Assembly: GCF_021390325.1 (NCBI RefSeq)
Contig: NZ_JAJUWU010000020.1
Span: forward strand, 1-64,000
Direction of reading: 5' to 3'
Length of the DNA: 64,000 bases
Origin: Jiella avicenniae
Lineage (GTDB): Bacteria > Pseudomonadota > Alphaproteobacteria > Rhizobiales > Rhizobiaceae
Shown: in pieces, positions 1 to 64,000 of the stretch
How positions within the stretch are numbered: the first letter of the stretch is position 1
Layout of the letters: each line of letters begins with the position of its first letter
The notes under the pieces: model-generated
The model's input: only the letters and a program-made list of their open reading frames with translations
Database searches by the model: none
What the model was told of the DNA's origin: nothing
Made by a program: the position numbers and the translations under genes

Positions 1-331
1 ACTGTTCAGGTTGAACGAGCGAAGCGGGAAGGGACCAGGCCATGCCACGATCTCCCGAAGGGCGATCCGGATCCCGTCGGTCTCCTTCCCGCACCCTTCA
101 TACACCAAGCCAAACACACAGGATCCCGGCTCGGAGGCCGGGATGACGAAGCGTTTATTTTCGCGGTCATCCTTTTCAGCCGATGCCGCGCGGCATGAGG
201 CTGCCGGCGGAGCCGAGGGTATGCGTCAGTCTCGTCGGGACAAGTCCGAAGGCCACGCATATGCAGTGCTTCGACCCCGCTTTTCAGCCCTCTGTCGGCG
301 GGGAGTGTGGGGCGTTCCTCGCCGAATTCCG
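1..331. other. Intergenic region with dispersed-repeat-like stretch
   Basis: No credible gene is seen in the first 331 bases, which lie downstream of the GH63-like gene. The part near 110-150 holds a perfect hairpin (listed separately) in a setting that resembles short dispersed intergenic repeats common in rhizobial-type genomes. The reading frames crossing this stretch are arginine- and proline-rich and read as antisense shadow rather than protein. Without the bases to the left it cannot be said whether a gene ends just outside the window. Confidence 0.5.
123..144. repeat. Short hairpin in a dispersed-repeat context
   Basis: Arms ATCCCGGC and GCCGGGAT are perfect inverted copies around the 6-base loop TCGGAG. 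There is no T-run on the minus-strand side, so a classical intrinsic terminator for the upstream operon is not shown, although the site sits about 190 bases past its last stop. A REP-like palindrome is the more likely reading. Confidence 0.5.
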
Positions 332-2602
332 CTACCGAGGCGTGTTGCCGCTGTTGGACACCGTCCGCGGACCGAACCACACCACGAGCGGTTCCGCCTC
401 CGGCGACGGCGGCAGCCTCAGCGCGAGATGGCCGGAGGCGGGATCGGCCGAAAGGGTCTGCGCGCCGAGCCGGGCCGCGACGAAGGCGCTGGCGGGGATC
501 TGCGGCAGGGCGAGCGTCGCTTCGACCTCCCCGCCGGGAACGCGGCAGGAAAACGAGCCCGGACCGAAGACGATCTCGGTAAACGCGCCCCGCCGATCGG
601 TCTCGAAGACCGCATCGGCCCCGCGCGTCAGCCTCAGCGTTCCGTCTCTCACGGTGAGGCTGATCCGGCCGAGCGGACTTTCCACCGGGCCGAAAACGAC
701 GTCGGACCCGGCGTTGGTCACGCTCCAGCCGTGCCACGGCGAAAAATCCATGACCGCGGCGGTGGCGATCAAAGGCAGCATCGCGCTCCAGCCGTAGAAG
801 CGGTCGGCATCGACCTGGTCGGTCGCAGATCCCGTCTCCGCATCGTAGTTTTCGGCGGCAATGCGCTCGTTGGCCCATGAGGCTTCGAACAGGGCGAGGC
901 TCTTCCGCGCCAGTTCCGCGGCATCGGCGTCGAAGCCGTAGCGGCGCAGACCCTGCCAGACGAACCAGTTGACGTTCGGCCAGATGCGGCCGCGCCAGTA
1001 GACGTTGTCGCGATAGGCGGGATCGTCGCGGGCAGCGTTCGGAATGACGAAGCGGCCGCCGAATGTCGCGGGGTCGGCAAGGTGCCGCAGCAGGGACGCT
1101 GCCTGATCCGGCGTCGCGGCGCCGCAGGCGAGGGGATAGAAGCTCGTCGGCCCGACGCTTTTCACGAAGCCGCCGCTCCGCTGCCGGTTGGCGAAGAGGC
1201 CGCGACTTTCGTCCCACAGCTCCTCGCGAATGCGCCGGCGGGTTTCCTCCGCGAGCCGACCGAATTCCTCCGCCTCGTCGCTGCGACCCATCTCGGCGGC
1301 GATCAGGGCGAGCATCTCCGCATCGAGCGCCAGCGAGGCGTTCAGCCCGACGTCGAAGGTCGAAAGCGTCCGGGTCGCCGGATCGTACGCCGCCTCGTCG
1401 TGGGTGGCGGAATTGTCCATGCCGGTCTCGTTCCTGGCGCCGAAGGCCGTGCCCTTGTACAGCGCCTCGCCGACGTCCGACGTGCCGCAGGAGACCAGGC
1501 CGGCGCCGGTGGGATCGCGATGGGCGCGCCACCAGCGCTGATTGCGGGCGAGCGGCGCGTAGCAGCTTTCGAGCAGCGAGCGCTCGCCGGTGCGCAGGTA
1601 GAGCAGCCACAGGACGAAAGCCCCGTTCGGCGTCTGGGTGCGGTCGACCCAGGCGTCGTTGGAGGTGACGATGCAGGCGAAATTACCCTGCGGCGTCGCG
1701 CTCACCATCGCCGCCGCGAGATTGACGCGCGCAAGCTCGCGATCGAACAGGCCGGCCATCAGCGCGTGATAGGTCTGGTCGTTGTACCAGACCGCGAATT
1801 CGCCGAGGTTCCAGATCCGGCTGACGGCGGTGTAGGGCCTGCGGTTGACCGGGTCCCAGACGGTGTTCCAGGCCATGACGTCGCGCACGGCTTCGAGGGC
1901 CCTTACGGGCGCCTCGCGCTCGGCCGGCGGCCGTGCCGCCTCATCCAGACAGGCAGCGGCCAGCGCCTCCCGGGCCTTGGCGACGGCGAGGTCCGCGCGG
2001 TCGGCGACGGCCGCGGCGAAGCGCCCGTTGCGCATCATTTCGAGGTTGAAGCGCAGGCCGATCGTCGGCCCGGCGGTGCCGCGGCTGGCCAAGTGGAAAT
2101 AGCCGTTCGCCTCGAAGTCGGCGGCGAGCGCCGCAACGTCCTGGTGCGTGGTCACCTGGACCGGCTCCTCCTCCGCCACGAGGGCGACGAAGCGTTGGCC
2201 GATCTTGACCAGCGCGGCGCGCTCGTCCGGCTGGTAGGTGACCGTTTCGCCGCCGTCCGCCGAAAGGCAGATCGTCACCCAGAAGCGCAGGCCCCATTCG
2301 CCGAGTTCCAGACCCTCCCATCGGCCGGCGACGGCAAAGGGATCGCCGGACTTTTCGTAGGACAGTGAAAGGCGCGTGCCGGCGTGTGTCGTCTCGATCC
2401 CGATAAGACTGCCGTCGATCGCGTGGCGGCCGAGCCGGGAGTCGCGCGCGCCGATCGTCGTCGCCTTGCGGGCGCTGGTCGAATAGATCACCGGCGTGAT
2501 GCGGACGCCGAGCGGCAGGAACACCATCTCCGCCGGCCGATCCGACCAGGTGTTCCAGGCGCGGTCGGCGGGAATGGTCGGATCGATCAGCGGACGTCTC
2601 AT
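332..2602 (-). CDS. GH63-like (MGH1-type) glycoside hydrolase
   Basis: Predicted cytosolic exo-glycosidase of 756 residues in the GH63/mannosylglycerate-hydrolase group (alpha/alpha6 barrel). The barrel runs from about residue 245 to 620. The two acidic motifs that carry catalysis in this family are visible: NETGMDNS with Asp396 and ERIAAENYD with Glu584. YWRGRIWPNVNW near 535-546 is also typical. No signal peptide is present. The start (ATG at 2602) overlaps the stop of the upstream isochorismatase-like gene by four bases, which implies translational coupling. It is the last gene of the unit that begins with the GH106-like gene. Linkage and sugar specificity cannot be read from sequence; trehalase-like or glucosidase activity is possible. 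Confidence 0.8.
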   Translation of the reverse strand: MRRPLIDPTIPADRAWNTWSDRPAEMVFLPLGVRITPVIYSTSARKATTIGARDSRLGRHAIDGSLIGIETTHAGTRLSLSYEKSGDPFAVAGRWEGLELGEWGLRFWVTICLSADGGETVTYQPDERAALVKIGQRFVALVAEEEPVQVTTHQDVAALAADFEANGYFHLASRGTAGPTIGLRFNLEMMRNGRFAAAVADRADLAVAKAREALAAACLDEAARPPAEREAPVRALEAVRDVMAWNTVWDPVNRRPYTAVSRIWNLGEFAVWYNDQTYHALMAGLFDRELARVNLAAAMVSATPQGNFACIVTSNDAWVDRTQTPNGAFVLWLLYLRTGERSLLESCYAPLARNQRWWRAHRDPTGAGLVSCGTSDVGEALYKGTAFGARNETGMDNSATHDEAAYDPATRTLSTFDVGLNASLALDAEMLALIAAEMGRSDEAEEFGRLAEETRRRIREELWDESRGLFANRQRSGGFVKSVGPTSFYPLACGAATPDQAASLLRHLADPATFGGRFVIPNAARDDPAYRDNVYWRGRIWPNVNWFVWQGLRRYGFDADAAELARKSLALFEASWANERIAAENYDAETGSATDQVDADRFYGWSAMLPLIATAAVMDFSPWHGWSVTNAGSDVVFGPVESPLGRISLTVRDGTLRLTRGADAVFETDRRGAFTEIVFGPGSFSCRVPGGEVEATLALPQIPASAFVAARLGAQTLSADPASGHLALRLPPSPEAEPLVVWFGPRTVSNSGNTPR

Positions 2603-3210
2603 GCCTCGTCCTTTCGCGGCCAGGACCGGACGATCTCCGAGCTCGTCGCGAGCTCGATCTGCTCGGGCAGGCGCGTTGCAAGATGCGCCAGCGTCCGGTC
2701 GTGCGAAGCTTCGGCGGCGCTCGCCAGCGCGTCGGTGGCAACGACGACCCGAAAGCCGCGCTCGATCGCATCGATCACCGAGGCGAGGACGCAGACGTCG
2801 GTCTCGACGCCGGAAAACACCAGCGTGTCGGCGCCGACGGCCCGCAGGCGCCCGTCCGTTTCCGTCGGAGTGAAGATCGAATAGGTGGTCTTGTCGATGA
2901 TGCGCCCGGCCGCGGCGAGGCGCGCGAGCGGCGCGACGAGGTCGAGAAGCGCCTCGTCCATCCGCTCGCCCGTCAGCTCCGGCCAGCGTTCGTAGTAGTG
3001 CTGCCAGCGCCCCGGCGCATCGGCCGCCCGTGCCGGCACGAGGAAGCGGGCGAAGAAGGTCCGTTCGGGCCGGTGCTCGACCAGCCGGAGGATCGCCGGC
3101 AGGATGGCATCGAGGCCCGGCGTGTGCCACGCCGTTTCCTCGGCGAAGACCCGCTGCATGTCGACGACGACATGGACGGCGGAGGCGGGCAGGGGCTCTG
3201 CGAGCGGCAT
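2599..3210 (-). CDS. Isochorismatase-like cysteine hydrolase
   Basis: A 203-residue single-domain protein of the isochorismatase/nicotinamidase fold. The catalytic triad is in place: Asp17 in VVVDMQ, Lys107 in IIDKTTYS and Cys140 in SGVETDVCV, the last with the usual cis-peptide context. The family hydrolyses amides, carbamoyl groups or vinyl ethers; the substrate here is unknown. The gene starts 7 bases after the stop of the ABC ATPase and overlaps the GH63-like gene, so all three are almost certainly cotranscribed. Its place between a PotABCD-type importer and glycosidases suggests a substrate with both an amide-like and a glycosidic bond, which is inference. Confidence 0.85.
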   Translation of the reverse strand: MPLAEPLPASAVHVVVDMQRVFAEETAWHTPGLDAILPAILRLVEHRPERTFFARFLVPARAADAPGRWQHYYERWPELTGERMDEALLDLVAPLARLAAAGRIIDKTTYSIFTPTETDGRLRAVGADTLVFSGVETDVCVLASVIDAIERGFRVVVATDALASAAEASHDRTLAHLATRLPEQIELATSSEIVRSWPRKDEA

Positions 3211-3217
3211 GACCGGC

Positions 3218-4276
3218 TCAGCCTTCGACCGACACGCTGTGGCGCGCCGCCCAGGAAAGGACGACGGCGCTCCCCTCGGCCAGCGGCGAGCCGTCGCTGT
3301 TCTGGGCGAAGACCTTCAGGGAAAGGTCGCCTGATCGCAGCATGTAGGTCAACGCCGTGCCGGTATAGATCACGGATGCGACCGTCGCCGGCAGGCTGTT
3401 TTCCAGAGCCCCGCTTCCGGCGGCATCGGCCGGGCGGATCGCGATCTTTTCCGGCCGGACCGCGAGCGTCACGGTCGCGCCGTCCGGCGGCAGGCGATCC
3501 TCGGTCGCGATGGCCGCGCCGGCGATCTCGACCCGGCCGGCGCGGACGATGCCGGTCAGGAAATTGGCGTCGCCGAGGAATTCGGCAGCGAATTTTGTGC
3601 GCGGCCGCTCGTAGACCTCCGCCGGGCGGCCCATCTGGACGATCCGGCCGCGATCGAGGATGGCGACCTTGTCGGATAGGGTCAGCGCCTCCTCCTGATC
3701 GTGGGTGACGAAGATGGTCGTCAGCCCGCTTTCGCGCTGGATGCGCAAGAGTTCGACTTGCATCTCCTGGCGCAGCCGACGGTCGAGGGCGGAGAGCGGT
3801 TCGTCGAGGAGGAGCACGTCCGGCCTGATGACGATCGCCCGTGCCAGCGCCACCCGCTGCTGCTGGCCGCCGGAAAGCTGCTTTGGATGGCGCGCGCCGA
3901 AGCCCGGCAGCCGCACCATTTCGAGCGCCTCTTCCACCTGCGCCCTGGCCGCCTTGCCGCGAATGCCGCGCCGGCCGAGCCCGAAGCCGACATTGGCGGC
4001 GACGCTCATATGCGGGAAAAGGGCGTAGGACTGGAACACCATGCCGATGTTGCGCGCATAGACCGGAACGCCGGTGACGTCGGCGCCGGCGATGCGCACG
4101 CTGCCCTCGTCGGGCGCGACGAAGCCGGCGACGATCCGCAGGAGCGTCGTCTTGCCCGAGCCGGACGGGCCGAGCAGGCTGGTGAAGGTGCCGCTCTCGA
4201 AGCTCTGGGTGATGTCCGTGAGGACCCTGGTGGCGCCATAGCTCTTGGCCACGCCGGTCACGTCAACTCCGCTCAC
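3218..4276 (-). CDS. ABC transporter ATP-binding protein, PotA-type
   Basis: The 352-residue ATPase of a spermidine/putrescine-type importer. Walker A GPSGSGKTT lies at about 36-44, followed by the Q-loop (VFQSYALFPHM), signature LSGGQQQRV, Walker B VLLLDEPLSALD and switch VTHDQEE. The C-terminal third is a TOBE-type regulatory domain, usual for PotA, UgpC and FbpC proteins. The start overlaps the stop of the PotC-type permease by 14 bases. Members of this branch carry polyamines, opines, 2-aminoethylphosphonate or iron, so sequence alone does not name the cargo. Confidence 0.93.
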   Translation of the reverse strand: MSGVDVTGVAKSYGATRVLTDITQSFESGTFTSLLGPSGSGKTTLLRIVAGFVAPDEGSVRIAGADVTGVPVYARNIGMVFQSYALFPHMSVAANVGFGLGRRGIRGKAARAQVEEALEMVRLPGFGARHPKQLSGGQQQRVALARAIVIRPDVLLLDEPLSALDRRLRQEMQVELLRIQRESGLTTIFVTHDQEEALTLSDKVAILDRGRIVQMGRPAEVYERPRTKFAAEFLGDANFLTGIVRAGRVEIAGAAIATEDRLPPDGATVTLAVRPEKIAIRPADAAGSGALENSLPATVASVIYTGTALTYMLRSGDLSLKVFAQNSDGSPLAEGSAVVLSWAARHSVSVEG

Positions 4277-5042
4277 CGATGCCTCCCGGTCTGGCGAAAC
4301 GCGCGAAGCCGAGGATGACGATCATCGAGGCGACGAGCAGGATGGTGGAAATCGCGTTGATCTCGGGCGTGAAGCCCTTGCGGATCGCCGAATAGATCTC
4401 GACCGGCAGGGTCGTCATGCCCGGCACCGAGAGGAAGTAGGAGATGACGAACTGATCGAGCGACACGGCGAAGGCGAAGAGCGCGGCGCCGACGATGCTC
4501 GGCATGAGCAGCGGCAGCGTGACCCGGAAGAAGGCGTGGATCGGCGTCGAGCCCAGACTCATCGCCGCCTCTTCGAGATCGGCGCGCAGCGTCTGCAGCC
4601 CGGTGCCGACGACGAGCACGACATAGGGGATGGCGAGCGCGACGTGGCCGATGAGCATCGCGTGGAGCCCGCGGCCGATGCCGGTCCAGAAGAAGAAGAC
4701 GAGCATCGCCGTGCCGGTGATCAGCCAGGGAATGGCGATCGGCGGCAGGAGCAGGATGCGCAGGATTGCCCGGCCCCGGAAGGTCCGCCGCCAAAGGGCG
4801 AGCGCCGCGAGCGTGCCGAGCGCGGTGGCGATCACCGCCGTCAGCACCGCCAGCCAGATGCTGTTCCAGCCGGCTTCGATCAACCGGCCGTTGCCGGCGA
4901 GTTCTTCATACCAATGGGTGCTGAAGTCGAAGGGCAGCGCATAGAGCGGCGAGGCGTTGAAGCCCATCGCCGCCATCACGACGATCGGCAAATAGAGGAA
5001 GACGAGCACGAGGCCGAGAAAGATGCGGGCAAGACTTGTCAC
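4263..5042 (-). CDS. ABC transporter permease, PotC-type
   Basis: An inner-membrane permease of 259 residues with about six hydrophobic helices. The EAA loop appears as EEAAMSLGSTPIHAFFRVTLP, as in BPD_transp_1 permeases. The start is taken as GTG at 5042 (VTSLARIFLG), because the frame upstream of it is only antisense overlap with the PotB-type gene, whose stop is 11 bases away. It pairs with the neighbouring permease to form the channel. Confidence 0.9.
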   Translation of the reverse strand: MTSLARIFLGLVLVFLYLPIVVMAAMGFNASPLYALPFDFSTHWYEELAGNGRLIEAGWNSIWLAVLTAVIATALGTLAALALWRRTFRGRAILRILLLPPIAIPWLITGTAMLVFFFWTGIGRGLHAMLIGHVALAIPYVVLVVGTGLQTLRADLEEAAMSLGSTPIHAFFRVTLPLLMPSIVGAALFAFAVSLDQFVISYFLSVPGMTTLPVEIYSAIRKGFTPEINAISTILLVASMIVILGFARFARPGGIGERS

Positions 5043-5053
5043 GTCTTCGCCCC

Positions 5054-5950
5054 TTACGTCGCCGCCGAGCGGCGCAGCACGCCGGAGAAGGTCGCGAAGA
5101 CCGCGAGCACGACGGCCAGCATGGTGAAGGCGAGGGCGGAGCCGAGCGGCCAGTTGAACGCCTGGGTGAACTGGTCCTCGATCACCGTGCCCATGGTGAC
5201 GCCGACCCGGCCGCCGAGGATGCGCGGCTCCATGAAGGCGCCGATCACCGGCACGAAGATCAGGATGGCGCCGGTGACGAGACCGGGCGCGGCCAGCGGC
5301 ACGAGGATCTTGAAGAGCACCGTCCACCATCTGGCGCCGAGGCTCTGCGCCGCCTCGATCACCGCGTCGTCGATCGACAGCAGCGCGATGTAGCAGGTGA
5401 GGACCATGTAGGGCAGGTAGCCATGCACGAGGCCGAGGACGATGGCGGGCGTCGTGTAGAGGAAACCGAGCGAGGGCGCCGACGGCCAGAACCAGCGGAC
5501 GAACACGTCGAGAAAGCCGCCTTCGCGGATCACCATGGTCCAGGAGAAGACCCGGACGAGCCCGTTCGTCCAGAACGGCAGGAGGACGAGGATCAGCAGC
5601 GTCTCGCGCGTCCGGCCGGCGGTGGCGCGAACCAGGGCGAGAGCCGCAGCAAAGCCGACGACGGCACAGATGCCGGTCGTCCACAGCCCGATCGCCAGGG
5701 ACGTCCAGGCGACGCCCAGAAGGTATGGCTGGTCGTGGAAGGCGCGATACTGCTCCAGCGTCCAGACGACCGGCTTGTTGCCGAGCGGGGTCGCATGCAG
5801 GAAGGAGAAGACGAACATCGCGGTGAGCGGCAGAAGCACCGCAAGGGTCAGCCAGGCGTAGCTCGGCAGCAGCAATGCCGCCGTGGCAAGCCATGGCGGC
5901 ATGCGGCGGCGGGTGGCCGGAAGCCCGGCCGCGCCGACCTCAGGCGGCAT
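5054..5950 (-). CDS. ABC transporter permease, PotB-type
   Basis: A 298-residue membrane permease. Residues 1-20 are a short cytoplasmic leader; the first helix (WLATAALLLPSYAWLTLAVLLPL) is followed by five more. The EAA motif EAAQSLGARWWTVLFKILVPL is clear. Its start overlaps the stop of the substrate-binding protein gene by 11 bases, so the binding protein and permease are coupled, unlike the other importers in this window where a hairpin separates them. Confidence 0.9.
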   Translation of the reverse strand: MPPEVGAAGLPATRRRMPPWLATAALLLPSYAWLTLAVLLPLTAMFVFSFLHATPLGNKPVVWTLEQYRAFHDQPYLLGVAWTSLAIGLWTTGICAVVGFAAALALVRATAGRTRETLLILVLLPFWTNGLVRVFSWTMVIREGGFLDVFVRWFWPSAPSLGFLYTTPAIVLGLVHGYLPYMVLTCYIALLSIDDAVIEAAQSLGARWWTVLFKILVPLAAPGLVTGAILIFVPVIGAFMEPRILGGRVGVTMGTVIEDQFTQAFNWPLGSALAFTMLAVVLAVFATFSGVLRRSAAT

Positions 5951-7016
5951 AGAAGGCCTTCACCTCCTGCCACAGATTGTTGAACGCCGTGCGGCGATCG
6001 TCCGGCAGCGGCGCCATCAGCGTCATCGTCTCGATGTATTCCGGCTTGTGGATCTCGCGGTTGAGATCGTCCGCCGGCAGTTCTTCCATCGCCTTTTCGT
6101 TGGCGGAGGCCGGAGCACCGACCTTCGTCGCCCATTCGACGTAGAATTTCGGGTCGATCATGTAGTTGATGAACTTCTGCGCCGCCTCCGGGTTCTGGCT
6201 GGTCGCCGGAATCGAGAGGCTGTCGAGCCAGCCGATGGCGCCTTCCTTCGGCACGACGAAATGAAGCGGCAGCTTGAACTTGCGCTGCGAACGGACCGCT
6301 GCGCCGGACCAGTAAACCGAAAGGTCGAACTCGCCGGCGGAGAACGCCTTGTTCCACTGGTCCTCGCTCGACCAGAGCAGCTTGACGTTCGGCTTCATCG
6401 CCTTGAGCTGCTCGGCGACCTTGTCGAGATCCTGAGGATCGTTCATGTCCTGGCCAGAGAGGAATGCGCCGATGCCGATCATCGTCACCGCGTCGTCGAA
6501 CAGGGCGACCTCGTTCCGGTATTCGGGCGCCGCCAGCGCGGCGTAGCTTTCCGGCTCGTCCATGCCGTCGCGGATCGCCAGGGCATTCATGCCCCACACC
6601 CAGGAGACGCCGTAGAGCGTCCCGTCGGTCTTCAGATAGGCGTTGTCGCGCAGCGCCGGGGCGAGACCCTCGGCATTCGGGAAGTTCGACAGATCGAGCG
6701 GGGTGAGAAGGTCTTCGCCGGCCGCCTGCTGCGAGCGGGCGCTGTTGATCAGCACGACGTCGTAGACGCCCGGATTGGTGCGCAGCTTCGTCAGCATCTC
6801 GGCTTCGGAGTTGAAGTAGTCGTGGACCACCTCGATGCCGGTGTCCGCCGTGAAGGCTTCGAGCGCCCAGCTCTCGTCCGTGCCGTAGCCCTGCCAGTTG
6901 AGGACGGTGATACGATCGGCTGCTCGGGCAGGGCCGACCAGAAGTTTCGAGCCCGAGAGGGTGGCAAGTCCGCCGCCCATCAGGGCCAGCGTCCGACGTC
7001 GCGTCAACTTCAGCAT
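5940..7016 (-). CDS. Periplasmic substrate-binding protein, PotD-type
   Basis: A 358-residue type-II periplasmic binding protein of the spermidine/putrescine family. The N-terminus carries a twin-arginine-type signal (LTRRRTLALMGGG) with a cleavage site near PARAAD. The mature protein opens with ITVLNWQGYGTDESWALEAF, the typical PotD start, where the residues after NW help form the ligand pocket. It is the first transporter gene of the unit, 128 bases after the GH106-like gene. It probably decides the cargo: polyamine, opine or a related small amine-bearing compound. A palindrome and a weak promoter-like pair lie just upstream. Confidence 0.9.
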   Translation of the reverse strand: MLKLTRRRTLALMGGGLATLSGSKLLVGPARAADRITVLNWQGYGTDESWALEAFTADTGIEVVHDYFNSEAEMLTKLRTNPGVYDVVLINSARSQQAAGEDLLTPLDLSNFPNAEGLAPALRDNAYLKTDGTLYGVSWVWGMNALAIRDGMDEPESYAALAAPEYRNEVALFDDAVTMIGIGAFLSGQDMNDPQDLDKVAEQLKAMKPNVKLLWSSEDQWNKAFSAGEFDLSVYWSGAAVRSQRKFKLPLHFVVPKEGAIGWLDSLSIPATSQNPEAAQKFINYMIDPKFYVEWATKVGAPASANEKAMEELPADDLNREIHKPEYIETMTLMAPLPDDRRTAFNNLWQEVKAFYAA

Positions 7017-7046
7017 GACTGTACTCCCCCGATCGGTGTCTGCGTT

Positions 7047-7068
7047 TTATTAGCGTACAAACGAATAA
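7047..7068. promoter_or_regulatory. Candidate operator palindrome before potD-type gene
   Basis: A 22-base imperfect palindrome with outer arms TTATT and AATAA, and a G/C pair one base further in on each side, lies 31 bases upstream of the substrate-binding protein start. On the minus strand, TTGACC (7092-7087) is followed after 17 bases by TTTATT (7069-7064), a passable sigma-70 pair whose -10 overlaps the palindrome. That arrangement fits repressor control of the transporter genes. The site also carries ATCATAC at 7072-7078 beside it. No regulator gene is adjacent. Confidence 0.4.
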
Positions 7069-7144
7069 AGCATCATACCAAGGGACGGTCAATCGGGCGG
7101 AAATTGCAATTCCATCGCACTTCGCGGTGGGCGCAGACGCCCCG

Positions 7145-9775
7145 TCAGCGGCTCTCCATCGCGACGAGCCGCGGCGGCGCGAGGAGACCGGAGTGGGTGG
7201 GCGGATCGGCTGCGAAGGGCGTCCCCGCATAATAGCGGTTGGCGCCGGTGTTGCGGATGTGGAGATCGACGAGGATCTCGCCCGTCCGATCGAGCGCGAA
7301 GCGCTTTTCGCCGTAAAGCCGGCGGCCGATGCTGCACCCGTCGATGCGGCATTCGACCGTCTCGCCGACGCGGTCGAGGACGAGATCCCACCGCTGGTCG
7401 GGCTTCAGGCGCGGGAGGGTGAGGCGGCGGCGATAGATGCCGGTGCCGGAATGCTCCGGCCAGCCCTGACGCTCCCACCCCGCCGTGACCGAGATCGGCA
7501 CGAAGCCCTCGTCCTCTCCGACGGCGCGAAACTCCCAATCGTCCGCCAAGACGACGGGTGGCATCGCCGCCGGTACCCATGCCCTCGGTCGATCGCCCGG
7601 ACCGGCGCCGCGGGGGTCGGCGCCTGGCCGGATCTCCAGGCAGATGACACCTTGCGCCGACAGTTCGATCCGCCCGTCGGGCGCAAGCGGGAAGGCACGG
7701 ACCGCGCCGCTTTGAGGATCCCAGCGTTCGGCCAGCATGGCGTCGTTGCCGAGGTCGAGATGGAGCATTCGGGGCTCTGCGGTCTCGTTGAAGGCGGCGA
7801 GGCGCCAGCTCGTTCCGTGTCGCGCGGCAAAGGTCCAGGACGGCGCGCCTTCGAGACGGAGGCTCGGGCGAGGGCGATCGAGCGACCGGACGAAGCCCTC
7901 GATGGTGGCCTGGCTCGCCGCCGGAAGATGCAGGACCGTTGTCTTTGCCAGTGCCTCGGGCAGACGACCGGAGGCGACGAGGCTGCCGCCCTGGCAGGCG
8001 AAACTGCGGAGGCGGCTGGACGTCCCGGCCGCCGAAAGGACATGCGCGTCCGGCAGGATGAGGGTCCCGTAGCGCCCGCCCGTCGTGACGAGCTCGTCGC
8101 CCTGCAGGGCGCTGCGTGCGACGTCGCGTTCGTCGAGGACGTCGTAGCCGATCCCGGCCTCGGCCAGCGCCCGCGCCCACCAGCCGAAATGGTCTGCGCA
8201 GGGCGGGGTGCCGCCATCCTGCCAGAGGGCGGCCAGCGGATAGAGGAGGCCGACCGGCCGAAACGGTTCTCCCGCCTCGACAAACGCCGAAAGCCGGGCG
8301 ATCTCGTCGAACACCTCCGGCAGATCCTCCCACCAGGGCTGGAAATTGACGCCGGGCGGAAAGTCGAAGCGCAGGTTCGCCGGCCCGTCGTCGCGCCAGG
8401 GGTGGCCGTCGTCGAGATAGACGGCGTGGAACAGGAACTGCCGGGCGCCGAGCAGCGTGTGGCGGATGGCCTGGGCTCTCAGCCGCTCGATCGTCAGGTC
8501 CCATTGCCCGGCAAGCCCGGGCCTGCCCATCTCCCGTCCGGTCGAGTACTGTTCGACGATGCAGCGGCTGCGGCCGTTCGAGCGTGCCACGGAGTCGCCG
8601 AGCTTGGCGGCGAGCTGCGAGCCGTAGTCGGCGGCGTCGACCGCCGTCACCGTGCGGAACGCGTCGAGCCCGAAATGGTCGACGCCCGGCATGCCGCGCG
8701 GATCGAGCGGCCCGAGCCCGCCTCGAAGCCCCCACTGGCCGACATGGGAGAGAAGCTCGTGTCCGGTGAAGCCGAAGCCCCGCCGATCGCACCAGCGCCG
8801 CAGCGTTCCGAAAAAGGCCTCGTGCATCCGGCGGGCATGTTCCGCGAAGACGGCGAGGCGGCGCCGGGCCGTCTCGGGACCGACGCATCCGACGATGGCC
8901 AGGAGGTCTTCGGGCGCGACCGCACGACCGAAATCGTCGCTCCACGAGAGGCTGTGGCCGAGATCGCCGCAGTGTTCGCGCCAGCGGTAGAAGCCGGCAT
9001 AGGGATGATCGAAGAAGAAGGCCCGTGCGACACCCGGGCCCGCCGCCTCGGCGGCTTCGGCGAGCGGCGCGTAGACCGTCTCGGCGAACCGCTCCGCGGC
9101 CTCGGGGAGCAGGTAGTTGATCATCCGCGAAGAGGCGCAGCGGGCCGCGACGAAGACCCAGGCCGTGCGGCCGGCGAGGTCGCCGGCATCGACCGCGATC
9201 CGGCAGCCGGACGGATCGGCCGCGACGATCTCGGCCTCGACCGGGATGGCTGTCGAACCATTGCCGTGTGCGAGCGCGGCGACGACGGTCCAGTCGTCCC
9301 AGCACGCCTCGCCGCCCTCGTAGATCCATTCGCGGGCGGCTTCGCCGAGAAAGTCCAGAAAGTCCGAGCGGATGCCGGAGACGGTCAGTTCCAGCCGCCC
9401 GTTCGCGCCGGCGCTTGCGGCGTCGGCCCGCGTCCAGAACAGGTGGCGTTCGCGAAGGTCGTCGGCGCCCGCGACCGTGCGGCCGCCGCCGTGGCCGGAC
9501 ATCCAGGCATATTCGTCGTAGATCACCGCTTCGAGGCCGATCCTGGCGGCTTCGACGAAGGCGATCCGGCACGCATCGAGAAAGGGCGGCGAGAGATAGT
9601 CGCGAAGCGGCAGCGACAGCCGCGCCTGGATCATGAAGGTTCCGATCCCGGCCTGCTTCATGGCCGCGAGGCCGCGACGGATTTCGTGCTCGCCGGGAAT
9701 CCGGTTCCAGAACCAGAAGACGGCGGGCCGGAACTCCGGCGGCGGGCTGTCGAAACGCGAAAACGGGCTCGTCAC
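7145..9775 (-). CDS. GH106-like glycoside hydrolase (alpha-L-rhamnosidase-like)
   Basis: A large (876-residue) predicted glycosidase. The N-terminal segment FRPAVFWFWNRIPGEHEIRRGL and the following KQAGIGTFMIQ match the opening of the GH106 TIM barrel, and the C-terminal 150 residues look like a galactose-binding beta-sandwich (WERQGWPEHSGTGIYRRRL). There is no signal peptide, so it should act in the cytosol. The start is chosen as GTG at 9775, preceded by GGAGG 11 bases away; a TTG at 9791-9793 in the same frame is an alternative. GH106 members act on alpha-L-rhamnosides, but the similarity is to the fold and the exact sugar is not certain. Head gene of the transporter and glycosidase unit. 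Confidence 0.7.
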   Translation of the reverse strand: MTSPFSRFDSPPPEFRPAVFWFWNRIPGEHEIRRGLAAMKQAGIGTFMIQARLSLPLRDYLSPPFLDACRIAFVEAARIGLEAVIYDEYAWMSGHGGGRTVAGADDLRERHLFWTRADAASAGANGRLELTVSGIRSDFLDFLGEAAREWIYEGGEACWDDWTVVAALAHGNGSTAIPVEAEIVAADPSGCRIAVDAGDLAGRTAWVFVAARCASSRMINYLLPEAAERFAETVYAPLAEAAEAAGPGVARAFFFDHPYAGFYRWREHCGDLGHSLSWSDDFGRAVAPEDLLAIVGCVGPETARRRLAVFAEHARRMHEAFFGTLRRWCDRRGFGFTGHELLSHVGQWGLRGGLGPLDPRGMPGVDHFGLDAFRTVTAVDAADYGSQLAAKLGDSVARSNGRSRCIVEQYSTGREMGRPGLAGQWDLTIERLRAQAIRHTLLGARQFLFHAVYLDDGHPWRDDGPANLRFDFPPGVNFQPWWEDLPEVFDEIARLSAFVEAGEPFRPVGLLYPLAALWQDGGTPPCADHFGWWARALAEAGIGYDVLDERDVARSALQGDELVTTGGRYGTLILPDAHVLSAAGTSSRLRSFACQGGSLVASGRLPEALAKTTVLHLPAASQATIEGFVRSLDRPRPSLRLEGAPSWTFAARHGTSWRLAAFNETAEPRMLHLDLGNDAMLAERWDPQSGAVRAFPLAPDGRIELSAQGVICLEIRPGADPRGAGPGDRPRAWVPAAMPPVVLADDWEFRAVGEDEGFVPISVTAGWERQGWPEHSGTGIYRRRLTLPRLKPDQRWDLVLDRVGETVECRIDGCSIGRRLYGEKRFALDRTGEILVDLHIRNTGANRYYAGTPFAADPPTHSGLLAPPRLVAMESR

Positions 9776-10052
9776 CGGGCCGACTGCCTCCAAAGACCTG
9801 CTTCGTCATCGACCCCGTCGAACGGCGCGTCGGCGGCCTCGCCATCCTCTTCTCCCATAGCCTACGCGATCGCTCGAAGACGAAAAAGTGCGAAAGCCGC
9901 CGTTCGGCCGCCATTGCGGGACAGGGACGTGGATCTCGGACCCGGCTCGCTCGGCCGTGCCGGTGAACTAGATTCAATCGGGAAAGACGATGGCGCGCTC
10001 GCGCCGTCCACTGGGAGAGCCGGCATGGGCATGGAAATGCGGAGCGACGCCG
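9776..10052. promoter_or_regulatory. Divergent promoter region
   Basis: A 277-base gap between the minus-strand glycosidase unit and the plus-strand ThDP enzyme. Nothing codes convincingly here. The TAGATT box at about 9969 lies 80 bases before the ThDP enzyme start and could be a -10 element, but no good -35 box accompanies it. No clear palindromic operator is seen. Confidence 0.35.
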
Positions 10053-11633
10053 ATGAGCGGTGAAAACGAGACGAACGGCGCGGAACGCCTGTGCGATTCC
10101 CTGATCGCGCAGGGGGTCGATACCTGTTTCGCCAATCCCGGCACCTCCGAGATGCATTTCGTCGGGGCGTTGGACCGGCGGCCCGAGATGCGCTGCGTCC
10201 TCGGCCTGTTCGAGGGGGTCGTGACGGGTGCGGCCGACGGCTATGCGCGGATGGCGGACAAGCCGGCGGCGACCCTCCTGCACACCGGACCCGGACTCGC
10301 CAACGGCCTCGCCAATCTGCACAACGCCAAGCGCGCCCGAACGCCGCTGATCAACGTGGTCGGCGATCATGCGACCTATCACCTGAAATACGAGGCACCG
10401 CTCGCCAGCGACATCGACAGCCTCGCCCGGCCGATGTCGAACTGGCTGGGCCGGGCGAGCCATCCCGACAAGGTCGCGGCGCAGGCCGCGGAGGCCTGGC
10501 AGGCGGCGGTCTCGACGCCGGGCGTCGCGACGCTCGTCCTGCCGGCCGACATCGCCTGGGGGCGCGCCGAGCCGGGGCCGATCGTGCCCTTGGAGCGGAT
10601 CGCGCCGAAGCGCCCCGACGAGGGCAGGGTCCGGGCCGTCGCGCGGGAGATGGAAAAGCCGGGGCGGACGGTGCTGCTGATCGGGGGCAGGGCCGTCCGG
10701 GAAGGCCCGCTCGCGCTGATCGCCGCCATCGCAGAGAAGACCGGGGCCGACTTCGTCGCGGAAACCTTCAACGCGCGGATCGAGCGTGGCGCGGGGCGGG
10801 TGCCGGTCGCCAAGCTTCCCTATCCGGTTGACGACGCGGTCGCCCATCTCGCCGGGGCCGAACGGCTCGTTCTGATCGATGCGCGGCCGCCGGTCGGCTT
10901 CTTCGCCTATCCGGACAAGCCGAGCCTCCTTCACGATCCGGCCGCGAGCCTGCACGGTCTCGTCGAAGCCGACGAGGACCTCGGCGAGGCTCTCGCGCTG
11001 CTCGCGGAGTTCCTCGGCGTCGAAGCCCGGCGCGCCGACGCCGGTGCGGCCCCTGCCGTTGCGCGTCCCGAAGCTGCGGACTTGCCGCGAGGTCCGCTCG
11101 ACGCTCAGGCGACCTGCGCCATCGTCGCCGCGCTGCTGCCGGAAAACGCCATCGTCTGCGACGAATCCGTCAGCGCGGGCGGCACCTTCTTCCCGGCGAG
11201 CCACGTCTCGCCCCGGCACGACTATCTGCAGATCACCGGCGGCTCGATCGGCATCGGCCTGCCGCTCGGCGCCGGAGCCGCCGTCGCCTGCCCGGACCGG
11301 CGGGTCGTCTGCCTGCAGGCCGACGGCAGCGCCATGTATACGATTCAGGCGCTGTGGACGCAGGCGCGCGAGCGGCTCGACGTGACGACGGTGATCCTGT
11401 CGAACCGGCGATACGCCATCCTCGAACACGAAATGCGCAATGTCGGCATCCGGGATTATGGCGAGAACGCCCGCCGCATGCTGCGCTTCGACGATCCGGC
11501 GCTCGACTGGCTGGCTCTCGCCCGCGGCCATGGCGTCGAGGCGGCACGGGCGGAAACCGGCGCGGCTCTCGCCGATCTTCTGCGGACGGCCAATTCCCGA
11601 AAGGGGCCGTTCCTCATCGAAGCCGTCATCTGA
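10053..11633 (+). CDS. Thiamine-diphosphate enzyme, acetolactate-synthase-like
   Basis: A 526-residue ThDP-dependent enzyme of the acetolactate synthase/benzoylformate decarboxylase superfamily. The Pyr domain holds the cofactor-activating glutamate (Glu54 in GLFEGVVTGAADGYARM). The PP domain holds the metal and diphosphate motif, here as ADGSAMYT and ending in ILSN, where most relatives begin with GDG. It is shorter than biosynthetic IlvB and has no partner small subunit nearby, so a catabolic 2-oxoacid decarboxylase or carboligase is more likely than valine synthesis. The start at 10053 has GGAG eight bases before it; the upstream in-frame extension looks non-coding. The gene stands alone on this strand and converges on the next unit. 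Confidence 0.85.
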   Translation: MSGENETNGAERLCDSLIAQGVDTCFANPGTSEMHFVGALDRRPEMRCVLGLFEGVVTGAADGYARMADKPAATLLHTGPGLANGLANLHNAKRARTPLINVVGDHATYHLKYEAPLASDIDSLARPMSNWLGRASHPDKVAAQAAEAWQAAVSTPGVATLVLPADIAWGRAEPGPIVPLERIAPKRPDEGRVRAVAREMEKPGRTVLLIGGRAVREGPLALIAAIAEKTGADFVAETFNARIERGAGRVPVAKLPYPVDDAVAHLAGAERLVLIDARPPVGFFAYPDKPSLLHDPAASLHGLVEADEDLGEALALLAEFLGVEARRADAGAAPAVARPEAADLPRGPLDAQATCAIVAALLPENAIVCDESVSAGGTFFPASHVSPRHDYLQITGGSIGIGLPLGAGAAVACPDRRVVCLQADGSAMYTIQALWTQARERLDVTTVILSNRRYAILEHEMRNVGIRDYGENARRMLRFDDPALDWLALARGHGVEAARAETGAALADLLRTANSRKGPFLIEAVI

Positions 11634-11655
11634 GGAGCAACGGGCGGAGCGAGGG

Positions 11656-11976
11656 CTACTCGGCCAGTTCGAAGACGTGATGGTGGATCCAGCCGTCGAA
11701 CATCTTCATCAGCTCGCCCGTCTCCGCCCGGCTTTCGAAGCGGACCGGCGCATTCAGCGCTTCGGTGAGCGCTGCAGCATCGTCGAAGGTCATCGCAAGG
11801 ACGAGCGGATAGGAGGGGGCCCCTTCGTCGCGCTCCAGCGCGAACATCACCTCGACCCTGCGAACGCCGACGAACCTTCGCCACATCGGCATCAGCCGCT
11901 CGCTGACGAAGCGGCGGAACTCCGCCTCGCGGCCGGCATGGATGGTCCCGTCGAACAGAGCCTGGCGGACGATCAT
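11656..11976 (-). CDS. Small dimeric alpha-beta barrel (EthD/ABM-like) protein
   Basis: A 106-residue protein with the beta-alpha-beta-beta pattern of the dimeric ferredoxin-like family. It is rich in aromatic and arginine residues (MPMWRRFVGVRRVEVMF) and ends in the histidine run WIHHHVFE. The ATG overlaps the stop of the hydroxyacid dehydrogenase by four bases, which marks it as the last gene of the amino-acid-transporter operon. Members serve as small oxygenases, mutarotases or ligand binders. No function is assigned. Confidence 0.6.
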   Translation of the reverse strand: MIVRQALFDGTIHAGREAEFRRFVSERLMPMWRRFVGVRRVEVMFALERDEGAPSYPLVLAMTFDDAAALTEALNAPVRFESRAETGELMKMFDGWIHHHVFELAE

Positions 11977-12947
11977 CGTGCGTTTCCTTCGAGCTGGATC
12001 ACCGAGGTCGGCGGCGTTGCGCCGTCGAAGAAAGCCGCGAGATTGGCGAGCACCAGTTCGCCCATCGCTCGCCGCGTCTCGATCGTCGCGCTGCCTTGAT
12101 GCGGCATCAGAAGCACGTTTTCGAGCGTCATGAATTCGTTGCGGATTTTTGGCTCGCCGACGAAGACGTCGAGGCCGGCGCCGGCAATCGTTCCGTCCCT
12201 CAGCGCCGCGATCAGCGCATCCTCGTCGACGACGCTGCCGCGGGCGACGTTGACGAGGACGCCGTCTTTTCCAAGCGCAGCCAGCACCTCGTGCGACACC
12301 ATGTTCTCGGTCGCCGCCGTGCCGGCGAGGCAGACGGCGAGGACGTCGCATTCAGAGGCCAGCGCCGTCGGGGTGTCGCACCGCCGATAGGCCGCCGGAG
12401 CCTCGACGGGCGAGCGGTTCCAGTAGGCGATCGTCATGCCGAAGGCCTCGGCTCTTCTGGCGAGTGCGCGCCCGATCTGGCCGAGCCCCAAAATACCGAG
12501 GCGCCTGCCGCGAAGGCTGGAGCCGAGCGGCAGCGTGCCGCCTTGCGACCAGTGCAAGCTGCGCACCAGCCGGTCGCCTTCGCCGAGCCGGCGAAGGATG
12601 CCGAGAACCAGCGCCATGGCGAGATCGGCCACGTCGTCGGTGAGAACGCCGGGGGTGGTCGAGACGTGGATGGCGCGCCGGCGGGCGAGGTCGAGATCGA
12701 CCTTGTCGGTGCCGACCCCGTTCACGGCGACGAGCCCGAGCTCCGGGAGCCTGTCGAACCACTCGCGGGCAAGGCCGGTGCCGCCGCCGGTGACGACGGC
12801 GCGGATCCGGCCCTCCGCCGCCTTGGCGGCTTCGGCCCCGCCCGGCTCGAACAGCCGGACGACCGCATAGGCGGCATCGAGCCGCTCCTCGATCTCGGCG
12901 AGCATCGGCTCGACGAGCAGGATGTCGTGTTTCACGTCTTGCCTCAT
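11973..12947 (-). CDS. D-2-hydroxyacid dehydrogenase (hydroxypyruvate reductase-like)
   Basis: A 324-residue D-isomer-specific 2-hydroxyacid dehydrogenase. The nucleotide-binding loop is GLGQIG at 154-159. After the second strand comes WNRS, a serine/arginine pair typical of NADPH-preferring glyoxylate/hydroxypyruvate reductases. The catalytic residues are Arg236 (NVARGSVVDE), Glu265 (FVGEPK) and His283 (MPHQGSAT). It probably reduces or oxidises a 2-oxo or 2-hydroxy acid made from the imported substrate. It sits 16 bases after the ABC ATPase and is coupled to the small barrel protein. Confidence 0.9.
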   Translation of the reverse strand: MRQDVKHDILLVEPMLAEIEERLDAAYAVVRLFEPGGAEAAKAAEGRIRAVVTGGGTGLAREWFDRLPELGLVAVNGVGTDKVDLDLARRRAIHVSTTPGVLTDDVADLAMALVLGILRRLGEGDRLVRSLHWSQGGTLPLGSSLRGRRLGILGLGQIGRALARRAEAFGMTIAYWNRSPVEAPAAYRRCDTPTALASECDVLAVCLAGTAATENMVSHEVLAALGKDGVLVNVARGSVVDEDALIAALRDGTIAGAGLDVFVGEPKIRNEFMTLENVLLMPHQGSATIETRRAMGELVLANLAAFFDGATPPTSVIQLEGNAR

Positions 12948-12963
12948 GAAAGCGGGGGCGGCC

Positions 12964-13752
12964 TCAATGGCCGGTGATCTGGCCGAGGAAGGTCCGCGTC
13001 CGCTCGTGCTGCGGGTTGGAGAAGAACGCGTTCGGCTCGGCGATTTCGACGATCTCGCCGCGGTCCATGAAGATGACGCGGTCGGCGACCTGCCGGGCGA
13101 AGCCCATCTCGTGGGTGACGACCATCATCGTCATGCCTTCGCGGGCGAGATCGATCATCGTGTCGAGCACCTCCGACACCATCTCCGGATCGAGCGCCGA
13201 GGTCGGCTCGTCGAAGAGCATGATCTTCGGGTTCATGCAAAGAGCCCGCGCGATCGCGACGCGCTGCTGCTGGCCGCCGGAAAGCTGCGCCGGATATTTC
13301 TCGGCCTGTTCGGGAATGCGCACCCGCTCGAGGAACTTGCGGGCGGTCTTCTCGGCTTCGCTCCGATCGACCCCGCGCACCTTCATCGGCGCGAGGGTAC
13401 AGTTCTGCAGCACCGTCATGTGCGGAAAGAGGTTGAACTGCTGGAAAACCATGCCGACGTCGCGGCGAACCTGCTCGACGTTCTTCGGCCCGGCGGTGAG
13501 CTCGATGCCGTCGACGACGATCCGGCCTTTCTGCACGGCCTCGAGCTGGTTGACGCAGCGGATCAGCGTCGACTTTCCCGAGCCGGACGGGCCGCACACG
13601 ACGATCTTCTCGCCGCGCGCGACCGTCAGGTCGATGTGTTTCAGGGCGTGGAAGGTGCCGTAGTATTTCTCGACACCCTCCATTTCGACGGCGGGCGTGC
13701 CTGCGGCTGCGCCGGAGCGCCCGTCGGGCGAAGTGTTGCTCATCGCTGACAT
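12964..13752 (-). CDS. Polar amino acid ABC transporter ATPase (GlnQ-type)
   Basis: A 262-residue ATPase of the His/Glu/Gln uptake family. Walker [11 protein letters not shown]-loop [11 protein letters not shown], signature LSGGQQQRV, Walker [15 protein letters not shown] and [10 protein letters not shown] are all present. The start is taken at ATG 13752 (MSAMSNTS), 23 bases after the binding-protein stop; ATG 13743 is the alternative. The roughly 20-residue Ser/Gly-rich lead before [11 protein letters not shown] is longer than usual and may be disordered. Confidence 0.93.
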
Positions 13753-13775
13753 CCCGCTTTCTCTGGCCCGAAAGC

Positions 13776-14579
13776 TCAGTTCTTGGTGTTGGCGATGAAC
13801 TCCGGCAGCGGCGCGTCGAGCCACTTCTGGTGCAGTTCGTTCAACGCGCCGTCCTGCTTCGCCTTGGTGAGGAAGTCGTTGACCGCCGCCATCAGGTCGG
13901 TCGAGCCCGGGCGCGTCGCGATGCCCTGCTTCTGCTGGCTGAGCGAGAACTTGGTGTCGTAGGTGTCCGGCCGCACGGCCTCGACCTGCGCGACGACGGT
14001 GTTCGACGCGCCGATCAGCGGCACCTGGCCGGAAAGCAGCGCCTGGACGGCGGAAGCGTCGTCGTCGAAGCGCTGGATGTTGGTGCCCTCGGGCGCGATC
14101 TTGGTGATCGCCGTATCCTGGGTCGAGGCGCGGGCGACGCCGACGCTCTTGCCGGCGAGCGCCGCGGCGTCGGGGACGTCCATGTCGTTCTCGCCGAACA
14201 GGAAGATTTCGATGCCGGCATAGGGCTGCGAGAAATCGACCTGCTTGGCGCGCTCCTCGGTGATGCCGAGCGAGGCGACGAGGACGTCGACCTGGCCGGA
14301 CAGGAGGTAGGGAATGCGGTTCGGGCCGGTGACCGGGACGAGCTTCAGTTCGACGCCGAGGTCCTTGGCAAGCAGCTTGGCGACGTCGGCGTCGTAGCCG
14401 TCGGGCTGGCCCGAGGTGTCGAGAATGCCGAAGGGCGGGAAGTCGACGAGCATGCCGACATTGATGGTGCCGCGCGATTTGACGGCTTCCAGCGTCTGCG
14501 CCCCGGCGGAGGCCGCACCGAAGCCGGCGAACAGCGCCGCCGCGGTCGCGAGCGCCGCGGCTTTCCTGAAGATGTTCAT
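13776..14579 (-). CDS. Amino acid-type ABC substrate-binding protein (family 3)
   Basis: A 267-residue periplasmic binding protein with a Sec signal peptide (hydrophobic 8-24, cleavage after ASAGAQ). The mature chain begins [16 protein letters not shown] and continues [17 protein letters not shown], the SBP_bac_3 pattern. [15 protein letters not shown] follows. The ligand is probably an amino acid or small amide. It lies third in its operon, after both permeases. The strong signal and expected excess of binding protein over permease would need post-transcriptional help that is not evident here. Confidence 0.92.
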
Positions 14580-14612
14580 GTTCGTTCTCCCTGTTGTGGT
14601 TCGGCCACCCGT

Positions 14613-15269
14613 TCAGCGCTGGGTGGCCACTGCGAAACGTCGTTCCATCCAGCGGGCCAGGAGCGACAGCGGCCAGCAGATGACGAAGTAGAGGATTGCC
14701 ACCAGGCCGAAGACCTTGAAGGGAACGAAGGTGGCGTTGTTGATGATCTGCCCGGCCCGCGTCAGTTCGACGAAGCCGATGATCGAGGCGAGCGAGGTGC
14801 CCTTGATCAGCTGCACCAGGAAGCCGACCGTCGGTGCGACGGCGATCTTAGCCGCCTGCGGCAACACCACCGATTTCATCCTGTCGACATAGCCGAGGCC
14901 GAGCGCCCACGACGCTTCCGACTGGCCGCTCGGCACCGCCTGGATGCAGCCGCGCCAGATCTCGCCGAGAAAAGCGCTGGCGTGCAGCGTCAGGGCGAGC
15001 GAGGCGGCAAGCCACGGATTGATGCCGGCGCCGAAGATGTTGAGGCCGAAATAGACGAGGAAGAGCTGCATCAGCAGGGGCGTGCCCTGGAACAGCCGGA
15101 CATAGCCGAGAGCCAGGTAGCGGGGCAGTCTGGCCTGCGAGACCCTGAGGAGAGCGATGATCAGCCCGCCGACGGCGCCGCCGGCAAAGGCGATCGCCGA
15201 GAGCGCCAGCGTCCACTGGATGGCGAAGACGATGAACAGGGCTTCGTCGAGACCGAAGGGACGGATCAT
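14613..15269 (-). CDS. Amino acid ABC transporter permease
   Basis: A 218-residue HisM/GlnP-family permease with about five helices and the loop [19 protein letters not shown], which matches the EAA consensus. [18 protein letters not shown] is the conserved RGTP segment. It follows the first permease by 10 bases. The two should form the heterodimeric channel of this importer. Confidence 0.92.
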
Positions 15270-15279
15270 CTTGTCGCTC

Positions 15280-15951
15280 CTAGCGGCTCAGCGGATAGTT
15301 GAAGGCCAGGCGCTCGATGACCGAAAACAGCCCGGACAGGCCCACCGCCAGGACGAGATAGATGCCGGTGATGACGAGATAGACCTCGAAGGAGGCGAAG
15401 GTCTGCGATTGGATGTCGTTGCCGGCGGCGGCGAGATCCGTCGCCGAGATCACCGAGACGACGCTCGAGGTCAGCATCAGATAGATGAACTGGCTCGTCA
15501 GCGCCGGATAGACCGTGCGCAGCGCCGGCTTGACGACGATGTAGCGGAAGATCTGGACGCGCTTCAGTCCGAGCGCGGTGCCGGCCTCGACCTGACCCTT
15601 CTGGATCGACTCGATGCCGGCCCGGATGATCTCCGTCGCATAGGCGCCGACATTCACGGTCAGCGCGACGAGCGCGGCGGTGTTCGGCGAAAAGCGGATG
15701 CCGAGCGCCGGCAGGCCGAAGAAGATGAAGAAGATCTGGATCAGGAAGGGCGTGTTGCGGATGATCTCGATATAGGCGTCGACCAGCCATCGCACCGGGG
15801 CGGGGCCACCGGTCTTGCCGGCGGCGCAGGCGATCGCCACGACCGTCCCGAGCAGCATCGCGCCGAATGACAGCTCGATCGTCACCAGCATGCCGGCGAG
15901 GAGATGGTCGAAGTTCGCGAAGACCGGCGCGAAGTTCAGCTGATAGTTCAA
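15280..15951 (-). CDS. Amino acid ABC transporter permease, first gene of operon
   Basis: A 223-residue HisQ/GlnP-type permease. IIRNTPFLIQIFFIFFG is the conserved substrate-path segment and GTALGLKRVQIFRYIVVKPAL is the EAA loop. I place the start at TTG 15951 (NYQLNFAPVFANF), because GGGAGG lies nine bases before it and the family usually begins with MNYQF. An upstream ATG at 15975 in frame would add eight residues, but its own Shine-Dalgarno is only two bases away. Operon head, 66 bases after a LacI-type palindrome. Confidence 0.88.
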   Translation of the reverse strand: MNYQLNFAPVFANFDHLLAGMLVTIELSFGAMLLGTVVAIACAAGKTGGPAPVRWLVDAYIEIIRNTPFLIQIFFIFFGLPALGIRFSPNTAALVALTVNVGAYATEIIRAGIESIQKGQVEAGTALGLKRVQIFRYIVVKPALRTVYPALTSQFIYLMLTSSVVSVISATDLAAAGNDIQSQTFASFEVYLVITGIYLVLAVGLSGLFSVIERLAFNYPLSR

Positions 15952-16016
15952 GTCTCGAAACCTCCCATGCCGCATCGCCTCCCGGCTTGCGGCGCTTTCG
16001 AGCGACTTGGCGTCGT

Positions 16017-16030
16017 TTAGATCGATCTAA
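16017..16030. promoter_or_regulatory. LacI-type operator, site 2
   Basis: The perfect palindrome TTAGATCGATCTAA overlaps the stop codon of the lacI-family gene and lies just before the amino-acid-type ABC operon. It shares the centre GATCGATC and the outer TT/AA pairs with the 17109-17124 site on the other side of the regulator gene. The CG-centred symmetry is what LacI-family proteins usually bind. Confidence 0.7.
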
Positions 16031-17088
16031 GGGAGGCCAAGTCCATGGTCAAGGGCGGCCGGAGCGGGCCCTGTGGATTCCCGTTCGACGTATCGCGTCG
16101 GAACGATCCTGCGTTCGATCGCCGCCGCCGGCGCGTGGATCCGGCGCAGCAGCAGCCGCGCGGCGTTTTCTCCCACCTCGAAGGGCCGGGTCGCCACCGA
16201 GGTGAGGCCGGGCAGGACGAGGGCGGCTTCCGCAACGTCGTCGAAGCCGACGAGGGAGACGTCGCGGCCGAGCCGCAGGCCGAGATCGAGAAGGCCCCGG
16301 TGCAGACCGAGTGCGACGACGTCGTTGAAGCACAGGAGGGCGCTCGGCCGCTTCTGTCTGTCGAGGATGGTGGACGCCGCGGCCCGCGCGGCCGTATGTG
16401 TCAGCCGGAGTTCGACGACGCCGCCGGCGTCGAAGCCGTGCGCTTCCATTGCGGCGCAAAAGCCTGCCAGCCGGTCGAAGCGCGCCGAATGCCGGCGATT
16501 GCCGCTGACGAACAGGATGTCCCGGTGGCCGAGGGCGATCAGCCGTTCGGTGGCGTCGCGCATGCCTTCGCGGTAGTCGATGCCGGCGTAGTCGCTCGTC
16601 GTTTCCGGCACGTAGCGCAGCGCCTGGACGAGCGGCAACTCCCACTTCGCCGCATCCTCGACGAGCCGTCGGTCGCTGCCCTCGCAGGGACAGACGATGA
16701 CGCCGTCCGCCGCATGTTCGCGCATGCGCTTGAGGAAGCCGGCCTGCTTGGCGATGTCCTCGTTGGAGTTGGCGAGGATCACGGCGAGGTCCTCCGTCTC
16801 GAAGACCGCTTCCATGCCGGCGATCAGAACGGCGAAGAACGGATTGGTGAGGTTCGGCACGACGACGCCGACGGTGCGGCTGCGCGAGGCGCGCAACCGT
16901 GCCGCGCCGGCGTTGTAGACATAGCCGAGCTCGGCCATGGCCGCTTCGACGCGCTGGCGCGTCGTCTGCGAGACCAACGGGCTCTTGCGCACGACCAGCG
17001 ACGCCGTCGCGCGCGACACGCCGGCATGTTCGGCGACGTCCATCAGGGTCGGGCGCCGCCCGCGGCCGGGTCGCTGATCGTCCGCCAT
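16027..17088 (-). CDS. LacI-family transcriptional regulator
   Basis: A 353-residue repressor-type protein. The N-terminal helix-turn-helix reads PTLMDVAEHAGVSRATASLVV, and the hinge region follows (RQRVEAAMAELGYVYNAGAARLRASRS). The rest is a periplasmic-binding-protein-like effector domain starting VGVVVPNLTNPFF. It probably senses the imported substrate or a product. Palindromes TTRGATCGATCYAA on both sides of the gene suggest that it controls itself and the downstream ABC operon. Confidence 0.93.
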   Translation of the reverse strand: MADDQRPGRGRRPTLMDVAEHAGVSRATASLVVRKSPLVSQTTRQRVEAAMAELGYVYNAGAARLRASRSRTVGVVVPNLTNPFFAVLIAGMEAVFETEDLAVILANSNEDIAKQAGFLKRMREHAADGVIVCPCEGSDRRLVEDAAKWELPLVQALRYVPETTSDYAGIDYREGMRDATERLIALGHRDILFVSGNRRHSARFDRLAGFCAAMEAHGFDAGGVVELRLTHTAARAAASTILDRQKRPSALLCFNDVVALGLHRGLLDLGLRLGRDVSLVGFDDVAEAALVLPGLTSVATRPFEVGENAARLLLRRIHAPAAAIERRIVPTRYVERESTGPAPAALDHGLGLP

Positions 17089-17108
17089 CCGTCGAGGTCC
17101 TCCGCGAA

Positions 17109-17124
17109 ATTGGATCGATCCAAT
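17109..17124. promoter_or_regulatory. LacI-type operator, site 1
   Basis: The perfect 16-base palindrome ATTGGATCGATCCAAT lies 21 bases upstream of the lacI-family ATG, well placed for autoregulation. It matches the 16017-16030 site at the centre and flanks. Confidence 0.7.
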
Positions 17125-17548
17125 CCTAGGCGTCGAAGGCGGCTCGCGAAAGTCCGTCGTCGTGGTCGCGCGTCACGGCGCCGAGATCGCCCGTCGGAAG
17201 GCGGCGAAACTGCCGCTCGTCGCCTATCGGGGCGACGTTCAAACGGAGAAGCTCTCCGGCGCTCCCGGATACGCTGGAGACCCGGCGATCTGGATGGGTT
17301 CGAGCCCGGTGATCTTCATGGCTGGCGGTCCGCATGAGTCGCTGGTTCGAATGGCGCCGGCATCGATGAGACGCGTCGCGTCGGGGCCGAATGACGTCGA
17401 CGAAGCCAAATTGATATATTAGTATATTAATACGGCTTGGCTTCTCGGCTCAGATGTCTATGACAAACACCATGCTCGCCACCGGGCCTCGTGCCGCTTG
17501 CCGGCACCCGGCGCCTCGCGGCCGTGCAATGGAGAGGAGAATCCCCGA
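17125..17548. other. Intergenic region, no convincing gene
   Basis: These 424 bases separate the lacI-family gene from the NIPSNAP gene. Open frames exist on both strands (for example 17162-17422 plus), but none shows a recognisable motif, a good ribosome site or usual amino acid balance. A decayed gene is possible. An AT-rich block near 17408-17433 stands out against the GC-rich background. Confidence 0.4.
17408..17433 (+). promoter_or_regulatory. AT-rich promoter or operator candidate
   Basis: The stretch contains two TATATT/TATATTAA units two bases apart (TATATT-AG-TATATTAA) in otherwise GC-rich DNA, 115 bases before the NIPSNAP start. It could hold a -10 box and a regulator site. No matching regulator gene is identified. 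Confidence 0.35.
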
Positions 17549-17872
17549 ATGCTTTACGATGTTCGCACCTATGCCTGCCGGCCGGGCGCCTTGAAGAAAC
17601 ACATGGCGCTCTACGAAGAGCACGGCTATGCGGTGCAGAGCCGCCATCTCGGCGAGCCGCTCGCCTATCTGGTGACGGAAACGGGGCCGTTGAATTCCTA
17701 CACCCACATCTGGGTCTACGAAAACGCGGCCGACCGTGAGGAGAAGCGCGCGGCGCTCGCCGCCGATCCGGAATGGCAGGCCTATCTCGCGAAGAGCGGC
17801 GAGGCCGCCTATCTGGTCAGCCAGGAAAACAAGCTGATGACGCCGGCCCGCTTCGCGCCGATCAAGCGCTGA
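17549..17872 (+). CDS. NIPSNAP-family protein
   Basis: A 107-residue NIPSNAP protein (dimeric alpha-beta barrel fold). The family opening MLYDVRTYACRPGALKKHMALYE and the central THIWVYENAADREEKRAAL are typical. The start at 17549 has GAGAGGAG nine bases before it. Function in bacteria is poorly known; members often lie in catabolic loci. It converges with the AEC carrier gene. Confidence 0.85.
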   Translation: MLYDVRTYACRPGALKKHMALYEEHGYAVQSRHLGEPLAYLVTETGPLNSYTHIWVYENAADREEKRAALAADPEWQAYLAKSGEAAYLVSQENKLMTPARFAPIKR

Positions 17873-17881
17873 TCGATGCGA

Positions 17882-17914
17882 CCTGCTCCTTGCGGTCACG
17901 TCGCGAGGAGCAGG
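17882..17914. terminator. Hairpin between convergent genes
   Basis: Arms CCTGCTCCT and AGGAGCAGG are perfect, around a 15-base loop that can pair further. The hairpin spans the stop codon of the AEC gene and follows the NIPSNAP stop by ten bases. It has no T-run, so it is either a weak bidirectional terminator or an mRNA 3' end stabiliser. Confidence 0.45.
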
Positions 17915-18831
17915 GCCAGGACCGGGATGGTGACGAGAGAGGCGAGGGTCGCGGCGAGAACCAGCGTCGCGATCCGGTTGACCGCCGTGTCGTAGGCCGC
18001 CGCCATCATCACCGAATTGATGCCGGGCGGCAGGGCCGCGCAGATCACCAGCGGCGCGACCACCGTTTGTGGCAGCCCGGCCAGCCATGCGAAGACGAAC
18101 ACGGTCAGCGGCAGCACGGCCATCTTGCCGAAGACGCCGACGACGCTGCTCGCCGCGCCGCTGCGGATCTCCTGGCCATGCAGCCCGGCTCCGATGACGA
18201 TCAGCGCCACTGCCGGCATCGCCGTCTTCAGCATCTCGGCCGATTGCGACAGCCAGCCGGGAAGGTCGATGCCGGCGGCGCTGATCGCCAGGCTGACGAC
18301 GATCGCAACGATGATCGGATTGCGGAACTGGCTGCGAAGCGTCGTCGAAAGCACCGACCGGCCGGCGGTCCCGCTCGCGCGGCTGCCCTCCATCAGGACG
18401 ACCATCGGGGTCATCAGCGTGAAGGCGTGAATGCTGATGATCGCCGTCAGCGTCACCAGCCCTTCGTCGCCATAGAGGATGCCGACCACCGGAATGCCGA
18501 CGATGCCAATGTTGGAATAGACCGCGCCGAAGGCGATGACGATCCGTTCGCTCCGGACCATGCCGCGCATCGTCAGGAGTACGGCGTAGATCGAAAGAGC
18601 CGTGGTCAGCACGGCGCCGAAATAGACCGCCCAGATGCGCAGATTGAGGATCTCGCCGACATGGATCGCGGTGACTGTCGAAAACAGCGTCGCCGGGATC
18701 AGCACCCAGTAGGTCAGCTTCGTCAGCCCGCCGAGGCTTTCCTTCGTCAGGATGTTCCTCCGCGCCAGGACGTAGCCGATCGCGATCAGAAGGAAGACGG
18801 GAAGGAGACGGTCGGCAAGCGACAACAGCAT
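17896..18831 (-). CDS. AEC-family (auxin efflux carrier-type) transporter
   Basis: A 311-residue integral membrane protein with about ten hydrophobic helices and the two-repeat plan of the AEC family (LLIAIGYVLARRNIL at the start, ICAALPPGINSVMMAAAYD near the C-terminus). Bacterial members export or carry malonate, malate and other organic acids. It lies 154 bases after the TctA gene on the same strand and may belong to that transcript, which would fit a role with carboxylates. Confidence 0.85.
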   Translation of the reverse strand: MLLSLADRLLPVFLLIAIGYVLARRNILTKESLGGLTKLTYWVLIPATLFSTVTAIHVGEILNLRIWAVYFGAVLTTALSIYAVLLTMRGMVRSERIVIAFGAVYSNIGIVGIPVVGILYGDEGLVTLTAIISIHAFTLMTPMVVLMEGSRASGTAGRSVLSTTLRSQFRNPIIVAIVVSLAISAAGIDLPGWLSQSAEMLKTAMPAVALIVIGAGLHGQEIRSGAASSVVGVFGKMAVLPLTVFVFAWLAGLPQTVVAPLVICAALPPGINSVMMAAAYDTAVNRIATLVLAATLASLVTIPVLALLLAT

Positions 18832-18985
18832 CGGGCGGACCGGGACGAATTGCTCGTTCCTCGCCGCATCGGCCGTGCGGCGGCGGGGAACGGAACTTGC
18901 GGAGTGCGTTCCGCCGGCCGCGAGGCCTGAAGCTTGACGAGCCGGCGAACGGAGAACGAGAGACCCTGCATTGCCCCGCGACCGG

Positions 18986-20515
18986 TTAAGTCGTGGTTAC
19001 CGGCGTCTTCGGCGGCCTGATCACCATGAAGTAGAAGAACAGGGCGGTGAGGGCAAGGAAGAACAGGCTGTCCGGGCTCGTCAGGAAGGTCGAGGGATCG
19101 CCCTTGTTCAGCTGCAGCGATCGCCGCAGATACTGTTCGAGGTCCGGTCCGAGGATGAAGCCGAGCAGCAGCGTCACCGTCGGGTAGTTCGCCGTCCTGA
19201 GGAAGAAGGCGGCGATCCCGAAGACCAGCGCCAGCATCATCTGGAAGCTCGAATAGGTGGCGACGTAGCTGCCGACGAGCGCGACGACGGCGATCGAGGA
19301 ATAGAGCAGCGCCTTGCGGATCGAGACGATCCTGACGAAGTACGGCCCGAGCAGGAACAGCGTCAGCGGAATGAGGATCAGCGCGCTGATGAACAGCGAG
19401 GCGAACATCGGCGCGATCAGGTCGATCTGATTGTCGAGCAGCCTCGGGCCCGGCTGCAGGCCGTTGATGATCAGGACACCGAGGACGACGGCCGTCGTCG
19501 GATCGCCGGGAATGCCGAACATCAGCATCGGCACGAAGGCGCCGCCGCACATCGAGTTGTTCGCCGTCTCGGCCGCCGCGATGCCCTCGCGGCTGCCCTT
19601 GCCGTAGAGTTCCGGCCGCTTGGATCGGCGCATCGCATCGGCATAGGAAACGAACGCCGCCATCGAGCCGCCGGCACCCGGCAGGACGCCGATGAAGAAA
19701 CCGATGATGGTGCTCTTCAGATAGGTCCACACCCCGATCTCGCGGATCTCCGACATGAGCGGAATGAAGTCCCACCGCTTGATCGCGAAGTTCGCCACCT
19801 GATCCCCGTCGACCGTGCGCGCGTGGACGACGTCGCGCGCCTGGATCAGAAGTTCGCTGACCGCGAAGGTGCCGATGACCACCGCCATGAGGTTGATCCC
19901 CTCGACGAGCGCGGAGGTGCCGAAGGTGAAGCGCGCCACCGGCTGCATCACGTCGATGCCGATCGTCGCCACCATCACGCCGAGACCGGTCGTCACGACG
20001 CTCTTGGCGATGGCGCCGCGCTGGGAGATGCCGATCACCACGAGCGCAAAGAGGATCAGCGAGAACTTGCCCGGCGTCTGGATCAGGAGCGCGAGCTTGG
20101 CCGCGATCGGCGTGAACAGGATGAGGAAGACGGCGCCGATGCTGCCGCCGATCATCGATCCGAGCGCGGCATGGCCGAGGGCGTTTGCGCCGAAGCCCTG
20201 CTTCATCAGCGGGAAGCCCTCGACGCCGGTCATCATCGAGGAGGGCGCCCCGGGAATGTTGATCGTCGTCGCGGTGATGCTGCCGGCATACATGCCGGAC
20301 ATGAAGATGCTGGCGCACATGACCAGCGCCGTGACCACGTCGAGGCTGTAGGTGATCGGCAGGAGGAGGGCGATGGCGAGAACTGCCGTCAGCCCCGGCA
20401 CGGCACCGAAGAAGGTGCCGATCAGAAAGCCGAGGACCATGTAGAACAGGACCGTCGGATCGAGCAGCGCCGAAAAGCCGCCGAGGATGTGGAGCGAGAA
20501 TTCCATCAGAACCAC
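18986..20515 (-). CDS. tctA: Tripartite tricarboxylate transporter, large membrane subunit TctA
   Basis: A 509-residue membrane protein of the TctA family. The signature region GTFFGAVPGLTAVLAIALLLPITY near the N-terminus and FIGVLPGAGGSMAAFVSYADA in the second half are the two matching family motifs. It overlaps TctB by ten bases. With TctB and the periplasmic TctC it forms a secondary importer for di- or tricarboxylates. Confidence 0.95.
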   Translation of the reverse strand: MVLMEFSLHILGGFSALLDPTVLFYMVLGFLIGTFFGAVPGLTAVLAIALLLPITYSLDVVTALVMCASIFMSGMYAGSITATTINIPGAPSSMMTGVEGFPLMKQGFGANALGHAALGSMIGGSIGAVFLILFTPIAAKLALLIQTPGKFSLILFALVVIGISQRGAIAKSVVTTGLGVMVATIGIDVMQPVARFTFGTSALVEGINLMAVVIGTFAVSELLIQARDVVHARTVDGDQVANFAIKRWDFIPLMSEIREIGVWTYLKSTIIGFFIGVLPGAGGSMAAFVSYADAMRRSKRPELYGKGSREGIAAAETANNSMCGGAFVPMLMFGIPGDPTTAVVLGVLIINGLQPGPRLLDNQIDLIAPMFASLFISALILIPLTLFLLGPYFVRIVSIRKALLYSSIAVVALVGSYVATYSSFQMMLALVFGIAAFFLRTANYPTVTLLLGFILGPDLEQYLRRSLQLNKGDPSTFLTSPDSLFFLALTALFFYFMVIRPPKTPVTTT

Positions 20516-20982
20516 TCCGTCAGCGTCGGCAGCCTGACATCGAACAGGGTGTGAAACAGGATGTAGAAGACGGCGGTGATGATGATCGCATAGATCGCCC
20601 GCCAGACGACGTTCTGGTCGAACTTGAAGACGAAGAGCAGCGCGAAGACGTAGAGAAGCGTCGAGACGACGTAGCCGAGCGTCTCGAAGACGGCGATGTA
20701 GACGAGCGTCGCGATGACGACCGCGATCGCCGGCAGGAAGTTGCGAATCTCGGGCCTGGCTCGCTCCGGCCGCGGCTCGCCGCTTCTCAGGATGTCGAAG
20801 ACCAGGAAGCCGAGCCCGGCATACATGACGATCGAAACGACGATCGGCAGGAAGCGCGGCCCGACGAAGCCCTCGTCATACTGCGGATGGATCTGGAAGG
20901 CCTCGTAGAGATAGATCGTGGTGACCACGAACAGAGCGGCGGGAAGGACGAGGCGGCCGTCGCCGAGAAGTCTGGATCGCAT
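20506..20982 (-). CDS. tctB: Tripartite tricarboxylate transporter, small membrane subunit TctB
   Basis: A 158-residue protein with four predicted helices, as TctB should have (LVLPAALFVVTTIYLYEAF is the first). I start it at ATG 20982 (MRSRLLGDG). An upstream ATG at 21042 in the same frame would overlap the TctC stop and run through the intercistronic hairpin, so it is less likely. Confidence 0.88.
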   Translation of the reverse strand: MRSRLLGDGRLVLPAALFVVTTIYLYEAFQIHPQYDEGFVGPRFLPIVVSIVMYAGLGFLVFDILRSGEPRPERARPEIRNFLPAIAVVIATLVYIAVFETLGYVVSTLLYVFALLFVFKFDQNVVWRAIYAIIITAVFYILFHTLFDVRLPTLTEWF

Positions 20983-21008
20983 GTGAATGTCTCGAAGCGC
21001 GAGAAAGT

Positions 21009-21030
21009 GGCGGCGGCCGATGCCGCCGCC
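21009..21030 (-). terminator. Intercistronic hairpin between tctC and tctB
   Basis: Perfect arms GGCGGCGGC and GCCGCCGCC with a 4-base loop lie directly after the tctC stop. No T-run follows. Such a stem usually raises the level of the binding-protein message over that of the membrane subunits by partial termination or 3' protection. Confidence 0.6.
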
Positions 21031-21038
21031 GGTGGTCG

Positions 21039-22025
21039 TCACTGGCTGATCGCGCCGCTTTCCTTCAGACTGTCGAACTGGGCGAAGATCCGGTCCTGCT
21101 CGTCCTTGACGAAGGCGGTCGCCTCCTGCGGGCCGAGCCAGGCGGGGGTCACGCCGACCTTGGAAACCCAGCTCTGGAATTCTTCGCCGTTGAGGGCGTT
21201 CTCGTAGGCCGTCGCCAGCTTCTCGACGACGTCCTCCGGCGTCTTCTTCGGGGCCGCGACGATGATGAAGCTGCCCGACTGGACGTCGAGCCCGGCCGAC
21301 TTGGCGTCCGGAACGTCCTTGTAGGTCGGATTGGGCGTGTCGGAGAACTCGACGAGGCCGCGGGCGTCGCCCTCTTCGATGAGGTTCGAGAAGTCGCCGA
21401 GGCTGGTGACGGCGATGCCGACCTCGCCGGACAGCATCGCTTCCTTCTGCGGGCTCGCACCGCCCGGATAGGCGATGAGATCGAGGTCGGTGCCGGTCAG
21501 CTTCTCGAACTTCAGCATGGCGAGATGGGTGCGCGACCCGGTGTTCTGGACCGCGACCTTGATTTCGCCGGGCTCCTTCTTGGCGGCGGCGATCAGCTCG
21601 TCGACGCTCTTGTAGGGCGAATCCTTGGAGACGATGATCGCGTCCGGCTCGAGCGTCAGGCGGCCGATCATCTGCAGCTTGTCGAGATCGTAGCTCGGCA
21701 GGAGCTTCTGATAGGGAACGGTGATGACGCTGTCATAGGTCAGGACGCCGATTGTATAGCCGTCGGGTCGCGCCGACATGACGTTCATGATGCCGTTGGC
21801 GCTCATGCCGCCGTCGACGTTCTCGACATAGATCGTCTGGCCGAGCTCCTTCTCGGCGATGGCGCTGACCTTGCGGCTGATGCCATCGGTGCCGCCGCCG
21901 GCCGCCCAGGGCACGACGAGGCGGATGTCCTTGGTCGGGTAATCCTGCGCCGACGCCGGCGCGGCGAACCAAATCGCGGCCGCGGCGGCCGCGGCGAAGA
22001 GCGTGGTGGTTTTCAAGAGTGTCAT
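21039..22025 (-). CDS. tctC: Tripartite tricarboxylate transporter substrate-binding protein TctC
   Basis: A 328-residue periplasmic binding protein of the Bug/TctC family. The signal peptide is MTLLKTTTLFAAAAAAAIWF with cleavage near PASAQ. YPTKDIRLVVPWAAGGGTD is the diagnostic ligand loop for carboxylate binding. It lies between the DapA-family lyase and TctB, in a unit that probably starts at 23009. Confidence 0.95.
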   Translation of the reverse strand: MTLLKTTTLFAAAAAAAIWFAAPASAQDYPTKDIRLVVPWAAGGGTDGISRKVSAIAEKELGQTIYVENVDGGMSANGIMNVMSARPDGYTIGVLTYDSVITVPYQKLLPSYDLDKLQMIGRLTLEPDAIIVSKDSPYKSVDELIAAAKKEPGEIKVAVQNTGSRTHLAMLKFEKLTGTDLDLIAYPGGASPQKEAMLSGEVGIAVTSLGDFSNLIEEGDARGLVEFSDTPNPTYKDVPDAKSAGLDVQSGSFIIVAAPKKTPEDVVEKLATAYENALNGEEFQSWVSKVGVTPAWLGPQEATAFVKDEQDRIFAQFDSLKESGAISQ

Positions 22026-22103
22026 GCACTTTCCTCCCTTGTCGATGGACTTGCGGATTTCTCCAGGCTTCGTCCCGCCTGCGATCGGAACGGGTGGCCT
22101 GCC

Positions 22104-23009
22104 TCAGGCGGCTTCGGCCAGCCGGGTTTCGACCCGGGCGATCAGCCGATCGATCTCCCGGTGGTCCTCGCCCGTCAGCGCCGGCCCCGGCTGGCGCATG
22201 GTGGCGTGGGCAAGCGCCCCACGCCGGCGCATCGCCTCCTTGCGGGCGGCGACGCCCCAAAACCCCATGGCCTCGTAGCGAAGAAGCGGCAGATATCGCT
22301 CGAAGAGATCGTTCGCCGCATCGACGTCGCCGGCCTTGTGCAGCCGGAAGACGCCGGAGAGCATTTCCGGATAGGAAAAGCCCGCCATCGGCCCGTCGAC
22401 GCCCCGCGCCAGCTCCAGCGGCAGGTACATCGCATTGTTGCCGGTGAGGATGGCGATGCGCCGGCCGCCGGCCTGGCGAAGCCGGGTGATCTTGTTCAAC
22501 GACGGCAGGTCCTCCTCTTTGAGGACCTGGATCTGCGGGTGGCGGCTCACCAGTTCGACGATCGCCGGAACGGACATGCCGACATTGGTGGCGAAGGGAA
22601 AGTCCTGCAGGACGACCGGCACGTCGCCGATCGCGGCGAAGACGGTCTCGAAATAGCGGAAGAGATCCTCGTCGGTGCGGATGCTCGGCGCCGGGGCGAT
22701 CATCACCCCGGCCGCGCCGGCGTCCATCACCGCAGCCGTCAGGCGCGACAGATGGGCAAGGTTCGGGCTGCTGACCCCGACGATCACCGGCATCCTGCCG
22801 GCGCGTGCGACGTAGCGACCGGCGACGGCGAGCGCCTCCTCGCCGGTCAGCTTGCCCGCTTCGCCGCTGACCCCGAGCACGGTCAGGCCGTTCGCGCCGT
22901 GGCGGGCATAGAAGTCGACCAGCGTGTCGACGCTTTCGAGGTCGATCGCCTGCCGGTCGTCGAACGGCGTCTGGGCGACGATGAAGACGCCCTCGATGGC
23001 TTCGAGCAT
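22104..23009 (-). CDS. DapA/NAL-family lyase lacking the usual Tyr
   Basis: A 301-residue protein of the dihydrodipicolinate synthase/N-acetylneuraminate lyase family. The Schiff-base lysine is in VLKEED. The second catalytic site, usually YNxP with a proton-shuttling Tyr, reads VVLQDFP here, so that tyrosine is absent. GVSGEAGKL replaces the usual G-TTGE. It is therefore not lysine-pathway DapA but a divergent sugar-acid aldolase or dehydratase. The start at ATG 23009 has GGAGG before it. It heads the minus-strand unit with TctCBA, divergent from the hydroxyacid dehydrogenase. Confidence 0.8.
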   Translation of the reverse strand: MLEAIEGVFIVAQTPFDDRQAIDLESVDTLVDFYARHGANGLTVLGVSGEAGKLTGEEALAVAGRYVARAGRMPVIVGVSSPNLAHLSRLTAAVMDAGAAGVMIAPAPSIRTDEDLFRYFETVFAAIGDVPVVLQDFPFATNVGMSVPAIVELVSRHPQIQVLKEEDLPSLNKITRLRQAGGRRIAILTGNNAMYLPLELARGVDGPMAGFSYPEMLSGVFRLHKAGDVDAANDLFERYLPLLRYEAMGFWGVAARKEAMRRRGALAHATMRQPGPALTGEDHREIDRLIARVETRLAEAA

Positions 23010-23081
23010 GATCCCTCCCGGATGCTCAGGCGGGCCGCCGGAAGTGTCGTTCCGTCGAGGGCGGGTGCCGTCCCTCAAGAC

Positions 23082-23112
23082 ATATGATCACTTGCGTCTG
23101 CCGTATGATTAC
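23082..23112. promoter_or_regulatory. Paired GntR-type half-sites in divergent promoter
   Basis: ATATGATCAC (23082-23091) and GTATGATTAC (23103-23112) are near-identical direct repeats spaced 21 bases, two helical turns. They lie between the DapA-family gene and the dehydrogenase. The same GTATGAT element, inverted, recurs at 25158 and 25180 before the KdgD-like gene. The nearby GntR/FCD regulator is the likely reader. Confidence 0.55.
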
Positions 23113-23239
23113 TGCCATAAAGACATCGATGTTTCGGCCTGTCAATGCCGATCGGCGAGGCCGACGGCATGGCTCCGCTGCCGGCCGGGATCGGCATGGG
23201 CGGCGTGGCGGAGGCCGCAGGGACGAGGAGAATGCCGGG

Positions 23240-24229
23240 GTGACCAAGCCACTGCGCATCGTGTTTCACGGGCGGAACGCCGCCTCGTTCGTCGACGGAT
23301 TCGAGCCGTTGCTGAACGTCGGCGCGGAGCTCGAGATTCTGCCGGATGACCTCGCCGACGACGCCCAGCGCGCCGCCTTCGCACAGGCGGACGTCATCGT
23401 CGGCAATCGCTTCGATGCCGCGATGCCCGCTCCGGACCGGCTGCGGCTCTACCAGGTCTGCGCCACCGGTTACGACGGCGTCGATCTCTCGTTGCTGCCG
23501 GCATCGGCCGTCGTCTGCAACTGCTTCGGCCACGAACCGGCGATCGCCGAATACGTCATGGCCGGGCTGTTGTCCCATCAGGTTCGCCTCGTCGACGCAG
23601 ACCGGCGCTTGCGGCAGGGCGAATGGGCCTATCGCGCCGGATCTCCGGCGACCGTTCACGGCGAAATCGCCGGCAAGGTGCTGGGTCTTCTCGGCTTCGG
23701 CCATATCGGCAAGGCCATCGCCCGGAAGGCCAAGGCCTTCGACATGCTCGTCCACGTCGCCAATCGCAGCCCCGTCGAGCCCGGCGACCTCGTCGACCGC
23801 AGCCATCGTCTCGAGGCGCTGCCGGATTTCTACGCAGCCGTGGACTTTCTCGTCGTCTCCCTGCCGCTGAGCGAGGACACCCGCAGCCTCGTCGACGACC
23901 GGGCCTTCGGTCACATGAAGGCCGGCGCGGTGCTGGTGAACGTCGGGCGGGGGCCGGTGGTCGACGAGGCCGCATTGTTCGAAGCCCTGTCCTTGCGCCG
24001 GATCGGCGGCGCGATCATCGATACGTGGTATCGCTATCCCGGCGCAGAGGGCGAAACGGCGAGCCCGTCTCGCTTCGATTTCGCCGGGCTTTCGAACGTC
24101 GTGATGACGCCGCACATGTCCGGCTGGACCGATGGCACGATCGACCGGCGGCGCCGGACGATCGCCGGCAACGTCAACCGCCTCGTCGCCGGCGAAGCGC
24201 TGGACAATGTCGTGCGGGCGGCCCGATGA
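23240..24229 (+). CDS. D-isomer 2-hydroxyacid dehydrogenase family protein
   Basis: A 329-residue NAD(P)-dependent dehydrogenase. The Rossmann loop is GFGHIG and the catalytic Arg is in NVGRGPVVDE and His in MTPHMSGWT. The usual D-x-F-x-x-EP segment is replaced by DTWYRYPGAEGE, a variant seen in one branch of the family. The start is GTG 23240 with GAGGAG nine bases upstream; a longer frame from 23084 would run over the operator pair and has an improbable Arg/Gly-rich leader. It probably interconverts a 2-oxo and a 2-hydroxy acid in the sugar-acid route. Confidence 0.85.
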   Translation: MTKPLRIVFHGRNAASFVDGFEPLLNVGAELEILPDDLADDAQRAAFAQADVIVGNRFDAAMPAPDRLRLYQVCATGYDGVDLSLLPASAVVCNCFGHEPAIAEYVMAGLLSHQVRLVDADRRLRQGEWAYRAGSPATVHGEIAGKVLGLLGFGHIGKAIARKAKAFDMLVHVANRSPVEPGDLVDRSHRLEALPDFYAAVDFLVVSLPLSEDTRSLVDDRAFGHMKAGAVLVNVGRGPVVDEAALFEALSLRRIGGAIIDTWYRYPGAEGETASPSRFDFAGLSNVVMTPHMSGWTDGTIDRRRRTIAGNVNRLVAGEALDNVVRAAR

Positions 24230-24301
24230 TCGGCGTCCTTTCCTGCGCGTCCTCCCCGCGAAGCTGCCTCATGCTCGCGAGCGGCTGCGGGGGGAGTCGT
24301 C

Positions 24302-24310
24302 ATATGTTAT
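24302..24310. promoter_or_regulatory. Possible GntR-type half-site before the regulator gene
   Basis: ATATGTTAT, part of CATATGTTAT, resembles the ATATGAT and GTATGAT elements of the neighbouring promoters. It lies 88 bases before the GntR start. A single weak match, so the call is tentative. Confidence 0.3.
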
Positions 24311-24397
24311 CGACCGGACGTTTTGCGCTGGTCCATCCGGACTGGATGGGACGTCGCGAGCGGGCGTGAAAGTCCGCGCGGATTGGAGGTGGCCTGC

Positions 24398-26093
<1,696 letters not shown>

Positions 26094-26151
26094 TCCCGGC
26101 CGGCCTTTCGCGCCTGAGGCTTTTCGGCGCCGCGTTGCGCCGCTTGGTGAT

Positions 26152-26188
26152 CCCGGCGACGATCCGTGCAAGATCGTGCCGGGTTTTT
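26152..26188 (+). terminator. Intrinsic terminator after the KdgD-like gene
   Basis: Stem CCCGGC-g-ACGATC pairs with GATCGT-GCCGGG (one bulge) and is followed at once by TTTTT. It ends the plus-strand unit 60 bases past the KdgD stop. Confidence 0.8.
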
Positions 26189-26367
26189 CATGTCGGATGC
26201 CATGGTCCGCTCCGTGATCGGGAGCTCGATTGCGAAGTCGCCGGCTTGTGTTCGCCGCAGCGCCGATGCGATAGCGAAGCCTGTCGGGAGAGGGCGGCGC
26301 TCGGCGAAGTCTCGCCGCCGACGGGACGCCACTCTGGCCGGCGCGAAACACGAGGGGGATGGCCGCG

Positions 26368-28434
26368 ATGGATCGCAGCGAAACGTTCGGCGACGGAAAG
26401 ATCGCGCTTCGGATCGACGGCGACATCGCCACCGTGGTCATCGACAACCCGCCGGTGAATGCCGGCAGCCACGACGTCCGCCGCGGCCTTCTCGACGCCT
26501 TCGCCGCAATCGCAGGCATGGACGGAATCGCCGGCGTCGTTCTGGCGGGGGCGAACGGCACTTTTGTCGCCGGTTCGGACCTGAAGGAATTCGGCGCGCC
26601 GCTCGGCGAGCCGCAGCTTCCAGCCGTCATCGCCGCGATCGAGGCGACGGCCGTGCCGGTGGTCGCCGCCCTCGACGGGGCGGCGCTCGGCGGCGGTTTC
26701 GAGCTGTCGCTCGGCTGCGACGGCCGCGTGGCCGCGCCCGGGACCGTGATCGGGCTTCCCGAGGTCGGGCTCGGCATCGTGCCCGGTGCCGGTGGCACCC
26801 AGCGCATGCCCCGCCTTGCCGGCGTTCCGGCCTCGCTCGGGCTGATCTGCGGGGCGAGGCGCATTGCGGCCGAGGAGGCTTTGCGGCTCGGGCTGATCGA
26901 CGCCGTCGCGGCCGATGATCTGCGCATGGCCGCCCGGGACCTCCTTCGGCGGCTCGATGGCAAGCGCCGGGTGCGCGACCTTGCGGTTTCGGCGGCCGAT
27001 CCGGTCGAGCTGGAGGCGGCGAAAGCTGCGGCCTTGAAGGCCGGCAGGAACAGGCCGGCGGCGATCGAGGCCGCCCGCCTGGTCGAACTGTCCGCCACCG
27101 TGCCGTTCGACGAGGCACTCGCCGAAGAACGCCGCGTCTTTCAGGAGATCCGGTCGAGCCCCGAGGCCGTGGCACTCCGCCACGTCTTCTTCGCCGAGCG
27201 CGCGGCCGGCCGAGTGGACGGGCTTTCGGCCGCACCTCGCAGGATTGAGCGAGCCGCCGTCATCGGCGCCGGGACGATGGGCGCGGGGATCGCCTATGCG
27301 CTGCTGAGGGCTGGGTTCGAGGTCGTGCTGATCGAGCAGACCGAGGCGGCTCTCGCAGCAGGTCGCGAGCGCGTCGAGGGCCTCGTCTCCGGCGACGCCG
27401 CGAAGGGGCGGATCGGCGAAGGCGAGGCGGCCGCAATGCGGTCGCGGCTGTCGCCGGTCGCCGATCTCGCCGCCGTGGCGACAGTCGATCTCGTCGTCGA
27501 GGCGGTGTTCGAGGACATGGCGGTGAAGTCCGCGCTTCTCGCCGGTCTCGGCCAGATCGCCGCGCCGCAGGCGATCCTCGCCTCCAACACCTCCTATCTC
27601 GATCTCGACGCGCTCGCCGCCGCGAGCGGCCGACCGGATCGCGTCGTCGGGCTCCACTTCTTCAGCCCCGCCCACGTCATGAAGCTGCTCGAGGTGGTGC
27701 GCGGGGCGAAGACCTCCGACGAGACGCTGGCGACCGGGCTTTGGCTCGGCCGCAAGCTGAAGAAGACGGCGATCGTCGCAGGCGTCGGCGAAGGCTTCGT
27801 CGGCAACCGGCTCTATGCCGCCTATCGCGGCCAGGCCGAGATGCTGGTGGAAGACGGCGCGCTGCCCTGGCAGGTGGACGCGGCGCTCGAAGCCTTCGGC
27901 ATGGCGATGGGGCCGTTTGCCGTCTCCGACCTTTCCGGCCTCGACATCGCCTTTGCCCGGCGCAAGCGCCTCGCGGCGACGCGCGATCCGGCCGAGCGCT
28001 ACGTGAAAATTCCCGACATGCTCTGCGAAGCCGGCCGGCTCGGCCGCAAGACCGGCGCCGGCTGGTATCGCTACGACGGCCGCAAGCGCCAGCCCGACCC
28101 GGAGGTCGAGCGCCTGATCCTGGCCGAGGCGGAGGCGGCAGGACGCGAGCGCCGGGCGATTTCCGACGAGGAATGCCGGGATCGCTGCCTGGCGGCGCTG
28201 GTCAACGAGGCGGCGCTGGTGCTCGACGAGACAATCGCCCAGCGCCCCGGCGACGTCGACGTCGCCTTCGTCAACGGCTACGGCTTCCCCCGCTGGCGCG
28301 GCGGCCCGCTCTGGTGGGCCGCACATGATGGCCGGGACGCCGTCCTCGCGGCGCTGCCACAGGTCGAAGCCGCCGTCGGTCAAGGCTTTCGGCGCGGCGA
28401 CGTCGAGGGGATGCTGGAGGGGATTTCGGGATAA
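26368..28434 (+). CDS. FadJ-like enoyl-CoA hydratase/3-hydroxyacyl-CoA dehydrogenase
   Basis: A 688-residue fusion enzyme of beta-oxidation type. Residues 1-180 are a crotonase domain (GSDLKEFG; ALGGGFELSLGCD; LPEVGLGIVPGAGGTQ, with both catalytic glutamates). A Rossmann domain begins at VIGAGTMGAGIAYAL, and LHFFSPAHVMKLLEVV holds the catalytic His. Two 3HCDH C-terminal domains follow. The start is ATG 26368 because GAGGGGG lies nine bases before it; ATG 26359 directly abuts that run. No thiolase or acyl-CoA dehydrogenase lies nearby, so it may serve an unlinked degradation route. Confidence 0.92.
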   Translation: MDRSETFGDGKIALRIDGDIATVVIDNPPVNAGSHDVRRGLLDAFAAIAGMDGIAGVVLAGANGTFVAGSDLKEFGAPLGEPQLPAVIAAIEATAVPVVAALDGAALGGGFELSLGCDGRVAAPGTVIGLPEVGLGIVPGAGGTQRMPRLAGVPASLGLICGARRIAAEEALRLGLIDAVAADDLRMAARDLLRRLDGKRRVRDLAVSAADPVELEAAKAAALKAGRNRPAAIEAARLVELSATVPFDEALAEERRVFQEIRSSPEAVALRHVFFAERAAGRVDGLSAAPRRIERAAVIGAGTMGAGIAYALLRAGFEVVLIEQTEAALAAGRERVEGLVSGDAAKGRIGEGEAAAMRSRLSPVADLAAVATVDLVVEAVFEDMAVKSALLAGLGQIAAPQAILASNTSYLDLDALAAASGRPDRVVGLHFFSPAHVMKLLEVVRGAKTSDETLATGLWLGRKLKKTAIVAGVGEGFVGNRLYAAYRGQAEMLVEDGALPWQVDAALEAFGMAMGPFAVSDLSGLDIAFARRKRLAATRDPAERYVKIPDMLCEAGRLGRKTGAGWYRYDGRKRQPDPEVERLILAEAEAAGRERRAISDEECRDRCLAALVNEAALVLDETIAQRPGDVDVAFVNGYGFPRWRGGPLWWAAHDGRDAVLAALPQVEAAVGQGFRRGDVEGMLEGISG

Positions 28435-28916
28435 CGTCGCAACGGGCGTCCCGGCGAGACCGTTTGCGGAGGGCGCCGGGCAGAGGATGAGCGGCGGCGG
28501 CATTCTCCGCCCAGCGAGATCAAGGCAATCGCTTGAAGACGAGTGCCATCGGCGACGCTTCGATCTCCCCCCTTGTGGGGGAGATGGGTGGCAACCCAGA
28601 AGGGGGGGGGCTGCGCCACCCTCCAGCAGTCCGGCGCTTGGTCGCCCCCCTCTGCCTGCCGGCATCTCCCCCGCAAGGGGGGAGATCAGGCCACTTGCCG
28701 GCCTGGCTCCGGCTTCGAGCGATTGCTCTGCCTGCAAGATATCGGCCTTGCTCCGATCGTCGGCCGGCGGTAGCTTTTCCGGACAGGCTTGGCCCGCGCC
28801 TCCTCCCTCCAGTCGGGAAGTATCGCACATACGGGGTGACGAAGATCATCGAACCATCTGTTCGAGCGTTCGCATAAGGAGGGATTGCGTTTCCGGCTCG
28901 CAATGGAGGTTCCGTG
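28435..28916. other. Intergenic region with RIME-like repeat
   Basis: 482 bases between the FadJ-like and DnaB-like genes. The centre holds the composite palindrome at 28562-28687. The rest shows no gene; open frames on both strands are by-products of the repeat. GGAGG at 28905-28909 belongs to the next gene. Confidence 0.6.
28562..28687. repeat. RIME-like composite palindromic element
   Basis: The left end GATCTCCCCC...GGGGGAGATG (28562-28586) and right end CATCTCCCCC...GGGGGGAGATC (28663-28687) are each hairpins and also inverted copies of one another. Inside, GGTGGC and GCGCCACC form another stem. The 126-base layout matches the mosaic intergenic elements of rhizobia. It looks non-autonomous: no transposase frame is present. 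Confidence 0.75.
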
Positions 28917-29624
28917 ATGCGACTGTCCGCCCCGATCCATCGCTTGAAACGTCGCGCCAGACTGTTGGCCCGCGATCAGAATATCCCGCTGCACGAGGCG
29001 CTTGACCACGTCGCACGGGCGGAGGGGTTCTCCGCGTGGAGCCTGCTTTCCGACCGTTTCGCGACGAACCGGCCTGCCACTTCGCTCTTGCCGCAGCTGG
29101 CGGAAGGCGACATGCTTCTGATCGGCGCGAGGCCGATGCATGGCAAGACGCTCCTGGGATTGCAGCTTCTTCTCGACGCCGCCCGCATGGGGCGACGAGC
29201 CGTCTTCTTCACACTGGAATATACCGAGCGGCAGGCGATGGAGCGCGTCAGCTTCCTCGATCCCAAATCGGCAGAAAATGCGCTGGAGATCGTCACCTCG
29301 CCGGAGATCAGCGCCGATTTCGTCGTCCGTCACCTGTCGGGCGCGCCGCGGGGAACCGTCGCGGTGATAGACTATCTGCAGATTCTCGATCAGCAGCGAA
29401 GCAAGCCCGCGCTCTTCGATCAGATGCTGGTCCTGCAGGCGTTTGCCAGAGACGCCGGCATCGTTCTCGGCTTCATCTCGCAGATCGACCGGTCCTTCGA
29501 TCCGGAGCGGACCTCCGTGCCGACGCTCGACGACATTCGCCTTCCCAATCCGATCCCGGCGAGAATCTTTTCGAAAACCTGCTTTCTCCATGCCGGCGAA
29601 GTGCGGGTCGAAAACTTGAACTGA
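28917..29624 (+). CDS. Small DnaB-like RecA-fold ATPase
   Basis: A 235-residue protein that holds only the ATPase core of a DnaB-type helicase. Walker A is GARPMHGKT at 70-78 and Walker B is VIDYLQIL at about 146-153; FISQIDRSF fits the following helicase motif with its conserved Gln. The N-terminal 45 residues are a short helical module, not the primase-binding domain of DnaB, and resemble the N-terminus of the protein at 63129-63575. The start is ATG 28917 with GGAGG seven bases before it. It stands alone beside the RIME-like repeat. It is not the replicative helicase, which is about twice this length. Confidence 0.75.
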   Translation: MRLSAPIHRLKRRARLLARDQNIPLHEALDHVARAEGFSAWSLLSDRFATNRPATSLLPQLAEGDMLLIGARPMHGKTLLGLQLLLDAARMGRRAVFFTLEYTERQAMERVSFLDPKSAENALEIVTSPEISADFVVRHLSGAPRGTVAVIDYLQILDQQRSKPALFDQMLVLQAFARDAGIVLGFISQIDRSFDPERTSVPTLDDIRLPNPIPARIFSKTCFLHAGEVRVENLN

Positions 29625-29735
29625 GGAGGCTCTACCGGGCCCCGCAGGGGGCTCCGGCAGATCATCCGGCGACGGCCGCGTGACGAGCGGCCACGGTCGT
29701 GCAGAGCGGGTCCGCGTCCAGCCGTCGCCCATCTC

Positions 29736-29981
29736 TTACGCGTCGTCCTCGACCGCCGTGCGCGGCCGGTCGCCGCCGGACGAGACCTCGGCGTGCCACT
29801 TGCCGCCTTCGTCCTCCCAGACGATGCCGGCGCTCTCGCCGGGCTGCTGTTGCCTGACCGCCGCCTGACGGGCGGCGATGAAGGCGGCGTCGTGGGTGGC
29901 GAAGGTTTCCGAATAGACGTCGCCCAGCTTGTAGGCGTAGCCGCCGTCGTGCTCGACGATGTGATAGGTGATTTGCGGCAT
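29736..29981 (-). CDS. DUF2188-family protein
   Basis: An 81-residue protein with the DUF2188 pattern: ITYHIVEHDGGYAYKLGDVYSETFATHDAAFIAA, then WEDEGGKWHAEV. Such small proteins are frequent in rhizobial-type genomes and have no known function. It is single-gene and converges with the DnaB-like gene. Confidence 0.75.
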   Translation of the reverse strand: MPQITYHIVEHDGGYAYKLGDVYSETFATHDAAFIAARQAAVRQQQPGESAGIVWEDEGGKWHAEVSSGGDRPRTAVEDDA

Positions 29982-30187
29982 GGCCGTTCTCCGTCGAAAG
30001 CGTGATCGCGCCGGGCCCTCATGACCCGCGCGAGCCGAAAAGTCCTCGACCCAAATGCTGTCGAACCGCCCGCCGGCAAGGAGGGCGGCGCAGATCGGCG
30101 GAGCGCCGCCGGCAGGAAGCCTCGAAGTCGAGCGTCGGGCTGGCGCGCGGCGATGCGAGGCGCCGATTTGACGGCAACTTCAGTGGC

Positions 30188-31930
30188 TCAGGCGACGGTC
30201 CGCAGATGCGGCGTCGCACAGTCGCAGGCGTCTTCGTCTCGCGCGTCCCCGGCCCAGCACTTCAGCTTCGACGTCCTGCCGATGCCCGGATTGAAGGTGT
30301 TGGTGGGGTCGAGCCTGCGGTAGAAGTCCCGCAGGGCGGGCTTGGCGTCGTAGAGATGGCCGACATTGTGCTCGGCCGGGTACTCCGCCCCCCGCGCATC
30401 GAGGAGCTTCCACAGCGCGTGCTCGATCGCCAGACAGTCCTCGCCCTTGCGCACGAGATATTCCTGGTGGAGGACGTGGCAGAAGAAGTGGCCGCAATAC
30501 ATCTTGAAGGCGATCTTCTCCTCGATCTCCTGCGGCAGCTTTTCGAACCAGTCCAGCGTGTTGCGGGGCAAAGCGACGTCGAGGGCGACGATGTCCTCGA
30601 CCGTCTTGGGATGGACGGCCCGGTAGCGCACGATCGCGCCGCCGACGGCGAAGCGGTTGAGAAACGCCGCGCTGCCCTCTTCGGCGTCACATTCGAAGAA
30701 GTCGCCGGTGGCCGAGGGAAAGCGGCGTTCGAGATAGGCCCGCGCCTCTGCGGATCCGCCATTGCCCATCTTCAGCAGAAGGTGGTGGGCATAGCGATCC
30801 CGATAATCGTTCATCCGGCGGGGCAGATGTTCGGGGAACAGTCGTGACAGCCCCTGCAGGAAGCGGTCGGAGATCGCGCCACCGAGGCCGAGCTTTTCGG
30901 TGAGCCCGTCGATCCGGCTCTTGACGGCGAAAGCCTTCGGCACGTTGTCCGTGCCGAAATGCCTGATGAACAGGAACAGGTCCTTGCCGTAGCGCCGGCT
31001 CGCGTCATAGGCCGTGCGGTGCATGTACTCGCCGGCGATCGGCAGGTTTTCGAAGCCGGTCAGGATCTCGCGGCGGATGGTTTCCAGTTCCGCCGGCTCG
31101 TTGCTGCCGATGTAGAAGACGGTGACGTCCTCGTCGGCTGGGAACGTGTCGAGCCGCACGGCGAAGACCGCGACCTTGCCGGCCGAGCCCGACGCCTCGT
31201 AGTGACGGCGCGGATCGGCATTGAAGCGGGCGGGGGAGGCGGCGTCGACCTGCCGGACATGACGCTGATACTCCCGGTCCGAGGCCCAGCGGTCGGCCGG
31301 GAACGCGATCTGGCTCTCGTCGAAAGAACCCGCGTCGATCGCCGCGAGGATGGTTTCGGGGTCGTTCCCGGCCTCGATCCCCAGGTGATTGACCAGCTGC
31401 AGCGCGCCGGTCTCCGTAACCTGCGCGAAGAGCGCCATCTGCGTGAAGGCCGGGCCACGGCGGATCAAAGCGCCGCCGGAATTGTTGCAGATGCCGCCGG
31501 TCACCGAAGCGCCGATGCAGGACGAGCCGATCACCGAATGGGGCTCGCGGCCGAGCGGGCGCAGCTGCTTTTCGAGCTGGTTGAGCGTCGAGCCCGGCTG
31601 GCAGACCACCTGACGCCCCGAGTCGAGAAGATGGATGCGGTCCATCCGCAGCATGTTGACGATGACGATCGGACGATCGTAGCCGTCGCCATCCGGCGTC
31701 GAGCCGCCGGTGAGGCCGGTATTGGCGGCCTGGCAGATGATCGCGACGTCCGCCGCGACGCAGGCCTTCAGCGTGCGCCATTGCTCGACCAGGCTGCCCG
31801 GCCGGACGACCGCGAGGACGTCGCCGTCGCCGTAGCGATAGCCCTTGCGGAAGCGGCGGGTCGCATTTCGGCCGGTCAGCACGTGGCGCGTTCCGGCGAT
31901 GCCCTGAAGTTCTGCGACGAGATCGCTCAT
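30188..31930 (-). CDS. dld: Quinone-dependent D-lactate dehydrogenase
   Basis: A 580-residue FAD enzyme of the Dld family that oxidises D-lactate to pyruvate at the membrane. The FAD-binding half contains ICQAANTGLTGGSTPDG and GSSCIGASVTGGICNNSGG, both diagnostic. The C-terminal Lact-deh-memb region (FKMYCGHFFCHVLHQEYLV, DPTNTFNPGIG) is complete, and the length agrees with E. coli Dld. ATG 31930 is the only likely start; its leader contains a 16-base palindrome and the spacing of the SD-like GGGGAG is unusually long. It follows the SDR gene by 73 bases and probably shares its promoter. Confidence 0.93.
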   Translation of the reverse strand: MSDLVAELQGIAGTRHVLTGRNATRRFRKGYRYGDGDVLAVVRPGSLVEQWRTLKACVAADVAIICQAANTGLTGGSTPDGDGYDRPIVIVNMLRMDRIHLLDSGRQVVCQPGSTLNQLEKQLRPLGREPHSVIGSSCIGASVTGGICNNSGGALIRRGPAFTQMALFAQVTETGALQLVNHLGIEAGNDPETILAAIDAGSFDESQIAFPADRWASDREYQRHVRQVDAASPARFNADPRRHYEASGSAGKVAVFAVRLDTFPADEDVTVFYIGSNEPAELETIRREILTGFENLPIAGEYMHRTAYDASRRYGKDLFLFIRHFGTDNVPKAFAVKSRIDGLTEKLGLGGAISDRFLQGLSRLFPEHLPRRMNDYRDRYAHHLLLKMGNGGSAEARAYLERRFPSATGDFFECDAEEGSAAFLNRFAVGGAIVRYRAVHPKTVEDIVALDVALPRNTLDWFEKLPQEIEEKIAFKMYCGHFFCHVLHQEYLVRKGEDCLAIEHALWKLLDARGAEYPAEHNVGHLYDAKPALRDFYRRLDPTNTFNPGIGRTSKLKCWAGDARDEDACDCATPHLRTVA

Positions 31931-31937
31931 GCTGTGC

Positions 31938-31953
31938 GGGGAGACGTCTCCCC
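31938..31953. promoter_or_regulatory. Perfect palindrome before dld
   Basis: GGGGAGACGTCTCCCC is a perfect 16-base palindrome just 7 bases upstream of the dld ATG. In the mRNA it would bury the GGGGAG that could act as the ribosome site. It may serve in translation control or as a DNA site. Confidence 0.45.
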
Positions 31954-32003
31954 TCCCTGTTCGATTGGCTGATCCGGCCGCCCGGTCGGCGCGGCACGAA
32001 CCC

Positions 32004-32768
32004 TCAGAGACTCGTATAGCCGCCATCGACGGAAACGATCGACCCCGTCATCAGGCTGGAGGCGTCGGACGCGAGGAACTGGACGACGGCGGCGATCTCC
32101 TCCGGCTCGCCCAGCCGTCCCATCGGGGTCATCTTCAGCCATTGATCGACCAGTTCGGCCGATCCTTCGGCGACCCCGGCGATCAGCGGGGTATTGATAT
32201 AGGTGGGCGCCACGGCGTTGACGCGCACGCCGCGGGCCGCCCATTCCACCGCCAGGGATTTCGTCAGGTGGTGCACGGCGGCCTTGGTGGCGTTGTAGTG
32301 GCACTGCGGCTGCGGCCAGTTGACGATCTGGCCGGACATCGAACCGACATTGACGATCGATCCCTTGCCGCTTGCCAGCATTTTCCGGCCGAAGGCGCGG
32401 CAGGTGCGGAAGACGCCGGTCAGATTGACGTCGACGACCTTCTGCCAGTCGTCGTCTTCCATCTCGTCTGCGGGCGTATTGGTGACGACGCCGGCGTTGC
32501 AGACGAGGATGTCGAGGGCCGGAAGCTCGTCCGCGAGTGCCCGAAGCGCGGCCGTGTCGGTGACGTCGAGCCGATGGACGCCGGCGACCCGTCCCTCGGG
32601 CAGAGTCGCGGCGGCCGCTTCTGCGCGGGCGAGGTCGATGTCGGTGCAGTGGACGTCGGCGCCCGTCTGCGCCAGCGCCATGGCGATCGCCGCCCCGATC
32701 CCCTGTCCGGCGCCCGTCACCAGGGCCGTCTTGCCGGAAAGGTCGAGCTTGCGGCGATAGTCTGTCAT
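32004..32768 (-). CDS. Short-chain dehydrogenase/reductase (polyol dehydrogenase-like)
   Basis: A 254-residue classical SDR. The cofactor loop is TGAGQGIG at 18-25; an Asp after the second strand (TDID) points to NAD. The catalytic set is Ser143, Tyr158 and Lys162 (YNATK). In its locus it is the best candidate for oxidising a pentitol, or a similar polyol, to a ketose. The start is ATG 32768 with AAGGGC before it; an upstream in-frame extension is poor. An RpiR-type palindrome lies 119 bases upstream. Confidence 0.88.
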   Translation of the reverse strand: MTDYRRKLDLSGKTALVTGAGQGIGAAIAMALAQTGADVHCTDIDLARAEAAAATLPEGRVAGVHRLDVTDTAALRALADELPALDILVCNAGVVTNTPADEMEDDDWQKVVDVNLTGVFRTCRAFGRKMLASGKGSIVNVGSMSGQIVNWPQPQCHYNATKAAVHHLTKSLAVEWAARGVRVNAVAPTYINTPLIAGVAEGSAELVDQWLKMTPMGRLGEPEEIAAVVQFLASDASSLMTGSIVSVDGGYTSL

Positions 32769-32886
32769 GGCGGGCCCTTCGGCGGTGTTCTGCGGCCCGG
32801 CTTGGCGCTGCAAGGGGCTCGCGGTGCTCGGTGGCGACGGCAGATCCGAACGTCCGAGCGAATCGATCTCGAATGCCCATCAGGCG

Positions 32887-32903
32887 ATATAGCAAAACTA
32901 TAT
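32887..32903. promoter_or_regulatory. RpiR-type operator candidate, site 1
   Basis: ATATAG-CAAAA-CTATAT: perfect 6-base arms around an A-rich 5-base centre, upstream of the SDR-dld unit. It is the most symmetric of four matching sites. Confidence 0.65.
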
Positions 32904-33126
32904 TATCCACCCTCGCACCGTCAACGTGCTTGAGGCGTCTGTGGGCGGTCCCCGACATTCGCAGCTTCGACAGATATCTACACAGAGCGCTGCAAGAAAT
33001 TGAGAATATGAGGGAAAAGCAAATTCCACGCGACCCCGTCGAGGCCGGCGTCATGCGGCTCTGCGGATACCGTCGCCGATCCTTCGCAGACGTCATCCGC
33101 AATTTTCGGTCTTCCGTTCAGAAAAA

Positions 33127-33143
33127 ATCTAGTTTAGCTATGC
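33127..33143. promoter_or_regulatory. RpiR-type operator candidate, site 2
   Basis: ATCTAG-TTTAG-CTATGC, with the inner TAG/CTA arms conserved and the same 5-base spacing, 66 bases before the aldehyde dehydrogenase start. Confidence 0.6.
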
Positions 33144-33208
33144 CGCGATGATGTCGCAGGGCGCAAGGGCGCTACGGCCGTGAGCGGCCGTGATGGAAGG
33201 GCAGTCGG

Positions 33209-34663
33209 ATGTTCGAGAGCGAAATGTTGATCGGCGGCGAGTGGATCTCGGGCGAAGGCGCGGTCCTCGAGGTGCAGAACCCGGCGACCGAAGAGACGAT
33301 CGGCACGATCACCAACGCCACCCCGGAAGAAATCGACCGTGCCATCCACGCCGCGCGCAAGGCATTTCCCGCATGGGCCGGGCTTTCGCCGTTCAGGCGG
33401 GCGGAACTGCTGCACAAGGCCGGAGACCTGATCGACCGGCGCAAGGACGACATCGCCCGTGCGATGACGAGCGAGCAGGGCAAGCCGTTGAACGAGGCGA
33501 GGGGCGAGGTGTCCAAGCTCGCCCAGACCCTGCACTTCTACGCGGAAGAAGGGGTCCGGGTTCACGGCGCGATCATCCCGAACGAGAGCAATGCCTATCA
33601 GAGCCTCGTCGTCCGCGAGCCGATCGGCGTCGTCGCGGCGATTTCGCCCTGGAACTACCCGGCCGAGCTGATCGGCTGGAAGATCGGCGGGGCGCTCGCC
33701 GCCGGCTGCACGATCGTCGTCAAGCCGCCGGAGTTGACGCCGTTCTCGCCGCTGGCGATCGCCCGCGCTTTGCACGATGCCGGGATCCCCGCCGGGGTCG
33801 TCAACATGGTCACCGGCAAGGGCTCGAGCGTCGGCCAGCACCTCGTCGAAAGCCCGCTGATCGACAAGGTCGCCTTCACCGGCTCGGGCGCGGTCGGTCT
33901 TCGAATCCAGCAATCCAGCCCGACGGTGAAGAAGCTCTCCTTGGAGCTCGGCGGCAACTGTCCGATGATCGTCACCGCGACCGCCGATCTCGACGCGGCG
34001 GTGAAGGGTGCGGCCCGGCGCGCCTTCCGCAACATGGGCCAGATCTGCATCGCCATCAATCGCATCTACGTCGCCGAGAGCGTCTACGAGGCCTTCCTGT
34101 CGAAGCTCGCGGCGGCGGCGGATGCGCTCACCATCGACAACGGCCTCGACGATCCGGCTGCCGATCTCGGCGCGATGGCCTCGGCCGAGCCTCTCGGAAA
34201 GACGAAGACCCATCTGGCCGACGCCCTGGAAAAGGGCGCGCGGCTGATGGCCGGCGGCCGTCCGCCGGAGGGCGAGAAATTCAAGAAGGGCTTCTTCTTC
34301 CGCCCGACCGTCCTCGCGGACTGCACCCACGAAATGCAGGTGATGACGGAGGAGACCTTCGGGCCGCTGGTCGGCGTCGCGCCCTTCCGCAGCCTCTCCG
34401 AGGCGGTCGAAAAGGCCAACGACACGCCCTACGGCCTCGCCGCCTACGCCTACACCAAGCATATGGACGAGATGCGCTACCTGTCGTCCCGGCTCGACTA
34501 CGGCAACGTTGCGATCAACAACGTCGACGCCGGCATCATCAACGCCCCCTATGGCGGCCGCAAGCAGAGCGGCGTCGGCTACGAGCACGGCCGCGAGGGC
34601 ATGCTGGAATATTTCAACTTCAAGCATGTGCGCATCTGCTTCGACGAGCCGGAGGACGCCTGA
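33209..34663 (+). CDS. Aldehyde dehydrogenase family protein
   Basis: A 484-residue NAD(P)-dependent aldehyde dehydrogenase. The catalytic Cys is in NMGQICIAINR and the general-base Glu in LELGGNCP; SPWNYP and FTGSGAVG are the cofactor-site motifs. Related enzymes oxidise lactaldehyde, glycolaldehyde, succinate semialdehyde or 2-oxoglutarate semialdehyde. The last would join it to the XylX-like dehydratase at the far end of the same locus. Start ATG 33209 has GGAAGG before it. Its stop overlaps the kinase ATG by one base. Confidence 0.92.
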   Translation: MFESEMLIGGEWISGEGAVLEVQNPATEETIGTITNATPEEIDRAIHAARKAFPAWAGLSPFRRAELLHKAGDLIDRRKDDIARAMTSEQGKPLNEARGEVSKLAQTLHFYAEEGVRVHGAIIPNESNAYQSLVVREPIGVVAAISPWNYPAELIGWKIGGALAAGCTIVVKPPELTPFSPLAIARALHDAGIPAGVVNMVTGKGSSVGQHLVESPLIDKVAFTGSGAVGLRIQQSSPTVKKLSLELGGNCPMIVTATADLDAAVKGAARRAFRNMGQICIAINRIYVAESVYEAFLSKLAAAADALTIDNGLDDPAADLGAMASAEPLGKTKTHLADALEKGARLMAGGRPPEGEKFKKGFFFRPTVLADCTHEMQVMTEETFGPLVGVAPFRSLSEAVEKANDTPYGLAAYAYTKHMDEMRYLSSRLDYGNVAINNVDAGIINAPYGGRKQSGVGYEHGREGMLEYFNFKHVRICFDEPEDA

Positions 34664-36213
34664 TGGCGATCGACACGGCGATCCTCGGCATCGACATCGG
34701 CACGTCCGGCTGCAAGGCGCTGCTGCTCGACGCCGCCGGAACGGTCCTTGCGACCCATACCGCGACATACGACGCGAGCGCCCCGCGGCCGGGCTGGTCG
34801 GAGCAGGATCCGGAAGACTGGATCACCGGCGCGCGAGCCGCCATTTCCGGCGTCCTGGCCAAGCGCCCGGGGACCGGGATCGTCGCGATCGGCCTGTCGG
34901 GCCAGATGCACGGGCTGACGCCGCTCGACGAGGCGCATCGGGTCCTGCGTCCGGCGATCCTGTGGAACGACCAGCGCAACGCCGCCGAATGCGCCGAGAT
35001 GACCGAGGCCGTCGGTGGCCTTTCGGCGCTGCTCGCCGAAACCAACAACCGGATGCTGCCGGGCTACACCGGCGGCAAGATCGTGTGGATGCGCAAGCAC
35101 GAGCCGGAGGCGTATCGCCGGCTGCGCCATGTGCTCAATCCCAAGGACTATCTGCGGCTGCGGCTCACCGGCGAACTGGCGACCGAGGTCTCCGACGCAT
35201 CCGGCACCGGGCTGTTCGACGTCCGCCGGCGGGCCTGGTCGACGAAGGTGGTGGAGGCGGCCGGGATCGATCCGGCCGTGCTGCCGGCCTGTCACGAATC
35301 CCAGGAGGTCTCCGGCCGCGTGTCGGCTTCCGCCGCCGATTTCTTCGGCCTGCCCCAAGGGCTTCCGGTGGTGGGCGGCGGCGGCGATTCCGTCATCCAG
35401 ACCATCGGCGCCGGCGTCATCGATCCCGGCGACCTGCAGACGACCGTTGGGACGGCCGGCATCCTCGCCTGCGCGCTCGCCGCGCCGCGCGACAATCCGG
35501 ATGGCCGGCTGCAGGTTTTCTGCAACGTCGCGCCGGACCGGTGGCATTGCATGGGCGTCTCGCTGAACGCCGGCGGAGCTCTCGCCTGGCTGCGACGGCT
35601 GGCGCAGGGCTTCGGCGATCTCACCGAGAACGGCTGGCACGACATTCCCTTCGACCGCCTGATGGAGCGGGCCGCGGCCAGCACGGCCGGGTCCCGCGGG
35701 CTGATCTTTCTGCCCTATCTGAACGGCGAGCGCTGCCCCTATGCCGATCCCGATGCGCGCGGCGCCTTTCTCGGTCTGACCTCGCGGCACGGCGAGAGCG
35801 ACATGATCCGCAGCGTCCTCGAAGGCGTCGTCTTCGCGCTCCGCGACATCTACGCCCTGATGGCGGAGACCGGCATCGCCGCCGACCGTATCCGCGCCTC
35901 CGGCGGCGGCGCGGCCTCGACCTTCTGGCGGCAGATCCAGGCCGACGTCTTCGGCTGCGACGTCGTCACCACCGAAGGCGCGGCGGAGGGGGGCGCCTTC
36001 GGCGCGGCCATCGTCGCGGGCGTCGGCGTCGGGCTTTGGCCGGATGCGAGCACGGCGGCCGGCCTTTGCCGGACCGTATCGCGGCAGTCTCCGTCGAAAG
36101 ATCGGGGCGTCTACGCCGAGATGTTCGACATCTACCGGAGCCTCTATCCGGCCCTGCAGGCGACGTTCGGAAGGCTGGCCGATCCGGTCTTCGATCGCGA
36201 GGAGCAAGCATGA
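34663..36213 (+). CDS. FGGY carbohydrate kinase (xylulokinase-like)
   Basis: A 516-residue sugar kinase close to XylB. The N-terminal phosphate motif is LGIDIGTSGCKALLLD; SGQMHGLTPLD and ILWNDQR line the sugar site, as in xylulokinases; GGGGDSV holds the catalytic Asp region. It would phosphorylate a ketopentose such as D-xylulose or D-ribulose. Coupled to the aldehyde dehydrogenase before it and the phosphatase after it by overlapping stop and start codons. Confidence 0.9.
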   Translation: MAIDTAILGIDIGTSGCKALLLDAAGTVLATHTATYDASAPRPGWSEQDPEDWITGARAAISGVLAKRPGTGIVAIGLSGQMHGLTPLDEAHRVLRPAILWNDQRNAAECAEMTEAVGGLSALLAETNNRMLPGYTGGKIVWMRKHEPEAYRRLRHVLNPKDYLRLRLTGELATEVSDASGTGLFDVRRRAWSTKVVEAAGIDPAVLPACHESQEVSGRVSASAADFFGLPQGLPVVGGGGDSVIQTIGAGVIDPGDLQTTVGTAGILACALAAPRDNPDGRLQVFCNVAPDRWHCMGVSLNAGGALAWLRRLAQGFGDLTENGWHDIPFDRLMERAAASTAGSRGLIFLPYLNGERCPYADPDARGAFLGLTSRHGESDMIRSVLEGVVFALRDIYALMAETGIAADRIRASGGGAASTFWRQIQADVFGCDVVTTEGAAEGGAFGAAIVAGVGVGLWPDASTAAGLCRTVSRQSPSKDRGVYAEMFDIYRSLYPALQATFGRLADPVFDREEQA

Positions 36214-36899
36214 CGGCCAATGGCCAGATCAAAGCGGTCGTCTTCGACCTCGACGGAACGCTGATCGACAGCGCGCCGGACATCGCGGCGGCCGTCAACC
36301 GCGTCCTCGCCGAGCATGGCTGGGCGCCGCTTGCGACCGCCTACGTCGAGCGGTTCATCGGCGACGGCCCGAAGACGCTGCTTCTCCGGATCCTGCAGGA
36401 GCAGGGCCTGCCGACCGACGACGCCTTCGTGGAGGCCTCCAAGGTCGCCTATCTGAAGAACTACGCCGAGGCGCCGGCGACGCACACGACCTTCTTCGCC
36501 CATGTCGCCGAGGACCTGAAGGCGCTGAAGGCTTCCGGCCTCAGGCTCGGCATCTGCACCAACAAGCCGCACGGCCTGACCCAGACGGTCCTGTCCATCC
36601 TCGGGATCGCCGACCTCTTCGACAGCGCCATCGGCGCCGACGCGGTGCCGCGGCGCAAGCCCGACGCGGCGCATCTTCTCGCCGTCGTCGAGGCCATGGG
36701 TCTCGGCAAGGACGAGATCGCCTATGTCGGCGATACCGACGTCGACAGCGCCTGCGCACGGGGCGCCGGCGTGCCCTTCTTCATCGTCCCGTGGGGTGGT
36801 GGTCCGCACGTCGTCGACGCCGACGCGACCCGGATTTCGCGGCTGCGCGATCTCTTGTTCCACCTCGGCCGGACGAGCCCCGAAGGCGTGCCGGCATGA
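36210..36899 (+). CDS. HAD phosphatase (phosphoglycolate phosphatase-like)
   Basis: A 229-residue HAD-superfamily phosphatase of the Gph type. Motif I is VVFDLDGTLIDS, motif II lies in GICTNKPHG, the motif III lysine in RRKPDAA, and motif IV is YVGDTDVDSACA. It may remove phosphate from 2-phosphoglycolate or from a sugar phosphate that accumulates in this pathway. The ATG overlaps the kinase stop by four bases and its own stop overlaps the RpiR start in the same way. Confidence 0.87.
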   Translation: MTANGQIKAVVFDLDGTLIDSAPDIAAAVNRVLAEHGWAPLATAYVERFIGDGPKTLLLRILQEQGLPTDDAFVEASKVAYLKNYAEAPATHTTFFAHVAEDLKALKASGLRLGICTNKPHGLTQTVLSILGIADLFDSAIGADAVPRRKPDAAHLLAVVEAMGLGKDEIAYVGDTDVDSACARGAGVPFFIVPWGGGPHVVDADATRISRLRDLLFHLGRTSPEGVPA

Positions 36900-37735
36900 T
36901 CCAGAGCCTTCTCCATCAGATCCGGGAGGAAATGCCGAAGATGGCGGCGGCGGAACGCCGGGTGGCGGAAGCGGTCAACGCGAAGCCCAACGACGTCATC
37001 CACATGAGCATGGCGGTCCTCGCCAAGGACTGCCGCGTCAGCGATCCGACGATCATCCGCTTCTGCCGGCGCTTCGGCTTCGAGGGCTACCAGGACTTCA
37101 AGGTCAATCTCGCCCAGAACATCGTGCCCCGGGCGCCGTTCCACTACGACAAGATCACCGCCGACGACACGGTCGAGAACATCGTCCGCAAGACCTGCGA
37201 GAATTCGCTCAGCGCCATCCAGCGGGCGCTGGAGGACCTCGTCCCGGCGCAGATCGAGGCCGGGGCGAAGGCCATCCACGCCGCCTCCTGGCTGGCGATT
37301 TACGCGACCGGCATCTCCGAGGTGACGGCGATCGATGCCGAGCACAAGTTCCAGCGTCTCGGCTTTCGCTGCTCGGCCATTCTCGGCGAGAAGCGCCAGC
37401 GCACCCAGGCGGGCTTCGCGCGGCCCGGCGAACTGGCCATGATCTTCTCCCAGTCCGGCGCGACGCGGCAGATGGTCGAACTCGCCAAGGCGACGCGGGA
37501 GCAGGGCGCGACCGTGCTGTCGATCACCGCCGGCGACACGCCGCTGACGGTGGTGAGCGATCACGTGATCGCCGTGACGCCCTACGACCACACCGAACTC
37601 CTGACGCCTCTGGCCTCGCGGCTGAACCATCATCTGGTGGTCAACATGCTGGTCACGGCCATCGCCGTGATGACCGGCAACGAATTCCCCGACCAGCTGC
37701 CGGCGCTCGATTCCTGGCTGACGGAAAAGCTTTGA
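36896..37735 (+). CDS. RpiR/MurR-family transcriptional regulator
   Basis: A 279-residue regulator. The N-terminal HTH_6 domain (MSMAVLAKDCRVSDPTIIRFCRRFGFEGYQDFK) is typical, and the C-terminal half is a SIS sugar-phosphate-binding domain (LAIYATGISEVTAIDAEHKFQRLG; AMIFSQSGATRQMVELAK). It probably senses a sugar phosphate made by the neighbouring kinase. Four copies of a TAG-N5-CTA-type palindrome in the gaps of this locus are its likely targets. It is unusual in being translationally coupled to the enzymes it may control. Confidence 0.93.
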   Translation: MIQSLLHQIREEMPKMAAAERRVAEAVNAKPNDVIHMSMAVLAKDCRVSDPTIIRFCRRFGFEGYQDFKVNLAQNIVPRAPFHYDKITADDTVENIVRKTCENSLSAIQRALEDLVPAQIEAGAKAIHAASWLAIYATGISEVTAIDAEHKFQRLGFRCSAILGEKRQRTQAGFARPGELAMIFSQSGATRQMVELAKATREQGATVLSITAGDTPLTVVSDHVIAVTPYDHTELLTPLASRLNHHLVVNMLVTAIAVMTGNEFPDQLPALDSWLTEKL

Positions 37736-37772
37736 CGCGGCCTCAGAGCCGCGCCCGATCGAAGGATTTCAC

Positions 37773-38483
37773 ATGACGCAAGACGACGCCAAGCGCTTGG
37801 CCGGCATCAAGGTGATCGACACCTATGTGCGCGACGGAATGAAGCTCGGCCTCGGATCGGGCACGACCTCGCACATCTTCGTGCGGGAGCTCGGCGCCCG
37901 GGTCGCGGGCGGCCTGAAGCTCACCTGCACCACCACGTCGAACAGCACCAGCGCGGTGGCGCGCGAGGTGGGCATCGAGCTGACCGACGTCAACGACATC
38001 GACATGCTGGACCTGACGGTCGACGGTCCCGACGAGATCGATCGCCGGTTCCGGATGATCAAGGGCGGCGGCGCCTGCCTGTTGTGGGAGAAGATCGTCG
38101 CGCATGCCTCCCGCCGCATGGTCACGATCTGCGACGAAACCAAGATCGTCGACACGCTGGGCCGCTTTCCGCTGCCGGTCGAGGTCGTCCAATACGCCTG
38201 GAAGCAGACCGAACGCGCCATCCGCCGCACCTTGCCCGGCTACGGCGTCGCCGGGACCGAACTCGTTCGGCGCATGAAGGACGGTGCGCCGGTCGTCACC
38301 GACAGCGGCAATTTCATCATCGACTGTCACTGCGGTTCGATCGGCGATGCCGAGGGGCTGGAGGTGGCACTCAACATGATCCCGGGAGTGGTGGAGAACG
38401 GCCTCTTCACCCGGGAGTCCAGCGCCATGGTCGTCGGCTGCTTCGACGGAACCGCCTATGTGAGCGAGCGGCCGGTGGCCTGA
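37773..38483 (+). CDS. rpiA: Ribose-5-phosphate isomerase A
   Basis: A 236-residue RpiA. The phosphate loop is GLGSGTTSHIF and the catalytic region DLTVDGPDEIDRRFRMIKGGGACLLWEKIVA keeps the key Asp, Lys and Glu residues; NGLF near the C-terminus is also conserved. It interconverts ribose 5-phosphate and ribulose 5-phosphate. VDGPDEI in place of the usual VDGADEI and GSGTTS in place of GTGSTA suggest a locus-specific paralogue rather than the housekeeping copy. RBS GAAGGA precedes ATG 37773. Confidence 0.92.
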   Translation: MTQDDAKRLAGIKVIDTYVRDGMKLGLGSGTTSHIFVRELGARVAGGLKLTCTTTSNSTSAVAREVGIELTDVNDIDMLDLTVDGPDEIDRRFRMIKGGGACLLWEKIVAHASRRMVTICDETKIVDTLGRFPLPVEVVQYAWKQTERAIRRTLPGYGVAGTELVRRMKDGAPVVTDSGNFIIDCHCGSIGDAEGLEVALNMIPGVVENGLFTRESSAMVVGCFDGTAYVSERPVA

Positions 38484-38493
38484 ACGGGAGTAA

Positions 38494-38510
38494 ATCTAGT
38501 TTTACGAGAT
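38494..38510. promoter_or_regulatory. RpiR-type operator candidate, site 3
   Basis: ATCTAG-TTTTA-CGAGAT, one mismatch in the arms, lies eleven bases after the rpiA stop in the gap before the sugar-binding protein gene. Confidence 0.6.
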
Positions 38511-38653
38511 GCGACGCGACTGCGCGAACGAGTTCGCTCGCCCATGCTGTCCTCGGTATACTGACGACGATGGTCGAACTACTGAAATGACTGAACAAAA
38601 TCGATGAAATGTCGCTCTTTGCCGACGAGGCGGCTTGACGGCGCGCAGGTCGC

Positions 38654-38683
38654 ATGATGTAAAACGGCATAGTAAAACTACAT
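38654..38683. promoter_or_regulatory. RpiR-type operator candidate, site 4 with tandem half-match
   Basis: GCATAG-TAAAA-CTACAT (38667-38683) keeps the TAG/CTA arms and A-rich centre. Directly before it, ATGATG-TAAAA-CGGCAT (38654-38670) has the same centre with weaker arms, offset by 13 bases. The pair lies 27 bases before the binding-protein ATG. Confidence 0.6.
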
Positions 38684-38709
38684 ACGCATCGGATCCATGG
38701 GAGGACAAA

Positions 38710-39795
38710 ATGCTCAAGAAATTCGACGTCTCGCGCCGCTCCGTCCTGAAGGGCGGGCTCGCCCTCGGCGCCGCCAGTCTCGGCATGCCGGGCTTTGCGA
38801 AGGCTGCCGACCGCGTCTTCGTGCCGTTCAGCAACAAGAGCCTCGACTACTATTTCTTCGTCATCCAGGAAGAGGCGGTGCGGCGCGCCGTCGAGGGGCG
38901 CGAGTGGGAGTTCCAGGCCACCAACGCCAACTTCGACAACACCCGCCAGCTCGAGCAGTGGCAGAGCCTCCTCTTGAGCCAGCCCTCGGCCATCGTCTGC
39001 GACCCGATCGACAGCCAGGCGATCGCCTCGTCGATCGCCCGCTACAACCAGCGCAAGGTGCCGGTCGCCATCATCGACACGCCCGCCGACGGCGGCGACG
39101 TGGCGATCACCGTCTCCTTCGACAACTACCAGGGCGGCGTCATGGCCGCGCAGGAGATCGTCAAGCGGCTGGAGCAGAAGTACGGCAGCAAGAAGGGCAC
39201 GGTGCTCAACTGTTTCGGCGCCCTGCAGAGCGTCGCCTGGCGCCTTCGCAAGGAGGGCTTCGAGGCCGAAATGGGCAAATATCCCGACATCAAGCTACTC
39301 AGCCGTCCGACCGAGGGTCAGCTCGACCTCATGCTGTCGGTGACGTTGTCGACTCTTTCGGAATATCCGGATCTCGACGCCGTCCACGCCCCGAGCGACA
39401 GCCCGGCCCGCGGGATCGCCACCGCGTTGCAGCAGCGCGACCGCTGGAAGAAGGTGGGCGAGGAAGGCCACGTCGTCTTCATCAACATCGACGGCGAGCC
39501 GATCGCGCTGCAACTGATCAAGGAAGGCTACATGGACGCCTGCGTCTCGCAGGATCCGATCGCCTACGGCCAGATTGCCGTCGACATGCTCGAAAAGCAC
39601 GCGATGAAGGGCGAGGCGGTCCCGCTCGGCGCCTACGAGAACGACAAGTACTTCTGGGAAAAGGGCGAGATCGTCGATTCCAAGACCGGGCCGGCACTCG
39701 TCATCCCGCCCTTCGTCATCGATGCCTCGAACGCCGAGGACGAGCGCCACTGGGGCAACATCGCGGAACAGGAGTGGGGCATCGCCTACAAATAG
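38710..39795 (+). CDS. Sugar ABC transporter substrate-binding protein (ribose-type)
   Basis: A 361-residue type-I periplasmic binding protein. The N-terminus has a twin-arginine signal (SRRSVLKGGLALGAAS, cleavage near FAKAAD). The central fold is of the Peripla_BP_4 type: QWQSLLLSQPSAIVCDPIDS and KVPVAIIDTPADGG. Its start at ATG 38710 follows GGAGGACAAA. Two RpiR-type sites lie upstream and a strong hairpin downstream. The cargo is probably the pentose or pentitol handled by the preceding enzymes. Confidence 0.92.
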   Translation: MLKKFDVSRRSVLKGGLALGAASLGMPGFAKAADRVFVPFSNKSLDYYFFVIQEEAVRRAVEGREWEFQATNANFDNTRQLEQWQSLLLSQPSAIVCDPIDSQAIASSIARYNQRKVPVAIIDTPADGGDVAITVSFDNYQGGVMAAQEIVKRLEQKYGSKKGTVLNCFGALQSVAWRLRKEGFEAEMGKYPDIKLLSRPTEGQLDLMLSVTLSTLSEYPDLDAVHAPSDSPARGIATALQQRDRWKKVGEEGHVVFINIDGEPIALQLIKEGYMDACVSQDPIAYGQIAVDMLEKHAMKGEAVPLGAYENDKYFWEKGEIVDSKTGPALVIPPFVIDASNAEDERHWGNIAEQEWGIAYK

Positions 39796-39808
39796 ACCGA
39801 CCGGTCTC

Positions 39809-39836
39809 CGGCATGCGGGCGACGGCCCGCATGCCG
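39809..39836 (+). terminator. Intercistronic hairpin after sugar-binding protein gene
   Basis: CGGCATGCGGGC and GCCCGCATGCCG form a perfect 12-base stem with a GACG tetraloop, 14 bases after the stop. There is no T-run. It should protect the upstream message or cause partial termination, keeping binding protein above ATPase. Confidence 0.7.
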
Positions 39837-39867
39837 CGACATGGGTGGATGAGGCAGGGAGAGCCGG

Positions 39868-41385
39868 GTGGAGCACATGACAGTCGGCAATGCCGGGACG
39901 GCCGACGCCGATATCCTGCGCATTGCCAATCTCACCAAGACATACGGGCGGTTCTCGGCCCTCAAATCCGTCAGCCTCGCGGTCCGCCGCGGCTCGATCC
40001 ACGGCCTGCTCGGCGAGAACGGCGCCGGCAAGAGTACGCTCGTCGGCATGATTTCCGGCCAGCGGCAGCCGACCGGCGGCACCATCCGGTTGAACGGCGT
40101 CGAGGTGCAGGGCCACGACGTCAAGGAGATGGAGAAAGCCGGCGTCTTCCTGGTGACCCAGGAGCCGATGATCATCGATCACATGAGCGTCGCCGAGAAT
40201 CTCCTGCTCGGAATCTGGCCGCGCAAGGGCTGGATGATCGACTGGAAGCGGCTTCGCCGGGACGCGGCGCGGATGCTCGAGGACACGGGCATCGATCCGT
40301 CCCAACGGGCCGGCACGCTCGACGCGGTGGCGCGCCGCAAGCTGAACATCCTCAGGGCGATGTTCAGCGGCGGCAAGGTCGTCATCCTCGACGAGCCGAC
40401 CGCCTCGCTCGACGTCGAGGCCCGCCAGCAGCTCTTCGCCTTCATGCGCCGCCTCAAGGCCGAAGGCGTCACCTTCGTCTTCATCTCGCACTACAACGAC
40501 GAGATCCTCGAAATCTGCGACGCCGTCAGCGTCCTGCGCGACGGCGAGCTTGCCGGCGGTTCGGACGACGTCGGCGAGATGACCTCGGACATGCTGTCCG
40601 AACTCGTGCTCGGCCGTGGCCTGTCATTGTTTCAGCGCAAGCGACGGGAGTTCGACCCCGACGAGCCGGCGATCGTCGTCGAAGGCGTTCGCGCCCGCAA
40701 CGTCGCCGTCGATGCCTTCCGCATCCACCCCGGCGAGATCGTCGGCTTTGCCGGCCTGCCCGGCGCCGGCGCCAAGGAGTTCGCCCGCTGCCTCTTCGGG
40801 CTCGTCCATGCCAAGGCCGGAACGATGCAACTGGAGCCCGGCTCGCAGACGAGCGGCCTTCCCGGCCATCCCTTCGAGGCCTACCGGCGCGGCATCGCGT
40901 TCCTTTCCGACGACCGGCGCAAGGACGGTCTGGTGGGGCATCTGTCGATCGGCGCGAACATGTCCCTGTCGTCGCTGCCGGCGCTGTCGCGCCGCGGTTT
41001 CGTCGACGAGGAGGCGGAGCGGTCGATGATTTCGCGCTATTTTGCCAGCATGGGCGTCAAGGCGCCGAACCCGGACGTCGCCATCGATACGCTCAGCGGC
41101 GGCAACCAGCAGAAGGTCTGCCTCGGGCGCGTCCTCGCGACGGAACCGAAACTTCTGATCCTCGACGAGCCGACGCGTGGCATCGACGTCGGCGTCAAGC
41201 AGGACGTCCACCGGATCATCGACGATCTGAGCCGCGAGGGCGTCGCCGTGATCGTCGTCACGACGGATTCCGACGAGATGATCCGCCTGGTCGACCGGGT
41301 CTGCGTGTTTTCGGAAGGCCGCATCGTCGGGGAGCTGACGGGGGAGGCGATCAGCAAGGACCGTCTCCGGCAGATCAGCGGCTGA
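39868..41385 (+). CDS. Sugar ABC transporter ATPase, two-domain (RbsA-type)
   Basis: A 505-residue protein with two fused ATPase domains. The first has Walker A GENGAGKST, and an unusual signature region (DAVARRKLNILRAM) before VVILDEPTASLD. The second has the degenerate P-loop GLPGAGAKE usual for this family, LSGGNQQKV and LILDEPTRGIDVG. The start is GTG 39868, preceded by GGGAGAG; ATG 39877 has too little space for the ribosome site. Confidence 0.92.
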   Translation: MEHMTVGNAGTADADILRIANLTKTYGRFSALKSVSLAVRRGSIHGLLGENGAGKSTLVGMISGQRQPTGGTIRLNGVEVQGHDVKEMEKAGVFLVTQEPMIIDHMSVAENLLLGIWPRKGWMIDWKRLRRDAARMLEDTGIDPSQRAGTLDAVARRKLNILRAMFSGGKVVILDEPTASLDVEARQQLFAFMRRLKAEGVTFVFISHYNDEILEICDAVSVLRDGELAGGSDDVGEMTSDMLSELVLGRGLSLFQRKRREFDPDEPAIVVEGVRARNVAVDAFRIHPGEIVGFAGLPGAGAKEFARCLFGLVHAKAGTMQLEPGSQTSGLPGHPFEAYRRGIAFLSDDRRKDGLVGHLSIGANMSLSSLPALSRRGFVDEEAERSMISRYFASMGVKAPNPDVAIDTLSGGNQQKVCLGRVLATEPKLLILDEPTRGIDVGVKQDVHRIIDDLSREGVAVIVVTTDSDEMIRLVDRVCVFSEGRIVGELTGEAISKDRLRQISG

Positions 41386-41446
41386 GGCCGCGTCGAATAC
41401 GGCTCGAGGCTCTCGACGCCCCGCCGACACCATCAGGAGTTCGATC

Positions 41447-42445
41447 ATGAGCAACGTTTCGATCAAGGCGGAAGCGGCGCCCGGACCGCGCAGCGGCACC
41501 TCCAACCGGGCCATCGTCGGCTGGGTCCTGCACAACGTCGTGTGGATCTGGCTGGCGATCCTGGTCGTGTTCTTCGGCCTGTTCAACTCGTTCTTCTTCA
41601 CCGTCTTCAATTTCCAGAACATCATGGTCCAGGCGACCGTGCTCGGCATGCTGGCCACTGCGGTCGCCCTGCCGCTGCTCGTCGCCGAGATCGACCTGTC
41701 GATCCCGGCCAATCTCGGCTTCTCCTCGGCCGTCGGGGCGCTCGCCGTCACCGATTACGGCGCGCCCTGGTGGCTGGGTGCGCTGCTTGGCGTCGTCGTC
41801 GCGACGGCGATCGGCTTTTTCAACGGGCTGTGCATCACCCGCCTGCGCATGGTCTCGCTGATCCAGACCCTGTCGATGATGATCATCCTGCAGGGCGCGC
41901 TCCTGGCGCTCACCCAGGGCAAGACGATCACCAGCCTGCCGGACGGCTATACCTGGATCGGCCAGGCGACGATCGACGGCTGGCCGGTCATGCCGCTGGT
42001 CTTCGTCGTCGCCCTGATCTTCATGGCCGTTCTCCTGCGGCGCACCGTCCTCGGCCGCAGCATCTATGCGGTCGGCGGCAATGCCGCGGCGGCCAATTCC
42101 GCCGGCATCCGCGTCGACCGCACCAAGATCGTCGCCTTCACGATCGCCGGCTTCCTGGCCGGGATCGGCGGCTATCTGCTCGCCTCCTGGCAGATGGCGA
42201 TCACCTCCAACCAGGGCAGCAGCTTCCTGCTCTACGCGATCGCGGCGCCCATCATCGGCGGCGTCAGCGTCTTCGGCGGACGCGGCAACGTCGTCGGCGT
42301 GTTCGGCGGCGTCATGCTGCTGACCGTCATCCAGGTGGGCCTCGCGATCATCGCCGTCCCGTCCTTCTATGTCGGCATGATCGGTGGCGTGATGATCTTC
42401 ATCGCCGTGGCCATCGACGCCATCCGGGTGCGCTATTTCCAGTAA
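41447..42445 (+). CDS. Sugar ABC transporter permease (RbsC-type)
   Basis: A 332-residue permease with 8-10 helices. GRSIYAVGGNAAAANSAGIRVDRTK is the conserved cytoplasmic loop of the family, and IGGVSVFGGRGNVVGVFGG is the second marker. It completes the importer with the preceding ATPase and binding protein. GGAG lies seven bases before ATG 41447. Confidence 0.93.
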   Translation: MSNVSIKAEAAPGPRSGTSNRAIVGWVLHNVVWIWLAILVVFFGLFNSFFFTVFNFQNIMVQATVLGMLATAVALPLLVAEIDLSIPANLGFSSAVGALAVTDYGAPWWLGALLGVVVATAIGFFNGLCITRLRMVSLIQTLSMMIILQGALLALTQGKTITSLPDGYTWIGQATIDGWPVMPLVFVVALIFMAVLLRRTVLGRSIYAVGGNAAAANSAGIRVDRTKIVAFTIAGFLAGIGGYLLASWQMAITSNQGSSFLLYAIAAPIIGGVSVFGGRGNVVGVFGGVMLLTVIQVGLAIIAVPSFYVGMIGGVMIFIAVAIDAIRVRYFQ

Positions 42446-42560
42446 CGGATAGGGCTGCGACGCATCCGTCGGGGAGCCGAACGAGCGGATTCGGCCTTGC
42501 CCCCGCGGCGCGACTGCGCTCTCTGTGGGTCCACTCACGACACTGCATACGGGAAACGCC

Positions 42561-43721
42561 ATGTCTGTCATCGACGAGCCCTCGGGACTATATCTCGGTC
42601 GCGCCTTTTCACCCGGGGCGAACGGCCCGGCCGTCGTCACCTTGCGCGACGGGCGGCTCGTCGACATCACCTCGTCCACGGCGCCGACCGTCAGCGACAT
42701 CTGTGAAATGGACGACCCGGCATCCTACGTCCGCTCGGCCGCCGGGAAGGATCTCGGGGCTCTCGCGGACGTCGCCGGCGAGACGGATCGCTCCGGCGAG
42801 AAGCCCTATCTGCTGGCGCCCTGCGATCTCCAGGCGGTCAAGGCCTGCGGCGTGACCTTCGCCAGTTCGATGATCGAGCGGGTGATCGAGGAAAAGGCCA
42901 GCGGCGATCCTTCTCGCGCCGAGGCGATCCGCGGCCGTATCGGCGCTGCCATCGGCGAGAGCCTGCGCGACATCCGCGCCGGATCGCCGGAGGCCGAGCG
43001 CGCCAAGGCGGCGCTGATCGAAGAGGGGTTGTGGAGCCAGTATCTCGAGGTCGGGATCGGCCCGGATGCCGAGGTCTTCTCGAAGTGCCAGCCGATGGCG
43101 GCGGTCGGAACGGGGAGCAATGTCGGGCTGCATCCGCGCTCCAACTGGAACAATCCGGAGCCGGAGATCGTCCTCGCGGTTTCTTCGGCGGGGCGCATCC
43201 TCGGCGCCACCCTCGGCAACGACGTCAATCTCCGCGACTTCGAGGGCCGCTCGGCCCTTCTCCTGTCGAAGGCCAAGGACAACAACGCCTCGACCGCGAT
43301 CGGCCCGATGATCCGGCTGTTCGACGACGGCTTCTCGCTCGACGACGTGCGCCGGGCCGAACTCACCCTGACCATCGACGGGCCCGAGGGCTTCCGCCTC
43401 GAAGGGCATTCCTCGATGAGCCAGATCAGCCGCGACCCGGAGGATCTCGTCGCCCAGACCGTCGGGCGCCATCACCAGTATCCGGACGGCCTCATGCTGT
43501 TTCTCGGCACGCTCTTTGCGCCGACCCAGGATCGCGACCAGCCGGGCGAGGGGTTCACTCACAAGGTCGGCGACGTCGTGCGGATCGCCGCCCCCGGTCT
43601 CGGCTGCCTCGAAAACACCGTCGCGCTGTCGACCGAATGTCCGCCCTGGACCTTCGGCACCCGCGCCCTGATGCGCAATCTCGCCGCGCGAGACCTGATC
43701 GGAGGGCCGTCGGGCGATTGA
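42561..43721 (+). CDS. FAH-family dehydratase, XylX-like
   Basis: A 386-residue protein of the fumarylacetoacetate hydrolase superfamily. The core reads NPEPEIVLAVSSAGRILGA, then GNDVNLRDFEGRSALLLSKAKDNNAS, with Glu and Asp metal ligands. This pattern and length agree with the 2-keto-3-deoxy-pentonate dehydratases (XylX of Caulobacter), which make 2-oxoglutarate semialdehyde. If so, the locus holds parts of both a phosphorylative and an oxidative pentose route. The start at ATG 42561 follows GGGAAACGCC. It is 115 bases after the permease and probably in the same transcript. Confidence 0.8.
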   Translation: MSVIDEPSGLYLGRAFSPGANGPAVVTLRDGRLVDITSSTAPTVSDICEMDDPASYVRSAAGKDLGALADVAGETDRSGEKPYLLAPCDLQAVKACGVTFASSMIERVIEEKASGDPSRAEAIRGRIGAAIGESLRDIRAGSPEAERAKAALIEEGLWSQYLEVGIGPDAEVFSKCQPMAAVGTGSNVGLHPRSNWNNPEPEIVLAVSSAGRILGATLGNDVNLRDFEGRSALLLSKAKDNNASTAIGPMIRLFDDGFSLDDVRRAELTLTIDGPEGFRLEGHSSMSQISRDPEDLVAQTVGRHHQYPDGLMLFLGTLFAPTQDRDQPGEGFTHKVGDVVRIAAPGLGCLENTVALSTECPPWTFGTRALMRNLAARDLIGGPSGD

Positions 43722-43838
43722 GGGCCGCGTTCCTCGATCGGCAGACAGGGGCGGTTCGTCGACCCTTCCGGTCCCGGCCGCCTGTTCGCTTCGGCGACTG
43801 GTTCGCTGTGGCGTGGAACCGGCCTGACGGCTGAGCGA

Positions 43839-44558
43839 TCAACTGAGCTCTTTGCGGTGCGCCTCTGCGAGTTCGGCCATGGAGGTGAAGCGGAAGGCGT
43901 AGCTCGGCATTTCGCCCGGGTTCATCGTCGCGCCGAAACCCTCCTTGCCGTGGCGGCGATAGATCCAGGCCGAGGTGAGGCCCGCCTTGTTGGCCGGCTG
44001 GTGGTCGTGGAACATGCTTTCGGCCGTATGCAGGATGTCGCCCTTCGCGACGCCGAGCCCGGCGAGCTTGTCCAGCATGTAGTCGAAATTGCGCAGCGAG
44101 GGCTTGTAGGAGCCGACGTCCTCGGCGGTGTAGATCGCGTCGAATTCGACGCCGAGCCGGGCGTTCGAGCCGGCGAAGCTGCGGTTGTCGACATTCGACA
44201 GGATGACCAGCTTGTAGTGCTGCTTCAGATAGGCGAGCGCTTCGGCGGAATCCGGAAAGGCCGGCCAGTCGGGAACGGAATTACCGTAGGCCAGACACTC
44301 GTCCCACGTCGCCGGCACGTCCCATTCCTCGGCAAGGCGGCGATGGACGGTGGCGAGAAGCCGGCTGTAGGGCATCGCCGGCGTCTGCGCCTGCTGCGAG
44401 GACTCGTGCACCGCGTGACGCTCCAGCACCCGGTCGCGGGGAATGTCGGTTCCGACCTTGTCGAGAAGCGGACGCAGGGCGGTGAAGATGCCGGTCTCCC
44501 AGTCGATCAACGTGCCGTAGCAGTCGAAGGTGAGGGCCTTGAAGTCGGAAAGTTTCAT
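43839..44558 (-). CDS. Haloacid dehalogenase type II-like HAD hydrolase
   Basis: A 239-residue HAD protein. Motif I is [13 protein letters not shown] with nucleophile Asp12, motif [10 protein letters not shown], motif [17 protein letters not shown] instead of DxDGT is the mark of the 2-haloacid dehalogenase branch, although many such proteins act on other substrates. I begin it at ATG 44558 (MKLSDF). It is the last gene of the hydantoinase/TRAP operon, 26 bases after the amidohydrolase. Confidence 0.82.
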
Positions 44559-44584
44559 GAGCTTGTTCTCTCGACTGACGTGGG

Positions 44585-45808
44585 TCAAAGGGCGGAGCGC
44601 GTGATCGCGCCGCGCGCCATGACGAGTTTCAGATGGGTGTCGGGCCTGGTGAGGACGGCGATGTCCTCGAGCGGATTGCCCTCGACGACGATGAGATCGG
44701 CCGAAAGCCCGGGCTTGACCTGACCGAACTCGTCTTCGAGGCGCATCAGCTTCGCGCCGTTGATCGTCGCGGCGCGCACCAGATCGACCGCCGGGACGAC
44801 GCCGGACCGCAGGGAAAACTCCGACAGCTGGCGCCGGTGCATGGCGCCGAGAAGATCGGTGCCGTAGGCCATCGGCACGCCGGCCCGATGGGCCATCTCG
44901 ACGGCGTTGATGCCGGCGTCGAGGACGTCGTCGATCTTGGCGGCGAGTTCGGCCGGAAGCCCCGCCTCGACGCCTTCGTCCTTGAGGGCGCGATAGGTCG
45001 CGAGAGTCGGCGTCAGGAAGGCGTCCCGCTCCTTGATCATCGCGATGGCTTCGGGATCGGCGAGGTTGCCGTGCTCGATGGAGCGGACGCCGAGCTTCAG
45101 GCTGCGCTTGATGGCGCGGGCGGTATAGGCATGGACGACGACGTAGAGATTGGCCATCTCGGCCTCCTCCACGACGGCGGCGATTTCTTCCTCGGAAAAC
45201 TGGTCCGACGAGATGCGGTCGGTCGGCGAGGAGATGCCGCCATTGCCCATGATCTTGAGGTGATGGGCGCCGCGCCGGATCTCCTGCCGCGCTGCCTTGC
45301 GAACGGCGGGAACGCCGTCGACGATGCAGCCGAGGCCCGGCTGGTTGTAGGCGTCGTCATGTGCGTCGATGCCGGCGGGGCGGACGTCTCCGTGGCCACC
45401 CGTCGGCGACAGCGCCTTGCCGCCATAGATCAGCCGCGGGCCGCGGATCAGCCCCTCGCGCACCGCCCGGGCGAGGCCGAAATCGGCGCCGCCGACGTCG
45501 CGCACGGTGGTGAAGCCGCGATCGAGCATTCCGCCCATGATCGCCGCGGCCGCGGCCGAGACGTAGCTCGGCGGCGTGCGCTGCAGCTCGGTGAAGTTCG
45601 CCGAATAGGCGGTCACGTGCACGTGGCTGTCGACGAGGCCGGGCATCAGCGTCCGCCCTGCGACGTCGATCCGGCGGGCGTCGCTTGCGGAGACGGGCGC
45701 TTCGGCGATTTCGCGGATCCGGCCGTTCTCGACCACCACGTGGCGGTCGGGCAGAAGCGCTCCGGCCTCGACGTCGAGGACGGAGGCGTTTTCGAAAATC
45801 GTGATCAT
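44585..45808 (-). CDS. Metal-dependent amidohydrolase
   Basis: A 407-residue amidohydrolase of the imidazolonepropionase/prolidase-like group. Metal ligands are all present: His62 and His64 (DSHVHV), Lys185 (HLKIMGNGG, bridging), His226 (VVHAYT), His246 (SIEHGN) and Asp318 (YGTDLLG). It lacks a signal peptide, so it acts in the cytosol, probably on a ring or amide bond of the imported compound. It lies 61 bases after the GAF protein gene. Confidence 0.9.
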
Positions 45809-45869
45809 GCTGGTCTTTCCGTTTCTTCGATGCGGTTCCGCATCCCACTCTGCAGGCGGCGAAAGGCGG

Positions 45870-46385
45870 TCAGCGGCGGGCCGCGAGATAGGCCGGCGCC
45901 AATGTTCCGGCGACGAGGTCGAGGCCGGCGAGATCGGCCTCGTCGTAGGATCCCTTCGGGCCGAGCACCGAGACGACGCCGAGAACGTCGCCGTCCCAGC
46001 GTATCGGGGCGTTGATGCAGGCCTCGCAGCCGAGCGAGAGGATCAGCTCATGGTCGGGGAAGGCCCAGCGGATGTCGTCGGCGCCGTTGCCGAGCCACGT
46101 CCGGCGGCCCTTCAGGACCCGCGCGCCCCATTCGGTCGGCCCCATCGGCTTGCGGCCCTTCAGCGGATACTCGGCGGGCCGGCTGGAGTAGATGCGCTCG
46201 ACCTCGCCGGCCGGGGCGTCCCATGCGAGCAGGGTGAAGAGCTGGTGGCCGACGCTTTTCCTGCAGAGCTCGTCGAAGGCCGCGAAGAGGGCCGTGGGTT
46301 GCCCGGCTTCCGCGGCTGCCGCGCCGAGCGTGCGCAGCGCCGACGGCAGGTCGAATCGGCCGGTGGCGATTGGGGATTCGGTCAT
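45870..46385 (-). CDS. GAF-domain protein
   Basis: A 171-residue protein that is essentially a single GAF domain (SVGHQLFTLLAWDAPAGEVERIYSSRPAEYPLKGRK; INAPIRWDGDVLGVVSVLG). No output domain (HTH, kinase, cyclase) is attached. It lies 6 bases after the TRAP large permease and before the amidohydrolase, so it is made together with the catabolic enzymes. It may bind the substrate as a sensor or have gained another role. Confidence 0.8.
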   Translation of the reverse strand: MTESPIATGRFDLPSALRTLGAAAAEAGQPTALFAAFDELCRKSVGHQLFTLLAWDAPAGEVERIYSSRPAEYPLKGRKPMGPTEWGARVLKGRRTWLGNGADDIRWAFPDHELILSLGCEACINAPIRWDGDVLGVVSVLGPKGSYDEADLAGLDLVAGTLAPAYLAARR

Positions 46386-46391
46386 TGCATC

Positions 46392-47702
46392 TCACCCGTA
46401 GAGGATGCGCGGCAGCCAGAGTGCGATTTCCGGAAAGACCGCGAGAATGGCGGTGCCGAGCGCCATGAGGAAGAAGAAGGGCAGGGAGTACCAGGCGATC
46501 TTGCCGATCGGCACGCCCGTCATGCCCTGCAGGACGAAGAGGTTGAAGCCCACCGGCGGGGTGATCTGGCCCATCTCGACCATGATGACGAGGTAGACGC
46601 CGAACCAGATCGGGTCGAAGCCGGCCTGGACGGCGAGGGGCAGGGTGATGGGAAGGCTCATCACCACGATCGACACGCCGTCGAGGAACAGGCCGAGGAC
46701 GATGTAGAAGATCGACAGGACGAAGAGCAGCGCAAAGGGCGAAAGGTTCAGCGCCGCGATCGCCTCCGCGACGTTCGACGGCAGGTGCAGATAGCCCATC
46801 GCCGTGGAAAGGACCGCCGCGGCGATGAGGATGATCGACACCATGCAGCTGGTGCGCACCGCCCCCATCAGGGTCTCGAGGAACAGCCCGAAGCTGAGCT
46901 GGCGCATGAGGATGGTCAGCACCAGCGCGGTCGCCACGCCCACCGCAGCCGCCTCCGAGGGCGTCGCGATGCCCGAATAGATCGCGCCGAGCACGATCGC
47001 CATGAGGATGAGGATCGGCGCGAGGTCGAGGCCGATGTGCAGATAGCCGCGAAGGGTCGTGCGCACGCCGCTCGGGGGCGCGAAGCCCGGATTGGCGAGG
47101 CAGCGGATCATGATGTAGCCGGAATAGAGGAAGGCGATCAGAAGGCCCGGCAGGATGCCGGCGGCGAAGAGCCGGCTGATCGAAACCTCGGCGAGGATGC
47201 CGTAGACGATCATCACGATGGACGGCGGAATCAGCAGCCCCAGGCTGCCGGCGCCGGCCAGCGAGCCGAGGGCGAGGGAGCGGTCGTAGCCGCGCTGTTC
47301 GAGCTCGGTGGTGGTGATCTTGCCGACCGTCGCGGCCGTCGCCGCCGAAGAGCCGCTGACGGCGGCGAAAAGCGTACAGCCGAGGACGTTGGTGTGGAGA
47401 AGCCGGCCCGGCAGATGCTCCACCACCGGCGCGAGGCCGCGAAACAGCCGGTTGGAGATGTCCGTCCGGAAGATGATCTCGCCCATCCAGATGAACATCG
47501 GGATCGCCGCCAGCTCCCAGGTCGAGGCGTAGCGATAGGCGATGTTGGCGGCGATCGTACCGATCCGGTCGATGTTCATGCCGAGAACCAGCATCAGCGA
47601 GCTGATCGCGACGAGCAGGAGGCCCGCGAAGACCCAGATGCCGAGGCCGAGATAGATGAAGATCAGGATCCCGACGATGCCGGCCGGATAGAGGGCTTCC
47701 AT
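46392..47702 (-). CDS. dctM: TRAP transporter large permease, DctM
   Basis: A 436-residue DctM protein with about 12 helices. GCTLFAAVSGSSAATAATVGKIT and GSLGLLIPPSIVMIVYG are the two family signatures. Together with DctQ it forms the sodium-driven import channel. Confidence 0.95.
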   Translation of the reverse strand: MEALYPAGIVGILIFIYLGLGIWVFAGLLLVAISSLMLVLGMNIDRIGTIAANIAYRYASTWELAAIPMFIWMGEIIFRTDISNRLFRGLAPVVEHLPGRLLHTNVLGCTLFAAVSGSSAATAATVGKITTTELEQRGYDRSLALGSLAGAGSLGLLIPPSIVMIVYGILAEVSISRLFAAGILPGLLIAFLYSGYIMIRCLANPGFAPPSGVRTTLRGYLHIGLDLAPILILMAIVLGAIYSGIATPSEAAAVGVATALVLTILMRQLSFGLFLETLMGAVRTSCMVSIILIAAAVLSTAMGYLHLPSNVAEAIAALNLSPFALLFVLSIFYIVLGLFLDGVSIVVMSLPITLPLAVQAGFDPIWFGVYLVIMVEMGQITPPVGFNLFVLQGMTGVPIGKIAWYSLPFFFLMALGTAILAVFPEIALWLPRILYG

Positions 47703-47745
47703 CGAAACTTCCTTGTGCGGGAGATCGGAGCGAAGGCTGGCGGGA

Positions 47746-48264
47746 TCAGATCTCGTTCGCCGTTTCCGCCTCGACCGGCGGCGGCGTGTCGAAGACCTGG
47801 CGCAGGAAATAGGCGAAGACCTGGAGCCAGAAGACGCACAGGCCGAGAAGCACGAAGCCCTCCGGGATCCACATCGGCACCGCGGCGATCGAGCTCGACG
47901 TCGTTCCGCGGGCGACGTTTCGTGCCACGCGGATCCAGAAGAACCAGATGAAGATCGACGTCAGGCCGAGGGTCAGGGCGGCGCACCCCGCCTCCACCAC
48001 CCGTCGGCCGACGCCGTCGAGACGGGCGAGGAGAAGGTTCACCCGGATGAGATTGCCGTGTTCCAGCGAATAGCCGAGCGCCATGAAGGTGCAGGCGGCG
48101 ACGCCGTAGCCGACGAACTCGTCGAGGACGAAGGTCGACGTCGCGAAGAAGTAGCGCAGAATGATCTCGTAGAGGATGTGCCCCACCATCAGGACGAGGG
48201 CGAGAGCAGAGATCGCCGCGGCGAGGCGCGAAATGGCGAAGACGATTGTCTGGAACCGACGCAT
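47746..48264 (-). CDS. dctQ: TRAP transporter small permease, DctQ
   Basis: A 172-residue protein with four predicted helices (ISALALVLMVGHILYEIILRYFF opens the domain). It lies 43 bases before DctM on the minus strand. Confidence 0.9.
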   Translation of the reverse strand: MRRFQTIVFAISRLAAAISALALVLMVGHILYEIILRYFFATSTFVLDEFVGYGVAACTFMALGYSLEHGNLIRVNLLLARLDGVGRRVVEAGCAALTLGLTSIFIWFFWIRVARNVARGTTSSSIAAVPMWIPEGFVLLGLCVFWLQVFAYFLRQVFDTPPPVEAETANEI

Positions 48265-48329
48265 GCGCTCACGCTTCGTTGGGCGGGGAGAAGGGATTCG
48301 AGCGTGGCCGGCGAGACCGGCTCCGCCGA

Positions 48330-48361
48330 GGGGCGGGAGGTATCTTCGACACTCCCGCCCC
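48330..48361 (-). terminator. Intercistronic hairpin between dctP and dctQ
   Basis: Perfect 10-base arms GGGGCGGGAG and CTCCCGCCCC around a 12-base loop lie 14 bases after the dctP stop. No T-run. Likely sets the ratio of binding protein to membrane subunits. Confidence 0.7.
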
Positions 48362-48375
48362 CCGGCCGATCATGC

Positions 48376-49368
48376 CTACTGCTTGCGCCGGCTCTCGTAG
48401 TCGGAGAGCAGCGCATCGGCGTCGGGGAACTTCGCCTTCCAGTCGGCGATCGATTCCTCCGCCGCCTTGCCGAGCGCGGCGAGATAATCCGAGGAGACGT
48501 CGGTGACGATCGTCATGCCGTTCTCCTTCATCTGCGCGTAGTTCTCCTTGACGCGGTTTTCGAGCAGGCCCCAGCCGAAGTCCTCGGCTTCCTTGGCCGC
48601 CTTGGTGACGGCCTCCTTCTGCTCGTCGGTCAGCCCGTCATAGACGTCCTTGTTCATGTGAACGATCTGCAGCGGGCTCGCATAGTTGACTTCGGTGAAA
48701 TGCGACTGGTGCTCCCACAGCTGTGCCGCCGCACCGCCGTCGGCGGAGGTCAGGACGCCGTCGATGCCGCCGGTGGTTAGCTGCGGCACGGTGTCGGCCC
48801 AGGAAAGCTGGATGGGCGCCGCGCCGGCATTACGCAGGGTGATCGTGCCGTTGGCGTCGTAGGTGCGGATGCGGACGTTCTTGATGGCATCCATGGAATC
48901 GAGCGGCTTGTTGCCCCACAGCCCGCTCGGCGGCCAGGGCGTGGCGAACAGGAAGACCTGGTTCGAATCCGCCAGCACCTTCTCGTAATAGGGCTTGCTC
49001 GCCTCGTAGAGGGCGCGGGTATCCTTCACTGTCGGGGCGAGGAACGGCAGGGAAGAGACGAGGAAGATCGGGTCGATGCCGGCCCAGGCGCCGACGAAGG
49101 AGGAGGCGACCTGGACGGCGCCGTCGCCGACCGCGTCGAACTGGTCCACCGACTTGTAGCCGAGTGCCGCGCCGTGATGGGCGGTGACGACGATCTCGCC
49201 GTTGCTGGCTTCGTCGAGCGCCTTGATGAACGTGTCGGCCGATTGGGCATGAACCGAATTCGGCGGATACTCGTTGGCGAGGTCCCAGCGCTCCTGGGCC
49301 GCGGCCGCACCGGCCGCAAAAGCGAGGCCGAGCGATACGCCGGCCGCCATGATCGTCTTCAACATCAT
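48376..49368 (-). CDS. dctP: TRAP transporter substrate-binding protein, DctP
   Basis: A 330-residue periplasmic binding protein of the DctP family. The signal peptide is MMLKTIMAAGVSLGLAFAAG with cleavage near AAAQE. RIRTYDANGTITLRNAGAAPIQLSW carries the conserved arginine used to bind a carboxylate. Two adjacent ATGs (49368, 49365) could start it. The cargo should be an acid or cyclic imide/amide acted on by the Hyu enzymes. Confidence 0.93.
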   Translation of the reverse strand: MMLKTIMAAGVSLGLAFAAGAAAAQERWDLANEYPPNSVHAQSADTFIKALDEASNGEIVVTAHHGAALGYKSVDQFDAVGDGAVQVASSFVGAWAGIDPIFLVSSLPFLAPTVKDTRALYEASKPYYEKVLADSNQVFLFATPWPPSGLWGNKPLDSMDAIKNVRIRTYDANGTITLRNAGAAPIQLSWADTVPQLTTGGIDGVLTSADGGAAAQLWEHQSHFTEVNYASPLQIVHMNKDVYDGLTDEQKEAVTKAAKEAEDFGWGLLENRVKENYAQMKENGMTIVTDVSSDYLAALGKAAEESIADWKAKFPDADALLSDYESRRKQ

Positions 49369-49430
49369 ACGCTCTTTTCCTTCGTTTCGCGATTTCATCC
49401 CCGTCGGCGGCGAGTACAGCACACCTCCGG

Positions 49431-51134
49431 TCAGTCCGAAAGCTTCGCGGCAGGGTAGTGGGTTTCGAGATAGGTTCGGCTGTACTTGCCGGACACGAGG
49501 TCGTCCCGCAGGCTCGCCGGGTCGCGCTCGGCGGGTGCGCCGTAGCCGCCGCTGCCGGGCGTCTCGATCACCACCCGTTCGTCCGGGCCGACCGTGACGC
49601 CCGACGGTTTGACGTCGAGAATCGTTTCGCCGTCCTCGCCCTCGAGGACGTATCGGCCAGGCCGGCCGGGACCGCCGCCGAAGATGCCCCAGGGCGCATT
49701 GCGGAACCGCTCGCCGGCGCCGTTGAACAGGCAGTCGTGGCCGATCGGCTGGATGACCCGGCGCAGGCCGCCGCCGCCGCGATGGCGCCCGGCGCCGCCG
49801 GAATCCTCGACGAAACCGTAGCTGACCACGCGCAGGGGATATTCCGTCTCGATCGCCTCGATCGGTAGGTTCGAGGTGTTGGTGATGTGCACCTGCACGC
49901 CATCCTTGCCGTCCCGGTCGTTGCGCCCGCCGAAGCCGCCGCCGAGGGTCTCGAAATAGAGATAGTCGCGCCCCGTGCGCGGGTCCTTGCCCGAGAACAC
50001 GGCGGTGGTGTTGGCGCCGTTGGAGGCGCCGACGGCGCGTTCCGGGATCGCCGCGGCGAAGGCGCCGATGATGATGTCGATCAGCCGCTGCGAGGTGTGC
50101 GCCCGGGCGGCGACCGGCGCCGGCGCCCGGCAGTCGACGATCGAGCCGGGGTCGGTGACGAGTTCGCAGCAGTCCAGAATGCCCTGGTTGTTCGGGATCT
50201 CGGGGTCGAGCAACGCCCTCAGGCCGTATGCCACGGCGGCCTTGGTGGCATTGATCGGCACGTTGATGTTGCCGCTCACCTGCGGCGAGGAGCCGCGCCA
50301 GTCGAAGACGGCCCGATCGCCGGAAATGGTGATGGCGAGCCTGATCGGAATGTCGACGGTGGCGACGCCGTCGTCGTCCATCACGTCCTCGAAGCGATAG
50401 GTGCCGTCCGGCACGCCGGCGATCGCCTCGCGCATGCGGGCCATCGTCCGGGTGACGAGTTCGTCGAACACCTGGCGGATCGTCGCGACCCCGTACCGCT
50501 CGCCGATCTCCTTGACGCGCCTGACGCCGAGCCGGCACGCGGCGATCTGGGCGAAGTGGTCGCCGCGCCGCTCGTCCGGGATGCGGGCGTTGAGCAGGAA
50601 GAGGTCCATCAGGTCCTGCTGCAGTTCGCCCTTGCGGAACAGCCGGACGAGCGGGATGCGCAGCCCCTCCTGATAGATTTCCGACATGCCGCCCGCCATC
50701 GAGCCCGGCGCCATGCCGCCGATGTCGGCATGATGGGCGATGTTGCAGACGAAACCGATCAGCTCGTCGCCGAGAAACAGGGGCGCGGCGTAGTTGATGT
50801 CGGGAAGATGCGTGCCGCCCGCCACATGCGGATCGTTGGCGACGAAGACGTCGCCCTCGGCGATGTCCTCCAGCCGGTATTTCGACAGGATCGTCTCCAT
50901 CAGCCCGGTCATCGAGGCGATGTGGATCGGCAGCGACATGTCGGCCTGAACGATCAGCCTACCGTCGCGGTCGCAGATCGCGGTGGAGTGGTCGTGCCGC
51001 TCCTTGATGTTGGTGGAATAGGCGCTCTTCATCAGCGCGATGAAGGTCTCGTCGACCACCGAACGGAAGGCGCTGGCGACGATCTCGATCGTGATCGGGT
51101 CGAGCGGCGATTCCTGGAGGGGCGGGCGGCTCAT
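49431..51134 (-). CDS. hyuB: Hydantoinase/oxoprolinase subunit B (HyuB)
   Basis: A 567-residue hydantoinase B family protein. DPITIEIVASAFRSVVDET at the start, ERHDHSTAICDRDG, and NDPHVAGGTHLPDIN are family landmarks; GGGGLRRVI and ETPGSGGYG mark the C-terminus. With HyuA it hydrolyses a five-membered cyclic amide (hydantoin, N-methylhydantoin or 5-oxoproline) with ATP. Its ATG overlaps the HyuA stop by four bases. Confidence 0.93.
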   Translation of the reverse strand: MSRPPLQESPLDPITIEIVASAFRSVVDETFIALMKSAYSTNIKERHDHSTAICDRDGRLIVQADMSLPIHIASMTGLMETILSKYRLEDIAEGDVFVANDPHVAGGTHLPDINYAAPLFLGDELIGFVCNIAHHADIGGMAPGSMAGGMSEIYQEGLRIPLVRLFRKGELQQDLMDLFLLNARIPDERRGDHFAQIAACRLGVRRVKEIGERYGVATIRQVFDELVTRTMARMREAIAGVPDGTYRFEDVMDDDGVATVDIPIRLAITISGDRAVFDWRGSSPQVSGNINVPINATKAAVAYGLRALLDPEIPNNQGILDCCELVTDPGSIVDCRAPAPVAARAHTSQRLIDIIIGAFAAAIPERAVGASNGANTTAVFSGKDPRTGRDYLYFETLGGGFGGRNDRDGKDGVQVHITNTSNLPIEAIETEYPLRVVSYGFVEDSGGAGRHRGGGGLRRVIQPIGHDCLFNGAGERFRNAPWGIFGGGPGRPGRYVLEGEDGETILDVKPSGVTVGPDERVVIETPGSGGYGAPAERDPASLRDDLVSGKYSRTYLETHYPAAKLSD

Positions 51135-53182
51135 GAAGCGTCTCCGCGCGTGATGATGATGTTGAGGGCGTCGTCGACCCGCGCGACGTCCTTCGGGAAG
51201 AGGAGGCTCGTCGCGTCGAACTGGTCGATGACGGCCGGGCCCTCGATCCGCGTCCCCGGCGCGAAGCTGGCGCGGTCGTAGATCGGCGTCTCGATCGCCG
51301 CCTCGCCGTCGAACCAGACCGGCCGGTGCGTGCGCGGCTGCGGCGTCGCGCTGGCGCCGGCGCCGATCGGCGGCGTGCCGGGCGAGGGCAGGCGGCCGAG
51401 CGCCGTCAGGCGCACCGCCATGACGTCCACCGGATCGTCGGGATTGTGGAAGCCGTAGGCCTGCTCGTGAGCCGCGAAGAACAGCCGGCGCAATTCGTCG
51501 ACCGAGGGCAGTTCGTCGACGCCGATCTGCAACTCGTAGTTCTGGCTGGCATAGCGCATGTCGATCGCCAGCTTGCGGCTGCGCGCCTTGGGCTCGACTG
51601 ATTCCGCCTCCCACCAGCCTTCCGCCTCCGTCATCATCGAGGCAACGAGATCGGCGAGTTCGGATGCGTTCTCCTCCGCCAGCGCCAGGCGGCCGGAGCG
51701 CACGAAGCTCTCGGCGCGGTCGGCGACGAGGAGGCCCTGGGCACACAGGATGCCCGGCGAATAGGGGATGATGATCTCCTTGATGCCGAGCGCCCGGGCG
51801 CAGCCTTCGGCATGCAGCGGCCCGGCGCCGCCGAAGGGCATCAGGACGAATTCGCGCGGGTCGTGGCCGCGCTCCACCGAGATGGCGCGGATGGCGCGGA
51901 CCATGTTGGCCGAGACGATGTCGAGGATGCCCTTGGCCGTGCGCTCGACGGTAAAGCCGAGGCTCTCGGCGATCTTGCCGACGGCGCGGCGGGAGGCCTC
52001 GACGTCGAGGGTCATCGAACCGCCGAGAAGGCCGTGGCCGGACAGCCGGCCGAGGACGACGTTGGCGTCGGTGACGGTCGGCTCGGTGCCGCCCCGCCCG
52101 TAGCAGGCCGGGCCCGGCACGGCGCCGGCGCTGACCGGCCCGACCTTGACGAGGCCGTCGCGGTCGAACCAGGCGAGCGAGCCGCCGCCGGCGCCCACCG
52201 TGTTGATGTCGACCATCGGCATGCGCACGGGAAAGCCCGCGACGTCGCGGTCGAAGGAGAGCTTCGTCTCGAGATTGCGGATCAGCGCGACGTCGGCGCT
52301 CGTCCCGCCCATGTCGAGGGTGACGATGTCGGCGCGGCCGGAAAGGCGCGCGGTGTGGATCGCCCCCATCGCGCCCGCCGCCGGGCCGGAAAGAGCCGTG
52401 CGGATGGGGAAGTCGCGGGCCTTGTCGACGGACATCAGGCCGCCGCTCGACTGGTTGATGCCGACCGTCGCGCCCGGCGACATCTCGGCCAGCGCGTCCT
52501 TCAGCGTGGTCATGTAGTGGGAGAAGGCAGGCTGCAGATAGGCGTTGAGCAGCGTCGTCGAGGAGCGCTCGTATTCGCGGAATTCCGGCTGCACCTCGGA
52601 GGACGTCGAGATCGCGATCTCCGGCAAGGCCGCCGCGATGCGCGCCTTCACCGCCTCCTCGTGGGCGGGGTTGAGATAGGAGAAGAGGAAGGCGATGGCG
52701 ACCGCCTCTGCCTTGCAGGCCTTCAGCTTCTCGATCACCGCCTCGACGCTGGCTTCGTCGAGGGGCGTCACCACCTCGCCGGCCGCGCCGATGCGCTCGC
52801 GCACCTCGAAGCGCATCTCGCGCGGGGCCAGCGGCATCGGATGGTCGGCCTTCAGATCGTAGAGCTTCGGCCGAATCTGCCGGCCGATCTCGACGAGGTC
52901 GCGGAAGTTCTCCGTCGTGACCACGGCGACCCGCGCGCCGCGGCGCTGGATCAGCGCGTTCGTCGCGACCGTGGTGCCGTGGGCGAGGTTGCGCACGGCC
53001 GAAAGCGGAAAGCCGGTCTTTTCGGCCAGTTCGCGCAGGCCGGAAACGATCGCGTCGGCGGCATTGTCCGGCGTACTCGACGTCTTGTGGAGCGCGACGG
53101 TGCCCGAGGCTCGATCGAACGCGTAGAAATCGGTGAAGGTGCCGCCGACGTCGACGCCGACGAGCCAGTCATCTGCCTGCAT
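51131..53182 (-). CDS. hyuA: Hydantoinase/oxoprolinase subunit A (HyuA)
   Basis: A 683-residue ATP-binding subunit. The phosphate loop VGVDVGGTFTDFYAFD is the family hallmark; LDMGGTSADVALI is the second actin-fold phosphate motif, and MPFGGAGPLHAEGCARALG follows. I start it at ATG 53182 (MQADDW); ATG 53197 adds five residues but lacks any Shine-Dalgarno. First gene of the eight-gene operon, divergent from a GntR regulator with a TGTATACA palindrome between. Confidence 0.92.
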   Translation of the reverse strand: MQADDWLVGVDVGGTFTDFYAFDRASGTVALHKTSSTPDNAADAIVSGLRELAEKTGFPLSAVRNLAHGTTVATNALIQRRGARVAVVTTENFRDLVEIGRQIRPKLYDLKADHPMPLAPREMRFEVRERIGAAGEVVTPLDEASVEAVIEKLKACKAEAVAIAFLFSYLNPAHEEAVKARIAAALPEIAISTSSEVQPEFREYERSSTTLLNAYLQPAFSHYMTTLKDALAEMSPGATVGINQSSGGLMSVDKARDFPIRTALSGPAAGAMGAIHTARLSGRADIVTLDMGGTSADVALIRNLETKLSFDRDVAGFPVRMPMVDINTVGAGGGSLAWFDRDGLVKVGPVSAGAVPGPACYGRGGTEPTVTDANVVLGRLSGHGLLGGSMTLDVEASRRAVGKIAESLGFTVERTAKGILDIVSANMVRAIRAISVERGHDPREFVLMPFGGAGPLHAEGCARALGIKEIIIPYSPGILCAQGLLVADRAESFVRSGRLALAEENASELADLVASMMTEAEGWWEAESVEPKARSRKLAIDMRYASQNYELQIGVDELPSVDELRRLFFAAHEQAYGFHNPDDPVDVMAVRLTALGRLPSPGTPPIGAGASATPQPRTHRPVWFDGEAAIETPIYDRASFAPGTRIEGPAVIDQFDATSLLFPKDVARVDDALNIIITRGDAS

Positions 53183-53222
53183 TTCGTGCCTGCCCATTTA
53201 TTTGTCAGAAGCGTATGCTGCT

Positions 53223-53230
53223 TGTATACA
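53223..53230. promoter_or_regulatory. GntR-type operator in hyuA/gntR gap
   Basis: TTGTATACAG at 53222-53231 contains the perfect palindrome TGTATACA and fits the GntR-family form with GT and AC half-sites (T-GT-...-AC-A). It lies 41 bases before hyuA and 46 bases before the GntR gene, so one bound dimer could control both. Confidence 0.65.
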
Positions 53231-53275
53231 GCTTGTCAACCGGTCGGCATTCCGATCAGATGCGAGTGGAAGACG

Positions 53276-53992
53276 ATGAGTGACACGACCTCGGAGCCCG
53301 GTAGCGAGCGGGTCTACAGGGACCTGCGCCGGGAGATTCTGCGCCTCGTCCTGAAGCCCGGCGAGGATCTCGACGAAAGCTTCGTCTCGAACCGTTTCGC
53401 CGTGTCGCGCACACCGGTGCGCGAGGCGCTGATCCGGCTGACGGCCGAGGGTCTCGTCACCTCCGCCCGCGGGCGAGGCGCACGCGTGGCGCCGCTCAGC
53501 ATCGGCGATCTCCGGGCGTTCTTCGAGGCATTGGACATCCTCCAGCGCAGCGTGACGCGGCTCGCTGCTTCCCGTCGCCAGGAGAGCGATCTTGCCCGGA
53601 TCGAGACGTTCATGCTCGCCTTCGAGGAGGGGGCGAGGGCGCTGAAAACCGAGATCGTCGCCGACGTGAACTACGACTTCCATTCCGCCATCGCCGATGC
53701 CGCCCGGTCGAGCTTTCTCGCCGCGTCCTACCGGCGAAGCCTGGTCGAGGGGCTGCGCATCGGCTACGTCTCCTTTTCCGAACACGAAGGGCTGGGCGAG
53801 CGCCTGGAGACCCATCTCGCAGCGACCATGCAGGACCACCGGGAGATGTTCGAGGCGATCGCCGGGCGTGACCCCGATACGGCCGAGCGCCTGGCGGGGC
53901 GGCATGTCGAACTGTTCCGCAACCGGATCGCGGCGACCATCCTGTCGACGGACCTGACGCGGCGCATTTCGGCGGTCTCGCCGCTGAGCTGA
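53276..53992 (+). CDS. GntR-family transcriptional regulator, FCD-like
   Basis: A 238-residue regulator. The winged-helix part is VYRDLRREILRLVLKPGEDLDE then VSRTPVREALIRLTAEGLVTS. The C-terminal helical domain (NYDFHSAIADAARSSFL; HREMFEAIAGRD) has the FCD metal-site pattern. ATG 53276 is the only sensible start. Divergent from the hyuAB-TRAP operon and its likely repressor. Confidence 0.9.
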   Translation: MSDTTSEPGSERVYRDLRREILRLVLKPGEDLDESFVSNRFAVSRTPVREALIRLTAEGLVTSARGRGARVAPLSIGDLRAFFEALDILQRSVTRLAASRRQESDLARIETFMLAFEEGARALKTEIVADVNYDFHSAIADAARSSFLAASYRRSLVEGLRIGYVSFSEHEGLGERLETHLAATMQDHREMFEAIAGRDPDTAERLAGRHVELFRNRIAATILSTDLTRRISAVSPLS

Positions 53993-54095
53993 AAGCTGCG
54001 AAACTCGGTGACCGGATCGGCGGCACGTCCGAGAGTCCCGTCAGGACTGCGCTGCAAACCCGCAACACCCGCCTCAGGAATTTGCCGGGGAGCTA

Positions 54096-54120
54096 AAACA
54101 TGACTCGATCAGTCATGTTT
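54096..54120. promoter_or_regulatory. IRO-type (RirA) palindrome before siderophore operon
   Basis: Perfect 10-base arms AAACATGACT and AGTCATGTTT surround CGATC. Inside is TGA-N9-TCA (54101-54115), the form described for the iron-responsive operator read by RirA in rhizobia. It lies 46 bases before the TonB receptor ATG. It could alternatively fold as a 5' mRNA hairpin. Confidence 0.7.
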
Positions 54121-54166
54121 CGTCCGCTACCGGTCGAGCGGTATCGTTTTGAGTCGCGGGTTTCCG

Positions 54167-56371
54167 ATGTATCAGTTTCCGTCCCGTCCTGCCGGTCGGT
54201 CCTTCCGTCAGCGCGCCCTGGCGAGCAGTTTTCTTGCGATGGGGTGGCTCGGCCCGCTCGGCCTGCAGCCGGCGCTCGCCCAGACGGTCGTCCGGCTCGA
54301 CGAGGTCGTGATCGGCAGCGAGGGGAACGGCACGGGAACGGCGGACGGCTCGGCCGGACTTGCCACGCCCGCCCCCGTCGACGGCTACGTCGCCACCGAA
54401 GCGACGGCAGGTGCCAAGGTCGCGACGCCGCTCGCCGAGATTCCCCAGGCGGTCTCGGTGGTCTCCCGCAAGGAACTCGACGACCGTGGCGTCCAGAAGG
54501 TCGACGAGGCGCTGCGCTATACGCCAGGCGTCTTCGCCCAGCCCTTCGGCTCGGATTCCGACACCGACTGGGTCTATATCCGCGGCTTCGACGCCACGCA
54601 GTCGGGCATGTTTCTCGACGGCCTGCAACTCTTCCAATACGCCTTCGGCGGCATCACCATCGATCCGTTCCTGCTCGATCGCATCGAGGTGCTGCGCGGG
54701 CCGGCATCGGTGCTCTACGGCGGCTCCAATGCGGGCGGCATCGTCAACGAGATCTCCAAGCGCGCCGACGGCGCCCATCACGGATATTTCGAGACGGGAG
54801 TCACCGACGATCCCAACGGCTATGTCGGCTTCGACATCGGCGACCAATTCTTCGAGGCCAGCCCCTGGAGCTACCGCGTCGTCGGCCGCGTCAAGGGCGG
54901 CGACACCCAGACCGACCACGCCGACAACTTCCGCGGCGTCGTCGCCCCGAGCCTTCTCTACGAGCCCGACGCCGACACGCGGCTCGAACTCTATGCGACC
55001 TACCAATATGACGACCAGAAACATACCGGCGGCTTCTGGCCCTATGTCGGGACGGTCATCGACGCGCCTTACGGCCGGATCCCGCGCGATCTCTTCTACA
55101 GCGAGCCCGATCTCGACAACTTCAGGTCGAAGCAGGCGAGCATCGGCGCCGATCTCGAGCAGGCGCTGACCGACCAGATCACCCTGCGCTCCAACACCCG
55201 GCTGTTCCACGTCGAGCGCAGCGAATACGGCCCGTACCCGTATGACTTCGACACCACCGACAGCACGCTCTACCGCCTGAACTTCGCCCACGACACCGAG
55301 GCCGATCTCTTCGAGACCGACAACCAGATCGTGTTCGAGGACCAGATCGGCGCGGTCCATCATCAGCTGCTCGCCGGCATCGACTACAAGTACTATCGCA
55401 TCGACCAGTGGCAGGCGACCGGACCGGCGGACCAGCTCGACCCGATCGACCCGAACTACACCGACGATCTCGGAGCGCTCTACGCCCCCTATCTCGACGA
55501 GATCGTCGACATGAACCAGCTCGGCTTCTACGCCCAGGAACAGGCCAAGTTCGGTGACGGCTGGATCCTGACGCTCAACGGTCGCTACGACAACGTCTGG
55601 ATCGACCGCGACGACCGCACCGCGATCGACAACGACTACGACCGCGAGGACGGGGCGGTCAGCGGCCGGGCGGGCCTCGCCTACGAGTTCGCCGGTGGGC
55701 TGACACCCTATGTCAGCGCCTCGCGCTTCTTCCAGCCGCAGATCGGCACCGACACGGCGGGCCTGCCGGTCGGCCCGCAGACCGGCGAGCAGTACGAGGT
55801 CGGCCTGAAATATTCGCCGACCTTCCTCGATGCGAGCTTCACCGCCTCGCTGTTCGATCTCACGCGCCGCAACACCCTGCAGAACCGGACGGTCAACGGC
55901 GCCTTCATCACCGAGGCGCTGGGCGAGGTGCGTTCGCGCGGCGTCGAACTCGAGGCCAGCGTCAATCTCGACGAGGCCTGGAACGTCACCGGCGCCTTCA
56001 CCGCCTACGACCTCGAAATCACCGAGGACGCCGACCGGAGCATCGTCGGCAACCGCCCCTGGCTGATCCCGGAGGTGCTCGCTTCGGCCTGGGTGAACTA
56101 CACCGTCCCGTCGGGCGCCTGGAAGGGTGTGACGGCGGGCGCCGGCATCCGCTATCAGGGCGACAGCTACGCCGACAACGAGAACACGCTGAAGGTGCCG
56201 GACGCCACGGTCTTCGACGTCAAGCTCGGCTACGAGCAGGAGAGCTGGGGCCTCTCGCTCAACGTCAACAACGTCTTCGACAAGAAATACGTCGCCGGCT
56301 GCCAGAGCGCGGCGAGCTGCGCCTATGGCGAGGGTCGGAGCGGCCTGTTGAAGGCGCATTTCTCGTTCTGA
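54167..56371 (+). CDS. TonB-dependent siderophore receptor (FhuA-type)
   Basis: A 734-residue outer-membrane receptor. A signal peptide (RALASSFLAMGWLGPLGLQ, cleavage near ALAQ) is followed by a TonB-box-like VVRLDEVVI. The plug spans about 60-180 (EIPQAVSVVSRKELDDRG; VYIRGFDATQSGMFLDGL; IEVLRGPASVLYGG). The rest is the beta-barrel, ending in the terminal Phe expected for export (KAHFSF). The start is ATG 54167 (MYQFPS); a TTG at 54149 also reads in. The ligand is probably a ferric hydroxamate because of the coupled Fhu-type importer. Confidence 0.93.
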   Translation: MYQFPSRPAGRSFRQRALASSFLAMGWLGPLGLQPALAQTVVRLDEVVIGSEGNGTGTADGSAGLATPAPVDGYVATEATAGAKVATPLAEIPQAVSVVSRKELDDRGVQKVDEALRYTPGVFAQPFGSDSDTDWVYIRGFDATQSGMFLDGLQLFQYAFGGITIDPFLLDRIEVLRGPASVLYGGSNAGGIVNEISKRADGAHHGYFETGVTDDPNGYVGFDIGDQFFEASPWSYRVVGRVKGGDTQTDHADNFRGVVAPSLLYEPDADTRLELYATYQYDDQKHTGGFWPYVGTVIDAPYGRIPRDLFYSEPDLDNFRSKQASIGADLEQALTDQITLRSNTRLFHVERSEYGPYPYDFDTTDSTLYRLNFAHDTEADLFETDNQIVFEDQIGAVHHQLLAGIDYKYYRIDQWQATGPADQLDPIDPNYTDDLGALYAPYLDEIVDMNQLGFYAQEQAKFGDGWILTLNGRYDNVWIDRDDRTAIDNDYDREDGAVSGRAGLAYEFAGGLTPYVSASRFFQPQIGTDTAGLPVGPQTGEQYEVGLKYSPTFLDASFTASLFDLTRRNTLQNRTVNGAFITEALGEVRSRGVELEASVNLDEAWNVTGAFTAYDLEITEDADRSIVGNRPWLIPEVLASAWVNYTVPSGAWKGVTAGAGIRYQGDSYADNENTLKVPDATVFDVKLGYEQESWGLSLNVNNVFDKKYVAGCQSAASCAYGEGRSGLLKAHFSF

Positions 56372-57192
56372 TGACTTCGGGCAGCATGCGGGCCGATGAC
56401 GGGAGCGGCGTCCACCGGGCGCCGCTCTTCCGGCTGGAAGGCGTGGGTTTCACGATCTCCGGCCGGACGATTCTGGACGATCTGGACCTGACGCTGGAGC
56501 CCGGCCGCGTGCACGGTCTGATCGGCCCGAACGGCTCCGGCAAGTCGACCCTCGTCAAGCTGCTGGCCCGGCAGGCGTCTCCGCACCGCGGCACGATCGG
56601 CTTTTCCGGTCGTCCCATCGAAACTTTTGGCGACCGCGAATTCGCCCGGCGGCTCGCCTATCTGCCGCAGACGCCACCGCCGACCGACGGCATGACCGCC
56701 CGCGAACTCGTGGCCCTCGGCCGCTATCCCCATCACGGCGCCCTCGGACGCCTCGGTGCGGCCGACACGGCGGCGATCGACGAGGCCATGGCCCGCACCG
56801 GCACGCGGGAGTTCGCGGCCCGAGCCGTGGACACGCTGTCCGGCGGCGAGCGCCAGCGCGTCTGGCTCGCCATGATGATCGCGCAAGGGGCGAGCTGTCT
56901 CGTCCTCGACGAGCCGACCTCGGCCCTCGACGTCGCCCATCAGGCCGAGATGCTGGAACTCGTCCGGCGGCTTTGCGACGACCACGACCATTCCGTGGTG
57001 ATCGTTCTCCACGACATCAACATGGCGGCCCGCACCTGCGATCGGCTGATCGCCCTGAAGGGCGGAAACATCGTCGCGGACGGGCCTCCATCTGAAATCG
57101 TCGAGCCGGAGATGCTCGAACGGATCTATGGCGTGCGGATGGGCGTCTTCCGCCAGCCCGGCACCGGCGCACCGATCGGCTACGTCGCATGA
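56371..57192 (+). CDS. fhuC: Ferric siderophore ABC transporter ATPase (FhuC-type)
   Basis: A 273-residue ATPase. Walker A is GPNGSGKST, signature LSGGERQRV, Walker [13 protein letters not shown], and the H-loop VLHDINMAAR is of the FepC/FhuC/BtuD kind. The ATG shares one base with the receptor stop and the gene overlaps the next, so the four genes are tightly coupled. Confidence 0.93.
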   Translation: MTSGSMRADDGSGVHRAPLFRLEGVGFTISGRTILDDLDLTLEPGRVHGLIGPNGSGKSTLVKLLARQASPHRGTIGFSGRPIETFGDREFARRLAYLPQTPPPTDGMTARELVALGRYPHHGALGRLGAADTAAIDEAMARTGTREFAARAVDTLSGGERQRVWLAMMIAQGASCLVLDEPTSALDVAHQAEMLELVRRLCDDHDHSVVIVLHDINMAARTCDRLIALKGGNIVADGPPSEIVEPEMLERIYGVRMGVFRQPGTGAPIGYVA

Positions 57193-58088
57193 CGCGCCCC
57201 CGAACCGGGCTGACGCGCCGCGCATTCCTTTCGGCAGTCGGGGCGTCGTTCGCATGTCCGGGCGTCGCCATCGCGGCCGCGGGCGACGGCTTCGCCGTCG
57301 TCGACTGGGCACTGCTCGAAACCGCGCTCGCCCTCGGCCTCGTGCCGCTCGCCGCGCCCGAGCTGATCCTCTATCGCAGGCTCGTCGTCGAACCGCCGGT
57401 GCCGGCGACGGTCCTCGATCTCGGCCTGCGCGGCGCCCTCGGCTTCGAGCGGCTGGCGCTCCTGCGGCCCGGCATCGTCTATGGCAGCAATTACAGCGCC
57501 TGGGCCGCGCCGCAGATCGAGGCGATCGCGCCGTTCGAAGCGTTCGAGCTGTTCGTCCCCGGTGAGCCGCCTTTGGACAAGATCGCGGCGATGACGCTGG
57601 CGCTCGCCGGGGATTTCGGTATCGCGGGGCACGGCCGCGCGGTGGTGGCCCGGGCGCGGGCGGAGCTTGCCGCCCGCCGAACGCAGCTTGCCGGGATCGA
57701 CACCCGCGACGTCCTCCTCGTCGACGTCGGCGACGCCAGCCACGTTCGCGTCTACGGCGCCGATTCGCTGTTCGGCGAGACGCTGGCGCGGCTCGGCCTC
57801 GCCAACGCCTGGATCGGGGGCACCCGCTACAGCGCCACCGCCCCGGTCGGCATCGAGGCGCTGGCCGCCCATCCGCAGGCGTTTCTGATCGTCGTCGGCC
57901 CGGTGCCGCCGGATGCGCGAGCCGAAATGCGCCAGGGCGCGCTGTGGCGGGCGCTTCCCCCGGTGGCGGCGGGGCGCTTCGCCGTCGTCGATCCCTGCAA
58001 CGCCTTCGGCGCCCTGCCGGCGGCGCTGCGCCTCGCCCGTCTGGTGACCGCCGCGCTCCTTTCCGCAAAAGGCCGTTCGCCCGCATGA
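57189..58088 (+). CDS. fhuD: Ferric siderophore-binding protein (FhuD-type)
   Basis: A 299-residue type-III periplasmic binding protein. The N-terminus has a twin-arginine signal (LTRRAFLSAVGASF, cleavage near IAAAG). The mature part starts FAVVDWALLETALALGLVPLAAPE, where the usual pattern of these proteins (Asp, then Leu-Gly-Pro) is visible. ALGFERLALLRPGIVYGSNYSA follows. FhuD is inferred from partnership with FhuB. Confidence 0.88.
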   Translation: MTRPRTGLTRRAFLSAVGASFACPGVAIAAAGDGFAVVDWALLETALALGLVPLAAPELILYRRLVVEPPVPATVLDLGLRGALGFERLALLRPGIVYGSNYSAWAAPQIEAIAPFEAFELFVPGEPPLDKIAAMTLALAGDFGIAGHGRAVVARARAELAARRTQLAGIDTRDVLLVDVGDASHVRVYGADSLFGETLARLGLANAWIGGTRYSATAPVGIEALAAHPQAFLIVVGPVPPDARAEMRQGALWRALPPVAAGRFAVVDPCNAFGALPAALRLARLVTAALLSAKGRSPA

Positions 58089-60070
58089 CGCGGTCGCCGA
58101 ACGATGGGACTGCGGGCCGATTGACCGTCCGAGCGCCCGGAGCGGTCGCCGCCGGCCTCTGGCTGCTGCTGTTCCTGGCGGGGCTCGCGGTCTTCGCCTT
58201 CGCGGCCCGGCAGTCGCTGGTCGGCCTCGCTCCGAGCTTTGCAGGCGACTATCTCGCCTATGGTCTTTCGCCGCGCGCCGCCTTCGCGCTTCTCGGTGGT
58301 GCAGCGCTGGGGCTTGCCGGGGCGCTGCTGCAGCGGACTTTGCGCAATCCCGCCGCCGATGCCTCGACGCTCGGCGTCGGGGCCGGCGCGCAGCTCGCCC
58401 TCGGCGCCGCGACGCTCTTCGCCCCGTCGCTGATCGCCGAGGCACGCAGCCTCGTCGCCTTCGGCGGCGGCGGGGGTGCGCTCGCGCTCGTCCTCTACCT
58501 CGCCCGCAGCCGCAACTACGACCCGGTCACGATGATCCTGTGCGGCCTCGTCGTCTCGCTGGTCTGTGGGGCCCTGTCGGCGACGCTGATCCTCGCCGGC
58601 GGCGATTACATGCTGTCGCTCTATCTGTGGGGCGGCGGCACGCTCGCCCAGACCGGTTGGCGCAACGACGCCGTGCTGGCGAGCCTCCTGATCTCCGCCG
58701 GCCTCGCCGCCTTTCTGCTGCGCCGACCGCTGGCGCTGCTCGGCCTGTCCGACGAGACGGCGAAGAGCCTAGGCGTCTCGACCGCGGCGATCCGCCTGGC
58801 CGTGGTGCTCGTCGCGACGGTGCTTGCCACCACCGTCACGGCCTTTGCCGGCATCATCGGCTTCGTCGGGCTCATGGCCGCCAATCTCGCCCGGCTTTCC
58901 GGCGCCCGGACGCCCGGCGCCCAGCTCCTCGCCGCACCGCTCGTCGGCGCCGTGCTCCTGTTTGCGACCGATGCCGCCGTCCTGGCGATCGAAGCTGTCT
59001 TCGGCACGGGCGTCGCCACCGGCGCGGTGACGGCGCTCATCGGCGGCCCGCTGCTGCTCTGGCTGCTGCCGCGCCTGCCACAACGCGCCACGGCGCCCAT
59101 GGCGACGGCGTTCCGGCGGCTCGCCGCGCCTCGGGCCGTGCTCCTCTGCCTGGCGGCTCTGACGGTCGTCGCCGCCCTCGTTTCGCTGTTGCTGAAGCCC
59201 GACGCCACCGGCTTTTTCCGGGAACAGGCCGACATCGCGGCGCTCCTGCCGCTGCGCTGGCCGCGGCTCCTCGCGGGAGCTTCGGCAAGCGCGATGCTCG
59301 CCGTCGCCGGCGTCGTCCTGCAGCGCTTCACCGCCAATCCGATCGCCAGCCCGGAAGTCCTCGGCATCAGCTCCGGTGCCGGGCTCGGCCTCGCGGCGCT
59401 GCTGCTTGTCGCGCCTTTCGCCGGCACCGGCGCCATGCTCGTCGCCACCGGTGCCGGATCGCTCGCCGCGCTCGCCGCGATCCTGATCTTCGCCCGCGCC
59501 GCGCGGCTCGGCCCGGAGCGGCTGCTCCTCGGCGGCATCGCCGTGGCATCGCTGGCCGGCGCCGGCGTCACGCTGGTGATGGCGCGGGGCGGGCCGGAAG
59601 CCTCGCGGCTGCTCGACTGGATGAGCGGCTCGACGCTGCGGGTGACGTCCGGCCTGGCCCTCGCCGAAGCCGTGCTGGCAGTCCTGCTCCTGCCGCTCGC
59701 TTGCCTCGCCCATCGCTGGCTCGCCGTCCTCGGTCTCGGGGCCGTCACCTCCCGCAGCCTCGGCCTTTCGCCGTCGCGGGCGGGCGGGCTCCTCGTCACG
59801 CTCGCCGCGATCCTGACGGCGGCTGCGACTCTCGCCGTCGGACCGCTGTCCTTCGTCGGGCTGATGGCGCCCCATCTCGCCCGCAGCATGGGCTTTGCCC
59901 GGCCGCGGGAGCAGCTCGTCGGCGCGGCGCTTCTCGGTGCGCTGATCATGATCGCGACGGATACGGCGGCGCGCAGCCTCGCCTTTCCCTATCAACTGCC
60001 GACCGGCCTCTTCGCCGCTCTCGTCGGCGGGCCCTATCTCGTGGCGATGCTGCTGCGCAGAGCCCGCTGA
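58085..60070 (+). CDS. fhuB: Ferric siderophore ABC permease, double-length FhuB
   Basis: A 661-residue permease made of two FecCD-type halves of about 330 residues, as FhuB is, unlike FepD/FepG pairs. Each half repeats the pattern LLQRTLRNPAADASTLGV / VLQRFTANPIASPEVLGI and FVGLMAANLARL / FVGLMAPHLARS. About 20 helices. The ATG overlaps the FhuD stop by four bases. Confidence 0.95.
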   Translation: MTRSPNDGTAGRLTVRAPGAVAAGLWLLLFLAGLAVFAFAARQSLVGLAPSFAGDYLAYGLSPRAAFALLGGAALGLAGALLQRTLRNPAADASTLGVGAGAQLALGAATLFAPSLIAEARSLVAFGGGGGALALVLYLARSRNYDPVTMILCGLVVSLVCGALSATLILAGGDYMLSLYLWGGGTLAQTGWRNDAVLASLLISAGLAAFLLRRPLALLGLSDETAKSLGVSTAAIRLAVVLVATVLATTVTAFAGIIGFVGLMAANLARLSGARTPGAQLLAAPLVGAVLLFATDAAVLAIEAVFGTGVATGAVTALIGGPLLLWLLPRLPQRATAPMATAFRRLAAPRAVLLCLAALTVVAALVSLLLKPDATGFFREQADIAALLPLRWPRLLAGASASAMLAVAGVVLQRFTANPIASPEVLGISSGAGLGLAALLLVAPFAGTGAMLVATGAGSLAALAAILIFARAARLGPERLLLGGIAVASLAGAGVTLVMARGGPEASRLLDWMSGSTLRVTSGLALAEAVLAVLLLPLACLAHRWLAVLGLGAVTSRSLGLSPSRAGGLLVTLAAILTAAATLAVGPLSFVGLMAPHLARSMGFARPREQLVGAALLGALIMIATDTAARSLAFPYQLPTGLFAALVGGPYLVAMLLRRAR

Positions 60071-60386
60071 GCCGCGTCCATCCCCGCCGGCTCTTCTTTG
60101 AAGGGCCACCGGAGACTACTGATCGTCCCGTCCGATGCCGTTTTGTTGTGCGGCTGCAACGTCTGCGTCGAAATGCGGCAATTCGGCGCTTGCGGCAGGC
60201 CGCGGGATCGGCATGATCGGTTCGACCGGCCTCTTTGTCACAGGGCCGGTTAACGCGTCGTTAACCCTTGCGGCGCAGCATCGATCTGTCGCCTCCACTT
60301 GCCAGAGAGCCCGTCTCGCAAGTGCCGAGCGGACGGACCTAAGCGTCGGCCACTCGCCGGCCGCCGCTCTTCGAAGAGGTGTGCCG
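60071..60386. promoter_or_regulatory. Intergenic region with CtrA-type box
   Basis: 316 bases between fhuB and usg. The notable element is the palindrome at 60248-60266 (listed separately). No intrinsic terminator with T-run is seen for the siderophore operon. The frame extending upstream of usg is not supported. Confidence 0.5.
60248..60266. promoter_or_regulatory. CtrA-type binding site before usg
   Basis: GGTTAACG-CGT-CGTTAACC is a 19-base perfect palindrome. It contains TTAA-N7-TTAAC (60250-60265), the full consensus for the cell-cycle regulator CtrA in alphaproteobacteria. It lies 121 bases before the usg start. Confidence 0.7.
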
Positions 60387-60668
60387 ATGACGAGAAGAAC
60401 CGCCGACGCTTCGTTCTGCCGCATGCTTGAGGGATACAGCCTCACGTCTGCAGAAGTGCTTTACCGCATGCCGGATCATCCGTCCCTGTTGCAGACGTTC
60501 TTGTGGCAGTTCGAGGATCTGGCGCCGGATTATCCGCGCCTCAAGCGGTTTCTCGACCATTGGGAGCGGGAGATCGAGGCGATCATCCACTCCGTCCGCG
60601 TCATGCATCAGGGCCTGATCACGCCGCGCGAGATCCGCCTCGTGAAGGACGGCGGGCAACTGCACTGA
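60387..60668 (+). CDS. usg: Usg-family protein
   Basis: A 93-residue alphaproteobacterial Usg protein. LEGYSLTSAEVLYRMPDHPSLLQTFLWQFEDLAPDYPRLKRFLDHWEREIE is a near-complete match to the family pattern. The role is unknown; the name comes from its site beside tryptophan genes in some species, which is not the case here. ATG 60387 is the first start after the CtrA-type box. It converges on radC. Confidence 0.88.
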   Translation: MTRRTADASFCRMLEGYSLTSAEVLYRMPDHPSLLQTFLWQFEDLAPDYPRLKRFLDHWEREIEAIIHSVRVMHQGLITPREIRLVKDGGQLH

Positions 60669-60673
60669 CGACA

Positions 60674-60695
60674 GGCGGCGATGCAAGGCGCCGCC
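60674..60695. terminator. Hairpin between convergent usg and radC
   Basis: Arms GGCGGCG and CGCCGCC with an 8-base loop fill the 33-base gap between the stops. No T-run, so a weak bidirectional terminator at best. Confidence 0.4.
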
Positions 60696-60701
60696 GCTGG
60701 C

Positions 60702-61502
60702 TCAGATCAGCCGCAGCCCCTTCAGGCTGGCATGGCCGTTCTTGCCGATAATGATGTGGTCGTGGACGGCGATGCCGAGGGGTTTCGCGGTGTCGACGAT
60801 CGTCCGGGTCATTTCGATGTCGGCGCGCGACGGCGTCGGATCGCCGGACGGGTGGTTGTGGACGAGGATGATCGCCGTGGCGTTCAGCTCCAGCGCCCGG
60901 CGCACGACCTCGCGGGGATAGACCGGCGTATGGTCGACGGTGCCCGTTCCCTGCACTTCGTCGGCGATGAGGGTGTTCTTCTTGTCGAGGAACAGGATGC
61001 GGAACTGTTCGCGCGCCTCGTGGGCCATCGCGGCGCTGCAATAGTCGAGCACCGCGGTCCAGGAGGAGAGCACCTCGCGCTGGCGCACCGCCGAGCGCAT
61101 CGCCCGGCGATTGAGGGCGGCGACGATCTTCAGGTCGAGGGCGACCGCGTCCTTGACGCCCGCGACCTCGGTCAGGCGCTTGGGCGGGGCGCCGAGCACC
61201 TCGGCCAGCGAACCGAAGCGGGCGATCAGCGCCTTGGCGATCGGTTTGACGTCCCTGCGCGGGATGGTCCGGAAGAGGATGAGTTCGAGCAGCTCGTAGT
61301 CCGCAAGCGCGTCCTCGCCGGCGGTGGAAAAGCGCTCGCGCAGCCGGTCGCGGTGGCCGTCATGATGGGAGGTGGTCTTCGCCGTGCCGCCGCCGGGGGA
61401 AATCCGCGGCGAAGCGCCCTGGCGCTCTTCGAGGCCGGCCAGACCGTCCTCGCCGGAACCGTAGAGCCCTTCGTCGTCGCTCCGCTCCCCCGCCGGTGCC
61501 AT
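60702..61502 (-). CDS. radC: RadC-family JAB domain protein
   Basis: A 266-residue RadC protein. An N-terminal helix-hairpin-helix region ([48 protein letters not shown]) is followed by the JAB1/MPN domain with the JAMM metal motif [18 protein letters not shown]. The historical link to DNA repair is disputed. The leader of about 50 residues is low-complexity. ATG 61502 lies 8 bases after the map stop, so it is cotranscribed with map and sfsA. Confidence 0.93.
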
Positions 61503-61510
61503 GGCCGGCT

Positions 61511-62362
61511 CTATTCGGCCGCGGCGGGTTCGCGCTCGAAGGCGATGCCCGGCGTATCGAGGCCGCCGGGAGAATGGGTGAAGACCTCGCAGCCCTCCTC
61601 GGTGACGCCGAGCGTGTGCTCGTACTGGGCGGAGAGGGTCCGGTCGCGGGTCACCGCCGTCCAGCCGTCGTTGAGGATCTTCACATGCGGGCGGCCGAGA
61701 TTGATCATCGGCTCGATGGTGAAGATCATCCCCGGCTTCATCTCGGGGCCTTCGCCGCGGCGGCCGTAATGCAGGATGTTCGGCGCGTCGTGAAACAGCT
61801 TGCCGACGCCGTGGCCGCAGAAATCGCGCACCACCGAGCATCGCTCGCTCTCGGCATAGGACTGGATCGCTTCGCCGATGTCACCGATGTGGCCGCCGGG
61901 CCTGACTGCCTCGATGCCGAGGAGGAGGGAGCGATAGGTCACCTCGCAGAGCCGCTCGGCGGCGCGTTTCAGCTTGCCCACCGGATACATTCGCGAGGAA
62001 TCGCCGTGCCACCCGTCGACGATCAGCGTCACGTCGATATTGACGATGTCGCCTTCCTTCAGCGGCTTGTCGTTCGGCACGCCGTGGCAGACCACGTGGT
62101 TGATCGAGGTGCAGACGCTCTTGGTATAGCCGCGATAGTTCAGCGTGGCGGGGACGGCGTCGTTGGCCAGCGCGAAATCATAGACGAAATCGTCCAGCGC
62201 CTGGGTCGTCACGCCGGGAACGACGAGTTCGGCGAGGCCGTCGAGGCAGCGGGCGGTCAGCCCGCAGGCGCGGCGCATGCCCTCGAAGGCCTCCGGCCCG
62301 TAGAGGCGGATGGCGCCGGTGTTGCGGATCGGGTTCGCCTCTGCCTCAAGATAGGTGGTCAT
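61511..62362 (-). CDS. map: Methionine aminopeptidase, type I
   Basis: A 283-residue enzyme that removes N-terminal Met from new proteins. Metal ligands are seen in [16 protein letters not shown] (two Asp), [11 protein letters not shown] (His), FTIEPMI (Glu) and YEHTL (Glu); the substrate-site histidine is in CHGVPND. Start ATG 62362 overlaps the sfsA stop by four bases. Some 25 residues longer at the N-terminus than the E. coli enzyme. Confidence 0.96.
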
Positions 62363-63069
62363 GGTCGCTCGACGATCGGAATGGTGCAGGCGGGAGTGAT
62401 GCCGTTTACCGTGATGTCGCACCGAACGGCGTAGGCTTCAACCCCATCCCGTCGTGCCGCGGCAAAGCCTTCTGCATAGGCCGGGTCGAGATCGGCGGCA
62501 AAGGCGAGACGGTCGCAGTCCGTCCGCTGCACCACATAGAGCATCACCGCGCGGGCGCCGGCGCGGATCTCGGCGGCGAGATCGAGGAGGTGCTTGGCGC
62601 CCCGCGTCGTCACGCAGTCGGGAAATTCGGCGAGCCCGGCCTGCCGCATCAGATGGACGTTCTTCACCTCGACATAGACCGGGCGCCCGTCCACATCCTC
62701 GTAGAGCAGATCCACCCGCGAGTTCGCCTGGTAGCGCACCTCGCGCCGCGCCGGCCCGAGCCCGGCAAGCGCAGGGACGAGCCCGGCGGCGACGGCTTCC
62801 TCGGCCAGCCGGTTGGGCAGGCCGGTATTGATGCCCACCAGCGTCTCGTCCGCCTCGACGATCTCCAGCGTCAGCGGCAGTTTCCGCTTGAGGTTCGCCG
62901 AGCGCGACAGGAAGACCCGCGAGCCCGGCGCCTTCAGCCCCATCATCGCACCCGGATTGGGACAGTGGACGGTGACCGGGGCATCCTCGCAGTCGATCGC
63001 GACGTCGGCGAGGAAACGCTTGTAGCGCTCGATCAGGCGGCCGGGGATCAGCGGAGCGGGGAACTGCAT
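62359..63069 (-). CDS. sfsA: SfsA family protein
   Basis: A 236-residue SfsA (sugar fermentation stimulation protein; probably nucleic acid-binding or nuclease-like). The N-terminal OB-like part (LIPGRLIERYKRFLADV; VHCPNPGAMMGL) precedes the nuclease-like part (NSRVDLLYEDVDGRPVYVEVKNVHL). First gene of the sfsA-map-radC unit. The stem at 63071-63098 lies directly before the ATG and no Shine-Dalgarno is obvious. Confidence 0.93.
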   Translation of the reverse strand: MQFPAPLIPGRLIERYKRFLADVAIDCEDAPVTVHCPNPGAMMGLKAPGSRVFLSRSANLKRKLPLTLEIVEADETLVGINTGLPNRLAEEAVAAGLVPALAGLGPARREVRYQANSRVDLLYEDVDGRPVYVEVKNVHLMRQAGLAEFPDCVTTRGAKHLLDLAAEIRAGARAVMLYVVQRTDCDRLAFAADLDPAYAEGFAAARRDGVEAYAVRCDITVNGITPACTIPIVERP

Positions 63070-63070
63070 G

Positions 63071-63098
63071 GCCGGCGGGTAGCTTTTCGCCCCCGCCG
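63071..63098 (-). promoter_or_regulatory. Hairpin in the sfsA leader
   Basis: CCGGCGGG and CCCGCCGG pair around a 12-base loop that ends one base from the sfsA ATG. It could terminate the preceding gene (no T-run) or hide the ribosome site. Confidence 0.4.
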
Positions 63099-63128
63099 GG
63101 TCAACTCGGTCATTTCCCGGCCTGGACG

Positions 63129-63575
63129 CTACCAGGCGAGTTCCACATGCGGCCGACCGTCCGAGGTCTTCTCGCGGCTGCGGCCGGTGTCGTCGACGAC
63201 GCAGTTCACCCGGTGCCGAAAGGCCGAGAAACTGTCGAAGGTGACGACGTCGACCGGCTCGTCGAATTTGAGCGTCAGGCGGATGCGGGTCGGATCGTTC
63301 TCGAACACGCCCGCCGCGATCACCTCGCCGGCGAAGCGTTGGCCGAGATAGGTGCCGGCCACCCGCGCGCCGATCGTGTAGGGCGAAAGCCGCGGCCGGT
63401 TGCCGAGCCGGGCATGCAGCGTGTTCCAGTCGCGAAAGCCGTGTTGATGGGCAACGAGTTCGAGGGCCCGGCAGTGGGAGATCGGTTGGCCGATGGCCTC
63501 CAGCGAGGCGCGAAGGCGCCGCGCCTGATCCTTCAGGACGGGCAGGGAAGGGAGTGGGGTGTAAGATTGCGTCAT
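63129..63575 (-). CDS. Glyoxalase-superfamily-like protein with helical N-terminal module
   Basis: A 148-residue protein. Residues 13-60 form the helical module LKDQARRLRASLEAIGQPIS then ALELVAHQHGFRDWNTL, which is often found in proteins labelled glyoxalase superfamily and resembles the start of the DnaB-like protein at 28917. The C-terminal part (YLGQRFAGEVIAAGVF; IRLTLKFDEPVDVVTFDSFSAFRHRV) is a small beta-barrel-like domain. Start ATG 63575 follows GGAAAGAGC. Function unknown. Confidence 0.7.
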   Translation of the reverse strand: MTQSYTPLPSLPVLKDQARRLRASLEAIGQPISHCRALELVAHQHGFRDWNTLHARLGNRPRLSPYTIGARVAGTYLGQRFAGEVIAAGVFENDPTRIRLTLKFDEPVDVVTFDSFSAFRHRVNCVVDDTGRSREKTSDGRPHVELAW

Positions 63576-63794
63576 GGCGGAAGCTCTTTCCGGCATCGCA
63601 TGACGGCCAAGGGCGGGAGTCCGCATTGCCACCGGCCAGCGATGCCCGTTTCGAGCGTTCGACCCGTGTCGTTCCGGAAGCTTCACCACGGCCAAAGGCC
63701 TGCGGACGGCGGGTGCTCCGAACCCATGCCGCCGCCTATAGCGCCTCCGCGCGATCGGGGCAATCGAATCACGAGTCGATGAAGGCATTTGCGA

Positions 63795-63815
63795 TTGTAC
63801 CGATGAGTGGTACAA
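63795..63815. promoter_or_regulatory. Operator candidate of the HigBA-like module
   Basis: Perfect arms TTGTACC and GGTACAA with the 7-base centre GATGAGT lie 24 bases before the toxin start. An HTH antitoxin of the HigA type would be expected to bind such a site and repress its own operon. Confidence 0.6.
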
Positions 63816-63838
63816 AGGAACGAGCAGGGAGTTTCTTC

Positions 63839-64000
63839 TTGATCGCTGGCTTCAGGGACGAGTGGCTCGGTGCGTTCTACATCGAGGATGTCCGCGCCAA
63901 GCAGATTCCCGCGGATATCGAGGATCGTCTGTTCCGCAAGCTGCAAATGGTCGACGACGCCACGAGCGAACGGGATCTCCGATCTCCACCGAGCAATCAC
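63839..64000 (+). CDS. higB: HigB-like RelE/ParE-family toxin, cut by window end
   Basis: 54 codons are visible and the frame is open to the last base. The translation IAGFRDEWLGAFYIED then IPADIEDRLFRKLQMVDDA matches the opening of HigB mRNA interferases (RelE superfamily). The start is TTG 63839, seven bases after AGGGAG, because it aligns with the family N-terminus; in-frame ATGs at 63779 and 63803 would read through the palindrome. A higA antitoxin gene should follow just outside the window. Confidence 0.75.
   Translation, partial: MIAGFRDEWLGAFYIEDVRAKQIPADIEDRLFRKLQMVDDATSERDLRSPPSNH

Follow-up and report, generated by a model that had tools for sequence, protein, structure and literature searches.

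The pentose locus of Jiella avicenniae carries four related 17 bp sequences in its two main non-coding gaps, and these are very likely landing sites for a single regulator, because dozens of related gene clusters have similar sites at matching positions. The locus sits in a 64,000-nucleotide stretch of DNA (the window), and among its genes is one coding for an RpiR-family protein (36896–37735). We consider it highly probable that this protein is a local repressor that acts on O1, O2 and O3, with O4 as a weaker, probably assisting site, and that it is probably released by a pentose phosphate. The genes, the sites and one promoter-like element are listed in Table 1.

Table 1. Genes, putative operator sites and promoter-like element of the pentose locus (positions in the window; scores of sites are from a matrix of relatives' sites)
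Feature	Position	Strand	Basis or remarks
Dld-type D-lactate dehydrogenase	30188..32026	-	NCBIfam NF008387, 904 bits against a cut-off of 391
SDR dehydrogenase	32004..32768	-	Pfam adh_short_C2; start at 32768 chosen by us
O1, ATATAGCAAAACTATAT	32887..32903		over the -10 of the leftward promoter towards SDR-dld; score 27.9, best of the window
Promoter-like element TTGACG-16-TATAGT	32897..32924	-	towards the SDR gene; second hexamer within O1
O2, ATCTAGTTTAGCTATGC	33127..33143		upstream of the aldehyde dehydrogenase operon; score 18.99 (19.0)
Aldehyde dehydrogenase (aldh)	33209..34663	+	Pfam Aldedh; gene 1 of the enzyme operon
XylB-type pentulose kinase	34663..36213	+	TIGR01312, 510 bits against a cut-off of 380
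HAD phosphatase, phosphoglycolate-phosphatase-like	36210..36899	+	TIGR01449, 189 bits against a cut-off of 180
RpiR-family regulator, HexR/RccR-like	36896..37735	+	Pfam HTH_6 and SIS
Ribose-5-phosphate isomerase A (rpiA)	37773..38483	+	NF001924, above cut-off
O4, ATCTAGTTTTACGAGAT	38494..38510		adjoins the end of rpiA; one good half; score 19.5
O3, GCATAGTAAAACTACAT	38667..38683		upstream of the substrate-binding-protein gene; score 23.4
Sugar ABC importer substrate-binding protein	38710..39795	+	ribose-binding-protein-like, below the models' cut-offs
Likely importer ATPase and permease genes	39868-42445		downstream of the substrate-binding-protein gene; named from reading frames alone
Fumarylacetoacetate-hydrolase-family protein	42525-43721		after the importer

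The genome encodes two copies of RpiA, the second on contig C45, which suits a pathway-specific copy at the pentose locus. The position of the Dld-type dehydrogenase gene varies: here it is beside the SDR gene, and elsewhere it follows the permease gene (loci L033, L034, L037, L040, L044-L046, L049, L051, L053, L056, L076, L079 and L082). Since it recurs in the locus at differing positions, this enzyme is probably part of the pathway. In many relatives the fumarylacetoacetate-hydrolase-family gene is found instead between O1 and the SDR gene; its product, which we take to resemble XylX, may serve the same pathway as a sugar-acid dehydratase or hydrolase.

The four 17-mers were first noticed in the initial annotation, and their letters at 32887, 33127, 38494 and 38667 are exactly as given there. 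O1, O2 and O3 are perfect matches to TAG-N5-CTA, but O4 has CGA in its right arm and is one-sided, though conserved. The plan of 6-base arms around a 5-base centre is better replaced by one in which half-sites of the form ATSTAGT flank a centre of 3 bases. A matrix derived from relatives alone (119 distinct sites, the close relative Jiella pacifica being left out) ranks the four sites first to fourth in the 64 kb, and the best score elsewhere is 7.2, at position 38485, overlapping O4. The same matrix gives only -4.4 to the weaker match at 38654 that had been put forward as a fifth site, and we reject it.

The window contains three TAG-N5-CTA sequences where 0.53 would be expected; as 4 of 100 shuffles of the entire window reached that number, the count by itself is only a little out of the ordinary for 64 kb. 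The unusual feature is their position, all three falling inside two short gaps, as the earlier claim of confinement to non-coding DNA had it. When the gaps themselves (440 and 226 bases) were shuffled 2000 times with their dinucleotides preserved, the mean count was 0.044 and the maximum 1. The gaps have G+C contents of 60% and 51%, and the window 67.5%. Genome-wide, TAG-N5-CTA is present in 14 places in 5,172,125 bases, three of them at the pentose locus, and sequences with at most one mismatch from TAGTAAAACTA are present in four, again with three at this locus, so that these motif searches, a form of the genome-wide scan proposed in the initial annotation, find the matches concentrated here. 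By the relatives' matrix, the 11 TAG-N5-CTA places outside the locus include one of 18.3 (C11:32638) and one of 13.6 (C45:158184), the rest scoring below 8. The first of these, ACATAGTTTTTCTATGA (G000:C11:32638-32648, L105), is an off-locus site some 140 bases upstream of an open reading frame, and counts against our reading.

Searching genome contigs with an alignment of five rows recovered 69 loci, 67 of which encode a regulator 62–97% identical to that of the window. With L012 added, and with L083 and L084 (28% identity) left out and genome G139 treated apart, 68 loci were read, sites being counted as TAG-N5-CTA matches and gene starts being placed by tblastn. As the 67 loci were retrieved via the regulator, its occurrence there follows from the method, and the loci, being related, cannot be counted as independent. 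Upstream of aldh (up to 500 bases) there are two TAG-N5-CTA sequences in 58 of 64 readable loci and one in the other 6 (L021, L024, L055 and L079 being unreadable there). The gap between rpiA and the substrate-binding-protein gene has at least one in 57 of 65 readable loci (L021, L024 and L076 being unreadable at the importer start). The comparison of these gaps that the initial annotation had called for thus finds the same sites in related genomes. Elsewhere in the loci there are only 10 matches in 1,145,276 bases, and since by our reading three of these are target sites in L076 and L079, the true background is about 7. The eight readable loci without an importer-side TAG-N5-CTA are seven from Pseudomonas and one from Erwinia; five of the eight have weaker matches near the expected position. 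Instead of a single importer-side match, there are three in an Acinetobacter guillouiae locus (L075 10604-10955) and two in that of a Phyllobacteriaceae MAG (L062 10636-10741).

The orthologous loci have diverged in their flanks but keep the sites in place, the mean information per column being 0.13–0.28 bits outside the sites and 1.2–1.4 bits inside them. In G139, whose regulator is 47% identical, there is a site scoring 28.7 about 60 bases before aldh and one scoring 22.8 at 60–75 bases before the substrate-binding-protein gene. At an E value of 1e-60, the regulator and the substrate-binding protein are found in the same 6 of 151 related genomes, including that of the window; in a class-wide draw of 385 genomes at 1e-55, the only regulator match is the window's own.

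The locations of the sites relative to promoter-like elements suggest what they may do. The element overlapping O1 has 10 of 12 matches (0.3 expected) and is the sole promoter-like match in 32700–33260, and the scan gave none at O2 or O3 in the window. In relatives, where flank conservation was measured among representatives with stretches less than 70% identical, little is conserved outside the sites besides promoter-like bases. These include a T at -15 from the centre of O2 (40 of 47), a T at -25 from O3 (32 of 49), and GTCAAG 25–30 bases to the right of the O1 centre (CTTGAC when read leftwards), with A at +28 in 38 of 51. In 40 of the 57 loci that have an O3, a TTGAC sequence starts 24–27 bases upstream of its centre. 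The upstream flank of O4 is conserved as well, since rpiA ends there. In the window, TTGACG starts 40 bases before the O3 centre, 14 bases farther out than is usual in relatives, which would place O3 nearer to the transcription start than in those genomes. The location of O1–O3 on or between promoter-like hexamers in relatives suits repression. The proposal that one regulator controls the SDR-dld, enzyme and importer units fits these elements, with O1 over a leftward promoter-like element on the SDR side and O2 and O3 at what in relatives are the enzyme and importer promoters, where the regulator would be predicted to bind.

The one-sided site O4 is of a different character. A second importer-side site scoring at least 9 is present in 49 of 65 gaps, compared with 5 of 1260 random 220-base windows of the aldh–rpiA stretch. 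Among the 49, the site counted in L072 is where a decayed O3 lies, and that in L032 scores a borderline 9.2; 44 of the 49 start between 2 bases before and 13 bases after the point where the rpiA match ends. In 35 distinct O4 sequences the left TAG is kept in 34 and the right CTA in 3, and therefore not only O4 but also its one-sidedness is conserved. The remaining 16 of the 65 gaps, in which O4 is weak or not present, are seven from Pseudomonas, seven others (four titled Mesorhizobium), L039 and L063. The spacing between O4 and O3 is 144–229 in 29 of 31 distinct values, the remaining two being 95 and 341. Helical phasing of the operator pairs, which would have spoken for looping, was not found, random jitter matching the observed phasing in a fraction 0.36 of trials for O1–O2 and 0.81 for O4–O3; as the spacings are broad, this lack of phasing is compatible with looping. 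We considered O4 as half of a 28-bp site of the RccR type and rejected the idea, there being no conserved second half downstream in the relatives' consensus. Tentatively, O4 could be a selected weak auxiliary site, whose good half is gripped by an RpiR tetramer on O3, 145–230 bp downstream, to form a repression loop, or which acts as a roadblock at the end of rpiA, although we regard this reading as somewhat doubtful. If it is correct, the loop or roadblock would set the strength and sharpness of importer control.

The regulator has the domain layout of the RpiR family, with HTH_6 (79.7 bits) and SIS (46.2 bits) both above the Pfam cut-offs. Its best NCBIfam model is that of HexR (NF008451), a KDPG-responsive RpiR regulator, at 191.3 bits, below the cut-off of 296. 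AlsR and other local sugar-phosphate RpiR repressors provide precedents for local control of a sugar catabolic cluster, and this kind of system is well known, but with the AlsR model, whose cut-off is 400, the window regulator reaches only 112 bits. No publication recognisable as describing the pentose-locus regulon was found in the accessible, mostly open literature. The nearest solved structures are 8ju9 and 8k3b, which we infer to be entries for RccR of Pseudomonas, the structure of which with KDPG is reported in PMC10810197. The window regulator shares the helix-turn-helix and SIS layout of RccR and is 34% identical to a Pseudomonas gingeri protein taken for it, with a similar recognition helix, SDPTIIRFCR compared to SEPTIVRFCR in that protein; the P. 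gingeri protein taken for HexR has SEPTVNRFCR.

In PMC5489143, RccR binds the 15-bp operators TGTAGTAAAACTACA and TGTAGTTTTACTACT and controls central carbon genes, and the HexR operator is given as TTGT-N7/8-ACAA, which is unlike the sites of the pentose locus. The sites of the window and its relatives resemble in plan the published RccR operator TGTAGT-N3-ACTACA, but an exact copy of either 15-mer is present neither among 122 distinct relatives' sites nor among the four of the window. Mismatches to the nearer RccR 15-mer number one in 3 of the relatives' sites, two in 29, three in 47 and four to six in 43, and 2–5 in those of the window. The predicted targets here are those of a local pentose cluster, in contrast to the central carbon genes of the KDPG-binding RccR. 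The seven Pseudomonas loci L066, L067, L069-L071, L073 and L074 have three distinct operators, in which the TGTAGT half is present in 0 of 6 halves, compared with 46 of 240 elsewhere, where it is the commonest half; the L066 and L074 genomes each encode two further RpiR relatives. The missing half could reflect avoided cross-talk with RccR, though the sites are few and it may be chance.

The ligand pocket suggests that the effector differs from that of RccR. According to PMC10810197, nine RccR residues contact KDPG, K270 being essential and S139, S183, S185 and S188 holding the phosphate. Across the 67 regulators aligned (L076 and L079 were skipped as short), S139, H148, R152, S183 and S185 are identical in all and S188 is replaced by threonine, which leaves S, S, S and T at the phosphate-holding positions throughout. 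The position of K270, however, is occupied by aspartate in every one of the 67, and the KDPG-contact set of RccR is thus incomplete; the H164 position has K, Q, N, T or R, and R277 aligns to K278, a placement that is uncertain. Because of the aspartate, KDPG is unlikely as the effector. This would instead be a phosphorylated sugar that lacks a carboxylate at C1. The simplest, and probable, candidate is a pentose phosphate, produced either by the XylB-type kinase or by the RpiA of the pathway.

The scheme that we propose, in which binding, repression, the limits of the operons, the effector and the role of O4 are all predictions, would run as follows. The N-terminal helix-turn-helix of the regulator would bind 17-bp inverted repeats of about ATSTAGT-N3-ACTAYAT, of which O1 is at the putative promoter of the SDR-dld unit, O2 at that of the enzyme unit (regulator included) and O3 at that of the importer unit, and the bound protein would block RNA polymerase at all three. 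O4, a weaker, one-sided operator by the end of rpiA, would probably assist O3. When substrate enters, the adjacent kinase and isomerase would make a pentose phosphate, which would bind to the SIS domain and release the regulator, and the three units would be turned on together.

Could the sites instead serve a different regulator encoded elsewhere, such as an RccR or HexR orthologue, with the local RpiR protein having other sites? We think this very unlikely. In its favor, the site plan resembles that of the RccR operator, and P. gingeri genome G151 has both the locus and the protein taken for RccR, the latter immediately preceded by a TGTAGTATAACTACA site. In the genome of the window, however, the P. 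gingeri protein as query matches the local regulator best (2.1e-43) and the next protein at only 3.7e-7, and the HexR model at 1e-20 finds the local regulator only. Moreover, the RccR/HexR-type 15-mer pattern is present in just two (L095 and L101) of ten paralogue loci of about 3–4 kb and absent from eight (rows L089, L090, L094 and L101 for these loci were disregarded, having been taken on the wrong strand).

It also seems unlikely, by a slightly smaller measure, that the local protein binds these sites but activates, or has a dual role, at one or more of the promoters, like RccR with its two types of site. For RccR, opposite responses to KDPG at 15-bp and 28-bp sites are described in PMC5489143, and the RpiR protein NanR is reported to be an activator. 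Against this stand the promoter-like hexamers around O1–O3 in relatives and the missing partner half downstream of O4. That the palindromes are simply chance A/T-rich palindromes of intergenic DNA we regard as extremely improbable: the gaps are indeed richer in A/T than the window and whole-window shuffles occasionally reach three matches, but no shuffle of the gaps themselves produced more than one, and the sites are conserved in diverged orthologous loci. We therefore favor local repression by the RpiR protein.

For a pentose cluster that occurs in records titled Jiella, Mesorhizobium, Paracoccus, Kaistia, Herbaspirillum, Pseudomonas, Acinetobacter and Erwinia, among others, these observations provide a testable set of operators together with a regulator and a predicted kind of effector. 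They also point to a naturally occurring group of RccR-like proteins in which the charge at one position of the ligand pocket has changed while the plan of the operator has remained similar, a group that can help to explain ligand choice in the RpiR family.
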